Assembly (NCBI GenBank): GCA_003225175.1
Contig: QIBA01000042.1
Span: forward strand, 62,001 to 126,000
DNA: 64,000 nucleotides
Reading direction: 5' to 3'
DNA from: Acidobacteriota bacterium
GTDB lineage: Bacteria; Acidobacteriota; Terriglobia; Terriglobales; Acidobacteriaceae
Shown: positions 1 through 64,000 of the stretch, one piece after another
Numbering within the stretch: the stretch's first letter is position 1
Layout of the letters: each line of letters starts with the position of its first letter
Position numbers and translations under genes: made by a program
The notes under the pieces: generated by a model
The model's input: the letters and a program-made list of their open reading frames with translations, nothing else
What the model was told of the DNA's origin: nothing
Databases searched by the model: none

Positions 1-371
1 TGAAGCCCTGGCGCACCGATCCACAGCACGCCCTCGGATGCGAGCGTTTTTATCTCGCTCCGGCAGAGATGATCTCCGTCGACGAATTGTCCTGCGGCTG
101 GGGACTTCTCGAAGTTCGTGGTCGTGAGATACGTGTTATGCAGAAGTCGAAAAAGAACCTTCGCACTTCCGAAGGCCTGGCAAACGAAATGAACCTGCTT
201 CTCGCGAGTTTGCGGCGAGTGGAAGTAAGGATCGAACCGCAAACAATCACTGATTTCCTAAAATGGAAAAACCGGATGGCGCGATACAACGGTGGCGCTT
301 TGCCTTCTGGTCTTGCCGCAGAAGAAGCTGAGCAGAACCTCTATCTGGCGATGCGAACTGGGGCGCTTTGA
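1..371 (+). CDS. C-terminal part of a PD-(D/E)XK-like (MmcB-like) protein
   Basis: The reading frame is open from the left edge of the window (in frame from base 3) to a TGA at 369-371, so the start lies outside. The visible part, about 122 residues, begins with a segment containing RTDPQH, CERFYLAP and ISVDELSCGWGLLEV. That resembles the late core of MmcB/PD-(D/E)XK-type proteins, in which a strand reading C-x-R-F-Y precedes a DEL-P/S-x-GxGLLEV strand. The rest is helical and basic. The catalytic residues, if any, would be upstream. Family assignment is by eye and tentative; that it is coding is supported by the long open frame and protein-like composition. Confidence 0.6.
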   Translation, partial: KPWRTDPQHALGCERFYLAPAEMISVDELSCGWGLLEVRGREIRVMQKSKKNLRTSEGLANEMNLLLASLRRVEVRIEPQTITDFLKWKNRMARYNGGALPSGLAAEEAEQNLYLAMRTGAL

Positions 372-616
372 GTTGCGACCGATTCTGAAGTTCTGAGTTC
401 CAATTCAGAAGCGCCAGCCTGCAAGAACCAGCCTCCCCTAATGTCTTTTTGTCTTTCTCACTGTTCACAGGCGAACACTCACTCCTTTGGTCGAACAGCC
501 CAGTGAACTTGAAGCCGCAGTCAAGCTGCTGATTTCCCTCAAGTTAGTTCTTTTTTTGCATTGGTCCCGGGATTGCGGTCTCAATGCGTTTAACTTCTAA
601 TCCTGGGATTGATACG

Positions 617-3079
617 ATGCAAAACTTGTTGCAAGAACTGCGGTATGGAATTCGCACACTGAACAGGAGCCGTGGCTTCGCCTTGGCTGCGGTGCTGGTC
701 CTCGCCCTGGGCATTGGCGCTAATACCGCGATCTTCAGCGTAGTAAATGCGGTGCTGTTGCGACCTCTTCCTTTCCCCCAGCCGGATCGACTGGTGCAGA
801 TCTGGCATACACCTCCGCAGAAAAGCTTTCCCGGAATGAAGGAATTTGCAGTGTCTGCTGCGAATTATCTTGACTGGGCCGCGCAGAACCACGTGTTTCA
901 GCAAATCTCCATTTACTCGTGGTCTTCCTTCAACCTCACCGGCAAGCGAGAACCACAGTTCGTAAGTGGGCGTGCCGTTTCATCGGAATTCTTCCCGGTT
1001 TTGCAGGCTCAACCGCTATTGGGACGCATCTTCACGCGCGATGAAGATCAGCCCGGCCACAACCATGTGGTCATACTCAGCGAAAGCTTCTGGCGTAACC
1101 AATTTGCTGCGGATCCGGGAATCGTTGGTCAGGACATCTCGCTCGACGGAGCAGCTTACCGCGTGATCGGCGTGATGCCGGCGAAGTTTCAGTTTCCAAT
1201 TGCATCGGATCCCGCTGACGCGGCAAAGCTCTGGACCCCCTTGGCAATGACAGACAAGGAGCGCGCCGTGCGAGGCGAGCATCACTATTCGGTGATCGGG
1301 CGATTGCGTCCGGGAGTGAGCATACAGCAGACACAAGCTGAGATGGATACGATCTCGCGCCGCCTCGAACAGGAATTTCCCGCTGATGACAAGGGTTGGG
1401 GCGCAGTCGTTAAGCCACTGCGCGAAGAATTAGTAGGAGACGTCCGTACTCCGCTGCTCGTGCTGCTCGGTGCAGTCGCGCTCGTCCTGCTGATCGCCTG
1501 TGCAAATGTGGCAAATCTCGTGCTGGCAAGAATCGTGTCACGCCAGAAAGAGATTGCGGTTCGTTCCGCCTTGGGAGCATCAAGAATTCGCCTGCTTCGG
1601 CAGGTAGTTTGCGAGACAGTCGTCTTGTCCGTGACCGGAGGATTGCTCGGACTCCTCATCGCTCATTTTGGAGTAAGGCTGATCGTCGCGTTTCTCGCGT
1701 CAAAACTGCCACGGGCTTCCGCCATTGCAGTGGACGGCTGGGTGCTCGCGTTTACGCTGGTAGTGTCGTTCGTTGCCGGCATCGTCGCAAGTCTTGTGCC
1801 GGCATTCAGGCTCAGTAAAGTGAATGTGAGCGAAGCTCTCAAGCAAGGCACGCGGACAAGTTCAGACGGGGCAGGAAATCGCACACGCGGGATGTTGGTC
1901 GTCTCTGAAGTTGCGTTGTCCCTGATGCTGCTCGTCGGCGCTGGCCTGTTGATCCGCACGCTATGGGCTCTTCGCAAAGTCGATCCTGGGCTCGATCCGC
2001 ACAATGTTGTTGCCATCATCCCTTCCATCTCGAGGATCGCCTTCCCCCAGCCCGCGCAGGAAATTGCGTTTTATGAGGAATTGGTGGACAAGGTGAAAGC
2101 GCTGCCTGGAATTGAATCCGCAGCAGCTATTGACGACCTGCCGTTGAGCGGCAGTGGCTCGAATCAGCCGATTCAAATTGAGGGCCATCCGGTACAGGCG
2201 ATGGCCGATCAACCGGAAGTCTCGGTACGCATCAGCAGTCCTGGCTACTTCCATACCATGCACATCCCTCTAATGCACGGCAGGGACTTCGGCGACCAGG
2301 ACACAGCAAGCAGTCCGGGCACGATCATCATAAGCCAGTCGATGGCACAGCGATTCTGGCCCAACGAAGATCCGGTGGGAAGGCATCTTACGCTGACGTT
2401 CTTTCCCAACAAGATACGAGAGATCGTGGGCGTGGTAGGCGACATTAAGGACCGCGGCTTGGATTCAGCAGAACCGGCAGCCATGCTTTACGTTCCGCTT
2501 GCGCAGCTCACTGCTCCTCCGACCGTTGTATGGCGATCATTCCCATTGTGGCTCATGGTTCGAGCTCAATCGAATGCTGCGTCTATCACTCCGGCAACGA
2601 TCAATGCAATGCATCAGCTCAACTCGCAGCTGCCAATCGGGGATGTGATCACGATGGAAGATTTCATTGCGAGCACGCTTTCGCAGCAACGCTTCAACAT
2701 GCTGCTGCTCGCTGTGTTTGCCGGAGTAGCCCTTGTGCTGGCCGCAATCGGCATCTATAGCGTGCTCGCATACACAGTGCGTCGCCGAGTGCGCGAGATC
2801 GGAATTCGCATGGCGCTTGGGGCGCAAACGTCTGATGTTGTAAAGATGGTGGTCTCGGAAGGAATGAAGCCGACGGCGCTCGGCGTTGCCATAGGAGTTG
2901 CAGGCGCGCTTGCTCTCGGACGGTTCATTTCGAGCCTCATCTACGGCGTTAAGCCGACAGATCTCGGAACATTCATGACCGTATCTCTGGCCTTGGTGCT
3001 GGTTAGTTTCCTCGCCAGCGTGATCCCGGCATATCGGGCGACGCGAGTGGAACCGGTGACCACTCTCCGAGACGAGTAA
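617..3079 (+). CDS. ADOP-family ABC transporter permease (MacB-like, FtsX duplicated)
   Basis: Inner-membrane protein of about 820 residues belonging to the acidobacterial duplicated orphan permease type: permeases with a MacB periplasmic core and two FtsX units but usually no adjacent ATPase or HlyD partner, as here. The protein starts [15 protein letters not shown], followed by the first membrane helix (about 20-45) with the [19 protein letters not shown] motif. A large periplasmic domain follows, then an FtsX helix block around 280-400, a second periplasmic domain, and a C-terminal FtsX block with the [12 protein letters not shown] motif. An in-frame ATG lies 33 bases upstream at 584, but family members begin at MQNLL, so 617 is preferred. 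Substrate unknown; roles in macrolide/lipid efflux or envelope mechanics are only suggested by homology to MacB. Confidence 0.88.
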
Positions 3080-3120
3080 TCGTCAGAGAACGGCCACACA
3101 GAAAGCCTGACACCTGATGA

Positions 3121-3138
3121 GCTCGCTTCGAAGCGAGC
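3121..3138. terminator. Perfect 18-bp palindrome downstream of ADOP permease
   Basis: GCTCGCTTC followed by its exact complement GAAGCGAGC, about 40 bases after the permease stop. It can form a strong hairpin, but there is only a short CCTTTTG a few bases later, so it is at best a weak terminator for the permease. Confidence 0.4.
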
Positions 3139-3201
3139 AACGGCCTTTTGTCGGGAAGCCCTTTTTCCCCAGTCCCCTCAATCAAAGGACGTAGCCAGCA
3201 G

Positions 3202-3290
3202 ATCCCAGGTTGGTCCCCGGGGGGATATCCCCCGTACGAGATCGCCGGGGATTAGAGGGATATCCCATGCAAGCCACGGGGATCGAATTC
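3202..3290. repeat. GGGATATCCC palindrome pair
   Basis: Between the ends of the convergent permease and DUF503 genes are two palindromes with the same core: GGGGGATATCCCCC at 3220-3233 and GGGATATCCC at 3257-3266, with centres 35 bp apart. Flanking GATCCC/GGGGATC half-sites lie at 3201-3206 and 3279-3283. The same core recurs as a three-copy array near 63.5 kb. The 324-bp region 3080-3403 holds no convincing gene. Confidence 0.6.
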
Positions 3291-3403
3291 GTGTAAGCCG
3301 ACACGAGGTTGAGATTGAGGCAGTCATTCCTTCTCGCCCATTCCACGACATGGCGGACAAAATAGAATGGCGAATAGTGAAGGTTAATCTTTGACAGTGT
3401 GAC

Positions 3404-3694
3404 TCATTCCAGTTCCACGTAACTATCGGTGAGTTCGGCGCCGTTATCGTTGGCGATACGACCAGCGGCACGTTCCACCTGCTGCATCAGCCCAGCGAGG
3501 TAGTCACGCGAGCTGGAGATGCTAACTACTCCAATCGTTGCTCGCTGCCACAGATTGGTTTCGTCAAGTTCCGCGACGGACACGTTGAAGCTGTGACGGA
3601 GCTTGTCTTTCAGGCTGCGCAGCACTTGACGTTTGTCCTTAAGAGACTGCGCGCCTTCGATGCGGATCTCGAGAGTGAGGACGGCAATCGGCAT
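3404..3694 (-). CDS. DUF503 family protein (YlxP-like)
   Basis: Small protein of 96 residues starting MPIAVLTLEIRIEGAQSLKDKR, the signature N-terminus of the DUF503/YlxP family, with the later stretch ATIGVVSISS also typical. An ATG 18 bases upstream would add six residues not seen in the family. YlxP genes usually sit next to infB and rbfA in the nusA-infB operon, and YlxP is thought to act in translation or ribosome biogenesis, so the position fits. Here it follows infB by about 120 bases, beyond a hairpin terminator, and rbfA and truB do not follow. Confidence 0.85.
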   Translation of the reverse strand: MPIAVLTLEIRIEGAQSLKDKRQVLRSLKDKLRHSFNVSVAELDETNLWQRATIGVVSISSSRDYLAGLMQQVERAAGRIANDNGAELTDSYVELE

Positions 3695-3710
3695 AATTCC
3701 GGAAATCTGC

Positions 3711-3738
3711 AAAATAAAGGCGCGACCTTCGTCGCGCC
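3711..3738 (-). terminator. Intrinsic terminator between infB and DUF503
   Basis: On the minus strand GGCGCGAC-GAAG-GTCGCGCC (8-bp stem, tetraloop) is followed directly by TTTATTTTG. It lies after the infB stop at 3813 and just before the DUF503 start at 3694, so it should end or thin the infB transcript. Confidence 0.75.
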
Positions 3739-3812
3739 TCCACCGCCGCAGAGCGGCTGTGCCACATTCTTCCGCAAACTTCGTCAGCTGAAGTCCGTGC
3801 CCTACTTTGCTA

Positions 3813-6803
<2,991 letters not shown>

Positions 6804-6943
6804 CCGCCCTGTGTTCTCTCCGCTATCCCGTTACACGATCATCACAACCCTCACGAGATCAATTAATCGATCACCTTGGTTACGTGGTTCCGGCCGGCTC
6901 GGGCCGGGAAACCGCCTGCAGCGTCCATGCTGCAAGCCACAAA

Positions 6944-8527
6944 TTATTCATGATGCTCCGGCTTACTAGCTTCCTCAGGCTGCGGCTCTTCCGGAGCAAC
7001 AACCTCTTCCGCTTCCGGAACGGGCTCCTCACCATGCACATGCACTTCCGCAACATCTGCCGCCGGAGCATTTTCTACGCCAGCGATCTCAGCAGCCTCA
7101 AGCGCCTGGCCAGTCTCAGCCGCTTCTTCGTACTCCGAATTCTCGGCTTGCACATTCGGCATCTCGACATTCTCGCCCGCACCAACCCCGGGCTGAGCGT
7201 CGATGGCGACGTCTTCCAAGCCAGCTTCGGCGGCCTGAACCTCGCCACCTTCAAGAGCAGAGAAGTAGTTGTTCACGGCGATGCTGATTTTTTCGATCGT
7301 CTTTGGACCGATGCCGGGCAGCTCTTCGAGTTGTTCTGGCGTCATGTCCGCAAGAGCTTCGACCGTCGTGATTCCAGCGCCAACCAGCTTTTCAATCACT
7401 TGCTCGCCCAACTCCGGAACCTTCTCAAGCGGAGTAGTGGTCGTTGCAGTGAGAGCCTGCATCTGCTGCTCAACTTCCTGCCGCTTCTCTTCTTCGCTCT
7501 TGATGTCAATCTTCCAGCCAAGCAACTTCGCCGCAAGGCGTACGTTCTGCCCTTTCTTGCCAATCGCCAGCGAAAGCTGCGTATCGTCGACAATCACTTC
7601 GAGATGCTTCTCCGTCGCATCAACAACGGTGACACGACTCACCTTCGCGGGCTGCAGCGCCTTCTCGGCAAACGTAACCGCGTCTTCGTGATACTCGATG
7701 ATGTCGATCTTTTCGCCGCGCAACTCACGGATGATGGACTGCACGCGCATGCCCTTCATCCCAACGCAAGCTCCGACCGAATCGACATCTTTGTCGCGTG
7801 ACATCACGGCAATCTTCGTGCGCTCACCCGCTTCGCGAGCGATCGCGCGAATCACTACGGTGTTGTCGTAAATCTCCGGTACTTCAGTCTGAAACAGATT
7901 CTGCACAAGCTCCGGCGCGGCACGCGAAACCACTACCTGCGGTCCCTTCGAGGCCTTCTCAACCCGAACCAGCACCACACGCACACGCTCGCCTACGGCG
8001 AACGATTCGAGCCTCGACTGCTCCTTGCGCCCCATGCGTGCTTCGGCTTTGCCGATATCGAAGATCACGTCTGGACCTTCGATACGCTTCACCGTGGCAT
8101 TGAGAATCTCGCCTACGCGTCCGATGTACTCGTTGTAAACCGTGTCGCGCTCGGCCTCGCGAACCTTTTGAAAGATCACCTGCTTGGCAAGCTGCGCAGA
8201 AATACGCCCGAGCACACCATCCGTCGATTTGTATTGGCGAATCTCGCCGCCCACTTCGACGTTGGGATCGACGCGTCGCGCATCCTCAAGCGTGACCTGC
8301 GAGTTCGGATCTTCGATCTGTTCCGGAGTCTCGACGACGGTCCTGTAGCTATAAGCCTGGATCGCGCCTGTCTCTTTGTTGAGTTCGGCGCGCATGTTCT
8401 CCTGGATCTTGTAGTGCTTGCGCGTGGCAACAGCGATCGCGTCTTCCACCGCATTCACTACGATCTGAGGATCGATCCCTTTTTCCCGGCTTAGCGCCTC
8501 AATATTTTCGTACAGCGGACTTGCCAT
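6944..8527 (-). CDS. nusA: Transcription termination/antitermination factor NusA
   Basis: 527 residues. The N-terminal RNA-polymerase-binding domain starts MASPLYENIEALSREKGID; the S1 domain follows (YIGRVGEILNATVKRIEGPDVIFDIG), then two KH domains (SVGACVGMKGMRVQSIIRELRGEKIDII and IGKKGQNVRLAAKLLGWKIDI). Near residues 380-430 a helix-hairpin-helix unit (LEELPGIGPKTIEKI) stands where proteobacterial NusA has its acidic repeats. The last hundred residues are very Glu/Ala-rich and low-complexity. NusA modulates pausing, intrinsic termination and antitermination. It lies 29 bases after rimP in the same operon, and in many bacteria it controls its own operon through leader termination, which is relevant to the upstream structured region. 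Confidence 0.97.
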   Translation of the reverse strand: MASPLYENIEALSREKGIDPQIVVNAVEDAIAVATRKHYKIQENMRAELNKETGAIQAYSYRTVVETPEQIEDPNSQVTLEDARRVDPNVEVGGEIRQYKSTDGVLGRISAQLAKQVIFQKVREAERDTVYNEYIGRVGEILNATVKRIEGPDVIFDIGKAEARMGRKEQSRLESFAVGERVRVVLVRVEKASKGPQVVVSRAAPELVQNLFQTEVPEIYDNTVVIRAIAREAGERTKIAVMSRDKDVDSVGACVGMKGMRVQSIIRELRGEKIDIIEYHEDAVTFAEKALQPAKVSRVTVVDATEKHLEVIVDDTQLSLAIGKKGQNVRLAAKLLGWKIDIKSEEEKRQEVEQQMQALTATTTTPLEKVPELGEQVIEKLVGAGITTVEALADMTPEQLEELPGIGPKTIEKISIAVNNYFSALEGGEVQAAEAGLEDVAIDAQPGVGAGENVEMPNVQAENSEYEEAAETGQALEAAEIAGVENAPAADVAEVHVHGEEPVPEAEEVVAPEEPQPEEASKPEHHE

Positions 8528-8556
8528 GATTGCCCTTAGTTCCCTATTCCTACTGT

Positions 8557-9156
8557 CTAAATCTCCGGCACCAGCCGGGCGCGCTCGATGTTGGTCATCT
8601 CCAGCTCAACCGCAGGCCAGGCGCCATCGCCTTCGGTATCGAACTTCTTCTTGCCCTTCTTCTTGCCTGACTCGATCTCCAACGCGATGCGGCTCTCGTC
8701 TAACGTCCGAAGTCTGCCCTCAAAGTGCCGGTTGCCTGCCACAGGCTCCCGAGTCATGATCTTGACCTTGCTGCCCGAGAAGCGCTGAAAATCAGCGGGT
8801 TTTACTAACTTCCGGTCGAGGCCGGGCGATGAAACTTCCAATAAATACTGGCCGCCCGGGATCACATCTTCTACGTCGAGAACCGTGCCCAGTTCGCGAC
8901 TGTAATTGGCGCAATCCTCGTGAGTTACACCCGCCAATCGATCCCAATTCTCTGGCGCAGATGTCTTTTCCGCAGCCTGACTTGCGGCAGCTAGTTGCAG
9001 CTCAAGAGCACGCCTTCCTTCGGCATTCTTCTCGATGTAAATCCTGAGAACACGACCCTTGCCGCCGCCGTGAAACTCCAGATCAACAACTTCGAGTCCT
9101 GACGAAGCCGCGATTCGCTCCGCAATCGCCCGCACATGAGCTTCGTCGAATGGCAT
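8557..9156 (-). CDS. rimP: Ribosome maturation factor RimP
   Basis: 199 residues, somewhat longer than typical RimP (about 150). The N-terminal domain starts with HVRAIAERIAASSGLEVVDLEF and includes the strand RVLRIYIEK. Next comes an extra Ala/Gln-rich insertion (RALELQLAAASQAAEKTSAP). The conserved segment ...LDVEDVIPGGQYLLEVSSPGLDRKLVKPADFQRFSG is unmistakable. The C-terminal SH3-like part carries a basic GKKKGKKKF insertion. RimP is needed for 30S maturation. First gene of the operon; its start lies only about 40 bases downstream of a minus-strand hairpin terminator, so expression probably depends on read-through or an internal promoter. Confidence 0.95.
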   Translation of the reverse strand: MPFDEAHVRAIAERIAASSGLEVVDLEFHGGGKGRVLRIYIEKNAEGRRALELQLAAASQAAEKTSAPENWDRLAGVTHEDCANYSRELGTVLDVEDVIPGGQYLLEVSSPGLDRKLVKPADFQRFSGSKVKIMTREPVAGNRHFEGRLRTLDESRIALEIESGKKKGKKKFDTEGDGAWPAVELEMTNIERARLVPEI

Positions 9157-9195
9157 CGCCCGTCTTCTACCTGCAAATCACAAAAAGTTTGCCGG

Positions 9196-9220
9196 AAATA
9201 AAAAGTGGGCTATCGCCCAC
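9196..9220 (-). terminator. Intrinsic terminator upstream of rimP
   Basis: On the minus strand GTGGGC-GATA-GCCCAC is followed immediately by TTTTTATTT. A second small hairpin (GTTTG/CAAAC, 9223-9238) lies just before it. It stands between the promoter at 9355-9383 and the rimP start at 9156, so it either ends a small RNA or acts as an attenuator. Confidence 0.7.
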
Positions 9221-9348
9221 TGGTTTGCTTCGCCAAACGATTTCTCCACCACACCACGTGGATGAAGGAAGCCTAGCCACCCCCTCAGGGGCCCCGTTAT
9301 CGGACTCTTACGCTCAGCTCATAAGCCGACTCGGGGTGAACACCACAA
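9196..9348 (-). ncRNA. Candidate structured leader RNA / attenuator of rimP-nusA-infB
   Basis: A minus-strand transcript of about 150 nt would run from the promoter at 9355-9383 to the terminator at 9196. Its central part (9292-9336) folds as one long interrupted hairpin: CCCCG pairs with CGGGG, TCGG with CCGA and CTTA with TAAG, closing an 11-nt loop. It is followed by a second GGGG/CCCC-rich element (CCCCTGAGGGG) and a CCACGTGG palindrome. I compared it by eye with tRNA, TPP, SAM, cobalamin, FMN, 6S and SRP RNA signatures and found no match. Whether it is a leader for rimP or an independent small RNA cannot be decided from sequence alone. Confidence 0.4.
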
Positions 9349-9354
9349 AGTGTG

Positions 9355-9383
9355 ATGATACGCCTGATGTGGGTGATTTACAA
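9355..9383 (-). promoter_or_regulatory. Sigma-70-like promoter of the rimP leader
   Basis: Read on the minus strand: -35 TTGTAA (9383-9378), a 17-bp spacer, and -10 TATCAT (9360-9355, 5/6 match). Predicted start is near 9348. The promoter lies in the divergent gap to the CPBP protease gene. Confidence 0.5.
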
Positions 9384-9403
9384 ACCAGCCTCAGTTCACG
9401 AAA

Positions 9404-10390
9404 ATGGCTACAAACACCAGCAAAGCAGCGCCAGAAAGGCCGGAAAAACGCTTGCAAGACACTGAAAATCAATCGCTTATTTCTGACGATTCCGACCCAT
9501 CAACGTCATCCGAATCCAAATCTTCTTGGCGCAGTTCACTGTTTCTTAACGAACGAGGTTTGCGCGCCGGATGGCGCTTTGTACTCTTCCTGATCTTGCT
9601 TCGACTGGTACTCATCCCGATGGTTTTTGTGGCCGCCAAGCCGTTCCGCCATCTGCTGGAATCCAGAGTCGGGGACATATCAGACGCTTTGTTATTTCTT
9701 TGCATTCTGCTCGGCACGCTCATCATGTCCAAGGTGGAGCGTCGCTCGATGCTCTCTTACGGATTACGAGATTCTGTCGCTCTTTCGCGCTTGTTCGCAG
9801 GAAGTCTGATTGGGTTCGCGTCCTTAAGTTTGATGCTGTTGGGTTTGCGCGCGACTCATCACCTCGTGTTCGGCCCCCGCTATTTGGGCGGCTCCCAGCT
9901 TCTCATGGCTGCGCTCTTGAATCTGCTCGGATTCCTAATTGTTGCGCTGTTCGAAGAAAACGCTTTCCGCGGATACGCGCTACATACCCTGACGGAAGGA
10001 ATCGGATTCTGGCCGGCAGCAATCGTGATGGCGCTGTTGTTTGCAGCGCTGCACGTGCAGAATCCAGGCGAATCGGAGGTCGGAATAGCGGCGGTGTTTG
10101 CGTTCGGAATGATGCTTGCTTTTTCGCTTTGGCGTACTGGAACCCTGTTGTGGGCAATTGGGTTTCATTTCATGTGGGATTACTCAGAGAGTTTTCTTTA
10201 CGGCGTTCCTGATAGCGGTCTTGTTCAGCCTGAGCATCTGCTTAGCACGCATTTGTCCGGGCCAGCGTGGATCACAGGAGGAAGCGTCGGCCCTGAGGGA
10301 AGCTGGTTCATCTTCGTGCTGTTGGGGGTCGTGGCTCTGATCATTCATTTTTTGTACCCGCACAACAAGTTTCCCCAGGCCATCGGGTGA
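9404..10390 (+). CDS. CPBP-family intramembrane glutamic protease (Abi/Rce1-like)
   Basis: 328-residue polytopic membrane protein. The first 50 residues are hydrophilic, Ser/Asp/Glu-rich and presumably cytoplasmic. Membrane helices follow from about residue 58. The three conserved CPBP motifs are present: EENAFRG (about 184-190, the catalytic EExxxR pair), F-A-A-L-H (about 212-216) and H-F-M-W-D (about 253-257). Family members cleave prenylated or bacteriocin-type peptides or serve as immunity proteins; the substrate here is unknown. It is divergent from the rimP operon. The start ATG at 9404 has no clear ribosome-binding site. Confidence 0.88.
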   Translation: MATNTSKAAPERPEKRLQDTENQSLISDDSDPSTSSESKSSWRSSLFLNERGLRAGWRFVLFLILLRLVLIPMVFVAAKPFRHLLESRVGDISDALLFLCILLGTLIMSKVERRSMLSYGLRDSVALSRLFAGSLIGFASLSLMLLGLRATHHLVFGPRYLGGSQLLMAALLNLLGFLIVALFEENAFRGYALHTLTEGIGFWPAAIVMALLFAALHVQNPGESEVGIAAVFAFGMMLAFSLWRTGTLLWAIGFHFMWDYSESFLYGVPDSGLVQPEHLLSTHLSGPAWITGGSVGPEGSWFIFVLLGVVALIIHFLYPHNKFPQAIG

Positions 10391-10470
10391 TCGGGTGAAG
10401 TTAAGAATGGTTAATCTCGCGGGCCTGGGTTGTTAATTCACCCGATGGCCCGATCGCCAGATCACCCGAT
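10378..10470. repeat. Fourfold ATCGGGTGA inverted-repeat cluster
   Basis: Two tandem copies of ATCGGGTGA (10382-10390 and 10390-10398) face two inverted copies TCACCCGAT (10438-10446 and 10462-10470). The outer pair extends to a perfect 13-bp inverted repeat, GGCCATCGGGTGA with TCACCCGATGGCC (10378-10390 and 10438-10450). The left arm overlaps the CPBP stop codon. It could serve as a terminator without a T-run or as a regulatory site ahead of guaB. Confidence 0.6.
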
Positions 10471-10517
10471 TCTTCCGGTTCCTTGCCTTACAATGGAGAA
10501 ACGCAAGTGAGATTTGA

Positions 10518-12023
<1,506 letters not shown>

Positions 12024-12030
12024 CGCGCGA

Positions 12031-12552
12031 TTGAAGGCATTCACAAGAAACATTCGATATTGGTTACCGACACTCTTCTGGCTTGGAGTGATCGCGTATG
12101 AGTCCTTCCGCCTTTCCTCCGCAGTGACGGGCGGCTGGCTGTGGCAGATTTTGCATCTTTTACGCGTGCAAATGTCCGCAGAGAGCTTCGCGGGATTGCA
12201 TCATTTGCTGCGAAAGAGTGGGCATTTCACCGGATACGGACTGCTCTGCATTCTGCTCTTTCGCTCCTGGTTTCACACGCTGCTGGACGATTCCGATCCG
12301 ACCGGACACGTACCTCGAAATTCTGCGAGATCAGGACAACGGTGGAAATGCGCAGCTCTGGCGGTGGGCATGACTCTCGCAACCGCGATCCTGGATGAAT
12401 GGCACCAGAGCTCCGACTTGTCACGTACAGGTACACCTTGGGATGTTGCCCTCGACCTTGCCGGCGGAGTCCTCTTTCTGGCGATTGCGCTGTTCGGACT
12501 CAAGCTGTGGCAGGCACGCCGAGTGGAAAAACTGGAAGAGGTTTCGGCATAG
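12031..12552 (+). CDS. VanZ-like family membrane protein
   Basis: 173 residues beginning with TTG seven bases after the guaB stop, which suggests co-transcription. It has four hydrophobic segments and the VanZ-like pattern: a first helix [16 protein letters not shown], a central H-x-x-x-K-x-G-H-F motif ([16 protein letters not shown]), and a last part with DEWHQ followed by R-x-G-x-x-x-D-V-x-x-D-x-x-G ([14 protein letters not shown]). These Asp/Glu/His positions are the conserved ones of the family. VanZ relatives have been linked to glycopeptide resistance and membrane-lipid or wall processes; the function here is not known. Confidence 0.85.
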
Positions 12553-12598
12553 TAGTAGCGTCTGCTTTTCGGCAAGCATCTTACGCCGAGACGGTCAT

Positions 12599-14521
12599 AT
12601 GGGCCTTGAAGAATACAAACGCAAACGCAGCTTTGAACGCACACCAGAGCCTCCGCCGAAGCTCGATCCCAAAAAGGGATTCCGGTTTGTAGTTCAGAAG
12701 CATCGAGCTTCCCATCTGCACTACGACTTTCGCCTGGAAATGGAAGGAGTGCTCAAGTCATGGGCCGTTCCAAAAGGCCCCTCGCTTGATCCAGCAGACA
12801 AGCGGCTCGCGATGCAAGTGGAGGATCATCCGGTTTCATACTTCCACTTCGAAGGCATTATTCCTCCCGATAATTACGGCGCCGGCACGGTCATGGTCTG
12901 GGACACTGGAACCTGGGAGCCGCTGCAGGAGGACTATTCGGATCACAAAAAGAATCGCGCCGAGCGTGAAAAAGAGGCTCTCACAATGGTGGCCAAAGGC
13001 GACCTGAAGTTTCGCCTGCATGGAGAAAAGCTCAAGGGCGATTTCGTACTAGCGAAGATGCGCTCGCGACGTCCAGGATCGAAAGGCACAGAGTGGCTAC
13101 TGATCAAGAAGAAAGATGATCAGATGAAGCCCAGCTATGACATCGACAAATTTGATTATTCGGTTTTGACTGGGAGATCGATGCCAGAGATCGCGGGCGA
13201 TGCAGGCTCTGCTGAATGGCACAGCCGACCTGGCTCCAGAGGACGTACCAGCGAGAAGAATGCATGGTTGGCAGACTCCATCGCCAAGCACGACAATCAA
13301 AGTGCTCCGGAACGTGTCGCTCAGAAAACCTCTAATGGGAAACCTTCAAGCGTACGCGCAGAAAGCACGTCGCGGACTAAATCCGTCGCGGCCAAAGAAC
13401 CAAAGAGCGCAAGAGTCTCGACCCAGGGAGCCAGCACCAAGTCTAAAAAAAAAGATTTCGCGCTCGATGAGGTAAAGGGCGCGACGAAACAGCCCATGCC
13501 GCGCCAGATCCATCCCATGCTGGCAACGCTGGTTGATGACGCATTCGATGATCCCGACTGGCTCTACGAGATCAAGTGGGATGGATATCGCTCAGTCCTT
13601 TTTTTGGGCGAAGAAGACAAACGATCCGTACGCATGGTCTCCCGAAATCAGAATGATCTGACAGAAGCTTTTCCCGAGTTGCAATCAATTGCCGATCAAC
13701 TGCAATGTAGCAATTGCATTCTGGACGGCGAAATTGTTGCAGCTGACGAAGGCGGGCGTGCCACATTCAGTCTGATGCAACAACGCAGCGGTCTCTCCGG
13801 CAACGGAAAACGCCGCGCGCCTGATCACAGCATCTTCATCCTTTATTACGCCTTTGATCTGCTTTACCTGGATGGCTATTCGTTGATGAAAGTCGATCTT
13901 GAGGATCGCAAGAAGCTGCTCGCGAAAGTCATTCAGGCAAATGAGCGCCTGAAGATTTCAGACCACTTCCCCGGCAACGGAAAAGCCTTGATGGCCGCCG
14001 CACGCCAACAGGGCCTAGAGGGCATCGTCGCGAAACGCCGCACGAGCTGTTACATCCAGAAGCGAAGCCGCGAATGGCTAAAAATCAAGATTACGCAGCG
14101 CCAGGAGTGCGTGATCGGCGGCTACACCGATCCTCGCGGTAGCCGAGAGAATTTCGGATCGCTTGTGCTTGGGCTTTATGACGAAAAGGGACGTTTGATT
14201 CCTATCGGCCAGGCGGGCAGCGGATTTACTCAGGTGTCCCATGCGCAAATGTGGGAGAAGCTGCGCAAGCTGGAGACGAAGGAGAATCCTTTTTACGGCA
14301 AGGTTGATAGCCCACGCAGCGTGCATTTCGTGAAGCCAGGGCTTGTCGCTGAGATCAAGTTCACCGAGTGGACCCATGAAACCGGCGAAGGTGGATTAAA
14401 GATGCGCGCCCCAGTCTACGAGGGGCTACGCGAAGATAAAGATCCTCGGGAATGCCGATTTGAAGTTAAGAAGTCAGCGCTCGAGGAAGTTGAGAAGGCC
14501 GAGAGTGGCGACGCCACTTAA
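12599..14521 (+). CDS. ligD: LigD-type DNA repair enzyme: 3'-phosphoesterase plus ATP-dependent DNA ligase
   Basis: 640 residues from ATG 12599; the open frame continues upstream over the VanZ gene, but that part is not protein-like. The phosphoesterase domain (about 1-185) has [22 protein letters not shown] and [12 protein letters not shown], including the catalytic His residues. A basic, Ser/Lys-rich linker (about 190-295) follows. The ligase domain (about 300-625) has the nucleotidyl lysine at about 326 in EIKWDGYRS, then the LDGEIV and [12 protein letters not shown] motifs and an OB fold ending with [21 protein letters not shown]. The POL/primase domain of full LigD is absent. It presumably acts with Ku in end joining; no ku gene is in view. 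Confidence 0.92.
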
Positions 14522-14552
14522 ATCAATCTGTATCGAGGATTCGACTCACTTG

Positions 14553-16706
14553 TTAGTTACCTCCCGAGGAAGCGTTGGCCACATTTGTCGGCTGTCGCAC
14601 AAGAATCGCGAGCCGCGGAAACGAGAAGCTTCCACCAGCATCATCTATTACGTTCACCTGGCAGGTATAAAGTCCGGGACGAAGCTGCGACAACGGTACA
14701 TCTAACTGGAACACAGCAGCCTTACGTTCTGGCGCGTTAATCTCGCGCGCCTCTACCAGCGGCGTCGAGTACGCCATGGCATTGCCCTGTAGAAATTCGA
14801 CATTCGTGAGCACATGCACGGCGTTCTTCGGCAGCTTCTCCTGCTGTCCCTGGGCATTTGCGCTCTGATCGCGCTTCTCCTTCGCTGGATCGTACACCTC
14901 GTATTGCATGTACAGATGCTGATCTGGAGTGAAGACGTGCGTAACGTTAGGCACCAACTCCTGACCATCGCGAATCAGCGGATTCGGATTGTTCTTCTTC
15001 TGCGATACTGGCGTTCGCTGGTTCGCCAGAACAATCGAACTCATCTTGAGCGGCACTTTGCGCAAATCGGGAACGGTGACGTCAGCCTCAAATGATCCCA
15101 GTCTCCCGGTTTGGTTCTCGCGGACTACAAACTTAAGGTGGAACTTCCCTGGAGGGAGCACGAAGCCCGTGTTGTATTGAACGTTCTTGTGGCGCACTTG
15201 GCGCGATTCGTCGACCACCAGCTTCACCGTCTCTCGGGCATTGCCGATCGCATGTTTGAGTTCATCCTGCACAACTCCGATGATGTCGATGGTCGCGCGA
15301 TCCTTGTCTTTCTCGGTGACAAATGGAATTTGCGATCCGGGAATCACGATTGAAACCGGAATGTAATAATGCGCATCGTCCATGCGGAAATAAGCCGCTG
15401 CCATGTAGACAGCGACATCGATTTCAGGAAGTTCTGAAGCAAGTTCATCGAGCATCTGCTGCTCGCGGTCTTCTTTGTTGAAGTGCGCGTAGTCCTTAGG
15501 ACCAAAATAGCCTTTGCGGTATTCGAGTTTCAGATCGGGACGGTTCAATACTACTTTCACGCGGCGAAACTTTCCATTCATCTCAGGATTCGAGCTGCGA
15601 TAACCGATCACGTAATAAGCCGAGGTGTCCCGCTGCACGGCAGTGAACACTCCGCTCAGGTCGTTGGAATCGAGAAAGGCTTTGCCACCGGTGTCCCCCG
15701 CCAAAGTTGTGAGTGTCTCCTGACTGTCGGCATTGCTGCTGAACTGATCGAGTACTGACTGACCGGAGTACGCAGCCCGTCCGCGCAAACTTGCGTTTTG
15801 CGCCTCGCCGCCAGCGGCAAATGCTTGCAGACCTCGGACATCCAGCGTGTACAGAGCGACGTTTGCCTGCACCGCAGCATTCGTTGTCGCTCGCAGTTGA
15901 ACCTGATTCTCAATTCCCGAGCGGCTCACGCCATTGCTGAAATAAATGATCGACTTCTTCTGATCGATCTTCAATAACGCCTTTGCCACAGACTGAATTG
16001 CCTGCAGTTTGCGGTCGGTGTTGAACTGGTTGTACTCGGAGTCGTCGGCAACGAACGAACCGCCGGTATCGGGAGTGCCGTCTGCGCTGCCAGTGTCACC
16101 GCTCTGGAATCCTTGACCTTCGCCTGAGGTGTAGCCGGCCAGCACAGATTTCAACCGCGTCTTGTCGTTCGTGAAATCCTGATCGACTCGCATCGAGGAA
16201 GCCAAAGAGATGACAGAGACCAGGTCCGCGGGCGCCATCTGCTTGTCAACGTACTTCTGTGCGGCAAACACCGCGCGATCGATGTCGTCAGGCTCCATCG
16301 CGCTGAAGTCGAAGAAGAGCACGATTAGGCGATGATTCTTAAGCTGCTCTTTGTTTACTGACTCTTTACTGCCAATGATCCTCATCGGGGCAGCCGTACC
16401 ACTTACCGTGGGACCGGCTGCGCCCGCGGTCGCCAACGCATCCACGTTTTCAAAATCAAAGCTTGAGATGCGCTGCTGCTGGCCATCTTCGTAAATACTG
16501 AACGCGTCCTGGGTGACGCCACGAACGAGGTTCCCCTGCTTGTCGCGAACAACCACATTCGTGAGCACCAGATCGCTGGTGACGCGAATTCTATAATCGT
16601 CAGGAGAAGGCGTCTGAGGTTGAGCATCCTGCGCCGGGAGAGACGGCGCGGCGATGAACAAACTCAGGATCAACGCTATGATCTCAGATGAAAGCGACGG
16701 CTGCAT
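14553..16706 (-). CDS. Secreted VWFA-related acidobacterial protein
   Basis: 717 residues with a signal peptide (IIALILSLFIAAPSLPAQ). The following segment YRIRVTSDLVLTNVVVRDKQGNLVRGVTQDAFSIYEDGQQQRISSFDFE is the hallmark of the acidobacterial VWFA-related family. A von Willebrand A domain follows (RLIVLFFDFSAME... to about residue 370), and then a C-terminal beta-rich region (about 400-700). The metal-site motif reads D-F-S-A-M rather than the canonical D-x-S-x-S. Its ATG overlaps the receptor stop by one base (TAATG), so the two are translationally coupled. Probably an exported adhesion or scaffold protein working with the receptor; not established. Confidence 0.85.
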   Translation of the reverse strand: MQPSLSSEIIALILSLFIAAPSLPAQDAQPQTPSPDDYRIRVTSDLVLTNVVVRDKQGNLVRGVTQDAFSIYEDGQQQRISSFDFENVDALATAGAAGPTVSGTAAPMRIIGSKESVNKEQLKNHRLIVLFFDFSAMEPDDIDRAVFAAQKYVDKQMAPADLVSVISLASSMRVDQDFTNDKTRLKSVLAGYTSGEGQGFQSGDTGSADGTPDTGGSFVADDSEYNQFNTDRKLQAIQSVAKALLKIDQKKSIIYFSNGVSRSGIENQVQLRATTNAAVQANVALYTLDVRGLQAFAAGGEAQNASLRGRAAYSGQSVLDQFSSNADSQETLTTLAGDTGGKAFLDSNDLSGVFTAVQRDTSAYYVIGYRSSNPEMNGKFRRVKVVLNRPDLKLEYRKGYFGPKDYAHFNKEDREQQMLDELASELPEIDVAVYMAAAYFRMDDAHYYIPVSIVIPGSQIPFVTEKDKDRATIDIIGVVQDELKHAIGNARETVKLVVDESRQVRHKNVQYNTGFVLPPGKFHLKFVVRENQTGRLGSFEADVTVPDLRKVPLKMSSIVLANQRTPVSQKKNNPNPLIRDGQELVPNVTHVFTPDQHLYMQYEVYDPAKEKRDQSANAQGQQEKLPKNAVHVLTNVEFLQGNAMAYSTPLVEAREINAPERKAAVFQLDVPLSQLRPGLYTCQVNVIDDAGGSFSFPRLAILVRQPTNVANASSGGN

Positions 16707-19700
16707 TAGAACCTGAACCTCGCGCTCAGCGTGACACGCCGCATTGCCCCAGCGCTGATTACCTGGCCGTAGGTTAGGGAGTTCAAAGCCGTGTCGATGG
16801 TGGTGAATTGCGGCCGGTTAAAGACGTTGTTCGCGCCGATTCGCAGTTCAAGAGCACGTGTGTCCTTCGCCAGCAATGTTTTGCTCACCGACATGTCGAA
16901 AATAAGCTGGCCAGGGCCGCGAATGCTGTTTCGCTGTGCATCGCCAAATTGACCGGAAGCTGGCTGCACAAATGCTGCGGTATTAAACCAGCAATTGATC
17001 GTTCCGATCGCAAATCCGTTAGGACAAGTTCCTGCCGTCGGGTCTCCGACTACGTTCGCGCGCAGCGTACCGTTTACGCCCTGACTGATGTCGGAAAGGG
17101 CACCGAGAATGCGCGGCGTGAACGGTAGTCCCGACGCAATTGTGAAGTCCCCGCTCCACTGCCAGTCGCCAAAGACCTCCTTCATCGCGCCCTGATTGTT
17201 TAGCCACTTCTTGCCCGTGCCGAATGGCAGCTCATACAGGAAATTGCCGGTAAAGCGGTGGCGCTGGTCGAAGCTGGAGAGTCCTCGCTCAGCAGCAAGG
17301 TCCTGATCGTTCTGCGCAACCACTACCGCTCCGCCGCCAATGCTGGAGGCATTATCAATCGACTTCGAAAAAACATACGTCCCCTGCGCGGAAATGCCAT
17401 GTCGGAGCCGTTTGCGTATGCGAACGCTCCCTGCGTGCAGTATCGAATCTCCCTGCGAGGTCTCGAGAATGAAGGGCTGAACGCCAGCAATGCGCAGACC
17501 GCCGTCCGGCAGTCGATTCGGAGCGCGTTCGATGTCGAGAGCGGTGCCTTTCGCGCCGTTATATCCGATATTCAGGAGTAGCGAAGGCGTAAGCTCCTTT
17601 TGAATGTCAACGTTCCAAATCTGCACATATCCGAGCTTGTAATTCCTATCGACCGCGAAGTTGTTGGTGACCGCCGCCGTAGGAGGCGGAAATCCGTTTT
17701 CCAACGTAAGCGGCGAAGCAGCCGAAGTCACATTGGTCGAGGTAAAAGCAAACGGAGGCTGAAATGCGAGGTTCTGTACGATGCTGCCGTACTGGCCGGT
17801 GTTGTAGTTGATGCCATAACCGGCACGCAAAACCGTTTTTTTCGCTGCCTTCCAGGCGATGCCGACTCGAGGAGCGAAATTGTTGCGATCGGGCTGGACT
17901 ACCGTAATGGGAAATCCTCCCGTGAAGGGTCCCGATGTGCCCGGGAAAACTGGACTCACGGCAGTGATCGTGGGATTAATGTCCAGGTTGACGAGCCGAT
18001 TGTTAGCCTCGCTAAACGGAGAGACATACTCACACCGCAGTCCAAAATTGAAACTCAGATTGCCGGTGGCCCTCCAATCGTCCTGCACGAACAAATCCCA
18101 GGAATTCTGCCGGAATTCGTATGTGGTAGTCCCACCCTGGATCGACGTGAGCTGAGGCAGGCCAAGTAAGAAATCGGCGAAGTCAAAGCCGCTTGTAAAG
18201 CCAGTCCCACTGAACGTAAAGCTTCCCCGACCGTTCTGTTCGGTACGCAGGTCGTTGTAAATTCGGCGGAAATCACCGCCGAGCCGCAGATTATGATTGC
18301 CGAGCCGCCAGATCACACTGTCAGACCACGAGAATGTCTGGTTGTTGCTCAACGTTGCGCCTGTATCGCGAGCACTTTGAAAGCTTGTGAAAGAAAGAAC
18401 AGGGACACCGTAATCAAACGGATCCTGCGACGTTCCTGTAACTCCTGCCATGCCAGCTACATTCACCTTGTTCTGATAGAGGTTGCTGAGCTGCGTGTGG
18501 CTGCGGTTGTAGTTGAAGTGGAGATTATTCGTTAGCCGGTTCCTGCTGACTATCCATCCAGCGCCTGTGTTGATCCCCGAAGTGTCGGTATTGCCGAGTA
18601 GAGTAGGAAAAGGATTCGATACCTGGCTCTGGGAATCGCTATAGTTCAAATTGAAATTGATGTTGTTGCGAGCTCGTCTGCGTCCCCCTCGGCCACCGCT
18701 GCCGCCAGCGTTTCCTCCAAAGGGCATGAAAGTAGCGCCTTCGCCAAAGTTGTGAATCACACGTACAGCGATCTGATCGTTGTTTTGAGTAAGCGCGGTA
18801 ACGAAATGGAAATTCCTCGTCGTTCCCGGAAGATTTGGCAGAGGAATGAACGGCAGCAGCGCCTGGGCAGCCGAATCAATATTCGTAACCACGTTGCCAG
18901 GGATCGGCTGATTCGTTCGCGGATCTACAAGTTGGGTTGGAAACGATGAGAGGTTGCCTTGACGCTCAGCTAACGTCGGAACGGTAGAGAACTGGTCGTA
19001 AGGATTTTGGTTTCGCCCACCGGTCCAATTGAGGAAAACGAACGTCTTGTCGTCCTTCACGAGGTGCGGAATGTGAAGCGGTGAACCCAGGGTAACTCCG
19101 AAGCGGTTCTGATCGTACTCAGGCTTTTGCTGCGGTCCGCGAAGCAAGTTTGTGCCACTGTTCAGCGCATAAGGAGCCGCATCGAAGATGGAATTGTCAG
19201 TGCTGTAGAAGATGGAGCCGTGCGGCTGATTAATGTTGAATCTGCCCGCTCGCCCACCGAGCATGAAGCCGCCCGGGCCGTCAGCAAAGCCGCCACCACC
19301 GCCTGGCCCCCCGGCGCCGAGGATCAGTGGACCTCCGCCACCGCCGAAACCGCCTTCCCGCTGCATGCGATCGCGGAATTCCTGAATTCGATCCTGAAGC
19401 TCATCCGGATTCATGCCGAAATTCTGCGCCTGTCCCATAGCGCCCGTGATCGAGACGGATTCGGTCGGCGCATCGCTGCCCGCTCCATTCGGGGGCAAGC
19501 CACTGGCGACCGAATTGTCATTCGCTGCTCCCGATCCGGGAACAGCCCCGGTGTCCGATTCAGTGACGGCCAAACTCTGCATGCCTCGGTTCGCTAATGC
19601 AGTTGCAATCTGTTGCTGAGTGCCGGCAGCTTGTTGTGCAGCGAGAATCTGTGCGCGCGACGCGAGCATGAGATCCGCATCTACCGCCGCTTGCGGCGTC

Positions 19701-20077
19701 TCTGGCGTAATCACTACTTCCTTAGTGATGGCAGCGAAAGCAGCTTGCTCAATTTTGATTACGTATCGGCCACGCGATGGCAACGCAAGTGTGAAGGAGC
19801 CATCAATGGCGGTTGCGGAGGAGACCTTCTTTCCCGTCAGAGTATTGGAGGCACTGACCGCAGCTCCGGGAAGAGGGGTCTTCGCAGACTTCACCATCCC
19901 GCGCACAAGGAATTGCGGCGCAAGGTTCGGCGAATCACTCACAGGAGCATCCACTCTGGCAGTAGTCTCGCCAGAAGGTGCTTGAGTCTGAGGCAAACAA
20001 AACGCTGGCGTGCCAAGGAGAGCGATCAAGCAGACCGCGTTTCCGAGTGCCGCTGTGTGGAAGCAACGTATTTTCAT
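16706..20077 (-). CDS. Oar-like TonB-dependent receptor with Gly-rich N-terminal insert
   Basis: 1123 residues. A signal peptide (AALGNAVCLIALLGTPAFCLPQ) is followed by a carboxypeptidase-regulatory/CnaB-like domain (FLVRGMVKSAKTPLPGAAVSASNTLTGKK..., about 55-140). A long low-complexity region (about 145-275) comes next, with GMNPDELQDRIQEFRDRM then runs of glycine and a GGRAGRFN end. A plug-like segment and a large outer-membrane beta-barrel follow, ending with the aromatic strand RRVTLSARFRF. It is presumed to take up a large substrate with TonB energy. It lies between the DUF5666 gene (6-base gap) and the VWFA gene (overlapping), a three-gene unit. Confidence 0.88.
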   Translation of the reverse strand: MKIRCFHTAALGNAVCLIALLGTPAFCLPQTQAPSGETTARVDAPVSDSPNLAPQFLVRGMVKSAKTPLPGAAVSASNTLTGKKVSSATAIDGSFTLALPSRGRYVIKIEQAAFAAITKEVVITPETPQAAVDADLMLASRAQILAAQQAAGTQQQIATALANRGMQSLAVTESDTGAVPGSGAANDNSVASGLPPNGAGSDAPTESVSITGAMGQAQNFGMNPDELQDRIQEFRDRMQREGGFGGGGGPLILGAGGPGGGGGFADGPGGFMLGGRAGRFNINQPHGSIFYSTDNSIFDAAPYALNSGTNLLRGPQQKPEYDQNRFGVTLGSPLHIPHLVKDDKTFVFLNWTGGRNQNPYDQFSTVPTLAERQGNLSSFPTQLVDPRTNQPIPGNVVTNIDSAAQALLPFIPLPNLPGTTRNFHFVTALTQNNDQIAVRVIHNFGEGATFMPFGGNAGGSGGRGGRRRARNNINFNLNYSDSQSQVSNPFPTLLGNTDTSGINTGAGWIVSRNRLTNNLHFNYNRSHTQLSNLYQNKVNVAGMAGVTGTSQDPFDYGVPVLSFTSFQSARDTGATLSNNQTFSWSDSVIWRLGNHNLRLGGDFRRIYNDLRTEQNGRGSFTFSGTGFTSGFDFADFLLGLPQLTSIQGGTTTYEFRQNSWDLFVQDDWRATGNLSFNFGLRCEYVSPFSEANNRLVNLDINPTITAVSPVFPGTSGPFTGGFPITVVQPDRNNFAPRVGIAWKAAKKTVLRAGYGINYNTGQYGSIVQNLAFQPPFAFTSTNVTSAASPLTLENGFPPPTAAVTNNFAVDRNYKLGYVQIWNVDIQKELTPSLLLNIGYNGAKGTALDIERAPNRLPDGGLRIAGVQPFILETSQGDSILHAGSVRIRKRLRHGISAQGTYVFSKSIDNASSIGGGAVVVAQNDQDLAAERGLSSFDQRHRFTGNFLYELPFGTGKKWLNNQGAMKEVFGDWQWSGDFTIASGLPFTPRILGALSDISQGVNGTLRANVVGDPTAGTCPNGFAIGTINCWFNTAAFVQPASGQFGDAQRNSIRGPGQLIFDMSVSKTLLAKDTRALELRIGANNVFNRPQFTTIDTALNSLTYGQVISAGAMRRVTLSARFRF

Positions 20078-20083
20078 CGGGTA

Positions 20084-20842
20084 CTACTTGGGAACCTGCG
20101 CTGGAGCTTGCTGCTGGCCCGCATTTGAGTGATCCGCGGCTCCGCCCTGACTTGATCCTCGTCCGAACCCTCCTTCGAAGCCCATCATCCCACCGCGCTC
20201 CTTCATACGACGAACCATTTCGGGATCTAGGACGCTAACATTCGCCGGGACAAACACGCCATTCTTAACTTCGCCGCGAGCGAACACCGCGTCTCCAGTT
20301 TTGATGTCCGGCAGAGTAATGCTTTCGTCGCGTCCACGCCGAAACGACGTGTTTTCGTCTGCCTCGATGGTCTGCGTCATCCCGTCAGTGCGGGCAATCG
20401 TGAGCTTGGGAGCATCAATCGACTTCACTTCTCCCACGACGATCGTCTTGCCCATGCGCTCCTCGACCTGGGCTTGGGATGGTGCGGAGCCAATCGCGTT
20501 GGCTGTCCATGTGTTTTCGCCCGTGGATTCGCCACGTACGAAGATGTGATCCCCGACTTTGAAGTCGGAGAGCTTGGCCTCTTGCTCGTCTTTCCTGAAG
20601 CGAGTGTTAGATGTGGTATTAACGGTGCCGATCGAACCATTCGGCAGCTTAATCTTCACAGTCGAGCCGTTTATCTCGGTCACCTCACCGAAGGCGCCAC
20701 GGCGGAATTCCCCTGCCCCTTGTCCGCCTCGGCGATGGGGACGCTGTGAGCCATCCTGCACAGGTTCCTGTGCAGCCGAGGAGCAAACGAACAACGCGGA
20801 AACAACCGCGCTGATGACAAAGAACTTAGCTGAGCTTTTCAT
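20084..20842 (-). CDS. Secreted DUF5666-type protein
   Basis: 252 residues: signal peptide (FFVISAVVSALFVCSSAAQ), then two related OB-like beta domains. The first contains FGEVTEINGSTVKIKLPNGS and DFKVGDHIFVRGES; the second VVGEVKSIDAPKLTIARTDG and DIKTGDAVFARGEV. Both match the pattern of DUF5666 domains. The C-terminus is Gly/Met-rich (RRMKERGGMMGFEGGFGRG) and resembles the Gly-rich stretch in the neighbouring receptor. First gene of the DUF5666-receptor-VWFA unit. A carrier or accessory role for the receptor is an inference. Confidence 0.75.
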   Translation of the reverse strand: MKSSAKFFVISAVVSALFVCSSAAQEPVQDGSQRPHRRGGQGAGEFRRGAFGEVTEINGSTVKIKLPNGSIGTVNTTSNTRFRKDEQEAKLSDFKVGDHIFVRGESTGENTWTANAIGSAPSQAQVEERMGKTIVVGEVKSIDAPKLTIARTDGMTQTIEADENTSFRRGRDESITLPDIKTGDAVFARGEVKNGVFVPANVSVLDPEMVRRMKERGGMMGFEGGFGRGSSQGGAADHSNAGQQQAPAQVPK

Positions 20843-21160
20843 TGCAAGTCACCCGTTCAGAACTGTATCCAAGAAGACGAAAATCAGCGCCGTAAAGAGG
20901 CGCCAGAGCATGTAAATTTTTGTGCGTGGCGGTGTCATTGTGCACGGCTAATCAACACGATGCAAGCAGGACCTCGGGTACGTGATTGGCAGCCGAGCCG
21001 CTCTTACCTGCCTCAGATATTCTCCGTATAATCAAACGGTTAATAAGATTTGGTCCTCCTAATGACAAAACCTTAGAGAGTCCGTTAAAATTGTAGTTAA
21101 CTTGGTGAGTGGTAGTTAACTGGAATAAAAACCGCTTGCCGCCGTCCCGGGAGTCTGATT
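20843..21160. promoter_or_regulatory. Divergent intergenic region with GTAGTTAACT direct repeats
   Basis: Between the DUF5666 gene (minus) and the histidine kinase (plus). On the plus strand a TATAAT sits at 21027-21032, with a poor -35. Downstream, GTAGTTAACT occurs twice (21093-21102 and 21112-21121), 19 bp apart, each containing the palindrome AGTTAACT and each followed by T/GG. The pair lies 40-70 bases before the kinase start and could be an operator. A GGGAG ribosome-binding site precedes the TTG start at 21161. No gene seen in the rest. Confidence 0.4.
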
Positions 21161-22759
21161 TTGTCCTCAGTTCTGTCACTCAAGGACAGCTCGCGCGAAC
21201 TGCTTGTTGAAATCCTGAGTACGCTCAATCCCTATTACACCGATGTAACGGAAAAGTGGCGCGAGCAGATTGCGACAGAGTTCGGCTTTGCCAGGCGCGA
21301 ACTAGGAGCTCTTGAGCGGCTTAGCCTTAATACCGCTCATTCCTTCTTCTCTCATAACGATCTTGCTGGATTTTTCGAAAACGTTGATTACTTCGGCATG
21401 CGGCTGGCCAAGCTGCAAGTGGACACGCGAGCCGTCGCGCGCTCGCTAGAGATCTATCAGGAGCTTTGTGAGCCCTACCTAAGTGGCCTATTCGGGGCAA
21501 GGTTAAAAGAAGTGATCGCAACGCTCGATGTTCTCAAATCAGCCACGTTCGTTACCGTCTCTGGCGCGTATTTTGACGCCAAGACACGCGAATTCGCGAC
21601 TCTCTTGCGTGTGCTCGACGCAGAACTTGGGTCCGGTGATATCGGCGCGATGTTCGAGAAGGTGCTTGAGATCACGAGCGCCAACTTCGGCGCGTCTATG
21701 GCAGCGATTCTGTTACGCAAGCCGGAGGGCGACGGATTCAAATTGGAATGCTCCCTGGGGGTCGAAGGCCTCGTCCCGGACGATACCGAATTCGAACTCG
21801 GCCAAGGTTTCTGTGGCAGCCTAGTGTCAACCGGCGAGCCGGACATGATCCTTGACGTCGCCAGCGATTCCCGAATACTTCACGACGGAATCAAAGAACG
21901 CGCAAAGTCGCTCTGGGGAGTGCCCCTCAAATCTGGAAAGAATGTCATCGGAGCTATGGTCCTCGGCTTTGCGCGGCCATATGAGTGGCTGCCCAACGAA
22001 CGCGATCTCATGCGGGCGATCGGCGATCGCACCGTGATGGCCATCGAGCGAGCCCAAATGACCGAGGAACTGCGCGCTCGCGAAGCCCGAATCGCCGAAC
22101 TCTCCGCTCACTTGCTGGCAGCGCAGGAAGACGAGCGCAAACGCATAAGCCGCGAGCTCCACGATGAGACCGGGCAATCGCTGATGGTGATCCGTCTGTA
22201 TCTCGGCATGCTTGAAGCGCAGCTCACCGGCCGCACAGCGAAAGGCAAAATCCGCGAAACCGTCGGTGTCGTCGATCGAACCATCGAAGGCATACGCCGC
22301 ATCATTGCGCGTCTGTCTCCGCTCATGCTGCAGGAACTCGGCCTGGTTGCTGCTATCCGCAAAGAAGCAAAAGATGTGGCCAAAGCCACAGGGATCAAGG
22401 TTCGCGTCGCCATCAACGAAGACGTTGGCCGTCTTGCCCCGGAAATCGAAGCGGCTATCTACCGGGTGGTTCAGGAGTCACTGCACAACGTTGCAAAACA
22501 CGCGCAGGCCAAATGTGCCTCCGTGCAAATGAGCCGGCATGAGAACGCCGTCTATCTGACTATTGAAGATGACGGTATCGGCATGCCATCAAAGGTTAAT
22601 ACTCCGCGAAGCCACTCGTTTGGCCTGGCCGGAATCAAAGAGAGGATAGCTTCTCTGGATGGGGAGGTCCGCGTCCAGTCTGAGAAAGGCAAAGGGACGC
22701 GACTCGAGATCATGGTACCGGCCAGACAGTACGACGAAGCCATGTCGCAGACAGCGTGA
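21161..22759 (+). CDS. GAF-domain sensor histidine kinase, NarX/LiaS type (HisKA_3)
   Basis: 532 residues from a TTG start with GGGAG upstream. No membrane helix, so it is a cytoplasmic sensor. Residues 1-150 form a helical domain containing WREQIATEFGF. A GAF domain (about 158-300) follows, then a short coiled coil (MTEELRAREARIAELSAHLLAAQEDERKR). The HisKA_3 dimerisation helix carries the phosphoacceptor His near 333 in SRELHDETGQSLMVIR. The HATPase_c domain has N-box VVQESLHNVAKHA, DDGIGM and GLAGIKERI. The cognate regulator starts 31 bases downstream. The ligand of the GAF domain is unknown. Confidence 0.92.
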   Translation: MSSVLSLKDSSRELLVEILSTLNPYYTDVTEKWREQIATEFGFARRELGALERLSLNTAHSFFSHNDLAGFFENVDYFGMRLAKLQVDTRAVARSLEIYQELCEPYLSGLFGARLKEVIATLDVLKSATFVTVSGAYFDAKTREFATLLRVLDAELGSGDIGAMFEKVLEITSANFGASMAAILLRKPEGDGFKLECSLGVEGLVPDDTEFELGQGFCGSLVSTGEPDMILDVASDSRILHDGIKERAKSLWGVPLKSGKNVIGAMVLGFARPYEWLPNERDLMRAIGDRTVMAIERAQMTEELRAREARIAELSAHLLAAQEDERKRISRELHDETGQSLMVIRLYLGMLEAQLTGRTAKGKIRETVGVVDRTIEGIRRIIARLSPLMLQELGLVAAIRKEAKDVAKATGIKVRVAINEDVGRLAPEIEAAIYRVVQESLHNVAKHAQAKCASVQMSRHENAVYLTIEDDGIGMPSKVNTPRSHSFGLAGIKERIASLDGEVRVQSEKGKGTRLEIMVPARQYDEAMSQTA

Positions 22760-22790
22760 GCGTAAGGAGTTTTGTTAAACAGGGAATCGC

Positions 22791-23456
22791 ATGCCAAAAA
22801 TCAGATGCTTGCTAACTGACGATCACACACTCTTCCGTCAAGGCGTACGGCGGCTGCTGGAAACCGAATCGGACTTCGAAGTAGTCGGCGAAGCCTCAGA
22901 TGCAGGCGAGTCAGTCGAGAAGGCCAGAGAGCTGCGTCCCGATATCGTACTAATGGACATCGGCATGCCCGGACTCTCGTCCTTTGAGGCCGCTCGTCAG
23001 ATCCGCAAGAATCGGCCAGAAACCAAGATCCTCTTCCTCACCATGTATGAGGACGAAGATTACCTCGTGCAATGTCTCGAAGTAGGAGCCGCCGGATACG
23101 TGTTGAAGGACACGCCGGCCCCGCAACTGCTGACCGCGGTGCGCGATGTCTACAAAGGTGGCAAGTACCTGAGCTCGCAAGTGCTCGGCAAGCTGGTCGA
23201 AGATTTTCGTTCGCGCGTGCGAGATACGCGTATGCGGCCGCGAATTTCCACGCTGACTCCGCGGGAGCGCGAGATTCTCAAACTGCTTGCGGAAGGCAAT
23301 TCCGTAAAGGAAATTGCAGTTATCCTCGGCCTAAGCGTGAAAACCGTCGAAGCGCACAAGTTCAACCTGATGCGCAAGCTCGACATCCACAACAAGGCGC
23401 AACTGGTTACCTATGCAATTCAAAAGAAGATCATCAAGATTCCAGTGAACCAGTAG
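22791..23456 (+). CDS. NarL/FixJ-family response regulator
   Basis: 221 residues. Receiver domain 1-120 has the acidic pocket DDH at 10-12, the phosphoacceptor D56 (VLMDIGMPG) and a conserved Lys in VLKDTPAP. The C-terminal LuxR-type helix-turn-helix (about 150-215) reads LTPREREILKLLAEGNSVKEIAVILGLSVKTVEAHKFNLMRKL. It forms a two-component pair with the preceding kinase and ends at a bidirectional terminator. Targets unknown. Confidence 0.95.
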   Translation: MPKIRCLLTDDHTLFRQGVRRLLETESDFEVVGEASDAGESVEKARELRPDIVLMDIGMPGLSSFEAARQIRKNRPETKILFLTMYEDEDYLVQCLEVGAAGYVLKDTPAPQLLTAVRDVYKGGKYLSSQVLGKLVEDFRSRVRDTRMRPRISTLTPREREILKLLAEGNSVKEIAVILGLSVKTVEAHKFNLMRKLDIHNKAQLVTYAIQKKIIKIPVNQ

Positions 23457-23471
23457 TCTCCTCCCGAAATG

Positions 23472-23499
23472 AAAAGCCCTGCCTAGGCGGGGCTTTTTT
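23472..23499. terminator. Bidirectional intrinsic terminator
   Basis: AAAAGCCCTGCC-TA-GGCGGGGC followed by TTTTTT on the plus strand, with the complementary T-run on the minus strand. It separates the convergent response regulator and arsR genes. Confidence 0.85.
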
Positions 23500-23506
23500 G
23501 TGCGAT

Positions 23507-23917
23507 TCAACCAATCACACCACTGATCCGCGCCGGCATGGGTGCGCCGATCACTTGCACGAGGCTATTCGGTCCGCAGCAGGCTCGCTGCAACCGAGCC
23601 CGGTCGCGCTGCATGGCTTTGTCCTGCCGTAGGGCCTGCAAAGTGCTCTCCAGGATCGAAGCAGCATGCGGCTCCTGAGGCATAAGCAGGCGATAATGCA
23701 TCCACTTCCCTTGCCGACGGGCTCCCACGATCCCGAGGCGGCGCAGATAGGCAAGATGCCGCGAGATCTTCGGTTGTGGCGCTGCGATCACCTGAGTGAA
23801 ATAGCAAACGCAAACCTCCTGCTCATCCATCAGGTTGATAATTCGCAATCGCGTCGGATCCGCAAGAGCGCGGAATAACTGATCCAGCCGCAGACTCCGG
23901 TTTGTGCCCTCATGCAT
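23507..23917 (-). CDS. arsR: ArsR/SmtB-family metalloregulator
   Basis: 136 residues from ATG 23917. The frame extends 78 codons further upstream, but across the promoter/operator and into arsM, so that part is discarded. Winged-helix features: LDQLFRALADPTRLRIINLM, then EVCVCYFTQVIAAPQPKISRHLAYLRRLGIV (recognition helix) and a wing GKWMHYRL. The C-V-C pair in alpha3 is the As(III)-binding motif of classical ArsR. A further CC near the C-terminus is extra. Divergent from arsM, sharing an operator. The start codon lies 7 bases after a perfect TATAAT, so the message may be leaderless. Confidence 0.9.
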   Translation of the reverse strand: MHEGTNRSLRLDQLFRALADPTRLRIINLMDEQEVCVCYFTQVIAAPQPKISRHLAYLRRLGIVGARRQGKWMHYRLLMPQEPHAASILESTLQALRQDKAMQRDRARLQRACCGPNSLVQVIGAPMPARISGVIG

Positions 23918-24001
23918 TCGTCCATTATATATATTCGCCTTGACAGATACGTTGCCGAAGAGTAACTTCGATGTATTCGCCCAAGCGAATACGAGGAAAG
24001 C
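23918..24001. promoter_or_regulatory. arsR-arsM divergent promoter and ArsR operator
   Basis: Plus strand toward arsM: -35 TTGACA (23940-23945), 17-bp spacer, -10 TAACTT (23963-23968), then a perfect 20-bp palindrome GTATTCGCccaaGCGAATAC (23973-23992) covering the start region, then GAGGAAAG as ribosome-binding site. Minus strand toward arsR: -10 TATAAT (23929-23924). A further half-site ATTCGCC (23933-23939) lies next to the arsM -35. An ArsR dimer on the palindrome would block arsM; the half-site may serve autoregulation. Confidence 0.7.
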
Positions 24002-24853
24002 ATGACCAATGCAATCAAAGACGAAGTGAAAATGAAGTACGGCGAAGTGGCGCGTCGTGTCACGTCGGGAGAATCGGCGACCTGCTGCGCTCCCTCCTGC
24101 TGCGGCACGGAAATTGATCCAATTACCCGCGATCTCTACGACGGCCCGCAAAAATCCGTTCTGCCTGACGCGGCCCTAAAGGCGTCGCTCGGCTGTGGCA
24201 ATCCCACCGCGCTCGCTGAACTGAAGCCGGGCGAGACCATTTTGGATCTCGGTTCCGGCGGCGGCATCGATGTGCTGCTTTCCGCCAGGCGAGTGGGCCC
24301 AACTGGGAAAGCTTACGGACTTGACATGACTGACGACATGCTCGCCCTGGCTCGCGAAAATCAGAAAGAGACTGGCCTAACCAACGTGGAGTTCCTGAAA
24401 GGGGAAATCGAGAATATTCCATTGCCTGACTGTTCGGTGGACGTCATCATCTCGAACTGCGTAATCAATCTCTCCGCTGATAAGGACAAGGTGCTGCGGG
24501 AAGTGTTTCGGGTTCTCAAGCCTGGCGGCAGATTCGCTGTTTCGGATGTAGTCGTGCGCGGCGAAGTTCCCGACCAGGTGAGAAGGAGCATGTTGCTGTG
24601 GGTAGGCTGCATCGCCGGCGCGCTGCGCGACGACGATTACATTGCAAAGCTCAAGCAGGCAGGATTCGATTCCATCGAGATCGAACCAACCCGCATTTAC
24701 AACATCGGAGATGCCCGGGCTTTTCTCAATGCAGAGGGAGTAAACGTGGACGCCATTGCCTCTCAAGTTGAAGGCAAGTTCATCAGCGCCTTCGTTCGCG
24801 CACAGAAGCCTGATTGCGGCTGTGGGCCGAACTGCTGCAATAGCCCATTATGA
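24002..24853 (+). CDS. arsM: Arsenite methyltransferase
   Basis: 283 residues; uses S-adenosylmethionine to methylate As(III). The N-terminus has a Cys-rich stretch (TCCAPSCCG). The SAM-binding motif I reads [35 protein letters not shown]. The conserved arsenic-binding cysteines are in the [15 protein letters not shown] and WVGCIAGAL segments. The C-terminus ends with CGCGPNCC, also typical. Ribosome-binding site GAGGAAAG. The stop overlaps the arsC remnant start (ATGA), as in an operon. Regulated by the palindromic ArsR operator at its promoter. Confidence 0.95.
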
Positions 24854-25331
24854 AGCCAACCTATAACGTGCTTTTTCTCTGCACCGGCAACTCCGCGCGT
24901 TCAATCATGGCAGAAGCTATTCTGCGTCACCGGGGCGAACCGCAATTCCGCGCCTTCAGCGAGGGAAGTCATCGAGCGGGGGTCCATTGCGAAGCCCTGC
25001 GGCAGATTCAGATGGCCACGAGTCGATGAGAGCTTGCAGAGCAAGAGCTGGAATGAATTTGCCGTGCCCAAAGCTCCAGAGCTTTTATATTTACTGTTTG
25101 CGACAATGCTGCCAAGGAGATTTGCCCTGTTTGGCTAGGTCAGCCAATGATGGCACATTGGGGAGTTCCGGATCCCGCATGGTTGCCGGAACTCCAGAAC
25201 AAATTACGCGAGCGTTCCGCGACGCATTCACCATCCTGGACCGGCGCATCGGATTCCTCCTCTCTTTAGCACTACCGATGTTGGACAAGATAGCGTTGAA
25301 GAAAGCTATCGATCGCACTGGAAACGAATGA
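24850..25331 (+). pseudogene. arsC: Arsenate reductase (LMW-phosphatase type), broken by several frameshifts
   Basis: Starts with ATG overlapping the arsM stop and reads [23 protein letters not shown], with the catalytic P-loop (C-x5-R-S), but stops at TGA 25027-25029 after 59 residues. Homology continues in other frames: [17 protein letters not shown] (about 25033-25083), then [21 protein letters not shown] (about 25085-25147) running into [12 protein letters not shown], then [21 protein letters not shown] to the stop at 25331. At least three frame changes are needed, and the two resolving cysteines ([10 protein letters not shown]) lie beyond the first break, so no working enzyme is made. 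Sequencing error is possible but three breaks in 480 bases make decay likelier. Confidence 0.85.
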
Positions 25332-25332
25332 C

Positions 25333-26097
25333 CTATTTCGGAACGAGGAAATTCACGCTGCGATCTTCGTTTGCTTTGACTGTCTGGTTGATATCGAGAT
25401 CAGCGAGCGGCACCTTGGTGGCGCGAGCGTTTGATAGCAGCCAAAGCGTCGATCCCACAATCGCGTAGTTCTGGACTTCGACGCGATGACCGTCGCGATA
25501 AACAATCACCGTAGCAGGCTCATCCGCGGGCTTGGCTCCGGCTGGACTGGGCGGAGCTACTGGGCGACGTTGTTCCTCGAGCGCTGAGCGCAAAGAATCG
25601 TTCTCATCCCGGAGCTGTCGGACTTCTGAGTCGAGCTGACTCATTTGATTGCTGAGATCGGCGTAAGAGCTGTTGTTGGCCGGCGCCGGCTCAGATGAGT
25701 ACGAGCTGAATGAGTAATACGGATAGCCGTAATCGCTGTAATAGTATGGCCAATAGGAGCGGTAGTAATAAGGAGAGGCGACCACGAAAACGCGTCGGCG
25801 ATGAAAACCATGATCGAAGCGGCTGCCGAAGGCGTGGGTCCTGAAGATCGGTGCACTATTGATGTGGGCAAAGGGCATGACACTCCGCCGTTGAGGAGCG
25901 AACGGCACTCGAGATCCAGTCATCATCGCAGGGTGGGGAGCAAAGAATTGCCGCTGAGTGGCTGGAGCAATGCCCATCGGTGGCGCACTGCGACCCATCG
26001 CAACTCTAGCGCCGCCGACACCGCGCATCCCACGCTGCGCGTGCATAGGGACCCCCACAGCGAAAACCAAGGCGGCCGCTATCACCAGTCGCGACAT
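25333..26097 (-). CDS. Secreted Tyr-rich protein of unknown function
   Basis: 254 residues. Signal peptide (RLVIAAALVFAVGVPMHAQ), then an Arg/Met/Pro-rich region, a striking Tyr/Ser block (VVASPYYYRSYWPYYYSDYGYPYYSF, about 105-130), a short coiled coil (LSNQMSQLDSEVRQLRDENDSLRSALEEQ, about 145-172) and a compact C-terminal domain (TVIVYRDGHRVEVQNYAIVGSTLWLL...). The last domain is a pattern I have seen in acidobacterial secreted proteins, without known function. It converges on the arsC remnant, with two bases between their stops. Confidence 0.7.
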   Translation of the reverse strand: MSRLVIAAALVFAVGVPMHAQRGMRGVGGARVAMGRSAPPMGIAPATQRQFFAPHPAMMTGSRVPFAPQRRSVMPFAHINSAPIFRTHAFGSRFDHGFHRRRVFVVASPYYYRSYWPYYYSDYGYPYYSFSSYSSEPAPANNSSYADLSNQMSQLDSEVRQLRDENDSLRSALEEQRRPVAPPSPAGAKPADEPATVIVYRDGHRVEVQNYAIVGSTLWLLSNARATKVPLADLDINQTVKANEDRSVNFLVPK

Positions 26098-26380
26098 AGC
26101 TTTATTTTACGCCCATCGTCCAAAATGGTCCCTCTCAGCTTCATTCTTTTGGGCTGGTAACATGACGTGCGCTCCACGCTCGGTACTTGCCGCTAATCAT
26201 AGAGAATCTGTTTGCCCCCAAACCTTTCTCCGGACGTATTTGAGGAATCACAAAGTGCTAGTGCTAATTTCGGATCTCTACATCCGTCTAGCATTCAGGT
26301 GTACTGCCGTAAGGTGATTAATCCCAGCGAAGCGGGTCAGCACCCGATTCGCCCGCTCATATGTTTTATAGGAACATTCA
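26098..26380. other. Intergenic region, no gene recognised
   Basis: Divergent gap between the Tyr-rich secreted protein and the next plus-strand gene. It must hold both promoters, but no clear -35/-10 pair or repeat stood out. Confidence 0.5.
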
Positions 26381-27373
26381 ATGACTATGCGTATTTTGAA
26401 TAACATGCCGACGAGGCGCACAGGTTTCGCTCTTTTCATTTTGGGCATAGCGACTTTCGCGGTTCATCCCAGCACTATGGCTCAGCCCTCTCCGGCGCAC
26501 TCGCTGATCAAAGATTCCGACGCAACCTCGGTCTCGACCAGAAAGCCCGCTCCCGACTTGCCTTCTGTGTCGGGATCGCTCAGCGCAGAACAGATTCGAA
26601 ACCTGATTCAGAAAGTCACCGATAACGACATCGAGAACGACAAAAAGCAGCGCAACTACACCTACATCGAACGCGATGTCGAGAATCATCTGGACGGCAA
26701 GGGAAACACGAAGTTTACGGAGACCAGGACATATGAAGTCCTGAATATCTACGGCGAGCAGGTGCAGAAACTGATCGAAAAAGATGACAAGCCGATCTCA
26801 GAAAAGGAAGCGGCCAAAGAAGAAGAGAAGATCCAGAAGATCATTAACAAGCGTAAAAACGAATTGGACAGAGACCGCCAGAAACGCGCTGAGCGCGAGG
26901 CCAAAGATCGCGAAGAAGGACGCCAGTTTGAACGCGAGATCGTCAACGCCTACAACTTCACTCTGCTCGGCACCGAGCTAGTGGGCGACCGCGAAGCGTG
27001 GGCGATCTCCGCCGAGCCTCGTGCCGGCTTCGTGCCGCACATGAAATACGCTAACTACCTGCCCAAATTTCACGGCCGCATCTGGATCGACAAGGCCGAC
27101 CTGCAGATGTCAAAGATGGACGTCGAAGCCCTCGACACCGTCTCCTGGGGATTGTTCCTTGCCCGCATCCACAAGGGCTCGCACGTCATGATCGAGCAAA
27201 CGCGCATCAACGACGAGGTCTGGCTACCGCGCCAGCTCAATTTCAAAATCGACGTACGCGTCGCTCTGCTCAAGAACTTCAACATGGACGCCGAACAAAG
27301 CTTCCGCGACTACAAAAAATTCCGCACCGATTCCAGGATCGTCGGCGTAAGCGAAACAGTGACGGATAAGTAG
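26381..27373 (+). CDS. Exported protein of unknown function with coiled coil
   Basis: 330 residues; Met codons at 26381, 26387 and 26405 are possible starts. A signal segment (GFALFILGIATFAVHPSTMAQ) is followed by LSAEQIRNLIQKVTDNDIENDKKQRNYTYIERDVENHLDGKGN, a highly charged Glu/Lys/Arg coiled coil (about 125-185), and a beta-rich C-terminal part (FTLLGTELVGDREAWAISAEP..., RIWIDKADLQMSKMDVEAL, VMIEQTRINDEVWLPRQLNFKIDVRVALLKNFNMDAEQSFRDYKKF). The last part has the look of an outer-membrane lipoprotein-sorting (LolA-like) half-barrel and is common in acidobacterial secreted proteins. Function unknown. Confidence 0.75.
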   Translation: MTMRILNNMPTRRTGFALFILGIATFAVHPSTMAQPSPAHSLIKDSDATSVSTRKPAPDLPSVSGSLSAEQIRNLIQKVTDNDIENDKKQRNYTYIERDVENHLDGKGNTKFTETRTYEVLNIYGEQVQKLIEKDDKPISEKEAAKEEEKIQKIINKRKNELDRDRQKRAEREAKDREEGRQFEREIVNAYNFTLLGTELVGDREAWAISAEPRAGFVPHMKYANYLPKFHGRIWIDKADLQMSKMDVEALDTVSWGLFLARIHKGSHVMIEQTRINDEVWLPRQLNFKIDVRVALLKNFNMDAEQSFRDYKKFRTDSRIVGVSETVTDK

Positions 27374-27461
27374 AGCAGGGCAGGCTCCACTTTCCTGAAG
27401 TTTCAAAAAGCCACTTAGAAATTGAATCCGTTTATGAAATTAAGACAGTCTGGCGTTCCGG

Positions 27462-27794
27462 CTACGTCCATTGCAAGCCGCAGTTTTGGCATTTGCGGTC
27501 GGGTTGGAGCTCGAAGCTGGCGTTTAGATCCAGTGCGCATTTGGGACAGTAGGTCAGCACATTTTCCACTCCTCGACGAAAGCGTTTGGCGCAGCGTTTG
27601 CAATCGTGCTCAGGATTAAAGGTGCCGCCGCGCTTCCAGCGCGATCCTGCAGTCTTCACGCCGCAAACTGTGCGACCTTCAGAGCGGAGAAGGTGAGTAG
27701 TGATCTTGCTGGGTAAGGCATAGCGGACAACAGATAATCCGGCGCGAGTGAGTTTCGTCCCTATGCGAGGCACGATACGTGACACTCCTTTCAT
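27462..27794 (-). CDS. Small zinc-ribbon protein
   Basis: 110 residues with a basic N-terminal half (ITTHLLRSEGRTVC) and three C-x2-C knuckles: C65-C68 (DCKRCAKRF), C83-C86 (YCPKCALDL) and C102-C105 (KCQNCGLQW), plus C44. The pattern of paired cysteines with aromatic and basic residues indicates bound zinc and a nucleic-acid or protein contact. No family recognised. Divergent from the next gene. Start codon uncertain. Confidence 0.5.
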   Translation of the reverse strand: MKGVSRIVPRIGTKLTRAGLSVVRYALPSKITTHLLRSEGRTVCGVKTAGSRWKRGGTFNPEHDCKRCAKRFRRGVENVLTYCPKCALDLNASFELQPDRKCQNCGLQWT

Positions 27795-27950
27795 TCCATG
27801 CCGGCCAGGCCGGTCAGAGAATGTTCCGTTCCCAAATTGGTGCGAAAAGGGATCGCCATCATGGCAGCGTCCGCGTGGAAAAGCAAGATCAAAACGGTTT
27901 AGTGGCGTAAGAAGGCGCTGGACATCCCTGGACTCAGGTATGATGTTGTC

Positions 27951-28145
27951 ATGTCAATGAAACAAAGGTGTCCCGTCTGCAAAGGGCGCTGCACCGATGG
28001 AAACGGTCGAACCTGTCACGCCTGTCAGGGCAATGGTGAAATAGAATCGCAACCGATGTTCAATTTGGGTCCCAAACAGGGCCCAGTGCCAGCCAAAGCA
28101 TCTCCTCGGGGCGTACAAATGAATAGCGGGATCACGCGCCATTAG
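27951..28145 (+). CDS. Mini protein with one DnaJ-type zinc centre
   Basis: 64 residues (or 62 from ATG 27957). Residues 7-30, CPVCKGRCTDGNGRTCHACQGNGE, carry C-x2-C-x-G and C-x2-C-x-G-x-G repeats as in the cysteine-rich domain of DnaJ, without J or client-binding domains. The C-terminal half is Gly/Pro-rich. Too short for strong statistical support, but the paired repeats make a chance frame unlikely. Confidence 0.5.
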   Translation: MSMKQRCPVCKGRCTDGNGRTCHACQGNGEIESQPMFNLGPKQGPVPAKASPRGVQMNSGITRH

Positions 28146-28361
28146 CTCGGTACGGCTGACCGATTCGCAGGGAGCAGTGACGCATTCAGTGCGGCCTTGA
28201 TCCGGACGATTGGCCTGCCTTCCTCTGCGCGATATGAGCCTTCCCTTATAACGCAGAAGACTCTCACCCGTCCGGCTGGAAGGGAGACTCTGAACTTTTT
28301 TCGTCAGCCCATCACTCGATCGTGGTGGACCACTCTCAGTCGTCCCACCAAAAGTGCGAGA

Positions 28362-29690
28362 CTATCTACCTCCGGAATAGCTCACCCGCCAGATCGATTC
28401 TGATCCGTCGTCGCTTACTAGCAGTGACCCATCGGGCGCTACTGCGATTCCTACTGGACGTCCCCAAACGTCGCCTTCTGGAGTTACAAAGCCGGTGAGG
28501 AAGTCCTCGTATTCGCCCCCTGCGTGGCCGGTCTGATGCAGGGGCACGCGGATTACTTCGTAGCCAGTCCGTAGTTTGCGGTTCCAGGAGCCGTGTTCGG
28601 AGGCGAAGATGTCTCCCTGATACTGTGCGGGAAACTGCTTGCCTTCATAGAACGCCATCTCGAGCGACGCATTATGCGGCTGCACCAGGACGTCGGGAAC
28701 GACGACCTTGTCCTTCAACTCCGGGTGCTTTCCTTTATGACGCGGGTCCTGATGGCCGCCGATGTAATACCAGGGCCAGCCGTAGAAGCCTCCATCCTTG
28801 ACGTGCGTGATGTACTCCGGCGGAAGATCGTCGCCGATGTTGTCACGTTCGTTGACGGAACACCACGGCTCGCCCGTTTTGGGATTGACGGCAATTCCGA
28901 CGCAATTGCGAATGCCGGAGGCGAAGACGCGGCGTCCCGAGCCATCGGGATTGAACTCGAGAACGTCGGCGCGTTCGGACTCCGTGGGATTATTGTCGGT
29001 GTCGTCGACGTTGGAATGCGAGCCGACGGAGACGTACATCTTCTTGCTATCGAGGGAGAAAGCAATATCCCGTGTCCAGTGACCTCCGCCACGAAGGCGT
29101 CCCCCGCCGGGAAGATCGGCGATCTTCTGCGAGGGGCCACTCGCTTTGAGTTCTCCATTCTTATAGGGAAAGCGAACGACCGAGTCGGTGTTCCCAATGT
29201 AGATCCACTGAGGATCGGGTCCGACGGGATAGAACGCGATCCCAAACGGCTTGTTTAGACCTGTGGCAAAAGTCTCAGTGCGCTCGGCCTTGCCGTCTTT
29301 GGTGATGCCCCGGAAGACCATGATAACGCCGGGTTCGCTTTCCGCCAGAAACAGGTCGCCGTTGGGCGCGGTGCGAAGCTCGCGAGGATTTCGCAAGCCC
29401 GTTGCGTAGAGTTCCACTTTGAATCCGGCAGGAGCTTTGGGCCAGACGTCCTTCGGGCGCGAGGCCAGCGCGCCTTGTGGTCCTCTTCCGGGAGGGCCGT
29501 TGTCTACGGCTTTGGTTGCGTAGGGTTCAGGAAGATCGGCGACCGTGATCTTGTGCCAAACGCCTGGAGCTTGCGTGCGATAGTCGCTGAACGTAGTTGG
29601 CTTCTGCGTTTGCGCGCCCGAGAAGTGAGCGGCGAAAGACACAGCTGCAGTCATGGAGGCGAGGATGGTGAGAAGTCTGAGCTCGTTCAT
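28362..29690 (-). CDS. Secreted PQQ-type sugar (sorbosone/glucose) dehydrogenase
   Basis: 442 residues with a signal peptide (LLTILASMTAAVSFAAHFSGAQ). The mature part is a six-bladed beta-propeller of the soluble glucose dehydrogenase/sorbosone dehydrogenase family: LRNPRELRTAPNGDLFLAES, HWTRDIAFSLDSKKMYVSVGSHSNVDD, FASGIRNCVGIAVNPKTGEPWCSVNERDNIGDDLPPEYITHV, FASEHGSWNRKLRTGYEVIRV and a last blade SLLVSDDGSESIWRV. It presumably oxidises aldoses or related sugars in the periplasm with PQQ as cofactor and passes electrons to the respiratory chain. No PQQ biosynthesis gene is in the window. Substrate is not predictable from sequence. Confidence 0.88.
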   Translation of the reverse strand: MNELRLLTILASMTAAVSFAAHFSGAQTQKPTTFSDYRTQAPGVWHKITVADLPEPYATKAVDNGPPGRGPQGALASRPKDVWPKAPAGFKVELYATGLRNPRELRTAPNGDLFLAESEPGVIMVFRGITKDGKAERTETFATGLNKPFGIAFYPVGPDPQWIYIGNTDSVVRFPYKNGELKASGPSQKIADLPGGGRLRGGGHWTRDIAFSLDSKKMYVSVGSHSNVDDTDNNPTESERADVLEFNPDGSGRRVFASGIRNCVGIAVNPKTGEPWCSVNERDNIGDDLPPEYITHVKDGGFYGWPWYYIGGHQDPRHKGKHPELKDKVVVPDVLVQPHNASLEMAFYEGKQFPAQYQGDIFASEHGSWNRKLRTGYEVIRVPLHQTGHAGGEYEDFLTGFVTPEGDVWGRPVGIAVAPDGSLLVSDDGSESIWRVSYSGGR

Positions 29691-29905
29691 AGCTTCGTCT
29701 TCATTAACGATAGCAGGATGCCCGCTCTACGATGCGTCTGCGTTTCACGCAGAAAAATGGCCCCGCAATGCGGGTCGTGCTGAAGGAGACAAAGCTCACT
29801 GCCAGGAGGTGGAAGGAGAATTCAACATGCGTTCTGATGAGACGCCATTTGCTGAAGGGACGATTGCCTGCTGTCCTGAGATGGCGTGTGTTGGCAGCGA
29901 TCAAC

Positions 29906-30067
29906 TCAGTAGAAGTCTGAGCAGCTCAGAAAGAATCCACAGTTCCTGCACACCATCTTGCAGCGTGAATCTTCGAGCCGCGATGAGCAGTTCGGACAAT
30001 AACAGGTAGCGCTGGAATCCTCTGGCTTCCGGTGAGGAACTTCGGCTAGCGTGTCCGTACGGTTCAC
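29906..30067 (-). CDS. 53-residue zinc-ribbon protein, probably leaderless
   Basis: GTG at 30067 to TGA at 29906-29908. The C-terminal half reads [19 protein letters not shown] then [13 protein letters not shown]: cysteines at 22, 24, 27, 36, 40, 43 and 49, i.e. a C-x2-C ... C-x2-C ribbon with extra Cys, ending in an SCSDFY tail. I recall similar short C-P-x-C-G ... C-P-x-C-G-Y-F-x-S-C-x-D proteins in acidobacteria and related soil bacteria, with no known function. A good sigma-70-like promoter (-10 TATAGT) ends seven bases before the GTG, so translation may start at the 5' end of the message. Another in-frame GTG at 30073 falls inside the promoter. Confidence 0.65.
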
Positions 30068-30073
30068 GGCCAC

Positions 30074-30101
30074 ACTATAGCGCGAATTCAGCCAGTTGCA
30101 A
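30074..30101 (-). promoter_or_regulatory. Promoter of the 53-residue zinc-ribbon gene
   Basis: Minus strand: -35 TTGCAA (30101-30096), 16-bp spacer, -10 TATAGT (30079-30074). Predicted start near 30067, coinciding with the GTG start codon. Confidence 0.5.
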
Positions 30102-30181
30102 TGTCGGAGCAGGCCGGAAAACGGGAGCTGATGATAAAAAGCAATTCACTGCTAATTCAGTGTTCCTGAAATCGAGTTTTG

Positions 30182-30201
30182 CGAATTCTGGGCAGAATTC
30201 G
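30182..30201. repeat. CGAATTCT inverted repeat
   Basis: CGAATTCT-GGGC-AGAATTCG, perfect 8-bp arms with a four-base loop, between the LytTR regulator end and the zinc-ribbon promoter. Could be an operator or a weak terminator. Confidence 0.5.
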
Positions 30202-30272
30202 AAACCGTCCGGTGAAAACTAAAAGTTCACTGTTACTTTCGCTGTTCTTAGTCTGGCGATTCGCCTGGAATC

Positions 30273-30950
30273 CTACTGAGTTCCCTTCCAGAGCGACTCC
30301 AGGGCATGGCGATAGAAGCGGCTGCACGGGAGTTCTTTGCCGTTACGCAGTGACACCATGAACTCTCCGTTGTTGCAGGGCTGGAGCTCCTTGATCTTGC
30401 TTACATTCACGATGAATGAGCGGTGAATGCGGATGAATTGCGAGGGATCAAGCTCGTCGAGCTGGATGAATACTACGCGTCCGCCTGACTTGATAATGAG
30501 CCGATTCTCCGCGTGGGGCTTCCGTGCTGCCGAGAGCAGGCTGGCGAGGTTGTCGTTCAGCGCGCCCTTGGCCGACTTCGTCATCTCAGTCTTGGCACGT
30601 TCCAATGCGCGATGCAGGCGCTCCTGATCGAATGGCTTCAGCAGATAATCGAGGGCTTGCGCCTCGAAGGCCTGGAGAGCGTAGCTGTCGTAGGCGGTAG
30701 TGAATATCACGATCGGCATCTCACCGGGAATGCTGCGGATGATGTCGAAGCCATCGCCGCCTTCGAGTTCGATATCGAGCAGGAGCACATCGGGATGATG
30801 GCTTCGCACCGCATTTAACGTATCTTCTACGCCGCTGCACTCAGCGACGATCTGTACGTCTGATTCTCGTTCCAGCAGAACCCGCAGCTTCTCGCGCGAT
30901 AGGGGTTCATCGTCCGCAATGACGGCTCGCAACTTGGGGGCAAGAATCAT
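30273..30950 (-). CDS. LytTR-family response regulator
   Basis: 225 residues from ATG 30950, chosen because GGAGG lies at good distance upstream; the frame extends 20 codons further without such a site. Receiver domain 1-120: acidic pair in IADDEPL, phosphoacceptor D59 (LLLDIELEGGDG), FTTAYDSYALQAFEAQALDYLLKPF. The LytTR DNA-binding domain (about 125-222) contains LIIKSGGRVVFIQLDELDPSQFIRIHRSFIVNVSKI and a C-terminal LPCSRFYR. It is likely the partner of the LytS-type kinase at 39232, from which it is separated by two TonB receptors. A hairpin TTGCCGG/CCGGCAA (30999-31018) lies just upstream. Confidence 0.92.
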   Translation of the reverse strand: MILAPKLRAVIADDEPLSREKLRVLLERESDVQIVAECSGVEDTLNAVRSHHPDVLLLDIELEGGDGFDIIRSIPGEMPIVIFTTAYDSYALQAFEAQALDYLLKPFDQERLHRALERAKTEMTKSAKGALNDNLASLLSAARKPHAENRLIIKSGGRVVFIQLDELDPSQFIRIHRSFIVNVSKIKELQPCNNGEFMVSLRNGKELPCSRFYRHALESLWKGTQ

Positions 30951-31018
30951 ATTGATCTGACCCTCCGCAGTACTTGGCATTCCCACGACAGCCCTCCCTT
31001 GCCGGCTCACACCGGCAA

Positions 31019-31359
31019 CACGACTGTTATTGATTCAGTGCAAGTTTCTCGCCTCTCACTTGGCAGGAGCTGAGCTTTGGACGGAGCAGAGCAGATTTCG
31101 TCCCTTCGTGGGGATAAGTTGTCGTTGTTTAGGTATGGACTTCAGACGAGTGTGACAGTCCGAGGTCGCAATGAAAATGGAGATTCTGTTGTCCAATGCA
31201 GGTGATTGATAAAACCTCAGATTTCCTCTGCTGAACGACGCGTTCAGTGGATCGCACTGTCCATCGCTGGGTGATGAATGTTCAAAATTGAACAGGAGAA
31301 ATATCAGTGCGCTGATATTGGCAAATTGAAAGTTTCGTCCGAATTGGCGCTCATGTACC
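31019..31359. other. Intergenic region, promoter side of the LytTR regulator
   Basis: About 340 bases between the regulator and the receptor terminator. Short open frames here lack protein-like composition. No clear promoter or repeat recognised. Confidence 0.4.
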
Positions 31360-31392
31360 AAAAAAGAAGCGGTGAGGACTCTCCTCACCGCT
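31360..31392 (-). terminator. Intrinsic terminator of the TonB receptor
   Basis: Minus strand AGCGGTGAGGA-GAG-TCCTCACCGCT followed by TCTTTTTT; 20 bases after the receptor stop. Confidence 0.85.
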
Positions 31393-31412
31393 GACGACCG
31401 ACGTACCGACGT

Positions 31413-34400
31413 CTAGAAGATGACCTTCGCGCCGACCTCGATCCTCCTGCGATCGATTCCGGAGAAGATCGAGTTAGCTTGTTGCGGATTGCCACCGTTG
31501 CTGTTGAAGAAGGTGTTCCCGAATGAACCTTGCTGATCGGCGAAGTTTCCGTTCCGGATTTGCGGATCGGGCACCCCACGATACTGACGATTCATCACGT
31601 TGTAAGCGACTCCTCGCAATTGGACCGTGAATCTCTCTGTAAGCTTCATGTCTTTTAAGAGAGACAGGTTCAACTGGTTGATGGTGTCGCCGCGCACGGT
31701 GTTGCGGGCTGCTCCTCCAAAAGGCGTTCCGAGCACTCTGGCAGCGTTGTTGTCATTGAGAATCCAATGCACGGCGCTACCGCTGATCGGAGCTCCAGTG
31801 AAGAAGTTTGTCAGCTGCAAGTTGTTATCATATGCGCCCACTGTATCGACCGGCGCATTTGGATTTGCGAGGATCGGCCGGCAGGGCGAATTCGCCGTGC
31901 TGAACGTTCCCGTTGGATCGCAAAGAGTCGTGCCGGCTCCCAGTCCGCGAGCTTCAACCGGCGTGTAAGGTTGACCGCTGGTGAAACGATAAGCTGGATT
32001 CACCTGCCATCCACCCAACAGTCTGCCCATGATTCCTCCTCGATCCTTAAAGAACGGAAGATCGTAAAGAATGTAGAGCGAGAATACGTGCGGATAGTCG
32101 AGACCGCTGGTCCCGCGCTCTCCTCCGGTGATGTTGAATGGGTTCTGCGGATAAGCGAGCGTGCTTCCTCCACCCAGGCTGTTAAATACCTCGCTGGAAG
32201 TATCGATGGTGTGGCTAAACGTATAGCTCACTCCTGCCGTCATGCCACGGAAGCCCTGCACATCGAGACGGGACTGCAGTCCGTTGTAGTAGGACATACC
32301 GATGTTGTTACGCGAGAGAACGCGAGTCTGATTGCAGTTCGCGTAGCCAGCTGAGAAGCCTGGCGCTCCCGGAGTAGCACAAGGCGTGAAGTTGGAGGGG
32401 ATAAACTTTCCAAATCCGGCAGCAGTGAGCGCGTTCAGCGCTGGATTCGTATTCACGTCCTGGAATAGTCCTACGCCACGGTTTCCAACATACCGGAGTT
32501 CCCCCACGATGCGAGAACCAAGTTGGCGCTGCACACCGAGGTTCCACTGTTCGGCATATGGATTGTGCAGGTTCGGCGCCACCAGCGTTTGCTTGCGTGT
32601 GCCTGGATCTACGCCTCGCGGAATCAATGCCAAATCGCTAGATCGAACATCGGCGCCGTTTCCCGAAGCGGGCAAGCAATTTGGACAATTCGAAACCTGA
32701 CCGAGGTTTACGAATGGCGCGCCTCCAGCGACGTTTGTAAAGAGGTTGTAGAACTCCGGATTGTAGGCAATTCTGAAACCGCCGCGAATGACGGTTGCAT
32801 TGTTACCCCACCATCCGCCGCTTGGAGAATACGCGAATCCCACAACCGGTGCGAAGTTCTTGTTCGCGATAGGAATCGCAGGCAAAGTCGTCCGCGACAA
32901 TGGCAACGATGTGTTCCAAAATGCCGTCGCAGGATTGCTCTCGCGCTGCACCGTAATGTCGTGCAGCAGATTCACGGCTTGTGAGCCTATTTCGTACCTC
33001 AATCCGAGAGTCAAAGTGAGATTGCTTCGAGCTTTCCAATCATCCTGCAAGTAGAAGGCGCCATCATTCTCCTCGAAGTTGATTTGCGGGGGCCCATCTG
33101 CAAACAGGAACTGCGCTGCAGTGTTGCTAATGAAATCGCTAGTCTGTCCGGGTGCACACGCTGCTAGGCAAGAGAACGTAAATGTCCCGGCTGAATTGGG
33201 CAGGAAGAAATTTGGCTGACGCTGGCGCTGGAACTCGCCTCCGAACTTCAAAGCATGAGCTCCAACTTGTCGGGTGGCGTTGTCCTGGACCTGATAATTG
33301 ATTACATCGCGTCCCTGCGGAAACCCGCTTACCTCTCCAAATCCCAGGGTGTTGTCATTGAAATTAACGAAGGTGGGGCATTTGGCGAAGTTGGTGCGGC
33401 TGCAGTCGGGGAACCCCCCGTTTTCGAAGCCCACAGTCGTTGTGAAGTAACTGAAGCGAGCCTGGTTGAGGAACATCGGAGAAAAAGTATGCGCCCAATC
33501 AATTCCTACTGAGTGAGTGCGGCTCGGCTCGTCAATAAACTGTCCAGCCGCCAATCCGGCAAGGCCATTTATTGAGACGTTCGTGAATAACTGTTTCTGG
33601 TAGTAATACCGCCCAAAGATTTTGTCGTTTTGGGAAAGCTGGTAATCGATGCGCCCGCTGCCTTCATAGTCATTGGCAATGGCATCGAGGTTCCGAGTTA
33701 CCGTGGCAAACTCGATCGGCCTTCCATTCACCGTCACGATCTGCGGCGCTCCCACAGTGAGCGTTCCTTTTGTCACCGCAAGGGGTCCGACCGCCTTCAA
33801 CGCCGCAACGGCAGGGTTGTTCGGAAACGCGGCTGCGAGCTGCGCAAGTCCGTTCTGAGTAGGAGTAAGCTGGCCGCCTGACGACGCTAGCGTTGGGCCC
33901 GTGCGGATTTTCTCCAGATTGGTGGAACCGAAAAACCAGAGTCGATCTTTCAAAATCGGACCGCTTATTATCCCTCCGAAACGGTTGTCCACGTTGCGGG
34001 GAACAACCGGCTCAGTGCAGGAGCTCGCAAAGTCTGTCGCGGTTCCTTTGGCGACTCCCTTTGGACAAATGCCGAACAGTGGCGACTTGTCCTGATTCGC
34101 CAGCGAGTCACCCCAATTCCCGTTGTAGATCTCGAACGCCGAACCATGGTAATTGTTGGTTCCGGATTTCGTGACATAATTCACGACGGTTCCGGTGTTG
34201 CGTCCATACTCCGCACTGTAGTTCGTCAGCACCTGGATTTCGGCGACGGCGTCTTGATTGCCGAAGAAAACCACGGGGCCGCCGATGGAAGTATCGTTGT
34301 TGCTCTGTCCGTCGAGCTGAAAGTTGTTGTCGCGAGCTCGCTGACCGTTCGCGGCGAACTGTGCTCCACCTTGATTGCTGAAGCCGGAGTCGCCAGCCGG

Positions 34401-34919
34401 GACAACGCCCGGCGTGAACAGAGTGACGATGTCGAGTCCATTTCCTACAGGCAAATCCGCAAGCTTTTTCGTCTCGAATGATTCGCCAATCTGCATCGTG
34501 TCAGTCTGCAGAATGGGGGCGGTCCCTTCGACAGTTATAGATTCCTGGGTCGAGGCGATTCCCAAGATCTGCACGCCCAACGAGGAGGCGCGTCCGGCGC
34601 TCGTTCCCACATTGGTCACCTGCTTCTTGCTGAATCCGGAAGCCTCGATGGCTACGTTGTAAGTACCCACAGGCAATCCTCGCAGTTCGAATGAGCCTGA
34701 GGCATCGGTCGTCGCATTGAATGACGTATTGGTGCCATTCTCGATGGCGGTCACCCTGGCCCCTGGGATCACCTGCTGCTGCTGATCTTGCACGCTACCG
34801 GTAATCGAACCGGTCGTGATTCCTTGTCCCGCTAGCATTGGGACGAGCAGCAGGAAACTTGTGAGCAGCATGAGGGCGCTCATGCAAGGCGCAAACACTT
34901 TTGACAGTCTGAAACTCAT
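31413..34919 (-). CDS. Oar-like TonB-dependent receptor (paralogue A)
   Basis: 1168 residues with a signal peptide (LMLLTSFLLLVPMLAGQ). The N-terminal carboxypeptidase-regulatory domain reads GSITGSVQDQQQQVIPGARVTAIENGTNTS... to about residue 110. A plug segment with NFQLDGQSNNDTSIGGPVVF and EIQVLTNYSAEYGRNTGTVVNYVTKSGTNNYHGSAFE follows, then the barrel, ending RRIEVGAKVIF. It is a close paralogue of the receptor at 58210 by shared plug and C-terminal strands. It ends at its own terminator and lies in the LytTR/LytS-flanked island. Substrate unknown. Confidence 0.9.
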   Translation of the reverse strand: MSFRLSKVFAPCMSALMLLTSFLLLVPMLAGQGITTGSITGSVQDQQQQVIPGARVTAIENGTNTSFNATTDASGSFELRGLPVGTYNVAIEASGFSKKQVTNVGTSAGRASSLGVQILGIASTQESITVEGTAPILQTDTMQIGESFETKKLADLPVGNGLDIVTLFTPGVVPAGDSGFSNQGGAQFAANGQRARDNNFQLDGQSNNDTSIGGPVVFFGNQDAVAEIQVLTNYSAEYGRNTGTVVNYVTKSGTNNYHGSAFEIYNGNWGDSLANQDKSPLFGICPKGVAKGTATDFASSCTEPVVPRNVDNRFGGIISGPILKDRLWFFGSTNLEKIRTGPTLASSGGQLTPTQNGLAQLAAAFPNNPAVAALKAVGPLAVTKGTLTVGAPQIVTVNGRPIEFATVTRNLDAIANDYEGSGRIDYQLSQNDKIFGRYYYQKQLFTNVSINGLAGLAAGQFIDEPSRTHSVGIDWAHTFSPMFLNQARFSYFTTTVGFENGGFPDCSRTNFAKCPTFVNFNDNTLGFGEVSGFPQGRDVINYQVQDNATRQVGAHALKFGGEFQRQRQPNFFLPNSAGTFTFSCLAACAPGQTSDFISNTAAQFLFADGPPQINFEENDGAFYLQDDWKARSNLTLTLGLRYEIGSQAVNLLHDITVQRESNPATAFWNTSLPLSRTTLPAIPIANKNFAPVVGFAYSPSGGWWGNNATVIRGGFRIAYNPEFYNLFTNVAGGAPFVNLGQVSNCPNCLPASGNGADVRSSDLALIPRGVDPGTRKQTLVAPNLHNPYAEQWNLGVQRQLGSRIVGELRYVGNRGVGLFQDVNTNPALNALTAAGFGKFIPSNFTPCATPGAPGFSAGYANCNQTRVLSRNNIGMSYYNGLQSRLDVQGFRGMTAGVSYTFSHTIDTSSEVFNSLGGGSTLAYPQNPFNITGGERGTSGLDYPHVFSLYILYDLPFFKDRGGIMGRLLGGWQVNPAYRFTSGQPYTPVEARGLGAGTTLCDPTGTFSTANSPCRPILANPNAPVDTVGAYDNNLQLTNFFTGAPISGSAVHWILNDNNAARVLGTPFGGAARNTVRGDTINQLNLSLLKDMKLTERFTVQLRGVAYNVMNRQYRGVPDPQIRNGNFADQQGSFGNTFFNSNGGNPQQANSIFSGIDRRRIEVGAKVIF

Positions 34920-35213
34920 CTTAATTCACATCTCCTGACGCTGTGCGTTTTACTGTGGAACAATGAGTGCACGTGGGCTTCCTAAAACGGTACTACTTGA
35001 GTACAAGATGACCGAAATCGGCTTCCCAGTGACGAATGCCGGATTCGTAGTGATGAAACTACTGATTTGTGTCACGAGGTTGCTGGCACTGAATACCCAA
35101 TACAACAGCTTGGTATCAGTTGACGGTGGGTGAGTATGGATTTCTGGAGGAGATAGACCCAAACTATTAATTCATGGAGACTGTTGATGATTAGAAACAA
35201 TCCGCTAGGCACG
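34920..35213. other. Intergenic region upstream of TonB receptor A
   Basis: About 290 bases between receptor A start and the terminator of receptor B. It should hold the promoter of receptor A. The minus strand has a ribosome-binding GGAGATG close to the start; no clear operator seen. Confidence 0.4.
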
Positions 35214-35240
35214 AAAAAGGGAGCCGCAGGGACGGCTCCC
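35214..35240 (-). terminator. Intrinsic terminator of TonB receptor B
   Basis: Minus strand GGGAGCCG-TCCCTG-CGGCTCCC followed by TTTTT, about 30 bases after the receptor stop. Confidence 0.85.
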
Positions 35241-35268
35241 TAAGAATTAATTAAAGAACAGCTAGGGA

Positions 35269-38200
35269 TCAGAAGTGCAATCGGAGAGCGAATTGTCCAA
35301 AGCGGCGCTCATCGTGATTGCCGCCGGTCGCTAGCGTTCCGAGTCCACCTTTCTTCGCCAGCACTTGGATGGGTGCGCCGGTAGCGAAGTTGGGTACATC
35401 GAGATTCGCGCCGTTCACGAAGAAGTTGTGATGGTTGAGAATGTTGAATCCCTCGGCTCGGAATTCCAGATTCATACGTTCGCCGATGCGGAAGTTCTTG
35501 GCTGCCGAGAGATCGAATGACCACGCGCCAGGACCACGAAACGCATTGCGATGAGTCATAGTTACGGGATATGGACCAAAGTCCGAGAACCCGATTGTCG
35601 GATTGAATACCGTAGTATTCGCTGCCGGCAAATTGAGCATGTTGAAGCTGTCCACGCCAACGCTGATTGGAGTTCCCGTCGAATAACCAGTGATCGATGC
35701 GCCGGGAACGTATCGCGGCCACCCGTATCCACCTCCCGCGTTCGCAGAATTTGTGCTGTCGAAGACGCCAAACGGAGTTCCGGTACGCGCGGTGAAGATG
35801 CTCGTAAAGGTATAGCCACCAAGCAACAGATGAGACCAGCCACCCGATTGCTTGAACCATGGCGTTTCATAAATCGGCGAAACCACCACGCGATGGCGGA
35901 TGTCGTAATCCGAATTTCCGCGATCCAGCCCAGGGTTGCGTGGATCCAGATATCCCAAATTCCCAATTCCGCCCGAAGCTCCCTGGAGGTTATCGGCGAA
36001 GGTCGAGCTTAGATCGTCGATCGAATGCGCAAAGGTATAGTTGGCGACCATACTCAAGCCGGACTTCCAGATGTCCTGCGTCTGGAATCGGAAATTGAGC
36101 CCATGATAGTAAGAGTCGCCATTGCTTCCGCGGTTGTTGATGCCGGTATATTGCGGGTTCACGCGAGTGAGGAATGTTCCGTTGAACGGTTGTCCAAGGT
36201 ACGCCTGTCCCGAGCCAAGCGTATTGATGTTCTTGATGTCGTATAGGTGGATTCCGCGCGCGCCGCTGTACTCCATAGCGACCAACGAACTCGCTCCCAC
36301 TCTGCGCTCCAGCGCCATGCTATAGAACTGAGTCTGAGCAGTTCGAATGTCCTGATCCACATTCCTCAAGCTGGCTGGAGGCAGCGGAATCGTAGCTCCC
36401 CCTCCGCCCGAAACCGGACCAAGAGGGTCGAGACTCACGAACAACGGAATGCCTCCTCCGGCCTGGAGGTTGATGGTTGAGTTATTCGGCGGATTCTGGA
36501 TCACATTGAAAGTGACGTTGCCGAAATTCCGCTCATAGCTGATGCCATACCCACCGCGCAGACTTGTCGTGCCTGTTCCAAACACATCCCAGGCAAATCC
36601 GACTCGAGGAGCAAGCGTTCCGTAACTTGGATTCCACAGGGCATGAATCGGACTGTTCGGAACCGTAAACACAGCGCCGTTCGCTACCTTCTCAAAGAAG
36701 TTCGATCCGCTTCCTCGATAGAAGTTGGAATCAAGTTCCGGATGATTGTTGTGTTGCACTCCGTAGTACTCATAGCGCAATCCATAGTTGAGTGTGAGTC
36801 GCGGACTCCACTTGTAGCTATCTTGCGCGTACCCAGCCCAGTCCCGATAACGGAAACTGCGAGCAAAGTTGGGTTGCGTTAGAGGAGGATTCAGACTGCA
36901 AGCGGGAGTCACCACCAGCGCGTTCGTGTTCGGATTCCGTACGCAGGGAAATTTGCCCTGAGGGAATACCGCCTTCGTATATTGCACAAGGTTGCCGTTG
37001 ATGAGATTGTCGAGCCCTTGTGAAGCGTTAGCGCCGAGTACTTCAGTGGCCTGGGCAAAGGCCCCGAATGCGCGGTTCACCTGCTGATAGCTATATTGCC
37101 CGCCGAAGCGCATGGTGTGATTTCCCTTCACCCATGAGAGATCCTCATTCGCTTGAATCACGTTCTGCGGTCCTCCGAACGGGAGTCCTCCCGCTCCAGG
37201 CGTGAGACTGAAGAACCCAGGCAGATTCACCGGCTGATTCGCGATCGTCGGCGCTCCATCGAGGTAGAGCGTGGGGATGTTGGCAAAGGCCTTATCGAAG
37301 CTCTGATTCAGCCGTTCTCGGGCATAGCTGATCTTGCTGCTCGAGAGCACTGATGAAGAAAAAGTGTGATTGATGGAGTAAAGCGCGGAGTTGGCGAAGG
37401 AAGCCTGGCCAACGTTGAAGTCAGTGTACGGGCTGTTAAAAATAACTCCAGGGAAATCGTTCTCGTCATACAGTGCGTAGCGGAAGAACATCTGCGTGGC
37501 TTCGGTCGGATTGAAATCGAGCCTGCCGATGATGTCTTTGGTATTTTGTGGATTGCCGCCGCCGGCATCGGCCGGCGCGATGTAATTCACCGAGCCGAAA
37601 GCGGGCGTGTTGCCTGGCACTCGCTGTGCAAATGCGCCCGTATCATTCGTAGCCGCGACTACCTGCGCTGCGCTCAACGTGCTTCCGAAGGGACGAACAT
37701 TCTTCCCTGCACCCTGGAAATACTGTTGAACATTAGGAGCGGTAAAGGAAATCAGCTGCGGTGTTGGAACAAGTGCGTTCAGACTCGCAGCGCTGCGAAC
37801 GCGAACCCATTCCGTGATCTGAGAGAAGAACAGCTTGTTCTTGATGACCGGGCCGGTGACAACATACCCAAACTGATTGCGCGTGTAGCTCCCCTTGGGA
37901 ATAGGACCGTTGCCGCTGTTCATGGAAGCAAGATTATTGGCAGCATTGTCATACGTGCGGGCTGTGAGCGCGGACACGCGATTGAACTCCCATGCCGAGC
38001 CGTGTAAAGAATTGCTGCCCGCCTTCGTGGTTAAATTCACGACGCCGCCTGAGGCGCGCCCGTATTGCGCGTCGAAGTTGCTGGTCAATATGCGGTATTC
38101 TTGAACGGCATCTTGCGGAACGATCTGAGCCGCGCCAGTGGCAAAAAGATCGCCATTCTCGACTCCATCAAGCAATATCTCCGTGCCCGAAGAGCGCTGT

Positions 38201-38778
38201 CCATTGATTGAGTAGCCAACACCGCGATCAGTCATACTCTGCCCGGCGTTTTGACCAGCCTGAACCGATCCCACTCCGGTGCGATCGCCGGCGCTCACGT
38301 TTCCCGACAACATTACGAAGTCGTATGGGTTGCGCGTAAGGCTGGGTAGCTGTGACAGTTGCTGAGAGCTGATCACCTGCGAAAGCTCTTGCGACTGCGT
38401 ATTGACCTCGATTGCTGGGTTGGTCGCCACAACCTCAACCGTGGTGGAGGCAGAAACTCCCAGCGAGGCATCGACCGTCTCGTTGCCTCCAACGGCAACG
38501 GTCAGGTTTCTTTTAAAAGGAGCGAAGTTTCCGCTGGTGATCGTGATTTCGTACTGTCCGGGCTGCAAGCCTGTAACTGTGTAAGTCCCCGCCGAGTTAC
38601 TTTGAACGATTCTGTGCGCTTGAGTTCCGAGATTCACCACAGCGACCGTCGCATTAGGAACCACGGCTCCAGAAGTATCTCGCACCGTCCCGGTGATATT
38701 CCCACTTTGAACCTGCGCAAACAGCAACGTGCAGCCAAAGAGCATCACTGCAAGAACACTCGTAATTTTGCGGTGCAT
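35269..38778 (-). CDS. Oar-like TonB-dependent receptor (B)
   Basis: 1169 residues from ATG 38778, which is preceded directly by GGAGGAAGG; an ATG 18 bases further up lies ahead of that site and is rejected. Signal peptide (KITSVLAVMLFGCTLLFAQ), regulatory domain (GNITGTVRDTSGAVVPNATVAVVNLGTQ..., about 28-105), plug with SINGQRSSGTEILLDGVENGDLF and EYRILTSNFDAQYGRASGGVVNLTTKAGSNSLHGSAWE, then barrel ending RRFGQFALRLHF. It is less similar to receptors A and C than they are to each other. Divergent from the LytS-type kinase. Confidence 0.9.
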   Translation of the reverse strand: MHRKITSVLAVMLFGCTLLFAQVQSGNITGTVRDTSGAVVPNATVAVVNLGTQAHRIVQSNSAGTYTVTGLQPGQYEITITSGNFAPFKRNLTVAVGGNETVDASLGVSASTTVEVVATNPAIEVNTQSQELSQVISSQQLSQLPSLTRNPYDFVMLSGNVSAGDRTGVGSVQAGQNAGQSMTDRGVGYSINGQRSSGTEILLDGVENGDLFATGAAQIVPQDAVQEYRILTSNFDAQYGRASGGVVNLTTKAGSNSLHGSAWEFNRVSALTARTYDNAANNLASMNSGNGPIPKGSYTRNQFGYVVTGPVIKNKLFFSQITEWVRVRSAASLNALVPTPQLISFTAPNVQQYFQGAGKNVRPFGSTLSAAQVVAATNDTGAFAQRVPGNTPAFGSVNYIAPADAGGGNPQNTKDIIGRLDFNPTEATQMFFRYALYDENDFPGVIFNSPYTDFNVGQASFANSALYSINHTFSSSVLSSSKISYARERLNQSFDKAFANIPTLYLDGAPTIANQPVNLPGFFSLTPGAGGLPFGGPQNVIQANEDLSWVKGNHTMRFGGQYSYQQVNRAFGAFAQATEVLGANASQGLDNLINGNLVQYTKAVFPQGKFPCVRNPNTNALVVTPACSLNPPLTQPNFARSFRYRDWAGYAQDSYKWSPRLTLNYGLRYEYYGVQHNNHPELDSNFYRGSGSNFFEKVANGAVFTVPNSPIHALWNPSYGTLAPRVGFAWDVFGTGTTSLRGGYGISYERNFGNVTFNVIQNPPNNSTINLQAGGGIPLFVSLDPLGPVSGGGGATIPLPPASLRNVDQDIRTAQTQFYSMALERRVGASSLVAMEYSGARGIHLYDIKNINTLGSGQAYLGQPFNGTFLTRVNPQYTGINNRGSNGDSYYHGLNFRFQTQDIWKSGLSMVANYTFAHSIDDLSSTFADNLQGASGGIGNLGYLDPRNPGLDRGNSDYDIRHRVVVSPIYETPWFKQSGGWSHLLLGGYTFTSIFTARTGTPFGVFDSTNSANAGGGYGWPRYVPGASITGYSTGTPISVGVDSFNMLNLPAANTTVFNPTIGFSDFGPYPVTMTHRNAFRGPGAWSFDLSAAKNFRIGERMNLEFRAEGFNILNHHNFFVNGANLDVPNFATGAPIQVLAKKGGLGTLATGGNHDERRFGQFALRLHF

Positions 38779-39231
38779 CCTTCCTCCAGAACGCAAATGC
38801 GTTCCTGGCTGCTGTGTGCATGTGGCAAGCCAGCCGAAACGCCAATCTGGAAGTTAGGTACGAAATTGCATCCCTCGATAACGAGTCGTACCCGGTTGGA
38901 TAGAGGTAGTCGGTTTGAATTGAGCAAATTGCGCGTCGAGCGGGAGATAGGACTACAAAATCTGGAATAGTCGGCCGCACCTGCCTCCAGAAACAAGGAC
39001 TTTTCTGATGGCTCTTTGAGTCACCTTTTCAAGGCCATTCCTGAGATTGCGTCGCGGCAACAAAAGCAAGCCTTAGGGACCAATACCGATTTTTTAGGGA
39101 CTACAGGAGGATCAGTTCAATTTTCTGTGCATTGCAGAGACTAAGATTACAGTCCTGTGACTCGCATGCATCTGCTTGTACAGTCCAATTGATTGAGCGT
39201 GCTCTAGCTAATAGAAAGACGTTATAGAAAG
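38779..39231. promoter_or_regulatory. Divergent region with TTAGGGAC direct repeat (candidate LytTR site)
   Basis: The 450-base gap between receptor B and the LytS-type kinase. TTAGGGAC occurs at 39073-39080 and 39094-39101, exactly 21 bp apart; the second copy is followed by TACAGGAGG. LytTR regulators such as AgrA and AlgR bind two direct repeats about two helical turns apart, so this is a plausible binding site for the regulator at 30273. No gene recognised in the rest. Confidence 0.45.
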
Positions 39232-40428
39232 ATGATTGACCAGATTCAGAAAGTTGAGAACCAAACGCAGGGTCACATCCGAAAGAACCAGCGAGGGCTC
39301 TTCGTCATTCCTGTTGCTTATTTGTTCGCGATTATGACGAGCTTCGCATTGCTGCTGGCCTGGCAAGCGCATCAGGTGATGAAGCAGTGGAATCGGCCAA
39401 ACAACTACTTCTCTGAACAGGCTGCCAATCAACTTATTGATTTCTATGTGTGGAGCCTGATGGCGCTCGCCATTTGGCAATACATGCGCGTTTTCTCCCT
39501 GCAAGGCCCAAAATGGAAACGGGACTTGGCCGTACACGCTGGCATTGCGATCGTCACCGCTCCTGTGGCGACATGTCTTTATATCGCCGGCGTGGCGATT
39601 GCGCAATTGGGAATACGCGACATGAGCGTGAAGGCGCGCCTTATGTACAACCTGCGCGGCGAGTTTGGGCAGAACATCATTGAATATCTTACGATCCTTG
39701 CGGTGCTCGCTTCGGTTGAGTATTACCGGCGACATCGTGACGATCAACGCGAAAAGCTTCAACTACAGCACGCTCTGATCGAGTCGAAGCTCCAGACTCT
39801 CCGCGCGCAGTTAAATCCTCATTTTCTGTTCAATGCGATGAACTCGGTGTCTTGCCTGCTTCATCGCGACACCGCTGCAGCCGATCAGATGCTTTCGCGA
39901 GTTGCCAACCTGCTTCGGCTCGCGCTGGCCCGCGATGATAGCCGCGAAGTGGGCTTGCTGGAGGAAGTGGAGCTCGCTGAGGAGTATCTTGAGATCCAAA
40001 AGATTCGATTTGGCTCCAGAATGAAGTTAGAGATTGATATTGACGACGACGTGCTGGAAGCGCGCGTTCCGAACATGCTCTTGCAGCCGCTGGTGGAGAA
40101 TGCTTGCGTGCACGGCGTGGCTCGCACGCGCGGCGACTGTCGCGTGGAGCTCCGCGCCAAAGCCGAAAGCGGCGATCTTATTATCTCGATCTATAACGAT
40201 GGCCCGTCGGTTCGTCCCGATTGGAAGGTTCGCAGCGGCATTGGTTTGAAAAACACCATGGAACGTCTTTCGCTGCTGTACAAGGAAAGTGCAACAATGG
40301 AACTTGAGAACTCGCGTGACGGAGTCAGGCTACTCGTCCGCATTCCGCTGGTAAGAACTCCCGGCAGAGTCGAGATCGTCGATACTGTCTTTCCCAGGTC
40401 CCCTGCACAATCTGCCAGCATCATGTAA
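39232..40428 (+). CDS. LytS-type membrane sensor histidine kinase
   Basis: 398 residues. Helices at about 22-46, 68-88 and 99-125, plus one near 148-163, form the membrane sensor part. The His_kinase domain carries the phosphoacceptor H197 in RAQLNPHFLFNAMNSVSCLLHRD. HATPase_c follows, with N-box LLQPLVENACVHGV and a G-box SGIGLKNTMERL. This type pairs with LytTR regulators; the matching regulator lies 8 kb away at 30273 across two receptors. Signal unknown. Confidence 0.92.
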   Translation: MIDQIQKVENQTQGHIRKNQRGLFVIPVAYLFAIMTSFALLLAWQAHQVMKQWNRPNNYFSEQAANQLIDFYVWSLMALAIWQYMRVFSLQGPKWKRDLAVHAGIAIVTAPVATCLYIAGVAIAQLGIRDMSVKARLMYNLRGEFGQNIIEYLTILAVLASVEYYRRHRDDQREKLQLQHALIESKLQTLRAQLNPHFLFNAMNSVSCLLHRDTAAADQMLSRVANLLRLALARDDSREVGLLEEVELAEEYLEIQKIRFGSRMKLEIDIDDDVLEARVPNMLLQPLVENACVHGVARTRGDCRVELRAKAESGDLIISIYNDGPSVRPDWKVRSGIGLKNTMERLSLLYKESATMELENSRDGVRLLVRIPLVRTPGRVEIVDTVFPRSPAQSASIM

Positions 40429-40541
40429 AACCATTCGCGAACACCGCACCGTTTCGCGCATGGAACATCACCGTTCTGATACTACTGATCACATTCTCAC
40501 TATCCGAGTAGCCGGGCCCGCGTCATTCTCGCGAGGCCCTT

Positions 40542-41549
40542 ATGCAACGCAGTTTAGTTTCGGCTCTGCTACTCTTCTGCTCATCGATCTGCTCTTTAGC
40601 GTCTGACTCAAAGCTTCAGAGTTGCCATGTTCAAGTCGTAATGTCCAGCGGCGCAGTTCCCGCCAAGCTAAAATTACAGATTTTCGATGAAAGCCGTCGT
40701 ATTCGTGAGGTTCGAGTTCCCGAGACGGGCTCGATTACCATTCCTGATTTGCTCCCAGGCGAGTATCGCCTGCAGACTGGTGGCGTAGATACTAACTTCC
40801 TCACCGCTGGACCTCTACACGTCCCTGATTCCGGCCCATGCGAACTTGGATTCACAATCGTTGGCCGAGCCGATTCGCACAGCGCTCTCCTGGAAGACGA
40901 TGTGGAAGTTGAAGACTTGCGAATCTCGTCTCGAGTCAGATCTTTATTCCAAAGCGCTTTTGCTGAGTTCGAACGCGGGGAATTGCAGAAGGCTCGGAAC
41001 TCTTTCATCGAGGTCACTAAAGTAGCTCCAAAATTGTCGCGTGCTTACAACATCCTTGGAGTGATTTGCAATCAGCTTGGGGATCCGCAGAGCGGACGGC
41101 AGTACCTCGAAAAGGCTCTGGAGCTGAATCCCCGCAGCAAGCCTGCGCTGATGAATCTGGCTAAGCTCTCGATCGTGGAACGACGATTCGATGAGGCTCT
41201 AACCATTCTGGAGCGATACCGAATTGGGACTCCTGATATGGTGGACATTCACGCCATGGAAGCTGAGTCCTTTCTGAAGCTCGGCAGGTACCACGAGGCA
41301 ATCCGAGAAGCCAGGGCCTCTCACGCTCTGCCCCATGCGAACTGGGCAACAGTGCACGTCATCGCGGCGGCGTCATTTGAAGCATTGCATCAGCCGCACA
41401 ATGCAGTATCCGAATACCAGCAATTCATCACCGAGTGCAGTCAGCAATCACTGCGAGAGCAAGCGGCGAGGAGAATCAGCGAGCTAACCTCGGTGGCGGT
41501 ACAACAGCCGAGCACTCCTGCGCCGATGAATTCATTGTTGGAGCGCTAG
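40542..41549 (+). CDS. Secreted TPR protein with N-terminal beta domain
   Basis: 335 residues. A signal peptide (LVSALLLFCSSICSLAS) is followed by a domain (about 25-110) with SITIPDLLPGEYRLQT like carboxypeptidase-regulatory/CnaB folds, and then at least four tetratricopeptide repeats (about 130-310), e.g. SAFAEFERGELQKARNSFIEVTKVAPKLSRAYNILGV and QYLEKALELNPRSKPALMNLAKLSIVERRFDEALTIL. Follows the kinase by 113 bases on the same strand. Likely a periplasmic or envelope scaffold; partners unknown. Confidence 0.8.
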   Translation: MQRSLVSALLLFCSSICSLASDSKLQSCHVQVVMSSGAVPAKLKLQIFDESRRIREVRVPETGSITIPDLLPGEYRLQTGGVDTNFLTAGPLHVPDSGPCELGFTIVGRADSHSALLEDDVEVEDLRISSRVRSLFQSAFAEFERGELQKARNSFIEVTKVAPKLSRAYNILGVICNQLGDPQSGRQYLEKALELNPRSKPALMNLAKLSIVERRFDEALTILERYRIGTPDMVDIHAMEAESFLKLGRYHEAIREARASHALPHANWATVHVIAAASFEALHQPHNAVSEYQQFITECSQQSLREQAARRISELTSVAVQQPSTPAPMNSLLER

Positions 41550-41684
41550 ATCGCATTCATCGATTTGTAGAGTTCGCGAGGTCTTGAAGAGATCGGTCGT
41601 TTATCCATTACTCGTGACAATTGCATGGCTCAATTCCCTTGGGGCGCAAAATACCCGAAGGCCGCAGACAGAGGCGCCTCGCTG

Positions 41685-42083
41685 TTAGGGCTTTCGATCG
41701 CGATTGCCGGCAGGATGAATCGTCCGGCGAAGTGGAACCAAGGCGCCTTTACTCGCGTCGGAATGGGTCGCGGCAGCCCGTGCAAAGACTTCGCTTTGGA
41801 CGAACTTTACAAAGTCCTGCATCTGCCTTTGCATCTCTTCCATACGCTCACGCATGTTCAAGATGATCGCGATGCCAGAAATGTTCACACCCAGATCGCG
41901 AGCGAGGCTGAGAATAAATTCGAGCCGCTCAAGATCTTGATCGGTATAGAGACGAGTATTGCCTTCCGTCCGCGAAGGCTTCAACAAACCTTCGCGCTCG
42001 TACAGACGAAGCGTCTGCGGATGAATGCCGTACATCTCGGCCACGGCCGAGATCATGTAAGCTCCTTGTTTGCGTCGTTTCAT
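41685..42083 (-). CDS. hspR: MerR-family heat-shock repressor HspR
   Basis: 132 residues. MerR winged-helix core: YMISAVAEMYGIHPQTLRLYEREGLLKPSRTEGNTRLYTDQDLERLEFILSLARDLGVNISGIAIIL, then a helix ERMEEMQRQMQDFVKFVQ. The lack of metal-binding cysteines and the position behind dnaJ identify HspR, which represses dnaK operons at HAIR sites with DnaK as co-repressor. An alternative start is ATG 42056. It lies 44 bases after dnaJ. A HAIR-like site overlaps the dnaK promoter at 46240-46270. Confidence 0.88.
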   Translation of the reverse strand: MKRRKQGAYMISAVAEMYGIHPQTLRLYEREGLLKPSRTEGNTRLYTDQDLERLEFILSLARDLGVNISGIAIILNMRERMEEMQRQMQDFVKFVQSEVFARAAATHSDASKGALVPLRRTIHPAGNRDRKP

Positions 42084-42127
42084 AAGAGAAGCTGCTCGGC
42101 TTGCAAAGTCCTAAGCCGCGGAACTTA

Positions 42128-43345
42128 CTAGCTGGCTTTCGCCCATAACTCCGCGCGGGGATCTTCCGGATTCAGTTTCGCCAACTCTCGCATGACTTCC
42201 TTCGAGCGCTCGTCACGCAATTGCGGAACCACAATCTTTACCTCGACGATCTCGTCCCCGCGGGCTCCGTCTTTGGTAGCCGATGGCACGCCCTTCTCGC
42301 GCATGCGCAGCTTCTGCCCGCTCTGTGTACCCGGCGGAATCTTGAGCTGAGTGCGCCCATCGATGGTCGGCACCTCGATCTTCCCTCCAAGCGATGCCTC
42401 GGTGATCGAGATGGGGACGGTCACGTGGATATCGTCTCCTTCGCGGCGAAACACCGGATGCTCTTCTATGCGGATGATAATGAACAGATCGCCAGGTGGG
42501 CCGCCCCCACGGCCGGCATTGCCTTTTCCAGCGATGCGGATGCGTTGACCACCGCGGGTTCCCGGTTTGATACGGACTTCAAGGGGTTCGGTAACGTTTA
42601 TCAACCCCTGACCGTGGCAATTCGGACACTCATTCTGAATCTGCCCGATTCCGTGACATCGCGGGCAGGGCATGTTGAACTTCATGCGACCGCTGGTCTG
42701 AGTAATGTGCCCGCTCCCTTTACATTCCGGACATGTCTGTCCTGAACCAACCGTAGCCGTTCCCTTGCAAACCGGACACACGTCCTGGCGGGTAATGCTC
42801 AAACGCAGTACGTTGCCGCGAATCGCCTGCCAGAATCCTACATTTACCTGATACTCAAGGTCGGTTCCCGGTTCGGGACCCTGCGGTTCCACGCGTCCGC
42901 CTCCGCCCGAGAAAATGCCGGAGAAAATATCGCGGAATCCGCCGCTCGATTTCTGGCTCGAACCGCCGCTCGCAAAATCGGAAAAATCAAAGCCGCCAAA
43001 ATCGAACGGGACACCTTGCCCGCCGGCGCCGGAGCCGCGTGTATATGCCCCTCCGCCCGGGAAACCGCCGGCGCCACCTGCCCGAGCGTATGCTTCCGCC
43101 GTGGCGGGATCGATGTTGTCGGAATAGAAGCCCACCTGATCGTAGATCTTGCGCTTCTTCGGATCGCTGAGAACGTCGTTGGCTTCAGAGAGCTCCTTGA
43201 ACTTCTCCTCAGCCTTCTTGTCGCCAGGATTAACGTCAGGATGATATTTACGCGCAAGTTTGCGGAAAGCCTTGCGAATCTCGTCCGCCGAGGCCGTCTT
43301 CTTAACACCGAGCGCCGCGTAATAGTCTTTGGTCTGAGTAGCCAT
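42128..43345 (-). CDS. dnaJ: Chaperone DnaJ (Hsp40)
   Basis: 405 residues. J domain 1-70 with the HPD motif ([17 protein letters not shown]). A Gly/Phe-rich region (about 85-150) follows. The zinc-binding domain has four C-x2-C-x-G-x-G-type repeats: [32 protein letters not shown]. The substrate-binding C-terminal domains include [25 protein letters not shown]. Stimulates the DnaK ATPase. The residues after the J domain contain a short Gly/Ser insertion. Followed by hspR; preceded 35 bases upstream by a lipoprotein gene. Confidence 0.97.
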
Positions 43346-43380
43346 TTAGCTTCAAGGCTGCGAAGCTTCGCAGCTCGTTT

Positions 43381-43896
43381 TCACTTCTCCGCAATCGACG
43401 TCGCTTGCCAGGCAACTGCCTGCCATCTGCCGTTGCGCTTCATAAACGTTCCAGTATTGCGAAATGCGCGTGTTACCGGCTTATCGTTGTCCGTGGAATG
43501 CATTACCAGACGGAAGTTCACTACCGCGATGTCGCCGTATTGATGTACGGTGAAGTCTTCTCCGCTGAAACTCGCGTTTGCTCGCGGCGCACTAGTCTTG
43601 CCTGCGTCAGCAAGGACATCTTTTTTGGTGATTAGAATTCCTGTGCCACGGGTGTAAAGAACATCATCGGCGAAGAAACGGTCGAAAGTAACCCGTTCAT
43701 TGTTTGGAACATTCTTCAGAAATTCCTGTATGAGAACGATCAGCTCTTGACTCGCGGGCGCCCTGTCAGGTTGCGCCGAGGCTGGATTCGCAACGTAGCT
43801 ATAGAACGAAACTCTCCCGCATCCGAGACTTCCTAAAATGAGAACGATCCCGCACAGCGGGATCGTTCGTCGTACAACCTTCTTTGCCAGGCTCAC
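43381..43896 (-). CDS. Putative lipoprotein with SnoaL/DUF4440-like fold
   Basis: 171 residues from GTG 43896, which has GGAG five bases upstream; the frame runs 40 codons further but without a better site. Signal segment (VRRTIPLCGIVLILGSLGC) ends in a lipobox L-G-S-L-G-C, so a lipid-anchored periplasmic protein is likely. The mature domain (NERVTFDRFFADDVLYTRGTG, then DFTVHQYGDIAVVNFRLVMH and TFMKRNGRWQAVAWQATSI) has the pattern of NTF2-like DUF4440/SnoaL proteins. It sits between dnaK and dnaJ, an unusual place. Function unknown. Confidence 0.75.
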   Translation of the reverse strand: MSLAKKVVRRTIPLCGIVLILGSLGCGRVSFYSYVANPASAQPDRAPASQELIVLIQEFLKNVPNNERVTFDRFFADDVLYTRGTGILITKKDVLADAGKTSAPRANASFSGEDFTVHQYGDIAVVNFRLVMHSTDNDKPVTRAFRNTGTFMKRNGRWQAVAWQATSIAEK

Positions 43897-43912
43897 CCGA
43901 GCTCCGTTTCGA

Positions 43913-44098
43913 TTATGCGTTCCCAACCTGCTGAATAAGAAATAATGATTCCGGCTCGGTCGCCACCGCGTTGCGCACGAACTGTTCGGCGGCTTCGAGC
44001 GGAAAAAGTCCAGCAACCGGGATCAGCTCAATCAGAGATCCCAACTGCTGCGCAATTTTCACCACCAAATATTGTTTCATGTCCCTGATACGGAGCAT
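43913..44098 (-). CDS. Small protein of unknown function in the dnaK-dnaJ gap
   Basis: 61 residues from ATG 44098, with GGAG eight bases upstream. Sequence begins MLRIRDMKQYLVVKIAQQLGS and includes ELIPVAGLFPLEAAEQFVRNAV; mixed helical, no cysteine motif or membrane helix. Sixteen bases ahead of the lipoprotein gene. No family recognised. Coding status rests on the ribosome-binding site and operon spacing. Confidence 0.45.
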   Translation of the reverse strand: MLRIRDMKQYLVVKIAQQLGSLIELIPVAGLFPLEAAEQFVRNAVATEPESLFLIQQVGNA

Positions 44099-44184
44099 GT
44101 TGTGCTCCTGGTTCCCTTCTACTGCTACTAACCCCAAACTCTGTGAATCGTTTTGCGGCTATAAAGCCCGCGTTTTGTTCATCC

Positions 44185-44220
44185 CACAGTAGAGACGCAG
44201 CATGCTGCGTCTCTACTGTG
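44185..44220. repeat. REP-like GACGCAGCATGCTGCGTC palindrome, copy 1
   Basis: Perfect 36-bp palindrome centred on CATG (left arm CACAGTAGAGACGCAG), directly after dnaK. Copies of the same core occur at 55988-56011, 61877-61896 and (open loop) 61944-61970. It may end or stabilise the dnaK message but has no T-run. Confidence 0.8.
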
Positions 44221-44230
44221 CAGAATGGGA

Positions 44231-46165
44231 TCACCCAGCCTTCTTCGGCTCGACATCGACATACTCAGCGTCGATCACGCCTTCATCCTTCTTCTGCTCC
44301 TGGCCAGACTGAGCACCATCGCCGCCGGGAGCTGCGCCGCCAGCTTGCGCAGCGCCAGTCGGCGGAGCCGATTTGTACATCGCCTCAGCCAACTTGTGCG
44401 AAGCCTGCGTGAGCCGCTCGCGTGCGGAGTTCATCGCCGCTGCGTCGGTGCCTTCGAGTGCCTTTTTGGCATCGGCCAACGCCGATTCCACATCGCCACG
44501 CTCGCTGCCGGAGATCTTGTCTCCATGCTCTTTCAGCATCTTGTCGATCTGATAAACCATCGAGTCGAGCTGATTACGCGCTTCCACTTCTTCGCGCTTG
44601 GCTTTGTCTTCGGAAGCGTGCGATTCGGCGTCCTTCGCCATGCGCTCGACTTCCTCCTTGCTCAGACCTGAAGAAGACGTAATCGTAATCTTCTGATCCT
44701 TGCTCGTCGCAACGTCCTTCGCCGTGACGTTGAGGATGCCGTTCGCATCGATGTCAAAAGTGACTTCGATTTGCGGCACGCCTCGCGGAGCCGGCGGAAT
44801 TCCGGTTAGATGAAATTTGCCGAGCGTACGATTCTGCCCCGCCATGGGACGCTCGCCCTGCAACACGTGAACTTCGACCGAAGTCTGGCTGTCCGCGGCC
44901 GTTGAAAACGTCTCCGTCTTCTTGGTCGGGATCGTTGTGTTGCGCGGAATCATCGTCGTGGACACCCCACCGAGAGTCTCGATCGATAGCGTCAGCGGAG
45001 TCACGTCGAGCAACAACAGGTCTTTCACTTCGCCACCGAGCACGCCGGCCTGTACTGCAGCTCCGATCGCAACCACTTCGTCAGGATTCACGCCCTTGTG
45101 AGGCTCCTTGCCGAAGAGATCCTTCACCAGCGCCTGAATGCGCGGCATACGCGTCTGTCCGCCAACTAGCACGACTTCGTCAATCTTGCTGGGATCAACG
45201 CCCGCGTCCTTCATTGCCTGCTTGCATGGTCCTACCGAGCGTTGGATGATGTCTTCGATCAGCTGTTCCAGTTTGGAACGAGTAAGCTTCTTGACCAGAT
45301 GCTTCGGACCGGAGGCATCCGCTGTGATGAACGGCAGGTTGATCTCGCTCTCCATTGCAGTGGACAGTTCGATCTTGGCTTTTTCCGCGGCATCGCGCAG
45401 ACGCTGCAAAGCCATCTCGTTGCCCTTAGCCCGCAGGTCGAGCCCTTCCTCTCGCTTGAATTCCTCCACTAGCCAATCCACGATGCGCTGGTCGATGTTG
45501 TCGCCGCCGAGGTGCGTGTCACCATTCGTGGACTTCACCTCGATCACGCCTTCACCCACTTCGAGGATCGAGATGTCGAAGGTGCCGCCGCCGAAGTCGT
45601 ACACGGCGATGGTCTCGTCCTTTTTCTTATCGAGACCGTAAGCGAGTGCCGCCGCCGTAGGCTCGTTCACAATGCGCTTTACATCGAGACCGGCGATCTT
45701 GCCGGCATCTTTGGTCGCCTGACGTTGCGCGTCGTTGAAGTACGCGGGAACGGTAATCACGGCTTCCGTGAGAGTCCCACCGAGATAGTCTTCCGCAGCT
45801 TTCTTCAACTTCTGCAGAATCATGGCCGAGATCTGCGGAGGCGTGTGTTCCTTTCCCTGCGCGACCACCGCCACATGGTCCCCCTGACGGACGACCTTGT
45901 AGGGCACCATCTTCATCTCGTCGCTGACTTCGTCGAAACGACGGCCCATGAACCGCTTGATCGAATAAATTGTGTTTTCCGGATTAGTAATGGCTTGGCG
46001 TTTGGCGACTTGGCCAACCAATCGCTCACCCGATTTGGTGAACGCGACCACCGAAGGTGTAGTCCGGCCGCCTTCTTCATTTGCTATGACCTTGGGTTCC
46101 CCGCCTTCCATAACGGCTACAACCGAGTTGGTCGTACCCAAGTCAATACCGATAATCTTTGCCAT
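44231..46165 (-). CDS. dnaK: Chaperone DnaK (Hsp70)
   Basis: 644 residues. The ATPase domain starts [24 protein letters not shown] and contains [19 protein letters not shown] and [14 protein letters not shown]. The substrate-binding domain begins near [14 protein letters not shown]; the C-terminus has an Ala/Gly-rich linker and ends in [14 protein letters not shown], close to the EEVD-like tail of bacterial DnaK. Folds nascent and stressed proteins with DnaJ and GrpE. No grpE is adjacent. Transcribed from a promoter overlapped by a HAIR-like inverted repeat. Confidence 0.97.
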
Positions 46166-46239
46166 ATTGGCGTCTCCTAACTTCTCGCTTAGCCCCTATC
46201 TTGCTGAAAACCAATAAGAACTTATTTTATAACAGACGT

Positions 46240-46270
46240 AGTATGAGAGTTGAGTGACTTATTGTCAACT
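46240..46270 (-). promoter_or_regulatory. dnaK promoter overlapped by HAIR-like HspR site
   Basis: Minus strand: -35 TTGACA (46268-46263), 17-bp spacer, -10 CATACT (46245-46240). The plus strand reads GTTGAGT-N7-TGTCAAC at 46249-46269, compared with the HAIR consensus CTTGAGT-N7-ACTCAAG: the left arm matches 6/7, the right arm 4/7, and the two arms are partly complementary (AGTTGA/TCAACT). Occupancy would block the -35. Confidence 0.5.
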
Positions 46271-46386
46271 GCGATGTAGATGCTTGGTAAAGGCTTCGGG
46301 ATTCCTGTTTCTGACTTTTATTTTCATGAGGATAGCTGTTGGGTGTTAGAATCCGGGTCTTTGCGTTTAAGGAGGACTCAGGCCAA

Positions 46387-47730
46387 TTGAACGCTAAACC
46401 GAGGAAGGGGATCACGCTCTGGCCGCTGATCGCTGCTACTTACTTCATGGTCTCGGGCGGCCCTTATGGCTTGGAAGACGTAGTTAGGGGAGCCGGGTAC
46501 GGAGGAGCAATCCTGCTGCTGCTGATTACTCCTTTAATCTGGAGCCTGCCAACAGCTCTGATGATTGGGGAGCTCTCGAGCGCAATTCCAGCCGAAGGTG
46601 GGTATTACATCTGGGTACGTCGGGCTGCGGGTCCATTCTGGGGATTTCAGGAAGCATGGTTGTCACTGGCCGCCAGCATCTTCGATATGGCGATTTACCC
46701 GACCCTGTTTGTGGCTTACGCGTCGCGGATCCTTCCCGGATCCGAGAGGGAATGGCACGGAATCGCAATTGGTGTCGCCGTGATCGCCGTGTGCGTCCTC
46801 TGGAACCTGGCAGGCGGCAAGGCAGTCGGTGACAGTGCGTTGGCGATGCTGTTCATCATGCTCGGACCTTTCATTTTGCTCACGGTCTTCGCACTCATCC
46901 ACTCGAAGAGCGGCTCATCGGGACCGACCACTCCGACACAATCGTTTGGATTGATCGGGGGTCTCATGGTGTGCATGTGGAACTACATGGGTTTCGATAA
47001 TGCCTCGAACGTCGCCGGCGAAGTCGAGAACCCGCAACGTGTGTATCCGTTGGCGATGATTCTGACAATCGTCCTGATCGTGCTGGGCTACATCATTCCT
47101 ATAGGCGCCATGTCCCGAACTGGCATTCCGCCGCAGGCTTGGACCACTGGTGCATGGGCCGCCATCGGCGGGCAGATCGCAGGACAATGGCTGGAGATCG
47201 CAATCATCGGGGGCGGAATGGTGGCAGCTCTGGCCACATTCAATTCGCTCCTGATGAGTTACTCCCGGCTTCCAATGACAATGGCCGAAGATGGACTCCT
47301 GCCGCGAGCCTTCGCGCTCACAACGAACAACACTCAAGCTCCTTGGGTGGCGATTATTACCTGCGCGATTCTCTGGGGAGCTTGCCTGGGTTTGGGATTT
47401 GAGCGACTCGTCACACTCGACATCGTCCTGTGGGGCGCTAGTATGGTTCTCGAATTCGTCGCGCTCGTCCTACTACGGATCCGCGAGCCAGAATTGGTAC
47501 GTCCGTTTCGGATTCCAGGTGGCGTACCAGCCTGCGCTTTGCTTGGGGTTGCTCCGACTGTTCTCATCATCGTTGCCGCACTTCATAGTCGCGGCGAGAC
47601 CGTAGCTGGAATGAACGCGCTCTGGTTCAGCTTGCTGGTAATGCTTGCGGGAGGAGGCATTTACCTTCTCTGCAGGTTAACCAGTCGGAAGGTTGCGGAA
47701 AATGCTAAAGCATGGCGTCCCGAGCACTGA
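46387..47730 (+). CDS. APC-family amino acid/polyamine permease
   Basis: About 447 residues from TTG 46387, chosen for the AAGGAGGA at 46369-46376; TTG at 46339 or GTG at 46342 would lengthen it. About 12 membrane helices. The first has the family motif GPYGLEDVVRGAGYGGAILLL; PAEGGYYIWVRRAAGPFWGF follows, and FDNASNVAGEVENPQRVYPLAM near residue 210 is typical of LAT/APC exchangers. Imports or exchanges amino acids or polyamines; substrate not predictable. Divergent from dnaK. Confidence 0.88.
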   Translation: MNAKPRKGITLWPLIAATYFMVSGGPYGLEDVVRGAGYGGAILLLLITPLIWSLPTALMIGELSSAIPAEGGYYIWVRRAAGPFWGFQEAWLSLAASIFDMAIYPTLFVAYASRILPGSEREWHGIAIGVAVIAVCVLWNLAGGKAVGDSALAMLFIMLGPFILLTVFALIHSKSGSSGPTTPTQSFGLIGGLMVCMWNYMGFDNASNVAGEVENPQRVYPLAMILTIVLIVLGYIIPIGAMSRTGIPPQAWTTGAWAAIGGQIAGQWLEIAIIGGGMVAALATFNSLLMSYSRLPMTMAEDGLLPRAFALTTNNTQAPWVAIITCAILWGACLGLGFERLVTLDIVLWGASMVLEFVALVLLRIREPELVRPFRIPGGVPACALLGVAPTVLIIVAALHSRGETVAGMNALWFSLLVMLAGGGIYLLCRLTSRKVAENAKAWRPEH

Positions 47731-47792
47731 TGAAAAAGACGAAGTGACTTTGAACGAAAGCTGTCGGAGCTGAGTGGTGAAGCTTCTGTTCC

Positions 47793-48419
47793 TCAGAACT
47801 TCAAGACGAGTCCAGCACCGGCGAAAACCTGATTTTGCCCAACATTAAAGTTGGGAGATCCAGTATGAAAAAAACGCGCCTCGGCCCGAAAGCCTACCAA
47901 AGGAATATGTGTGCCAAACTCCAATCCACCCCCAGCCTCAAATACGCCTACTGTGCTGCTGCTCGCGTTGCTTATTCCCGTGCAGGCAGGGCTACAGGCG
48001 GTTGTGCCAGGAGAATAATGAGCAAAACCTCCACCCACCGCAGCAAATGGGGACAAGAAAGGTAAAGAGACTTTCAACCGCACACCCGGTGTGACGAGCA
48101 CAGTAGAGTAATTCTGCCGAAAGCCTCCTTGCTCTAAAGTTCGTGTCGGTGTTCCCACTACGGGCAGATCGAAATGGAGAGAGGCCAGGTGCAGATTAAC
48201 CATCCGAACGCCTAAAGCACCTTCATACGAAATCCTAGAGGGGGTGTGAACTGTCAGGCCGCAGAATGGATTGTTGGTCGAGCAGCTTCCCACACCGGTT
48301 GGCGGTGTTTTATCGGTTGTGAAGATTCCACCGACCAGGACGGCAACGTCGGCCGCTTGTGAGTAAGCCAGGCTAGACAGGACCAGCAAGCAAAAGAGCG
48401 TTAGGAGCGTTCTCTTCAA
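47793..48419 (-). CDS. Outer-membrane beta-barrel protein
   Basis: 208 residues: signal peptide (LLTLFCLLVLSSLAYSQ), then alternating beta strands such as ISYEGALGVRMVNLHLASLHFDLPVVG, STVLVTPGVRLKVSLPFLSPFAAVGGGFAHY and a final strand NQVFAGAGLVLKF ending in Phe, as in eight-stranded OmpA/OmpW-like barrels. Two Cys-containing loops (GSCSTNNPFC and TACSPAC). Function unknown. It converges on the permease gene and lies downstream of the GH15 gene on the other side of a 132-base gap. Confidence 0.75.
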   Translation of the reverse strand: MKRTLLTLFCLLVLSSLAYSQAADVAVLVGGIFTTDKTPPTGVGSCSTNNPFCGLTVHTPSRISYEGALGVRMVNLHLASLHFDLPVVGTPTRTLEQGGFRQNYSTVLVTPGVRLKVSLPFLSPFAAVGGGFAHYSPGTTACSPACTGISNASSSTVGVFEAGGGLEFGTHIPLVGFRAEARFFHTGSPNFNVGQNQVFAGAGLVLKF

Positions 48420-48551
48420 AGATAACCCTCTCAGCAGAATTTAGTGTCATGCAGATTATACGGGGCGTTAAACAACTTTTCGCGCGACGGTCCCACTTTG
48501 GCACAACTTATCGTGCACTTTTCGCATTTTGAAAATCGGTGCGATGAAAGA

Positions 48552-50696
48552 TCAGTGAGTTCCGCCCTGCGTCTTTGGCAATTCCGTCCGTGACGCCCGT
48601 CGTTGAGCAAAGTGCTCGCTAACGATGGCCGGCGTCTCTGGCAGTCTCTTGTCTTCGGCTGCTACTGCAAGTCGGACAAACTGTGCACAGGTCCAGTTCA
48701 GCGGAGTCGCAGAGCCAGTCGCCTCGCCAAATTGGAACCGGTTCGGATCTGGAGAATCCTTTCGGTCCCAAACCTGTTCGCCCAACATGTGTCCATTATT
48801 GGCCATCTTCTGCATGGCATCGAGATAAGGCGCAGGATCCTTTCCCGATGCGACCGCATACTCGCCGCGCTCGCCTACGAGCAAGACCCATAAGCGGCCA
48901 ATCCCCACTTCGTTATAGCCATGTCCGTCTGCCTGTTCACCATAGCCATCGTGGTTGTAGCGATACCAGACTGGACCATTTGGACTGTCGACTTTGATCA
49001 CAGTATCAACCACTCCGAGCGATTTCTCGATCAGCGGATCGCCCGCGGATCGAATCCCAAGACGAACCAGCTCAAGAAATCCTGCGTCGACGATTTCACG
49101 CTCATCCCAAGTGCCGCCTTTATTCGCGATGTTGATGATTTCCCCAGAGTTCGGCTGTCCATGCTGGCTCAAGCGCAGAAAGTAGCGATCGGAGTACTTC
49201 CCGTTCTGGGTCACAGTCCAGCTTTCGAGCTTACTTGCCCAGTCATCTGCAACATTAAGCCATTGCACGCGTGCATCGTCGTCATGATTCATTTGAGCGA
49301 TTCGAGCGGCGCAAACCAGGCCGGCGATTTCGGCAGCGATCGTGGAAGGAGAGTATCCCGACTGCTCTTCCCAACGCTCCTGCGGCGAAGATGGACCGTT
49401 TTTCACGATAAAGTTGGCTGCCAGCTTCACATGCTTCTCATAAGTTTGGGAGTCGGTGCGTCCGAGCTGCCAGGCGAGAATCAGCGGATAGGAAACCTCA
49501 TCCATTTGCAGCGAGCCCCAAAATGGGCGGCCATCGAGCCATGAGTTTTGCGGGAATGATCCGTCTGGCTTCTGCTGGACGTTGAACAGATAATTCAAGG
49601 CTCGGTCCGCAGCTTCTTTGTCCCCGATCGCATAAAACGCTGTTGCGACTTCGTACAGGTCGCGCGCCCAAATCAAGTGATATCCGCCTACCGAAGGCTG
49701 GTCGGCGTCAGTTTCCTCTCCCCACGGAATGGTGAGCGACGCTGCGCCGGCACCGCGATACGTCTTGTCCTCATGCGCTTTCATTACCATCGCGGCGATC
49801 TGGTATTGATCGCGATACTTCGCATCAACTGGCTTCAGCGTGCCGATCCAGTCTCGCCACCCTTTTGCGTACTCGGTATAGGCGTGCTCATAGCCCTTCT
49901 GCAGAGATTTTTTAGCAGTCTCGATGGCCACTTCGCCTTCGGATCCGAATGCAACGGCAATCGTGAAGTTCACATCGCGAGTTGCCGCCGAAGGAAGTTC
50001 TGCCATCTGCACGACGTTGCCATCTTGCGCTCTCGGATAGAGATTTTTCAGCGTAAATGATTTCTTCAGATCAACGAGGCCATCACTGGTTCCGAAGTAT
50101 CCGCTAGTCGTCTTAGTAAATGGCAAGCTGCTGGCAAGAGCCGATGCGATGCCATTATCGGAAGCAACTAGCGAGTCGTCGATGCTATAGCCGGTATCGT
50201 GCATTCCGCTGTTATTAATCGAAGGATCGTAGAGCACATACAGCTGGACTGGGCCGGACTTCAGTCGCTGAAAACGCACCTGAATCAGCAGAGCATCCCG
50301 TTCCGGATCAGTGATGTACGTTTTGGTAATGCGATAACGTCCAGCCTTGGATGTATTCACCTGACGCAAACTGAGCACTTCCGTATCCGGCACTTCGATT
50401 TGGTGCGTGGTATCTTCCGATTCGCGCTCGACCCAACTCTTGCCGTCGGTGACAACAAACTCCAGCAGGCGCGTGTTGGCTTTGTCGACTGTCGGGTAAT
50501 AAACCTCGTTAAGAACCCCATCCGGCCCTAGCGTGAACCAGACGTGTGAACTCAAGGAATTCGAGGTGCCTACTCCCTGCTTGTTGCCGCCTGTCCAGTG
50601 AGCCATTTGGCCAGGAGCGCCGGGAGCAAGCTGGGCATTCGCGGATAACAAGGGGAAAACCAAAGAAAGAAACAGGACAGCGCAACGAACCCTCAT
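48552..50696 (-). CDS. Secreted glucan 1,4-alpha-glucosidase (GH15)
   Basis: 714 residues. A signal peptide (AVLFLSLVFPLLSANA) is followed by the N-terminal beta-sandwich of bacterial glucoamylases (APGAPGQMAHWTGGNKQGVGTSNSLSSHVWFTLG..., about 25-280) and the (alpha/alpha)6 barrel (about 300-690). The catalytic acid is in RWEEQSGYSPSTIAAEIAGL near residue 442 and the base probably in GEQVWD near 639. Releases glucose from starch-like glucans outside the cytoplasm. No glucan transporter lies next to it, though TonB receptors are near. Confidence 0.92.
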   Translation of the reverse strand: MRVRCAVLFLSLVFPLLSANAQLAPGAPGQMAHWTGGNKQGVGTSNSLSSHVWFTLGPDGVLNEVYYPTVDKANTRLLEFVVTDGKSWVERESEDTTHQIEVPDTEVLSLRQVNTSKAGRYRITKTYITDPERDALLIQVRFQRLKSGPVQLYVLYDPSINNSGMHDTGYSIDDSLVASDNGIASALASSLPFTKTTSGYFGTSDGLVDLKKSFTLKNLYPRAQDGNVVQMAELPSAATRDVNFTIAVAFGSEGEVAIETAKKSLQKGYEHAYTEYAKGWRDWIGTLKPVDAKYRDQYQIAAMVMKAHEDKTYRGAGAASLTIPWGEETDADQPSVGGYHLIWARDLYEVATAFYAIGDKEAADRALNYLFNVQQKPDGSFPQNSWLDGRPFWGSLQMDEVSYPLILAWQLGRTDSQTYEKHVKLAANFIVKNGPSSPQERWEEQSGYSPSTIAAEIAGLVCAARIAQMNHDDDARVQWLNVADDWASKLESWTVTQNGKYSDRYFLRLSQHGQPNSGEIINIANKGGTWDEREIVDAGFLELVRLGIRSAGDPLIEKSLGVVDTVIKVDSPNGPVWYRYNHDGYGEQADGHGYNEVGIGRLWVLLVGERGEYAVASGKDPAPYLDAMQKMANNGHMLGEQVWDRKDSPDPNRFQFGEATGSATPLNWTCAQFVRLAVAAEDKRLPETPAIVSEHFAQRRASRTELPKTQGGTH

Positions 50697-51081
50697 TTGT
50701 CAGATTCTGGCACATGCCCAACGGAAACGGCAATGAGAGCGACGGAGCTCAGCTTCTTGAGATCATAAACAGCCACTTCCCTGCATCAGGGTAAGCAGCA
50801 GGGAATCTTTCCCGAAACGAAAATCCTGGTTATGAAACCCGCATCAATACTTACGATGCTCATCGTCTAGGGAATCAGCAGGGAATCTCCTTCGCTGATT
50901 TCCTTTGATATCGTCCTTCCGGCTGGCTGTTCGCATGATGCGATGCAACCGTTCCTGCTAATTCTTGCTACGACGCTTCAGATCAGTCTGTCAACTGCTA
51001 TTGTGACGTTCAGCGGTCTTGCCATTGACAACTGTTTCTGAAACACTGTCCCGCTTTCACTTCTCACAGGATCGACGATCG
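50697..51081. repeat. Intergenic region with paired CAGCAGGGAATCT repeats
   Basis: Divergent 385-base gap between the GH15 and GH2 genes. AGCAGGGAATCT occurs at 50797-50808 and 50877-50888, 80 bp apart, with partial inverted copies (TTCCCTG at 50777, TTTCCC at 50808). The same CAGGGAA core is repeated six times near 63.3 kb. No gene recognised. Confidence 0.5.
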
Positions 51082-53427
51082 ATGAATCGAAGAGACTTTG
51101 TGAAAACCGGATCGGCGGCGCTCGCCGCTATTGCGCTTCAATCCGAAGCGCTCACTCCTCCAACCCCTGAGAGTCCGTATTCTGGACGAATCGTCTTCCC
51201 TCTCAATCGCAATTGGCGATTCAACGCACAGCGTTTACCGAACGACACTGCAATCGACTTCGATGATTCGAAATTCGATCAAATCACGATTCCGCACACC
51301 AACAAGAAATTGCCGTGGCATAGCTTCGACGAGAAATCGTACCAGTTCGTCTCGATCTATCGCCGCAAGTTCCGGCTGCCCCCCGAAGCTCGCGGACGGC
51401 ACGTCTTGGTGGACTTCGATGGAGCCATGACCGCCTCCACGGTATGGATTAACGGTCAGCGCCTCGGGGAATACAAAGGTGGATATACTCCTTTCTCCTT
51501 CGACTTGACGCAACACATCAATTGGGAAAGCGATAACTTGCTGGCTGTGGAGCTTGACTCTAGCGAGCGCCCCGACATTCCTCCCTTCGGCGGGCAAATC
51601 GATTACCTGACCTTTGGGGGAATCTACCGCGACGTGAAGTTGCGCCTGGTGCCATTCGTGTATCTGGAAAATATTTTCGTGAAGCCCGGCGATGTTCTTT
51701 CTGATCGGCCCACCGCTGCTGTTTCGTGTTTCGTGCGACGGATCGAGGCTCAACCGACCCCACTTGTCCTGCAGGCGGAACTACGTGATGGTGATCGCGT
51801 CATTGCTCGGGCCGTCCAAGCAATTCCTGCGGGTCCCGCCTCAGTAGAACCAGTAGCGCACGACATCAGGCTGAGCAACTTGGGTTCGATTCGCAAATGG
51901 GATTTGGAGAACCCCTATCTCTATACCGTGGTTGTTCGAATCCTGCAGAATCATCCGATCACTGATTCAGACCAGCGGCGTTTGTCAGTGATCGACGAAG
52001 ATCGGCGCCGCTTCGGCTTTCGCACTGCTCGTTTCACGGATCAAGGTTTCGAGCTTAATGGTCAGCAGGTGAAGCTGCGCGGTCTGGACCGCCACCAGAC
52101 ATTTCCGTTCGCCGGTCAGGCGATGGCCTCGCGAGGACAGCGGCGTGATGCGTACATCCTGAAACGGGAACTCAAGTGCAACATCGTGAGAACATCACAT
52201 TATCCCCAGTCTCCACACTTTCTTGACGCTTGCGATGAACTTGGCCTCTTGGTCTTTGAAGAAATCCCAGGATGGCAGCACGTTGGAGACGACAAATGGC
52301 AGGAAATCTCGATCGACAATGTTCGTCGCATGGTTCGACGCGACTGGAATCATCCCTCGATCATTCTCTGGGGAGTTCGCATCAACGAATCGCACGATTA
52401 TCACGAGTTTTATGTCAAGACGAACGCGGTAGCGCACGAACTCGATCCCACTCGGCAAACCGGGGGCGTCCGGTATTTCTACGATTCGGAATTTCTCGAG
52501 GACGTCTTCACTATGAACGACTTCGGATTCCCATTGCGTCTTCCGAATCATCCGAACTACTTGAACACGGAATTCTGCGGCCACACTTACCCGACCAAAA
52601 TGAACGACTCAGGCGAGCGACTCGCGGAGCATATTCGTCGCCATGCGAGAGTGCACAACACGATCGCAAGCAACCCGCAATACGCCGGCGGCTTGGGCTG
52701 GTGCGCCTTCGACTACGACACACACGAGGAGTTCGGGTCAGGCGATCGCATTTGCTATCACGGGGTCAGCGACATCTTTCGCCTGCCCAAGCCTGCAGCT
52801 TTCTTCTATCAATCGCAATGCGATCCTTCGGAGGAAATCGTATTGGAACCGGCCTTTCAATGGTCAGCCGCGGACGACTGGAGCCAGGTGATGGAGACTG
52901 CAATCGTCTGTTCCAACTGCGACCATCTCAAGTTCTACGTCGGCGACAAGCTGGTTTCAGAAGCGGATCCCGATCGCGCTACCTTCGGTAACCTTCCGCA
53001 TCCGCCGTTCACGGTGAATCTGCACAAGGGACCGAAGAAGGGACCTCTCAAGATCGAGGGATATATAGGAGGCAAGAAGATCGTTGAAAAGCTTTACGCA
53101 CACGAAGGTATCGATCGGCAACTTCTGCTATCGGCGGATGACAGCAAGCTCGTCGCCGATGGAGCTGACAGCACCCGTATCGCCATGCGCGTTGCTGACG
53201 AATATGGCAACTTGCGCCGCTACTCTACAGCCGCGATTTCGCTTAGCCTTGAAGGTCCAGCGGACCTCATCGGCGAGAATCCATTCAGCCTCTTTGGCGG
53301 ATGTGGCGCTGTATGGGTTCGGGCAGGGCAGGAGGTGGGGATGGTTGTGCTGAAAGCAAGGCATCCCGTTTTGGGAACGAAGGAAGTGCGTATCGCTTTG
53401 GAAGCTGCCGAACCCGAGCGCGTGTGA
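51082..53427 (+). CDS. Tat-exported glycoside hydrolase family 2 enzyme
   Basis: 781 residues from ATG 51082. The N-terminus MNRRDFVKTGSAALAAIAL is a twin-arginine signal; the ATG 63 bases upstream would bury it. The three GH2 N-terminal parts follow: jelly roll (YRRKFRLPPEARGRHVLVDFDGAMTASTVWING, about 90-200), immunoglobulin-like domain (about 210-310) and TIM barrel with RTSHYPQSPHFLDACDELGLLVFEEIPGW. The acid/base Glu is near 436 (RINESHD) and the nucleophile Glu near 497 (NTEFCGHTY). C-terminal beta domains reach residue 780. Beta-galactosidase or beta-glucuronidase activity is likely; which one cannot be told. Confidence 0.9.
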   Translation: MNRRDFVKTGSAALAAIALQSEALTPPTPESPYSGRIVFPLNRNWRFNAQRLPNDTAIDFDDSKFDQITIPHTNKKLPWHSFDEKSYQFVSIYRRKFRLPPEARGRHVLVDFDGAMTASTVWINGQRLGEYKGGYTPFSFDLTQHINWESDNLLAVELDSSERPDIPPFGGQIDYLTFGGIYRDVKLRLVPFVYLENIFVKPGDVLSDRPTAAVSCFVRRIEAQPTPLVLQAELRDGDRVIARAVQAIPAGPASVEPVAHDIRLSNLGSIRKWDLENPYLYTVVVRILQNHPITDSDQRRLSVIDEDRRRFGFRTARFTDQGFELNGQQVKLRGLDRHQTFPFAGQAMASRGQRRDAYILKRELKCNIVRTSHYPQSPHFLDACDELGLLVFEEIPGWQHVGDDKWQEISIDNVRRMVRRDWNHPSIILWGVRINESHDYHEFYVKTNAVAHELDPTRQTGGVRYFYDSEFLEDVFTMNDFGFPLRLPNHPNYLNTEFCGHTYPTKMNDSGERLAEHIRRHARVHNTIASNPQYAGGLGWCAFDYDTHEEFGSGDRICYHGVSDIFRLPKPAAFFYQSQCDPSEEIVLEPAFQWSAADDWSQVMETAIVCSNCDHLKFYVGDKLVSEADPDRATFGNLPHPPFTVNLHKGPKKGPLKIEGYIGGKKIVEKLYAHEGIDRQLLLSADDSKLVADGADSTRIAMRVADEYGNLRRYSTAAISLSLEGPADLIGENPFSLFGGCGAVWVRAGQEVGMVVLKARHPVLGTKEVRIALEAAEPERV

Positions 53428-53463
53428 GGACAAATTTTAGGCGTGCTGGTGTAGGGAGGGCAT

Positions 53464-53615
53464 CGGCTTCAGCCGTGCCATCGAGGAGTCGCTAAATTCC
53501 CCGCTTTAGCCGCTGAGGCTCTCGATTTCGAAGTCGGAACGCATACAAAAGACACCCCACGGCTAAAGCCGGACAGATGGCAATGCCTGACTGTGGCACG
53601 GCTAAAGCCGCTGCC
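53464..53615. repeat. GGCTAAAGCCG-type imperfect repeats
   Basis: Four variants of an inverted repeat GGCTNNAGCCGTG: 53464-53477, 53502-53512, 53558-53572 and 53596-53611, in both orientations, between the convergent GH2 and M28 genes. Two of them share the longer CACGGCTAAAGCCG. Probably a short interspersed palindrome family; may act as a terminator for both genes. Confidence 0.6.
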
Positions 53616-53635
53616 CTTCCCCCATTTCGATGGAG

Positions 53636-55939
53636 CTACTTCCCCTGATCCAACACCTCCAACTGTCTGGCCGCGTCCTCGATCAGATCGGCTTCGTTCT
53701 GCAGGACTTTGCCGACCGTTTGGGCTCCTTGCTCGGCCTGCGACCACTTCTTCTGTTCGATGGATTCACGCACAACGGGAATTGTTTTCACTCCATAACC
53801 GGTGTATGCGCCAGGGGCGTAGATCTGATTCTTGAACCACGGCCGCTCTGGAAGGCCGTTCTCATCAACAAACGCGCGCTCAGCCTCAATCAACTTCTCA
53901 TTGAGCTTCTGCACGGCACTATTCGAGTAGGCTGCACCGCCATGCTCCTGCGCCCTCGCCAGAGCCTTCTCGAAGTGATCGGCGCTCCGCTTCATCGCTG
54001 TGCTGCCGTTTTCAAGCGGAGCAAAGTTGATGAACGGCGGCACATCTTCCCGTTTTGGAGCAACCATCGGATGCTCGGGATCTGATGTCGCGTCGTATGC
54101 GCCCTCGTCCAATTCCTGATTGACTTCCTTCTGTTTGTCCTGCTCCGTCTTCAGGAGCGTTTCGACTTCCCTCACATAGCGCGCGATCGTGTCCGCCGAA
54201 TCGCCAAAACTGAGCGGAATCAAATCGGCGTCAGCCATTCGCATTACCGCTGTCCCCGCTAACTGAGCAAGGGCGGGGCCGTAGACAAACTTCGTATCGG
54301 CAAAGTGCGTGTACCAATAAAAGTCGTCATAGATCGAGTGATAGACCCCGCCTCCTCCACCTTCACCTCCAAATCCGAGGTTTAAGGCGGCGATTCCGGC
54401 ATGATCGAGGAAGGACCCATAATCGGACCCGCTGCCTAGTGCTCCGATGCGAATCTCGTTAGCCCGGCGCAATTCACTGCGCTCTTCCACTCCGCTGGAT
54501 CGGGCGATGCGCTCCAGACGAGCACGCTGCCACACGCTAAGGTTCGGCTTCTCCGGATCCTGGATGTCTCGACCAACATCGTTGATGAAGCGCTCCAATC
54601 GATGATCGCCGGAAGCTCGCCAGTAGCCACGACCATTGCTGTCGGAATTTACATACATCACAGCGCGCTGGCGCAGCTCCTGCAGATGAGTCTCTACCCA
54701 TTCCGTCGAGCCGAGCAGGCCGGGCTCTTCGCCGTCCCACACGCAATAAATGATCGTGCGCTTCGGTTTCCATCCCTGCTTGAGCAGCTCTCCCAATGCG
54801 CGACCCTCTTCCAGGACTGCTGACGTTCCCGAAATGGGATCATCCGCGCCGTTCACCCAGGCATCATGATGATTGCCGCGGATCACCCATTCATCCGGAT
54901 ATGTCGATCCCGGAATTCGCGCAATGACGTCGTACAGAGGCCTCATGTCCCAATTCGACTTCACGATGAGGTGCACCTGCGCCGGTCCTGGTCCCAGGTG
55001 ATACGTAATCGGCAATCCGCCGACCCACTTCTCCGGCACAACCTCGCCTCCGATGGCGGCCAGCAAGGGCTGCGCGTCCTCATATGAGATCGGAAGTACC
55101 GGAATCTTCTGAATGACTTTGCTCTCGCTGATCGCGAGCCGCTTGGCGTCCTTGGTGGCGCCCACACCCGGAGTGAGCGGGTCGCCTGGATAATCGGTAT
55201 CTTCCAGACTGCCGCGCTGTACGCCCTCTTTGGGACGGAATGCGCCCTGGGGAAATACGTTTCCCCGAACGTAACCGTCATCTGCCGGATCAGAGTAGAT
55301 GATGCAGCCTTTGGCGCCATGTTCGTACGCAACCTTGGGCTTGATGCCGCGCCATCCATCGCCGTAGCGCGCGATCACGATTGCGCCCTTCACGGAGACG
55401 CCCTTGCGTTCGAGTTGCTCGTAATCGTCGCGCATTCCGTAACTGACATAGACCAGAGGACCGGTCACGTCACCATCAGCCGAGTAAGCGTTATATGTCG
55501 GAAGTTGTTGCTGCGTCTGGGCAGAAGTCGGATCGCCGGAGACCGGCGGCTCCTGCAGCTTGGCGCGATACTTCGTCGGCGCGATCAGTTCAAGCAGTCG
55601 CTCTTTCGGTGTCGGAAATAGGACGTCGAAGGTCTCAATCTGCGCGTCGAAGCCCCACGATTTGAATTTCGCCAGCATCCACTCGGCGTTATCTTTGTCA
55701 TAAGCCGAGCCCACGTGATGCGGATAAGCGCTCAGCCGGCGCATATTCTCGCGCAGCTGATCAGGAGCAGGGATCTCGCGGAACTTCTGCTCCCAGTCTC
55801 GTTCCACGCGCGAAGATTCAGTTGAGTAGCCGATCAGAGTTTTCGGCGCGTTGCTCGTCGGTCTCGTTTCCTGCGCCGTGCTGTATGGAACGAAAGTGAA
55901 GATAAGAATCCAGGAAAGCAACGATCTGAATGATGACAA
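53636..55939 (-). CDS. Secreted M28 metallopeptidase (glutamate carboxypeptidase II-like)
   Basis: 767 residues with a signal peptide (LLSWILIFTFVPYSTAQ). A protease-associated domain lies at about 150-310 (SVKGAIVIARYGDGWRGIKPKVAYEHGAKGCIIYSDPADDG). The M28 catalytic part has zinc-site motifs GNHHDAWVNGADDPISG (about 356), DGEEPGLLGSTEW (about 401) and YHSIYDDFYW (about 531). A helical dimerisation-like domain ends the protein, as in PSMA/transferrin-receptor relatives. It trims acidic or other peptides outside the cytoplasm. Full-length for the family. Confidence 0.92.
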   Translation of the reverse strand: MSSFRSLLSWILIFTFVPYSTAQETRPTSNAPKTLIGYSTESSRVERDWEQKFREIPAPDQLRENMRRLSAYPHHVGSAYDKDNAEWMLAKFKSWGFDAQIETFDVLFPTPKERLLELIAPTKYRAKLQEPPVSGDPTSAQTQQQLPTYNAYSADGDVTGPLVYVSYGMRDDYEQLERKGVSVKGAIVIARYGDGWRGIKPKVAYEHGAKGCIIYSDPADDGYVRGNVFPQGAFRPKEGVQRGSLEDTDYPGDPLTPGVGATKDAKRLAISESKVIQKIPVLPISYEDAQPLLAAIGGEVVPEKWVGGLPITYHLGPGPAQVHLIVKSNWDMRPLYDVIARIPGSTYPDEWVIRGNHHDAWVNGADDPISGTSAVLEEGRALGELLKQGWKPKRTIIYCVWDGEEPGLLGSTEWVETHLQELRQRAVMYVNSDSNGRGYWRASGDHRLERFINDVGRDIQDPEKPNLSVWQRARLERIARSSGVEERSELRRANEIRIGALGSGSDYGSFLDHAGIAALNLGFGGEGGGGGVYHSIYDDFYWYTHFADTKFVYGPALAQLAGTAVMRMADADLIPLSFGDSADTIARYVREVETLLKTEQDKQKEVNQELDEGAYDATSDPEHPMVAPKREDVPPFINFAPLENGSTAMKRSADHFEKALARAQEHGGAAYSNSAVQKLNEKLIEAERAFVDENGLPERPWFKNQIYAPGAYTGYGVKTIPVVRESIEQKKWSQAEQGAQTVGKVLQNEADLIEDAARQLEVLDQGK

Positions 55940-55987
55940 TGCTCCCTCCTTGTGTCTTGACTTCTTTTTGATTCATGTTGTCCTCGG

Positions 55988-56011
55988 AGAGACGCAGCAT
56001 GCTGCGTCTCT
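55988..56011. repeat. REP-like palindrome, copy 2
   Basis: Perfect 24-bp palindrome (left arm AGAGACGCAGCA) between the M28 and YdjC-like genes. It overlaps the last bases of the YdjC remnant's original stop codon (TAG at 56012-56010, minus strand). Confidence 0.8.
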
Positions 56012-56863
56012 ATCGTGGGATGGCTACTCGCCAAGCCTTCGCCAAATCCTTCCACCCCACCAGCACAAAACCCTGATCCTTCAAGAACTGACGAAACTCC
56101 GCACTCTTGATCATATCGAGATCACCGGCCCGAGCGGCTGGAGCATGTTCTCGTAGGTCTTCAGCCATTGCTCTGCTGGGACTCCCGGAGTGATCTGCAA
56201 AACTTCGTCGACCAGGCTCTCTGATGGCGCCAGCGCAAGCTGCTCTGCATTCTTGGCGCGCTTCAGCGGAATTGGGAGGCGATAATCCTGCGCGACCTCG
56301 CGATACATCTGAATCAACTCAGGAGTCCCGAGGAGCGCGCCCATGTGGGTATCGAGATGTGTGAGAGGAATGCCCAGACTGCGCGCCCGATCAATTTGCG
56401 CACGCAGCTCGCCTTCAACTTCCGCAGGTTTCGCTTGGCGCGCGACCTGGGTCTCAAGCAGCGGAAGATATCCCTGTCCATCGAGCAGGCTGGGGACTTT
56501 GTCTCTTGAGCTTACAGGTCCCCAGCGAAAATCCGTCCACTCGCTGTTGAGCGCCTGATGAATTCCCAAATCGGCCTGCGGATGCGACTGCGCCCAGCGG
56601 GCGACCTCCGGCAGCCACGGACACGGCACAAGGATGCTCGCCGATGTTACCCAACCATTCTCCAGCGCTTCAGAGATCGCGCGATTCACCGAATGCGCCA
56701 TTCCGAAATCGTCGGCATGAATGATGAGAAGTCGAGCCGTAGCCGGATACCCGAGCTTTTCCTGGACAGTGGGCCCGGTTTTTGTGGAAGCCGCTTGTGG
56801 TGACTGCTGCGCGGCGAATGGCAGACCCAACAGCAATCCCAGGAGGAATGTTAGCCGCATCAT
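56010..56863 (-). pseudogene. YdjC/ChbG-like carbohydrate deacetylase with C-terminal deletion and frameshift
   Basis: From ATG 56863 the protein has a signal peptide (MMRLTFLLGLLLGLPFAAQ) and the YdjC core: LLIIHADDFGMAHSVNRAISEALENGWVTSASILV with the metal-binding DD, LGIHQALNSEW, and LTHLDTHMGALLG with the His ligands. The frame ends early at TGA 56113-56111 (...LQPLGPVISI). A second frame then continues DLDMIKSAEFRQFLKDQGFVLVGWKDLAKAW to TAG 56012-56010, which is the normal end of the family. About 30 residues that normally carry a conserved H-x-x-x-D-E-L-like segment are missing between them. The intact-looking 250-residue front part could still be made, but activity is doubtful. Confidence 0.75.
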
Positions 56864-56935
56864 TTTGAAAGCGAACAGTCTAAACCCTCTCGCCGGAGTT
56901 GCATACTCGCGCTCCAAGGTCATACATTTATTCGC

Positions 56936-57070
56936 ATGACCGATTACCAGCCTCACAATCAAACTCCGGGAAATCCGTTTGAGTTTGGAATCACGCTGCT
57001 GCTTTGCATTGCCGTATCCGCAACTGTGGCAGTCCTGATTGCAGGCGTTGCCTTCCTGGTTTACCGATAA
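56936..57070 (+). CDS. 44-residue single-pass membrane protein
   Basis: ATG 56936 to TAA 57068-57070, ending eight bases before the PuuD-like gene. The N-terminal 18 residues are hydrophilic (MTDYQPHNQTPGNPFEFG), followed by one membrane helix (ITLLLCIAVSATVAVLIAGVAFLVYR). The clean hydrophobic helix and tight spacing to the next gene support coding. It overlaps in antisense the discarded upstream extension of the YdjC-like frame. Function unknown; could be a small subunit of the neighbouring membrane protein. Confidence 0.5.
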   Translation: MTDYQPHNQTPGNPFEFGITLLLCIAVSATVAVLIAGVAFLVYR

Positions 57071-57078
57071 CACACAAG

Positions 57079-57804
57079 ATGGCTCCAACCGCTCCGCTAA
57101 TTCACTGGCCGCAAGGCAGCACAGTCAATGTCGAGATGTTCTGGCGCTGGCTGCACATCGTAAGCGCCATCCTCTGGATCGGCTTCCTTTACTTCTTCAA
57201 TCTCGTCAGCACAAAGTTCTCCGCTGCGCTTGATCCGGCGACTCGTACGCGCGTGCTTCCACAGCTCATGTGGCGCGCACTCAATTGGTTTCGCTGGGCC
57301 TCGCTTGTGGCTGTGCTAAGCGGCTTTGCCTATTTCGGCCAGATTGCAGGAGCCGAAGCTAAGAACGGACATGGGAATGCCGGAGCATTCTTCGGCAGTT
57401 GGATCCTGATCTGGATTTTTGTCTGGATCATCTTTTATGCGTTGCTGCGCGTCGGGAACTCAGCCCTGCTCTACAGCGGATCAACGGCGGTCATTATCGC
57501 AGCCAGCTGGTTCTTCCTGCATTTGAATTCGCACGGCTGGGAAAGTAATCGATCGCTCTCAATCGGAGTCGGCGGCGGAATGGGATTGTTCCTGCTGCTC
57601 AACGTTTGGGGAATAGTGTGGCGAGCGAACAAGAAGATCCTGCGGTGGATGGAAGCCGCCAGCAAGGATGGCTCGCCGATGCCACCCGAAGCAGCCACAC
57701 TCGCTCGACAAGCCGCGCTGACATCGCGTTTCAGCTTTTACCTGACGTTCGTCATCATCTTCTTCATGGCCGCCGCCAGCCACTTCCCGCTCTTCGGCGT
57801 GTAG
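57079..57804 (+). CDS. PuuD-like (urate hydroxylase type) integral membrane protein
   Basis: 241 residues from ATG 57079. It has about six membrane helices with the start MFWRWLHIVSAILWIGFLYFFNLV, RALNWFRWASLVAVLSGFAYF, SWILIWIFVWIIFYALL, VIIAASWFFLHL and FLLLNVWGIVWRANKKIL, and repeated conserved His/Trp. This matches the membrane domain of PuuD (DUF989), which in full-length proteins is followed by a cytochrome c; that part is absent here. No purine-degradation genes are near. A heme-binding or oxidase role is only inferred. Confidence 0.8.
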   Translation: MAPTAPLIHWPQGSTVNVEMFWRWLHIVSAILWIGFLYFFNLVSTKFSAALDPATRTRVLPQLMWRALNWFRWASLVAVLSGFAYFGQIAGAEAKNGHGNAGAFFGSWILIWIFVWIIFYALLRVGNSALLYSGSTAVIIAASWFFLHLNSHGWESNRSLSIGVGGGMGLFLLLNVWGIVWRANKKILRWMEAASKDGSPMPPEAATLARQAALTSRFSFYLTFVIIFFMAAASHFPLFGV

Positions 57805-58209
57805 TTGCAATTCGTTGAGCACGCTGGTGCATCTCCTCCACTCGTATATGAATAGCCGACAGTTTGTCCCTCGGCATTCATACCTAACATTCCTAACACT
57901 GCGGGGGGCCGCAAAGTAGTTCAGTCACCACCAGATCGATTGGGACGAAACGCCTGTCCGATCTTGGCTAAAGCATTCCTCCCCGCTCTGAAATATTCCA
58001 TATTTTGAATACTGCATTCCGAGAGGCATATTTCACAGGCTGTCCCACGCCAAAGCATTCCGTCCCCTGTGGAAATCCGGGATAAGTTGTTGTGTTTTCA
58101 ATGCCGGATTGGGACTAATCGCGAAACAGAAAGGCAAGGCTTCTGCAAAAGGATTAAAGCGGTGGTTCTAGAAAAAAGTTCGACTTGAGACGTACGCCAG
58201 GAGGAACGG
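57805..58209. other. Upstream region of TonB receptor C
   Basis: About 400 bases without a gene. GATTGGGAC occurs twice (57938-57946 and 58107-58115). AGGAGGAACGG directly precedes the receptor start. No convincing promoter pair. Confidence 0.4.
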
Positions 58210-61200
58210 ATGCGTTATCGCTTGGGGCTGCATGTGGCTTTGATGTTAACCCTTCTATTAGCACTGACGGCATTGGCCCCCGTCAGCCTCGGTCAAGGAA
58301 TTGTGACCGGTTCTCTTTCGGGAATTGTCGTCGATCCCCAAAGAGCGGTCGTGCCTAGTGCCAGGATCACGGTACAGCAGGAAGGAACGAATGTCGTAAG
58401 GACAACTCAGTCCAACTCGGCGGGATTGTTTGTTGTCTCCAATCTGCCCATCGGGACATACCGGGTGATGATCGAGGGTACCGGGTTCACCAAGCTTGAG
58501 CTTGGACCGGTCCAGGTGGCCGCGGGAAAAGACACCGCACTCGGAGAACGAGAACTTAGGGTGGGAGCGACCGAGACTACGGTGAACGTAGAAAGCACTG
58601 CCACTCCAATCATTGAACCTAGTACATCTCGAATTACCACCACGTTCGAATCGCGCAAGATCACAGACCTTCCCATTGGAAACGCGGTCGATTACACCGT
58701 GTTGTTTGCGCCCGGCGCCGTCTCGCAAGGCAATGCGAGCTTCGGCAACAACAACGGCTCCATTGCTGCAGTGAACGGTCAAAGAGGACGCTCGATCAAC
58801 TACCAGATCGACGGTCAGGCGAATAACGATAATTCGGTTACGGGGCCGGCACTTGGCATAAGCAACACCGACGCAATCGCCGAATATCAAGTGATCACCA
58901 ACTTCTCTGCGGAATACGGCCGCAACAGCGGCGCCGTGGTAAACGTGATCACCAAGAGTGGAACCAACAGTTATCACGGAACAGTATTCGAGCAGTATCG
59001 CAATTCCATTTTCGATTCACTCGCACATGAAGAGAAGGCGCCTCAGCCCTTCGGCACAGGGATAGTCAACCCGCCGAAGTTCATCGAGAATCACTTCGGT
59101 GCCACTGTAGGTGGGCCGGTGTTGAGGGACAAACTATGGTTCTTTGGCGCAGGCTTGGGAGACAGGATCCGTACGGCCGGCTCTACCGTAACCAGCCAGG
59201 GTGCGATCACGCCAACTCCGACCGGCATGGCGCAGCTTGCAGCTGCATTTCCAAACAGTCCGGGCGTGGCCTTGCTACAGAAAATCGGTCCGGTGGCAAG
59301 CAAGCTGGGAAACCCTGTATTCACGCCGACTCGGACGCTTATCGTGAATAACGGAACAGTGGCGGTGCCGATCGAATTTGGCACCGTGGCCCGCGCTGTC
59401 TCAACTCCTCAAAACATCCAGCAATATCTGGGACGCTTCGACTGGCAGCTCTCCGGCAAGGATCAGGTGTCGGGCCGCTACGTGATCAATGACGCCCAAA
59501 GGCCGCTCGGCTCCGCTGCCAACACGGCGTCAGGCTACCGCGTCGATCAGCCCAGCCGTTCGCACCAGGCTTCGCTCGATTGGACTCGCCAGTTCACAAA
59601 CTCATTGGTGAACCAGGCGCGCTTGAGTTATACCCGCCAGCACGTCGGCTTCGAAGGTGGAAATAGTGGATGCGTGGAAAACAACATCACGGATTGTCCT
59701 ACGACAGCCGGCTTCTCCAGCGCGAGTGGGTTGAACCTTCTTGTCCTCGGTTTGGCCAACAACATTCCGCAGGATCGCAACGTCAACAACACACAGTGGC
59801 AGGACAACGTTTCCTGGCTTGTCGGAAAGCACAATCTAAAGCTCGGCGGCGAGTACGACCAGCAGCGCTCGCCTAGCACGTTTCTTCCCGATGTGAACGG
59901 ACGATACACCTTTACAGACACGACGGTCGCAGGCGCTACAACGTTCACGGCTTTCGACAACTTCATCCGCAACGCTCCTGCGGCATACAACTTCGCGGAC
60001 GGGCCCGCAAAGTTTAACTTTAAGGAGAAAGACACCGCGGGTTATGTACAAGACGATTGGCACTTTCGCGAGAATCTGACCCTGAATCTGGGAATGCGTT
60101 GGGAGTGGACGCAGCAAGCGTTTAACCTGCTGCACGATCTGACCGTTGCGCAACAGACCGGACCGAATCCGTTTTGGAACACCAGCCTGCCGCTCAGCCT
60201 TACAACCGTTCCAAAGCTCCCTCAGGACCTGAACAATTTCGCTCCGCGAGTGGGTTTTGCCTACACTCCTCATGGTTTTACGAAGCTGTTTGGAGAGGAC
60301 AAGACAGTCATTCGAGGTGGATACGGTATCGCATATGACGAGGCGTACTACAACATCTTCCTGAACGTCGCAACCTCCGCGCCTGTCGTAAATGCCGGCC
60401 AGCTGAGCACCGGCGCGGGACAAGTCGTTCCGGGCCTGCCTTCGTCTGGCTTCACCGGCAAAGACGTCCGGGCTGCCACGCTCAGCTTCATCCCGAGGGG
60501 CGTTGATCCAGGGTTGCGCACGTGGACAAACGTCGCGCCGAACTTTCGCAATCCCTACGTTCAGCAATGGACCCTGGGGATGCAACGAGAAGTATCGAAC
60601 AACGTCGGCTTCGAAGTTCGTTATGTTGGCAATACCGGGGTAGGTCTCTATCGTTCGATTAACGGCAATCCCGCTTTGAAACCGCTGATCAACGCAGGGT
60701 TCGCCAGCATCATTCCTTCGGGGCTGACTCCCTGTGGTACTACTGGAGCTCCTGGATTCGCGCAGGGTTACGTGGATTGCACGAAAACAAACGTCTTTAC
60801 GCGTGCGAATGCCTCGCGCTCCTATTATGATGGCCTCCAGACGAGTCTCAATGTCAAAAACTGGCACGGGCTTACGAGTCTGGTCTCCTATACCTGGAGC
60901 CACACGATCGATACCGTGAGCGAGGTTTTCAACGCGAACGGCGCCGCGGGCGCGGGACTGGTGGCAATTGCTCCGAACGTGTTTGATCCAAGCTCGTCTG
61001 AGCGCACCCGAAGCTCACTCGACTTTCCCAACAACTTCGCAATTCAATTCATCTACGACCTGCCGTTCCGCAGAGATCAGAGCGGAGTTGTAGGCCATTT
61101 GCTCGGTGGATGGCAATTGAATTCGAACTATCGCTACAATACTGGAGAGCCCGCCACCCTCTACCAGTCGCATCAGGCAACCACCTTGTGCGATCCCACG

Positions 61201-61734
61201 AGTACGGCCAGCACCACAATTGATACTTGCCGTCCACTGTTGACCAACGCAGCTGCGCCGTTTACTACAGTCGGACGCATCGCCTCGATTACCGGCGGAT
61301 CAGCCAACGTGGTGAACATAGCCAATTGCACCGGCACTCCCGGCGGAGCAACCTGTCCGTTTGTTCCCATGAACTCAGTACATTTCCTGGTGGCGAATAC
61401 GCTTTCGGCGCAGTTCTTCGGCAGCCCTTTTGCCCGAATGGTTCCGCGCAACACTGAGCGCGGCGACTACATCAGCAATGCAAACCTGAGTATGTTCAAA
61501 AATACGAAAGTCACCGAGAGACTCACCATGCAGTTCCAGGCTACCGCCTATAACTTCATGAATCGGGAATTTCTCGGCGTGCAGGACACCAAGGTGACCA
61601 ACGTATCCAGCTCTCCCAGCTCAAACACTTTCGGAACGAACCTCTTCAACGCCAGCGGTGACGGTAGCCCGAACGTCGTTCAGAGCGGACTTGGGAGACG
61701 ACGTCTTGAGTTCACGATGAAGTTCATCTTCTAG
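58210..61734 (+). CDS. Oar-like TonB-dependent receptor (paralogue C)
   Basis: 1174 residues with ribosome-binding site AGGAGG. Signal peptide ([21 protein letters not shown]), carboxypeptidase-regulatory domain ([28 protein letters not shown]..., about 30-110), plug ([61 protein letters not shown]) and barrel ending [11 protein letters not shown]. Shares plug wording and C-terminal strands ([24 protein letters not shown]) with the receptor at 31413, so the two are paralogues. Ends at a strong terminator. Substrate unknown. Confidence 0.9.
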   Translation: [1174 protein letters not shown]

Positions 61735-61755
61735 TCTTCAAGCGCAAACATCTCC

Positions 61756-61780
61756 GGCCGGCCGCAAGGCCGGCCTTTTT
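61756..61780 (+). terminator. Intrinsic terminator of receptor C
   Basis: GGCCGGCC-GCAA-GGCCGGCC followed by TTTTT, 22 bases after the stop. Confidence 0.92.
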
Positions 61781-61876
61781 CTTGCTCTTCGTATCAATCG
61801 ATCATTGACGTCTCCGGTGATTCAGAAAAACCCGACTGCTTTAGCGCAGAAGATTTTGCAAGCGCGCAACTGGTAT

Positions 61877-61970
61877 AGACGTAGCATGCTACGTCTCCTC
61901 CATGCGCGCGACGAGCACCAAACCGTACTGGTTCCCCAGCTGCATAGAGACGCACACTCCGCGTCTCTAT
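61877..61970. repeat. REP-like palindromes, copies 3 and 4
   Basis: A perfect 20-bp palindrome AGACGTAGCATGCTACGTCT at 61877-61896, and 48 bp further a looser one, ATAGAGACGC-acactcc-GCGTCTCTAT, at 61944-61970. Both belong to the family at 44185 and 55988. They lie just ahead of the aminotransferase gene and fall inside the unlikely upstream extension of its frame. Confidence 0.75.
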
Positions 61971-62000
61971 CATCCGTTAGATGTAGAATCGCTTTTCGCT

Positions 62001-63179
62001 GTGAATACGAAGTTAATTCCGGTCGAAAGAACTTCGGGCTCCGCCCGTCGCCAAGGCGTGCCCTTGCTCGACTTATCTCGCCAATACGCAACGCTGCGGA
62101 AGGAAGTGTTGGCCGCCGTCGAAGCGGTTTGCGATTCCCAGCATTACATCCTGGGCCCCGCCGTCTCCGACTTTGAGACGCGAGCAGCCAAGTTTCTCGG
62201 AGCAAATTTCTGCATCGGGTGCGCCTCGGGGACTGACGCAATCTTTCTGGCTTTGGCCGCCGCCGGCATTGGACCTGGCGATGAAGTCGTCACTACTCCT
62301 TTCAGTTTCTTCGCCACGGCGAGCTCGATTACGCGAATCGGAGCGCGGCCAGTGTTCGCCGACATCGATCCGAATACCTACAATCTCGATCCCCACTCGG
62401 TACAGAGCCTCCTCGATCACCATGTCCGGGTGAAGGCAATCCTTCCAGTCCATCTCTATGGCCAGTGCGCCGACATGGATGCACTCGCCAATATTGCAGA
62501 GCAATCCGGGCTAGTTCTGGTGGAAGACGCGGCGCAGGCGTTCGGAGCGACTTGGCGTGGACGACGTGCTGGAACTCTCGGTCAACTGGCGTGCTTCAGC
62601 TTCTATCCTACAAAGAACCTGAATGCCTTTGGAGATGCCGGCGCCGTAACGACGAACGATGAAGATCTAGCCGCAAGAGTTCGATTGCTTCGAGCACATG
62701 GAAGCCGCCAGCGCTACTATCACGAGGAGATTGGCTGGAACAGCCGGCTCGATTCGGTTCAGGCTGCCGTTCTTTCGGTCAAGCTGAAGTATTTGGAGAA
62801 ATGGAACCGGCAGCGGCAGCAGCACGCGGAAACGTACGCAAAGCTCTTCCGAAAAGCAGGATTGGGTCATCCCGATTCGCCAGTCCGTTTGCCCGAAACG
62901 GATCCGAACACTTCCCACATCTACCACCAATACGTAATCCGCGCGCAACGACGCGACGAGCTTCGCCGATTTCTCACAGATCGTGAAATCGGTTCGGAGG
63001 TCTTCTACCCCGTGCCCCTGCATCGCCAGAAAGCGTTTGATTACCTGGGATACGGCGAAGGCTCCGTGCCGATTGCTGAGGCTGCAGCCCGCGAGGTGCT
63101 CGCCTTGCCGATGTTCGCTGAGCTTCGAGACGACGAATTGCGGATTGTCGTGGACGCCATAGCAGAGTTCTATTCCTAG
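62001..63179 (+). CDS. DegT/DnrJ/EryC1/StrS-family sugar aminotransferase
   Basis: 392 residues from GTG 62001; the open frame starts at 61902 but would translate a REP palindrome. PLP-fold type I aminotransferase: start VPLLDLSRQYATLRKEV, cofactor-phosphate site GCASGTDAIFLALAAAG, VVTTPFSFFATASSITRIGARPVFADID, VEDAAQAFGA and the Schiff-base lysine K205 in SFYPTKNLNAFGDAGA. Followed by GWNSRLDSVQAAVL. Such enzymes aminate keto-sugars for O-antigen, S-layer glycan or antibiotic pathways. No other sugar-nucleotide gene is next to it. Confidence 0.9.
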   Translation: MNTKLIPVERTSGSARRQGVPLLDLSRQYATLRKEVLAAVEAVCDSQHYILGPAVSDFETRAAKFLGANFCIGCASGTDAIFLALAAAGIGPGDEVVTTPFSFFATASSITRIGARPVFADIDPNTYNLDPHSVQSLLDHHVRVKAILPVHLYGQCADMDALANIAEQSGLVLVEDAAQAFGATWRGRRAGTLGQLACFSFYPTKNLNAFGDAGAVTTNDEDLAARVRLLRAHGSRQRYYHEEIGWNSRLDSVQAAVLSVKLKYLEKWNRQRQQHAETYAKLFRKAGLGHPDSPVRLPETDPNTSHIYHQYVIRAQRRDELRRFLTDREIGSEVFYPVPLHRQKAFDYLGYGEGSVPIAEAAAREVLALPMFAELRDDELRIVVDAIAEFYS

Positions 63180-63207
63180 GCCGCCCGGGCAGGTGTGCGT
63201 CAGCCAA

Positions 63208-63349
63208 ATCCCCTGGTTTTCCCTACTGAGTCTCGGAACAGGGAAAATAGCAGGGAATAAACCAGGGAATTTTTTCTTGGAAGCGCAAACCCCCATAGAT
63301 ACTGGACAAAACGAATCCGCCCAGGGAATAACAGGGAATTAACAGGGAA
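63208..63349. repeat. Six CAGGGAA direct repeats at about one-turn spacing
   Basis: CAGGGAA starts at 63239, 63251, 63263, 63322, 63332 and 63343: two triplets with periods of 12,12 and 10,11 bp. Inverted relatives (CCCTGG, TTTTCCCT) precede them at 63210-63224. The same core is found twice near 50.8 kb. No gene in this stretch. Confidence 0.65.
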
Positions 63350-63526
63350 ACTTAGTTCGGCGCGGGTTCTCAGATTTACCAGTCCCGCACTCTTCTGCCA
63401 TTGAGCGCGCATTAACATGAGCGAATACCTATCAGCGAGTTCCTAAGAGTCCAGTCCGTCCAGAAAAAAGGCATTTTCGACGTGATCCCCAAATCTAAAG
63501 GACTTACATCGCGAGGTCCCACGAGA

Positions 63527-63627
63527 TCCCATGGGATATCCCACCAGCCTCCTGGAATCTCCGTGGGATATCCCAGAAACCTTGGTGGGATCGAGGTGGG
63601 ATATCCCACAACCTCAACATGGGATCT
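63527..63627. repeat. Three TGGGATATCCCA palindromes at 32-33 bp spacing
   Basis: Perfect 12-bp palindromes at 63532-63543, 63564-63575 and 63597-63608. The first overlaps a second palindrome ATCCCATGGGAT (63527-63538). Degenerate half-sites TGGGATC (63586 and 63620) continue the pattern. The same core is present near 3.2 kb. A long minus-strand frame crosses the array but looks like a by-product of the repeats. Confidence 0.75.
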
Positions 63628-63790
63628 CGCAGGGATCACTTTCGCGCTGCGAGCAACTCCGCTCACCCGCATGTCGCGGCGAGGAAAAGTGGCAAAGCCG
63701 CGCTTGCCGCGCTGAGAGACGGCAGAGCCATAGCCGAGCGTGGTGGTACAGGATTGTGCTTCCCTTAAGCATCCACTCGCCGTTCCTGAA

Positions 63791-64000
63791 ATGGAAAACT
63801 CGCGCAACATCGTTCTTCGCATGATGGCGCTAACCGGGCTCAGAAGGCAAGCTTCATCCGTTGCTCGCACAAGTTCCTCATCCAGACGCAGCAACGACTT
63901 ACAAGCCAAAGAAAAAATATTTGCGGAATCCGTTGCTCCAGGAAATTTCATTCAGGCAAAGCAGGCTGCGCTCTCCAACCCTCGTAAAAAAAGGCCAGCC
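63791..64000 (+). CDS. Possible start of a gene running off the right edge
   Basis: From ATG 63791 the frame is open to the end of the window (70 codons): MENSRNIVLRMMALTGL, then a Ser/Arg-rich stretch, LQAKEKIFAESVAPGNFIQAKQAAL. No ribosome-binding site or known family; a chance frame cannot be excluded. Confidence 0.25.
   Translation, partial: MENSRNIVLRMMALTGLRRQASSVARTSSSSRRSNDLQAKEKIFAESVAPGNFIQAKQAALSNPRKKRPA

What the first reader, a model, noticed from the sequence alone, without database searches (positions are those of the whole stretch)
9196..9383. Self-contained promoter - structured RNA - terminator unit ahead of rimP-nusA-infB
On the minus strand a 17-bp-spaced promoter (TTGTAA/TATCAT) is followed by about 150 nt with a long multi-step hairpin (9292-9336) and a strong terminator (stem GTGGGC/GCCCAC plus TTTTT), only 40 bases before rimP. 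This is the architecture of an attenuator or riboregulator. The nusA operon is known to be autoregulated through leader termination in other bacteria, but this sequence does not resemble any leader I know. It could also be a stand-alone small RNA.
Basis: partly seen in the sequence, partly recalled or inferred. Interest (0 to 1): 0.62.

Follow-up and report, generated by a model that had tools for sequence, protein, structure and literature searches.

The report
rimP-leader attenuator with extra RNA domain
Just before the rimP-nusA-infB genes this bacterium has a promoter followed by an RNA stop signal of a kind already described in many bacteria, which probably limits how much of these ribosome and transcription factors is made; what is unusual is a conserved RNA segment in front of it that so far shows up only in this genus.

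Summary
The reported unit is real: promoter TTGTAA-17-TATCAT, a conserved 5' segment, and an intrinsic terminator 39 bases before rimP. It does resemble a known leader: the terminator is the rimP-leader attenuator of Naville and Gautheret 2010 (PMC2965389), with its GGGc..gCCC stem. The hairpin precedes rimP at 89 of 90 loci read from the window's class and at 53 of 60 from other classes of the phylum. A few lineages show compensated stem changes. The terminator lies between promoter and rimP, so it must be read through; an attenuator follows. NusA feedback is the likeliest control, by precedent in B. subtilis and E. coli, untested here. The part I found undescribed is a ~113-nt 5' domain, present in the six held genomes of the genus and without a convincing match in 244 other genomes of the family. 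Its identity is 74%, against 41% at rimP four-fold sites, so it is under selection; its helices are kept in all six, but its folding energy is ordinary, its fold is ambiguous and its function unknown. Sister genera carry a possible antiterminator helix.

The parts
9378..9383 (-). -35 box TTGTAA (in TTGTAAATC)
   Evidence: identical in the six genus genomes
9355..9360 (-). -10 box TATCAT (in GCGTATCATC)
   Evidence: identical in the six; start site expected near 9346-9351 (inference)
9242..9354 (-). genus-specific 5' domain of the leader RNA
   Evidence: model R2 matches the six genomes it was built from (E <= 3.3e-23); best other match E 9.8e-4 in 244 other family genomes; 0.74 identity vs 0.41 at rimP four-fold sites
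9292..9336 (-). helix P1 CCCCG/CGGGG with variable inner arm
   Evidence: paired in 6 of 6, one G-C to A-U change; excluded by alternative helix P0 (9338-9333 with 9283-9278), which RNAalifold prefers
9281..9291 (-). helix P2 CCCC-TGA-GGGG
   Evidence: paired in 6 of 6, loop varies; also excluded by P0
9244..9267 (-). helix P3 CUUCAUC/GGUGGAG
   Evidence: paired in 6 of 6; one pair is U-G, U-A and C-G in different genomes
9223..9238 (-). helix P4 GUUUG-GCGAAG-CAAAC just before the terminator
   Evidence: 0.96 identity, paired in 6 of 6; alternative P5: GUUUGGC with GCUAGGC 9277-9271
9196..9221 (-). rimP-leader intrinsic terminator AGUGGGC-GAUA-GCCCACU plus U tract
8557..9156 (-). rimP
   Evidence: PF02576 and PF17384
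6944..8527 (-). nusA
   Evidence: PF08529, PF13184
3813..6803 (-). infB (IF-2)
   Evidence: PF11987, PF04760

Best explanation
It is the transcription attenuator of the rimP-nusA-infB operon, of the known rimP-leader kind. RNA polymerase starts near 9350 (predicted) and transcribes a ~113-nt 5' domain (conservation shown). It then meets an intrinsic terminator 39 nt before rimP (shown by sequence and comparison). Part of the polymerases stop and part read through into rimP-nusA-infB (inferred, since no promoter-like site was found between terminator and rimP). The stop fraction is most likely set by NusA, the product of the second gene, which stimulates the hairpin-dependent stop and so limits its own operon (inferred from B. 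subtilis and E. coli). The genus-specific 5' domain probably tunes this, as a protein-binding or pausing element or by alternative folding next to the terminator (speculative).
For: Hairpin before rimP at 89 of 90 loci of the window's class, 85 with the strict GTGGGC/GCCCAC stem. Of 60 loci from other classes (39 missed by model R1, 21 matched), a terminator at 52 by an independent finder vs mean 3.0 in five rounds of block shuffling, and at G255 by R1 and pattern: 53 of 60. The 30 best R1 loci all precede rimP: 29 by tblastn, L114 by coordinates. Compensated stems such as GCGGCC/GGCCGC, GTGAGG/CCTCAC, GTGGGT/ACCCAC, GCGGGC/GCCCGC, in one or two loci each. Strong -10 boxes, found in 174 of 252, cluster 20-40 nt before the hairpin; flat in shuffles. 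No promoter-like site between terminator and rimP in the window. Published NusA autoregulation by leader termination: B. subtilis (PMC12288461, passages), E. coli (PMC6511841, passages).
Against: No RNA or expression data: termination, read-through and NusA action are untested in this phylum. The 5' domain is not more stable than shuffles (z from -0.06 to -1.81 in the six). Its covariation is slight: 2 two-sided changes, reached by 23 of 500 shuffles, and further pair types reached by 107 of 500. Two exclusive folds fit it. No hairpin was seen at 7 of 60 other-class loci and 1 of 90 class loci. R1 matched only 65 of 198 phylum genomes. A promoter overlapping the terminator is not excluded; the gap from hairpin to rimP is under 45 nt in only 27 of 56 loci by approximate homology-derived starts.
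Confidence: 0.6

Rival explanations
1. Attenuator as above, but the controlling factor is not NusA: cold-shock (CspA-type) proteins melt the terminator, or RimP, IF2 or a 30S intermediate binds the conserved hairpin.
For: Csp proteins are reported to antiterminate the E. coli metY-rpsO operon that holds nusA and infB (PMC12562117, one introduction passage). The stem sequence itself is conserved, as if recognised; Naville and Gautheret argue for a protein that reads it and mention RimP as a possibility.
Against: No direct data; NusA feedback is reported at this operon in B. subtilis and E. coli.
Confidence: 0.2
2. The 5' domain is a true switch (alternative folds P0/P5 against P1/P2/P4, pairing with the terminator arm, or ligand binding) that decides terminator formation, with NusA secondary.
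For: Constraint on the 5' domain; mutually exclusive pairings kept in all six; the invariant GUUCAC near the start can pair 6 of 6 with the terminator arm GUGGGC in all six, and so can a second, varying hexamer. In sister genera a helix ACUG-N-UGUGU/ACACA-N-CAGU would take the foot of the terminator, with both states within 0.7 kcal/mol in 14 of 19.
Against: In the six genus genomes the GUUCAC-paired state is 6.8-10.4 kcal/mol worse than the terminator state, and duplexes of the first 26 nt with the pre-terminator segment are no better than shuffled (z +0.46 to +1.94). Outside the genus the domain was not convincingly found.
Confidence: 0.12
3. A stand-alone trans-acting small RNA of about 155 nt made from the same promoter.
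For: Self-contained promoter and terminator.
Against: Hairpin goes with rimP in every checkable locus of the pattern scan and the 30 best R1 loci; short-leader lineages would release only about 40 nt (inferred).
Confidence: 0.04
4. A constitutive, unregulated partial terminator that merely sets operon level.
For: Nothing here shows regulation.
Against: Conservation of the stem sequence exceeds what a plain terminator needs.
Confidence: 0.04

Closest known systems
General rimP-leader attenuator (Naville and Gautheret 2010, PMC2965389; passages and one part of section 3 seen, supplements not seen)
   Same: Same gene, same place, G-rich 5' arm and C-rich 3' arm (GGGc..gCCC), T stretch, 4-130 nt before rimP
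   Different: Here mostly a longer conserved stem (GTGGGC/GCCCAC) and, in this genus, a conserved ~113-nt 5' domain; that paper reports no larger conserved element in the general leader. Whether its supplementary lists hold acidobacterial members was not seen
Gammaproteobacterial rimP leader, Rfam RF01770 (E. coli)
   Same: Same operon; last hairpin CUGGGC..GCCC-UUUUUUU directly before rimP
   Different: RF01770 has a second hairpin with a U run upstream; no match here at gathering score, at E <= 5 for 9100-9450 or at E <= 1 in the whole genome
B. subtilis nusA leader with NusA-stimulated termination (Mondal et al. 2016, known here only through a review passage)
   Same: Proposed working principle
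   Different: NusA dependence not tested here

Membership tests
general rimP-leader attenuator | lies directly upstream of rimP-nusA-infB | tested here: met
general rimP-leader attenuator | terminator stem with GGGc..gCCC and T stretch | tested here: met
general rimP-leader attenuator | 4-130 nt between terminator and gene start | tested here: met
   39 nt from the end of the T tract (9196) to the ATG (9156)
general rimP-leader attenuator | motif specific to rimP, not found at other terminators | tested here: met
With the looser model R1 a few weak second matches away from rimP exist, e.g. in G217 and G143
general rimP-leader attenuator | regulated read-through | not testable with these tools
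   needs RNA data
Rfam RF01770 gammaproteobacterial rimP leader | score at or above 47 bits | tested here: not met
   E. coli control scores 102 bits
Rfam RF01770 gammaproteobacterial rimP leader | second upstream terminator with CCCg..cGGG stem and T run | tested here: not met
   P1 and P2 have C-rich 5' and G-rich 3' arms, but no T run follows
NusA-autoregulated leader | NusA-dependent termination in vivo or in vitro | not testable with these tools
   precedent only
any curated Rfam family | match at gathering score | tested here: not met
   0 matches in the window; below threshold only RF02420 at E 2.2 and 3.3, 16-17 bits against a cut-off of 50

The most novel reading that the evidence does not exclude
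The genus-specific 5' domain is a new regulatory RNA (a protein- or ligand-sensing element with exclusive folds) that was placed in front of the ancestral rimP-leader terminator and now controls read-through into the rimP-nusA-infB operon, in place of the simpler antiterminator helix possible in sister genera.
Probability: 0.25. Interest if true: 0.65.

Novelty: new variant of a known kind. Interest (0 to 1): 0.42.

Why it matters
The rimP-leader was called the most ubiquitous attenuator in 2010, yet in the papers seen here its control is reported only as NusA action in B. subtilis and E. coli. The Acidobacteriota offer very short natural versions (-10 box a median 26 nt, sometimes 10-14 nt, before the hairpin), in which an upstream antiterminator is hardly possible and a trans-acting factor should be needed; long versions with a conserved 5' domain; and an apparently bistable version in sister genera. 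Comparing them would show what reads the conserved stem and how an attenuator gains an accessory domain.

Tried and rejected
Small ORF in the leader: a GTG frame follows the conserved GTGTTCACC, but by eye on the alignment its length and stop are not conserved; not claimed. tRNA ancestry (E. coli has metY there): ARAGORN finds none in the window; among 95 loci given to it only E. coli, three deltaproteobacterial contigs and one antisense tRNA-Arg had a gene; rejected for this leader. Antiterminator in the window's own leader: possible pairings exist but are unfavourable; the best duplex in several of the six set the CCC of P1 against the GGG of the terminator, no better than shuffled. Covariation for the sister-genus helix: both strands nearly invariant (of 51 correctly oriented distinct sequences 41 pair 9 of 10 positions, 7 pair 8, 3 pair 7); suggestive, not proven. 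In one search, 15 further rows were read in the wrong orientation because the stem is palindromic; I dropped them and do not use that call's per-position tallies. One search had the same fault and was redone. Folding-energy support for the 5' domain: not found. Of the 94 of 100 relatives (own genome included) with RimP, 5 (G095-G099) were not fetched. Energies were computed for 19 of the 23 sequences of alignment A3.

Full report
WHAT IS THERE. On the minus strand, TTGTAA (9383-9378), 17 nt, TATCAT (9360-9355) precede a leader that ends in the intrinsic terminator AGTGGGC-GATA-GCCCACT-TTTTATTT (9221-9196), 39 nt before rimP; rimP, nusA and infB follow in line. The neighbouring gene (9404-10390, Rce1-like) is divergent. 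Two further weak promoter-like matches on the minus strand lie inside divergent genes (9731 and 10893); transcripts from them would also meet the terminator. None lies between the terminator and rimP.

CHANCE. The promoter match alone is weak (4 found, mean 1.8 in shuffles). The 188 nt fold at z = -2.96, but without promoter and terminator the transcribed 5' part is ordinary (z = -0.77; -0.06 to -1.81 in the six genus members). The bare stem occurs at 3 places in the genome against 4 for the reversed control. The evidence that matters is comparative.

THE TERMINATOR IN THE PHYLUM. In the DNA search of 100 genomes (own included) 57 match at E <= 0.01; outside the genus only the 3' part matches. 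RimP was found in 94 of 100. I read the DNA before rimP at 90 loci from 89 of these genomes: 89 have the hairpin, 85 with the strict GTGGGC/GCCCAC stem and 4 with changed ends; 1 has none. From other classes of the phylum I read 60 loci, 39 missed and 21 matched by model R1: 52 have a terminator by an independent finder, against a mean of 3.0 in five rounds of block shuffling. G255 has one with a longer loop, and G285 has the rimP-type hairpin although the finder picked another there; 7 of 60 show none. R1 itself matched 65 of 198 phylum genomes at E <= 0.01 under strict filters; the 30 best loci all precede rimP, 29 by tblastn and L114 by coordinates. Some weaker R1 matches, such as second ones in G217 and G143, do not lie at the rimP place. 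Most stems are invariant (231 of 258, a set biased to the motif because it includes the pattern-scan loci), but single lineages carry compensated changes, so pairing is selected as well as sequence.

BEYOND THE PHYLUM. 115 have RimP downstream (L240 only at E 0.1, on 162 nt); in the other 4 the locus ends 47-179 nt from the motif start. By record title 17 of the 119 are not acidobacterial: Nitrospira and relatives, Deltaproteobacteria incl. Smithella, Alphaproteobacteria, Proteobacteria, Solirubrobacterales; they are metagenome bins, so labels may err. E. coli has CTGGGC..GCCC-TTTTTTT right before rimP, inside its RF01770 match.

GEOMETRY. A strong -10 box was found in 174 of 252 sequences and clusters 20-40 nt before the hairpin (flat in shuffles); without the loci of the window's family the median is 26 nt, with 10-14 nt in some. 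With a start about 7 nt after the -10 box (general knowledge), the hairpin begins near +5 to +30, leaving little or no room for an upstream antiterminator in the shortest leaders. Between hairpin and rimP the gap is under 45 nt in 27 of 56 loci by approximate homology-derived starts, in 38 of 56 to the first in-frame start codon, which leaves little room for another promoter unless it overlaps the terminator. So the terminator must, in all likelihood, be read through.

THE GENUS-SPECIFIC 5' DOMAIN. Model R2 (9354-9242), built from the six held genus genomes, finds those six (E <= 3.3e-23); in the other 244 genomes drawn from the family, 7 have weak matches, best E 9.8e-4. Mean pairwise identity among the six: -35/-10 region 0.83, spacer between the boxes 0.53, 5' domain 0.74, P4 0.96, terminator 1.00, spacer to ATG 0.59, 70 nt upstream 0.45, rimP four-fold sites 0.41. 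The domain is therefore under selection. Helices P1-P4 plus the terminator are paired in 100% of cells, against 39-62% in slid controls, with 2 two-sided changes; 17 of 500 shuffles reach the covariation score and 23 of 500 the two-sided count. One of the two is a lone pair split off P2 by the alignment, the other is the P1 G-C to A-U change. RNAalifold prefers instead P0 (CACCCC/GGGGUG) and P5 (GCUAGGC/GUUUGGC), also always paired but with one-sided changes only. The two folds exclude each other, and I cannot tell which is used. The invariant GUUCAC could also pair with the terminator arm GUGGGC in all six, but at a cost of 6.8-10.4 kcal/mol.

SISTER GENERA. There the start-proximal ACUG-N-UGUGU can pair with ACACA-N-CAGU, whose last three bases are the foot of the terminator; terminator and antiterminator states are within 0.7 kcal/mol in 14 of 19. 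Both strands are nearly invariant, so this lacks covariation proof.

COMPARISON WITH WHAT IS KNOWN. Naville and Gautheret 2010 (PMC2965389; passages, one part of section 3; supplements not seen) describe the rimP-leader as the most ubiquitous attenuator, with a GGGc..gCCC stem specific to rimP, no visible antiterminator in the general form, and NusA as the best candidate factor. A 2025 review (PMC12288461, passages) states that B. subtilis NusA is autoregulated by NusA-stimulated termination in its leader. PMC6511841 (passages) reports t1 and t2 upstream of E. coli rimP and higher operon transcripts when termination by NusA is reduced. PMC12562117 (one passage) reports Csp antitermination at that operon. 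The window element meets the sequence features of the general rimP-leader and fails RF01770. Searches whose listings showed nothing on this 5' domain: (open-licence PMC papers only; one search lists PMC2965389 alone).

VERDICT. A real attenuator of a known kind, with a conserved genus-specific 5' domain that these searches did not find described and whose action is unknown.

Noticed in passing
sister-genus leaders such as L031:1473-1539, L012, L029: Possible antiterminator helix ACUG-N-UGUGU/ACACA-N-CAGU overlapping the terminator foot, nearly isoenergetic with the terminator state.
   Followed up: partly
L036, L037, L038, L041, L048 (upstream of rimP): Another subgroup of the family has a purine-rich stretch ending in ATGA immediately before the terminator stem, resembling a ribosome site with a start codon on the hairpin; in some it can pair with a start-proximal UUUGUCC stretch.
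   Followed up: partly
L176:6351-6426, L199:6785-6860, L241:6414-6489: Three contigs labelled Deltaproteobacteria have a tRNA-Gly(CCC) gene 27-82 nt before the rimP-leader hairpin, recalling metY before rimP in E. coli.
   Followed up: no
L040 (G023:C40, 3.6 kb contig): Genome G023 holds a second rimP locus with its own leader hairpin; duplication or contamination not resolved.
   Followed up: no
window 9281-9336: P1 and P2 have C-rich 5' arms and G-rich 3' arms, inverse to the terminator, like the extra upstream hairpin described for gammaproteobacterial rimP leaders, but without a T run.
   Followed up: partly
L366, L367: Two other GTGGGC/GCCCAC inverted repeats in the genome, not matched by model R1.
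   Followed up: no
window 3404-3712: The ORF after infB is a DUF503 protein.
   Followed up: no
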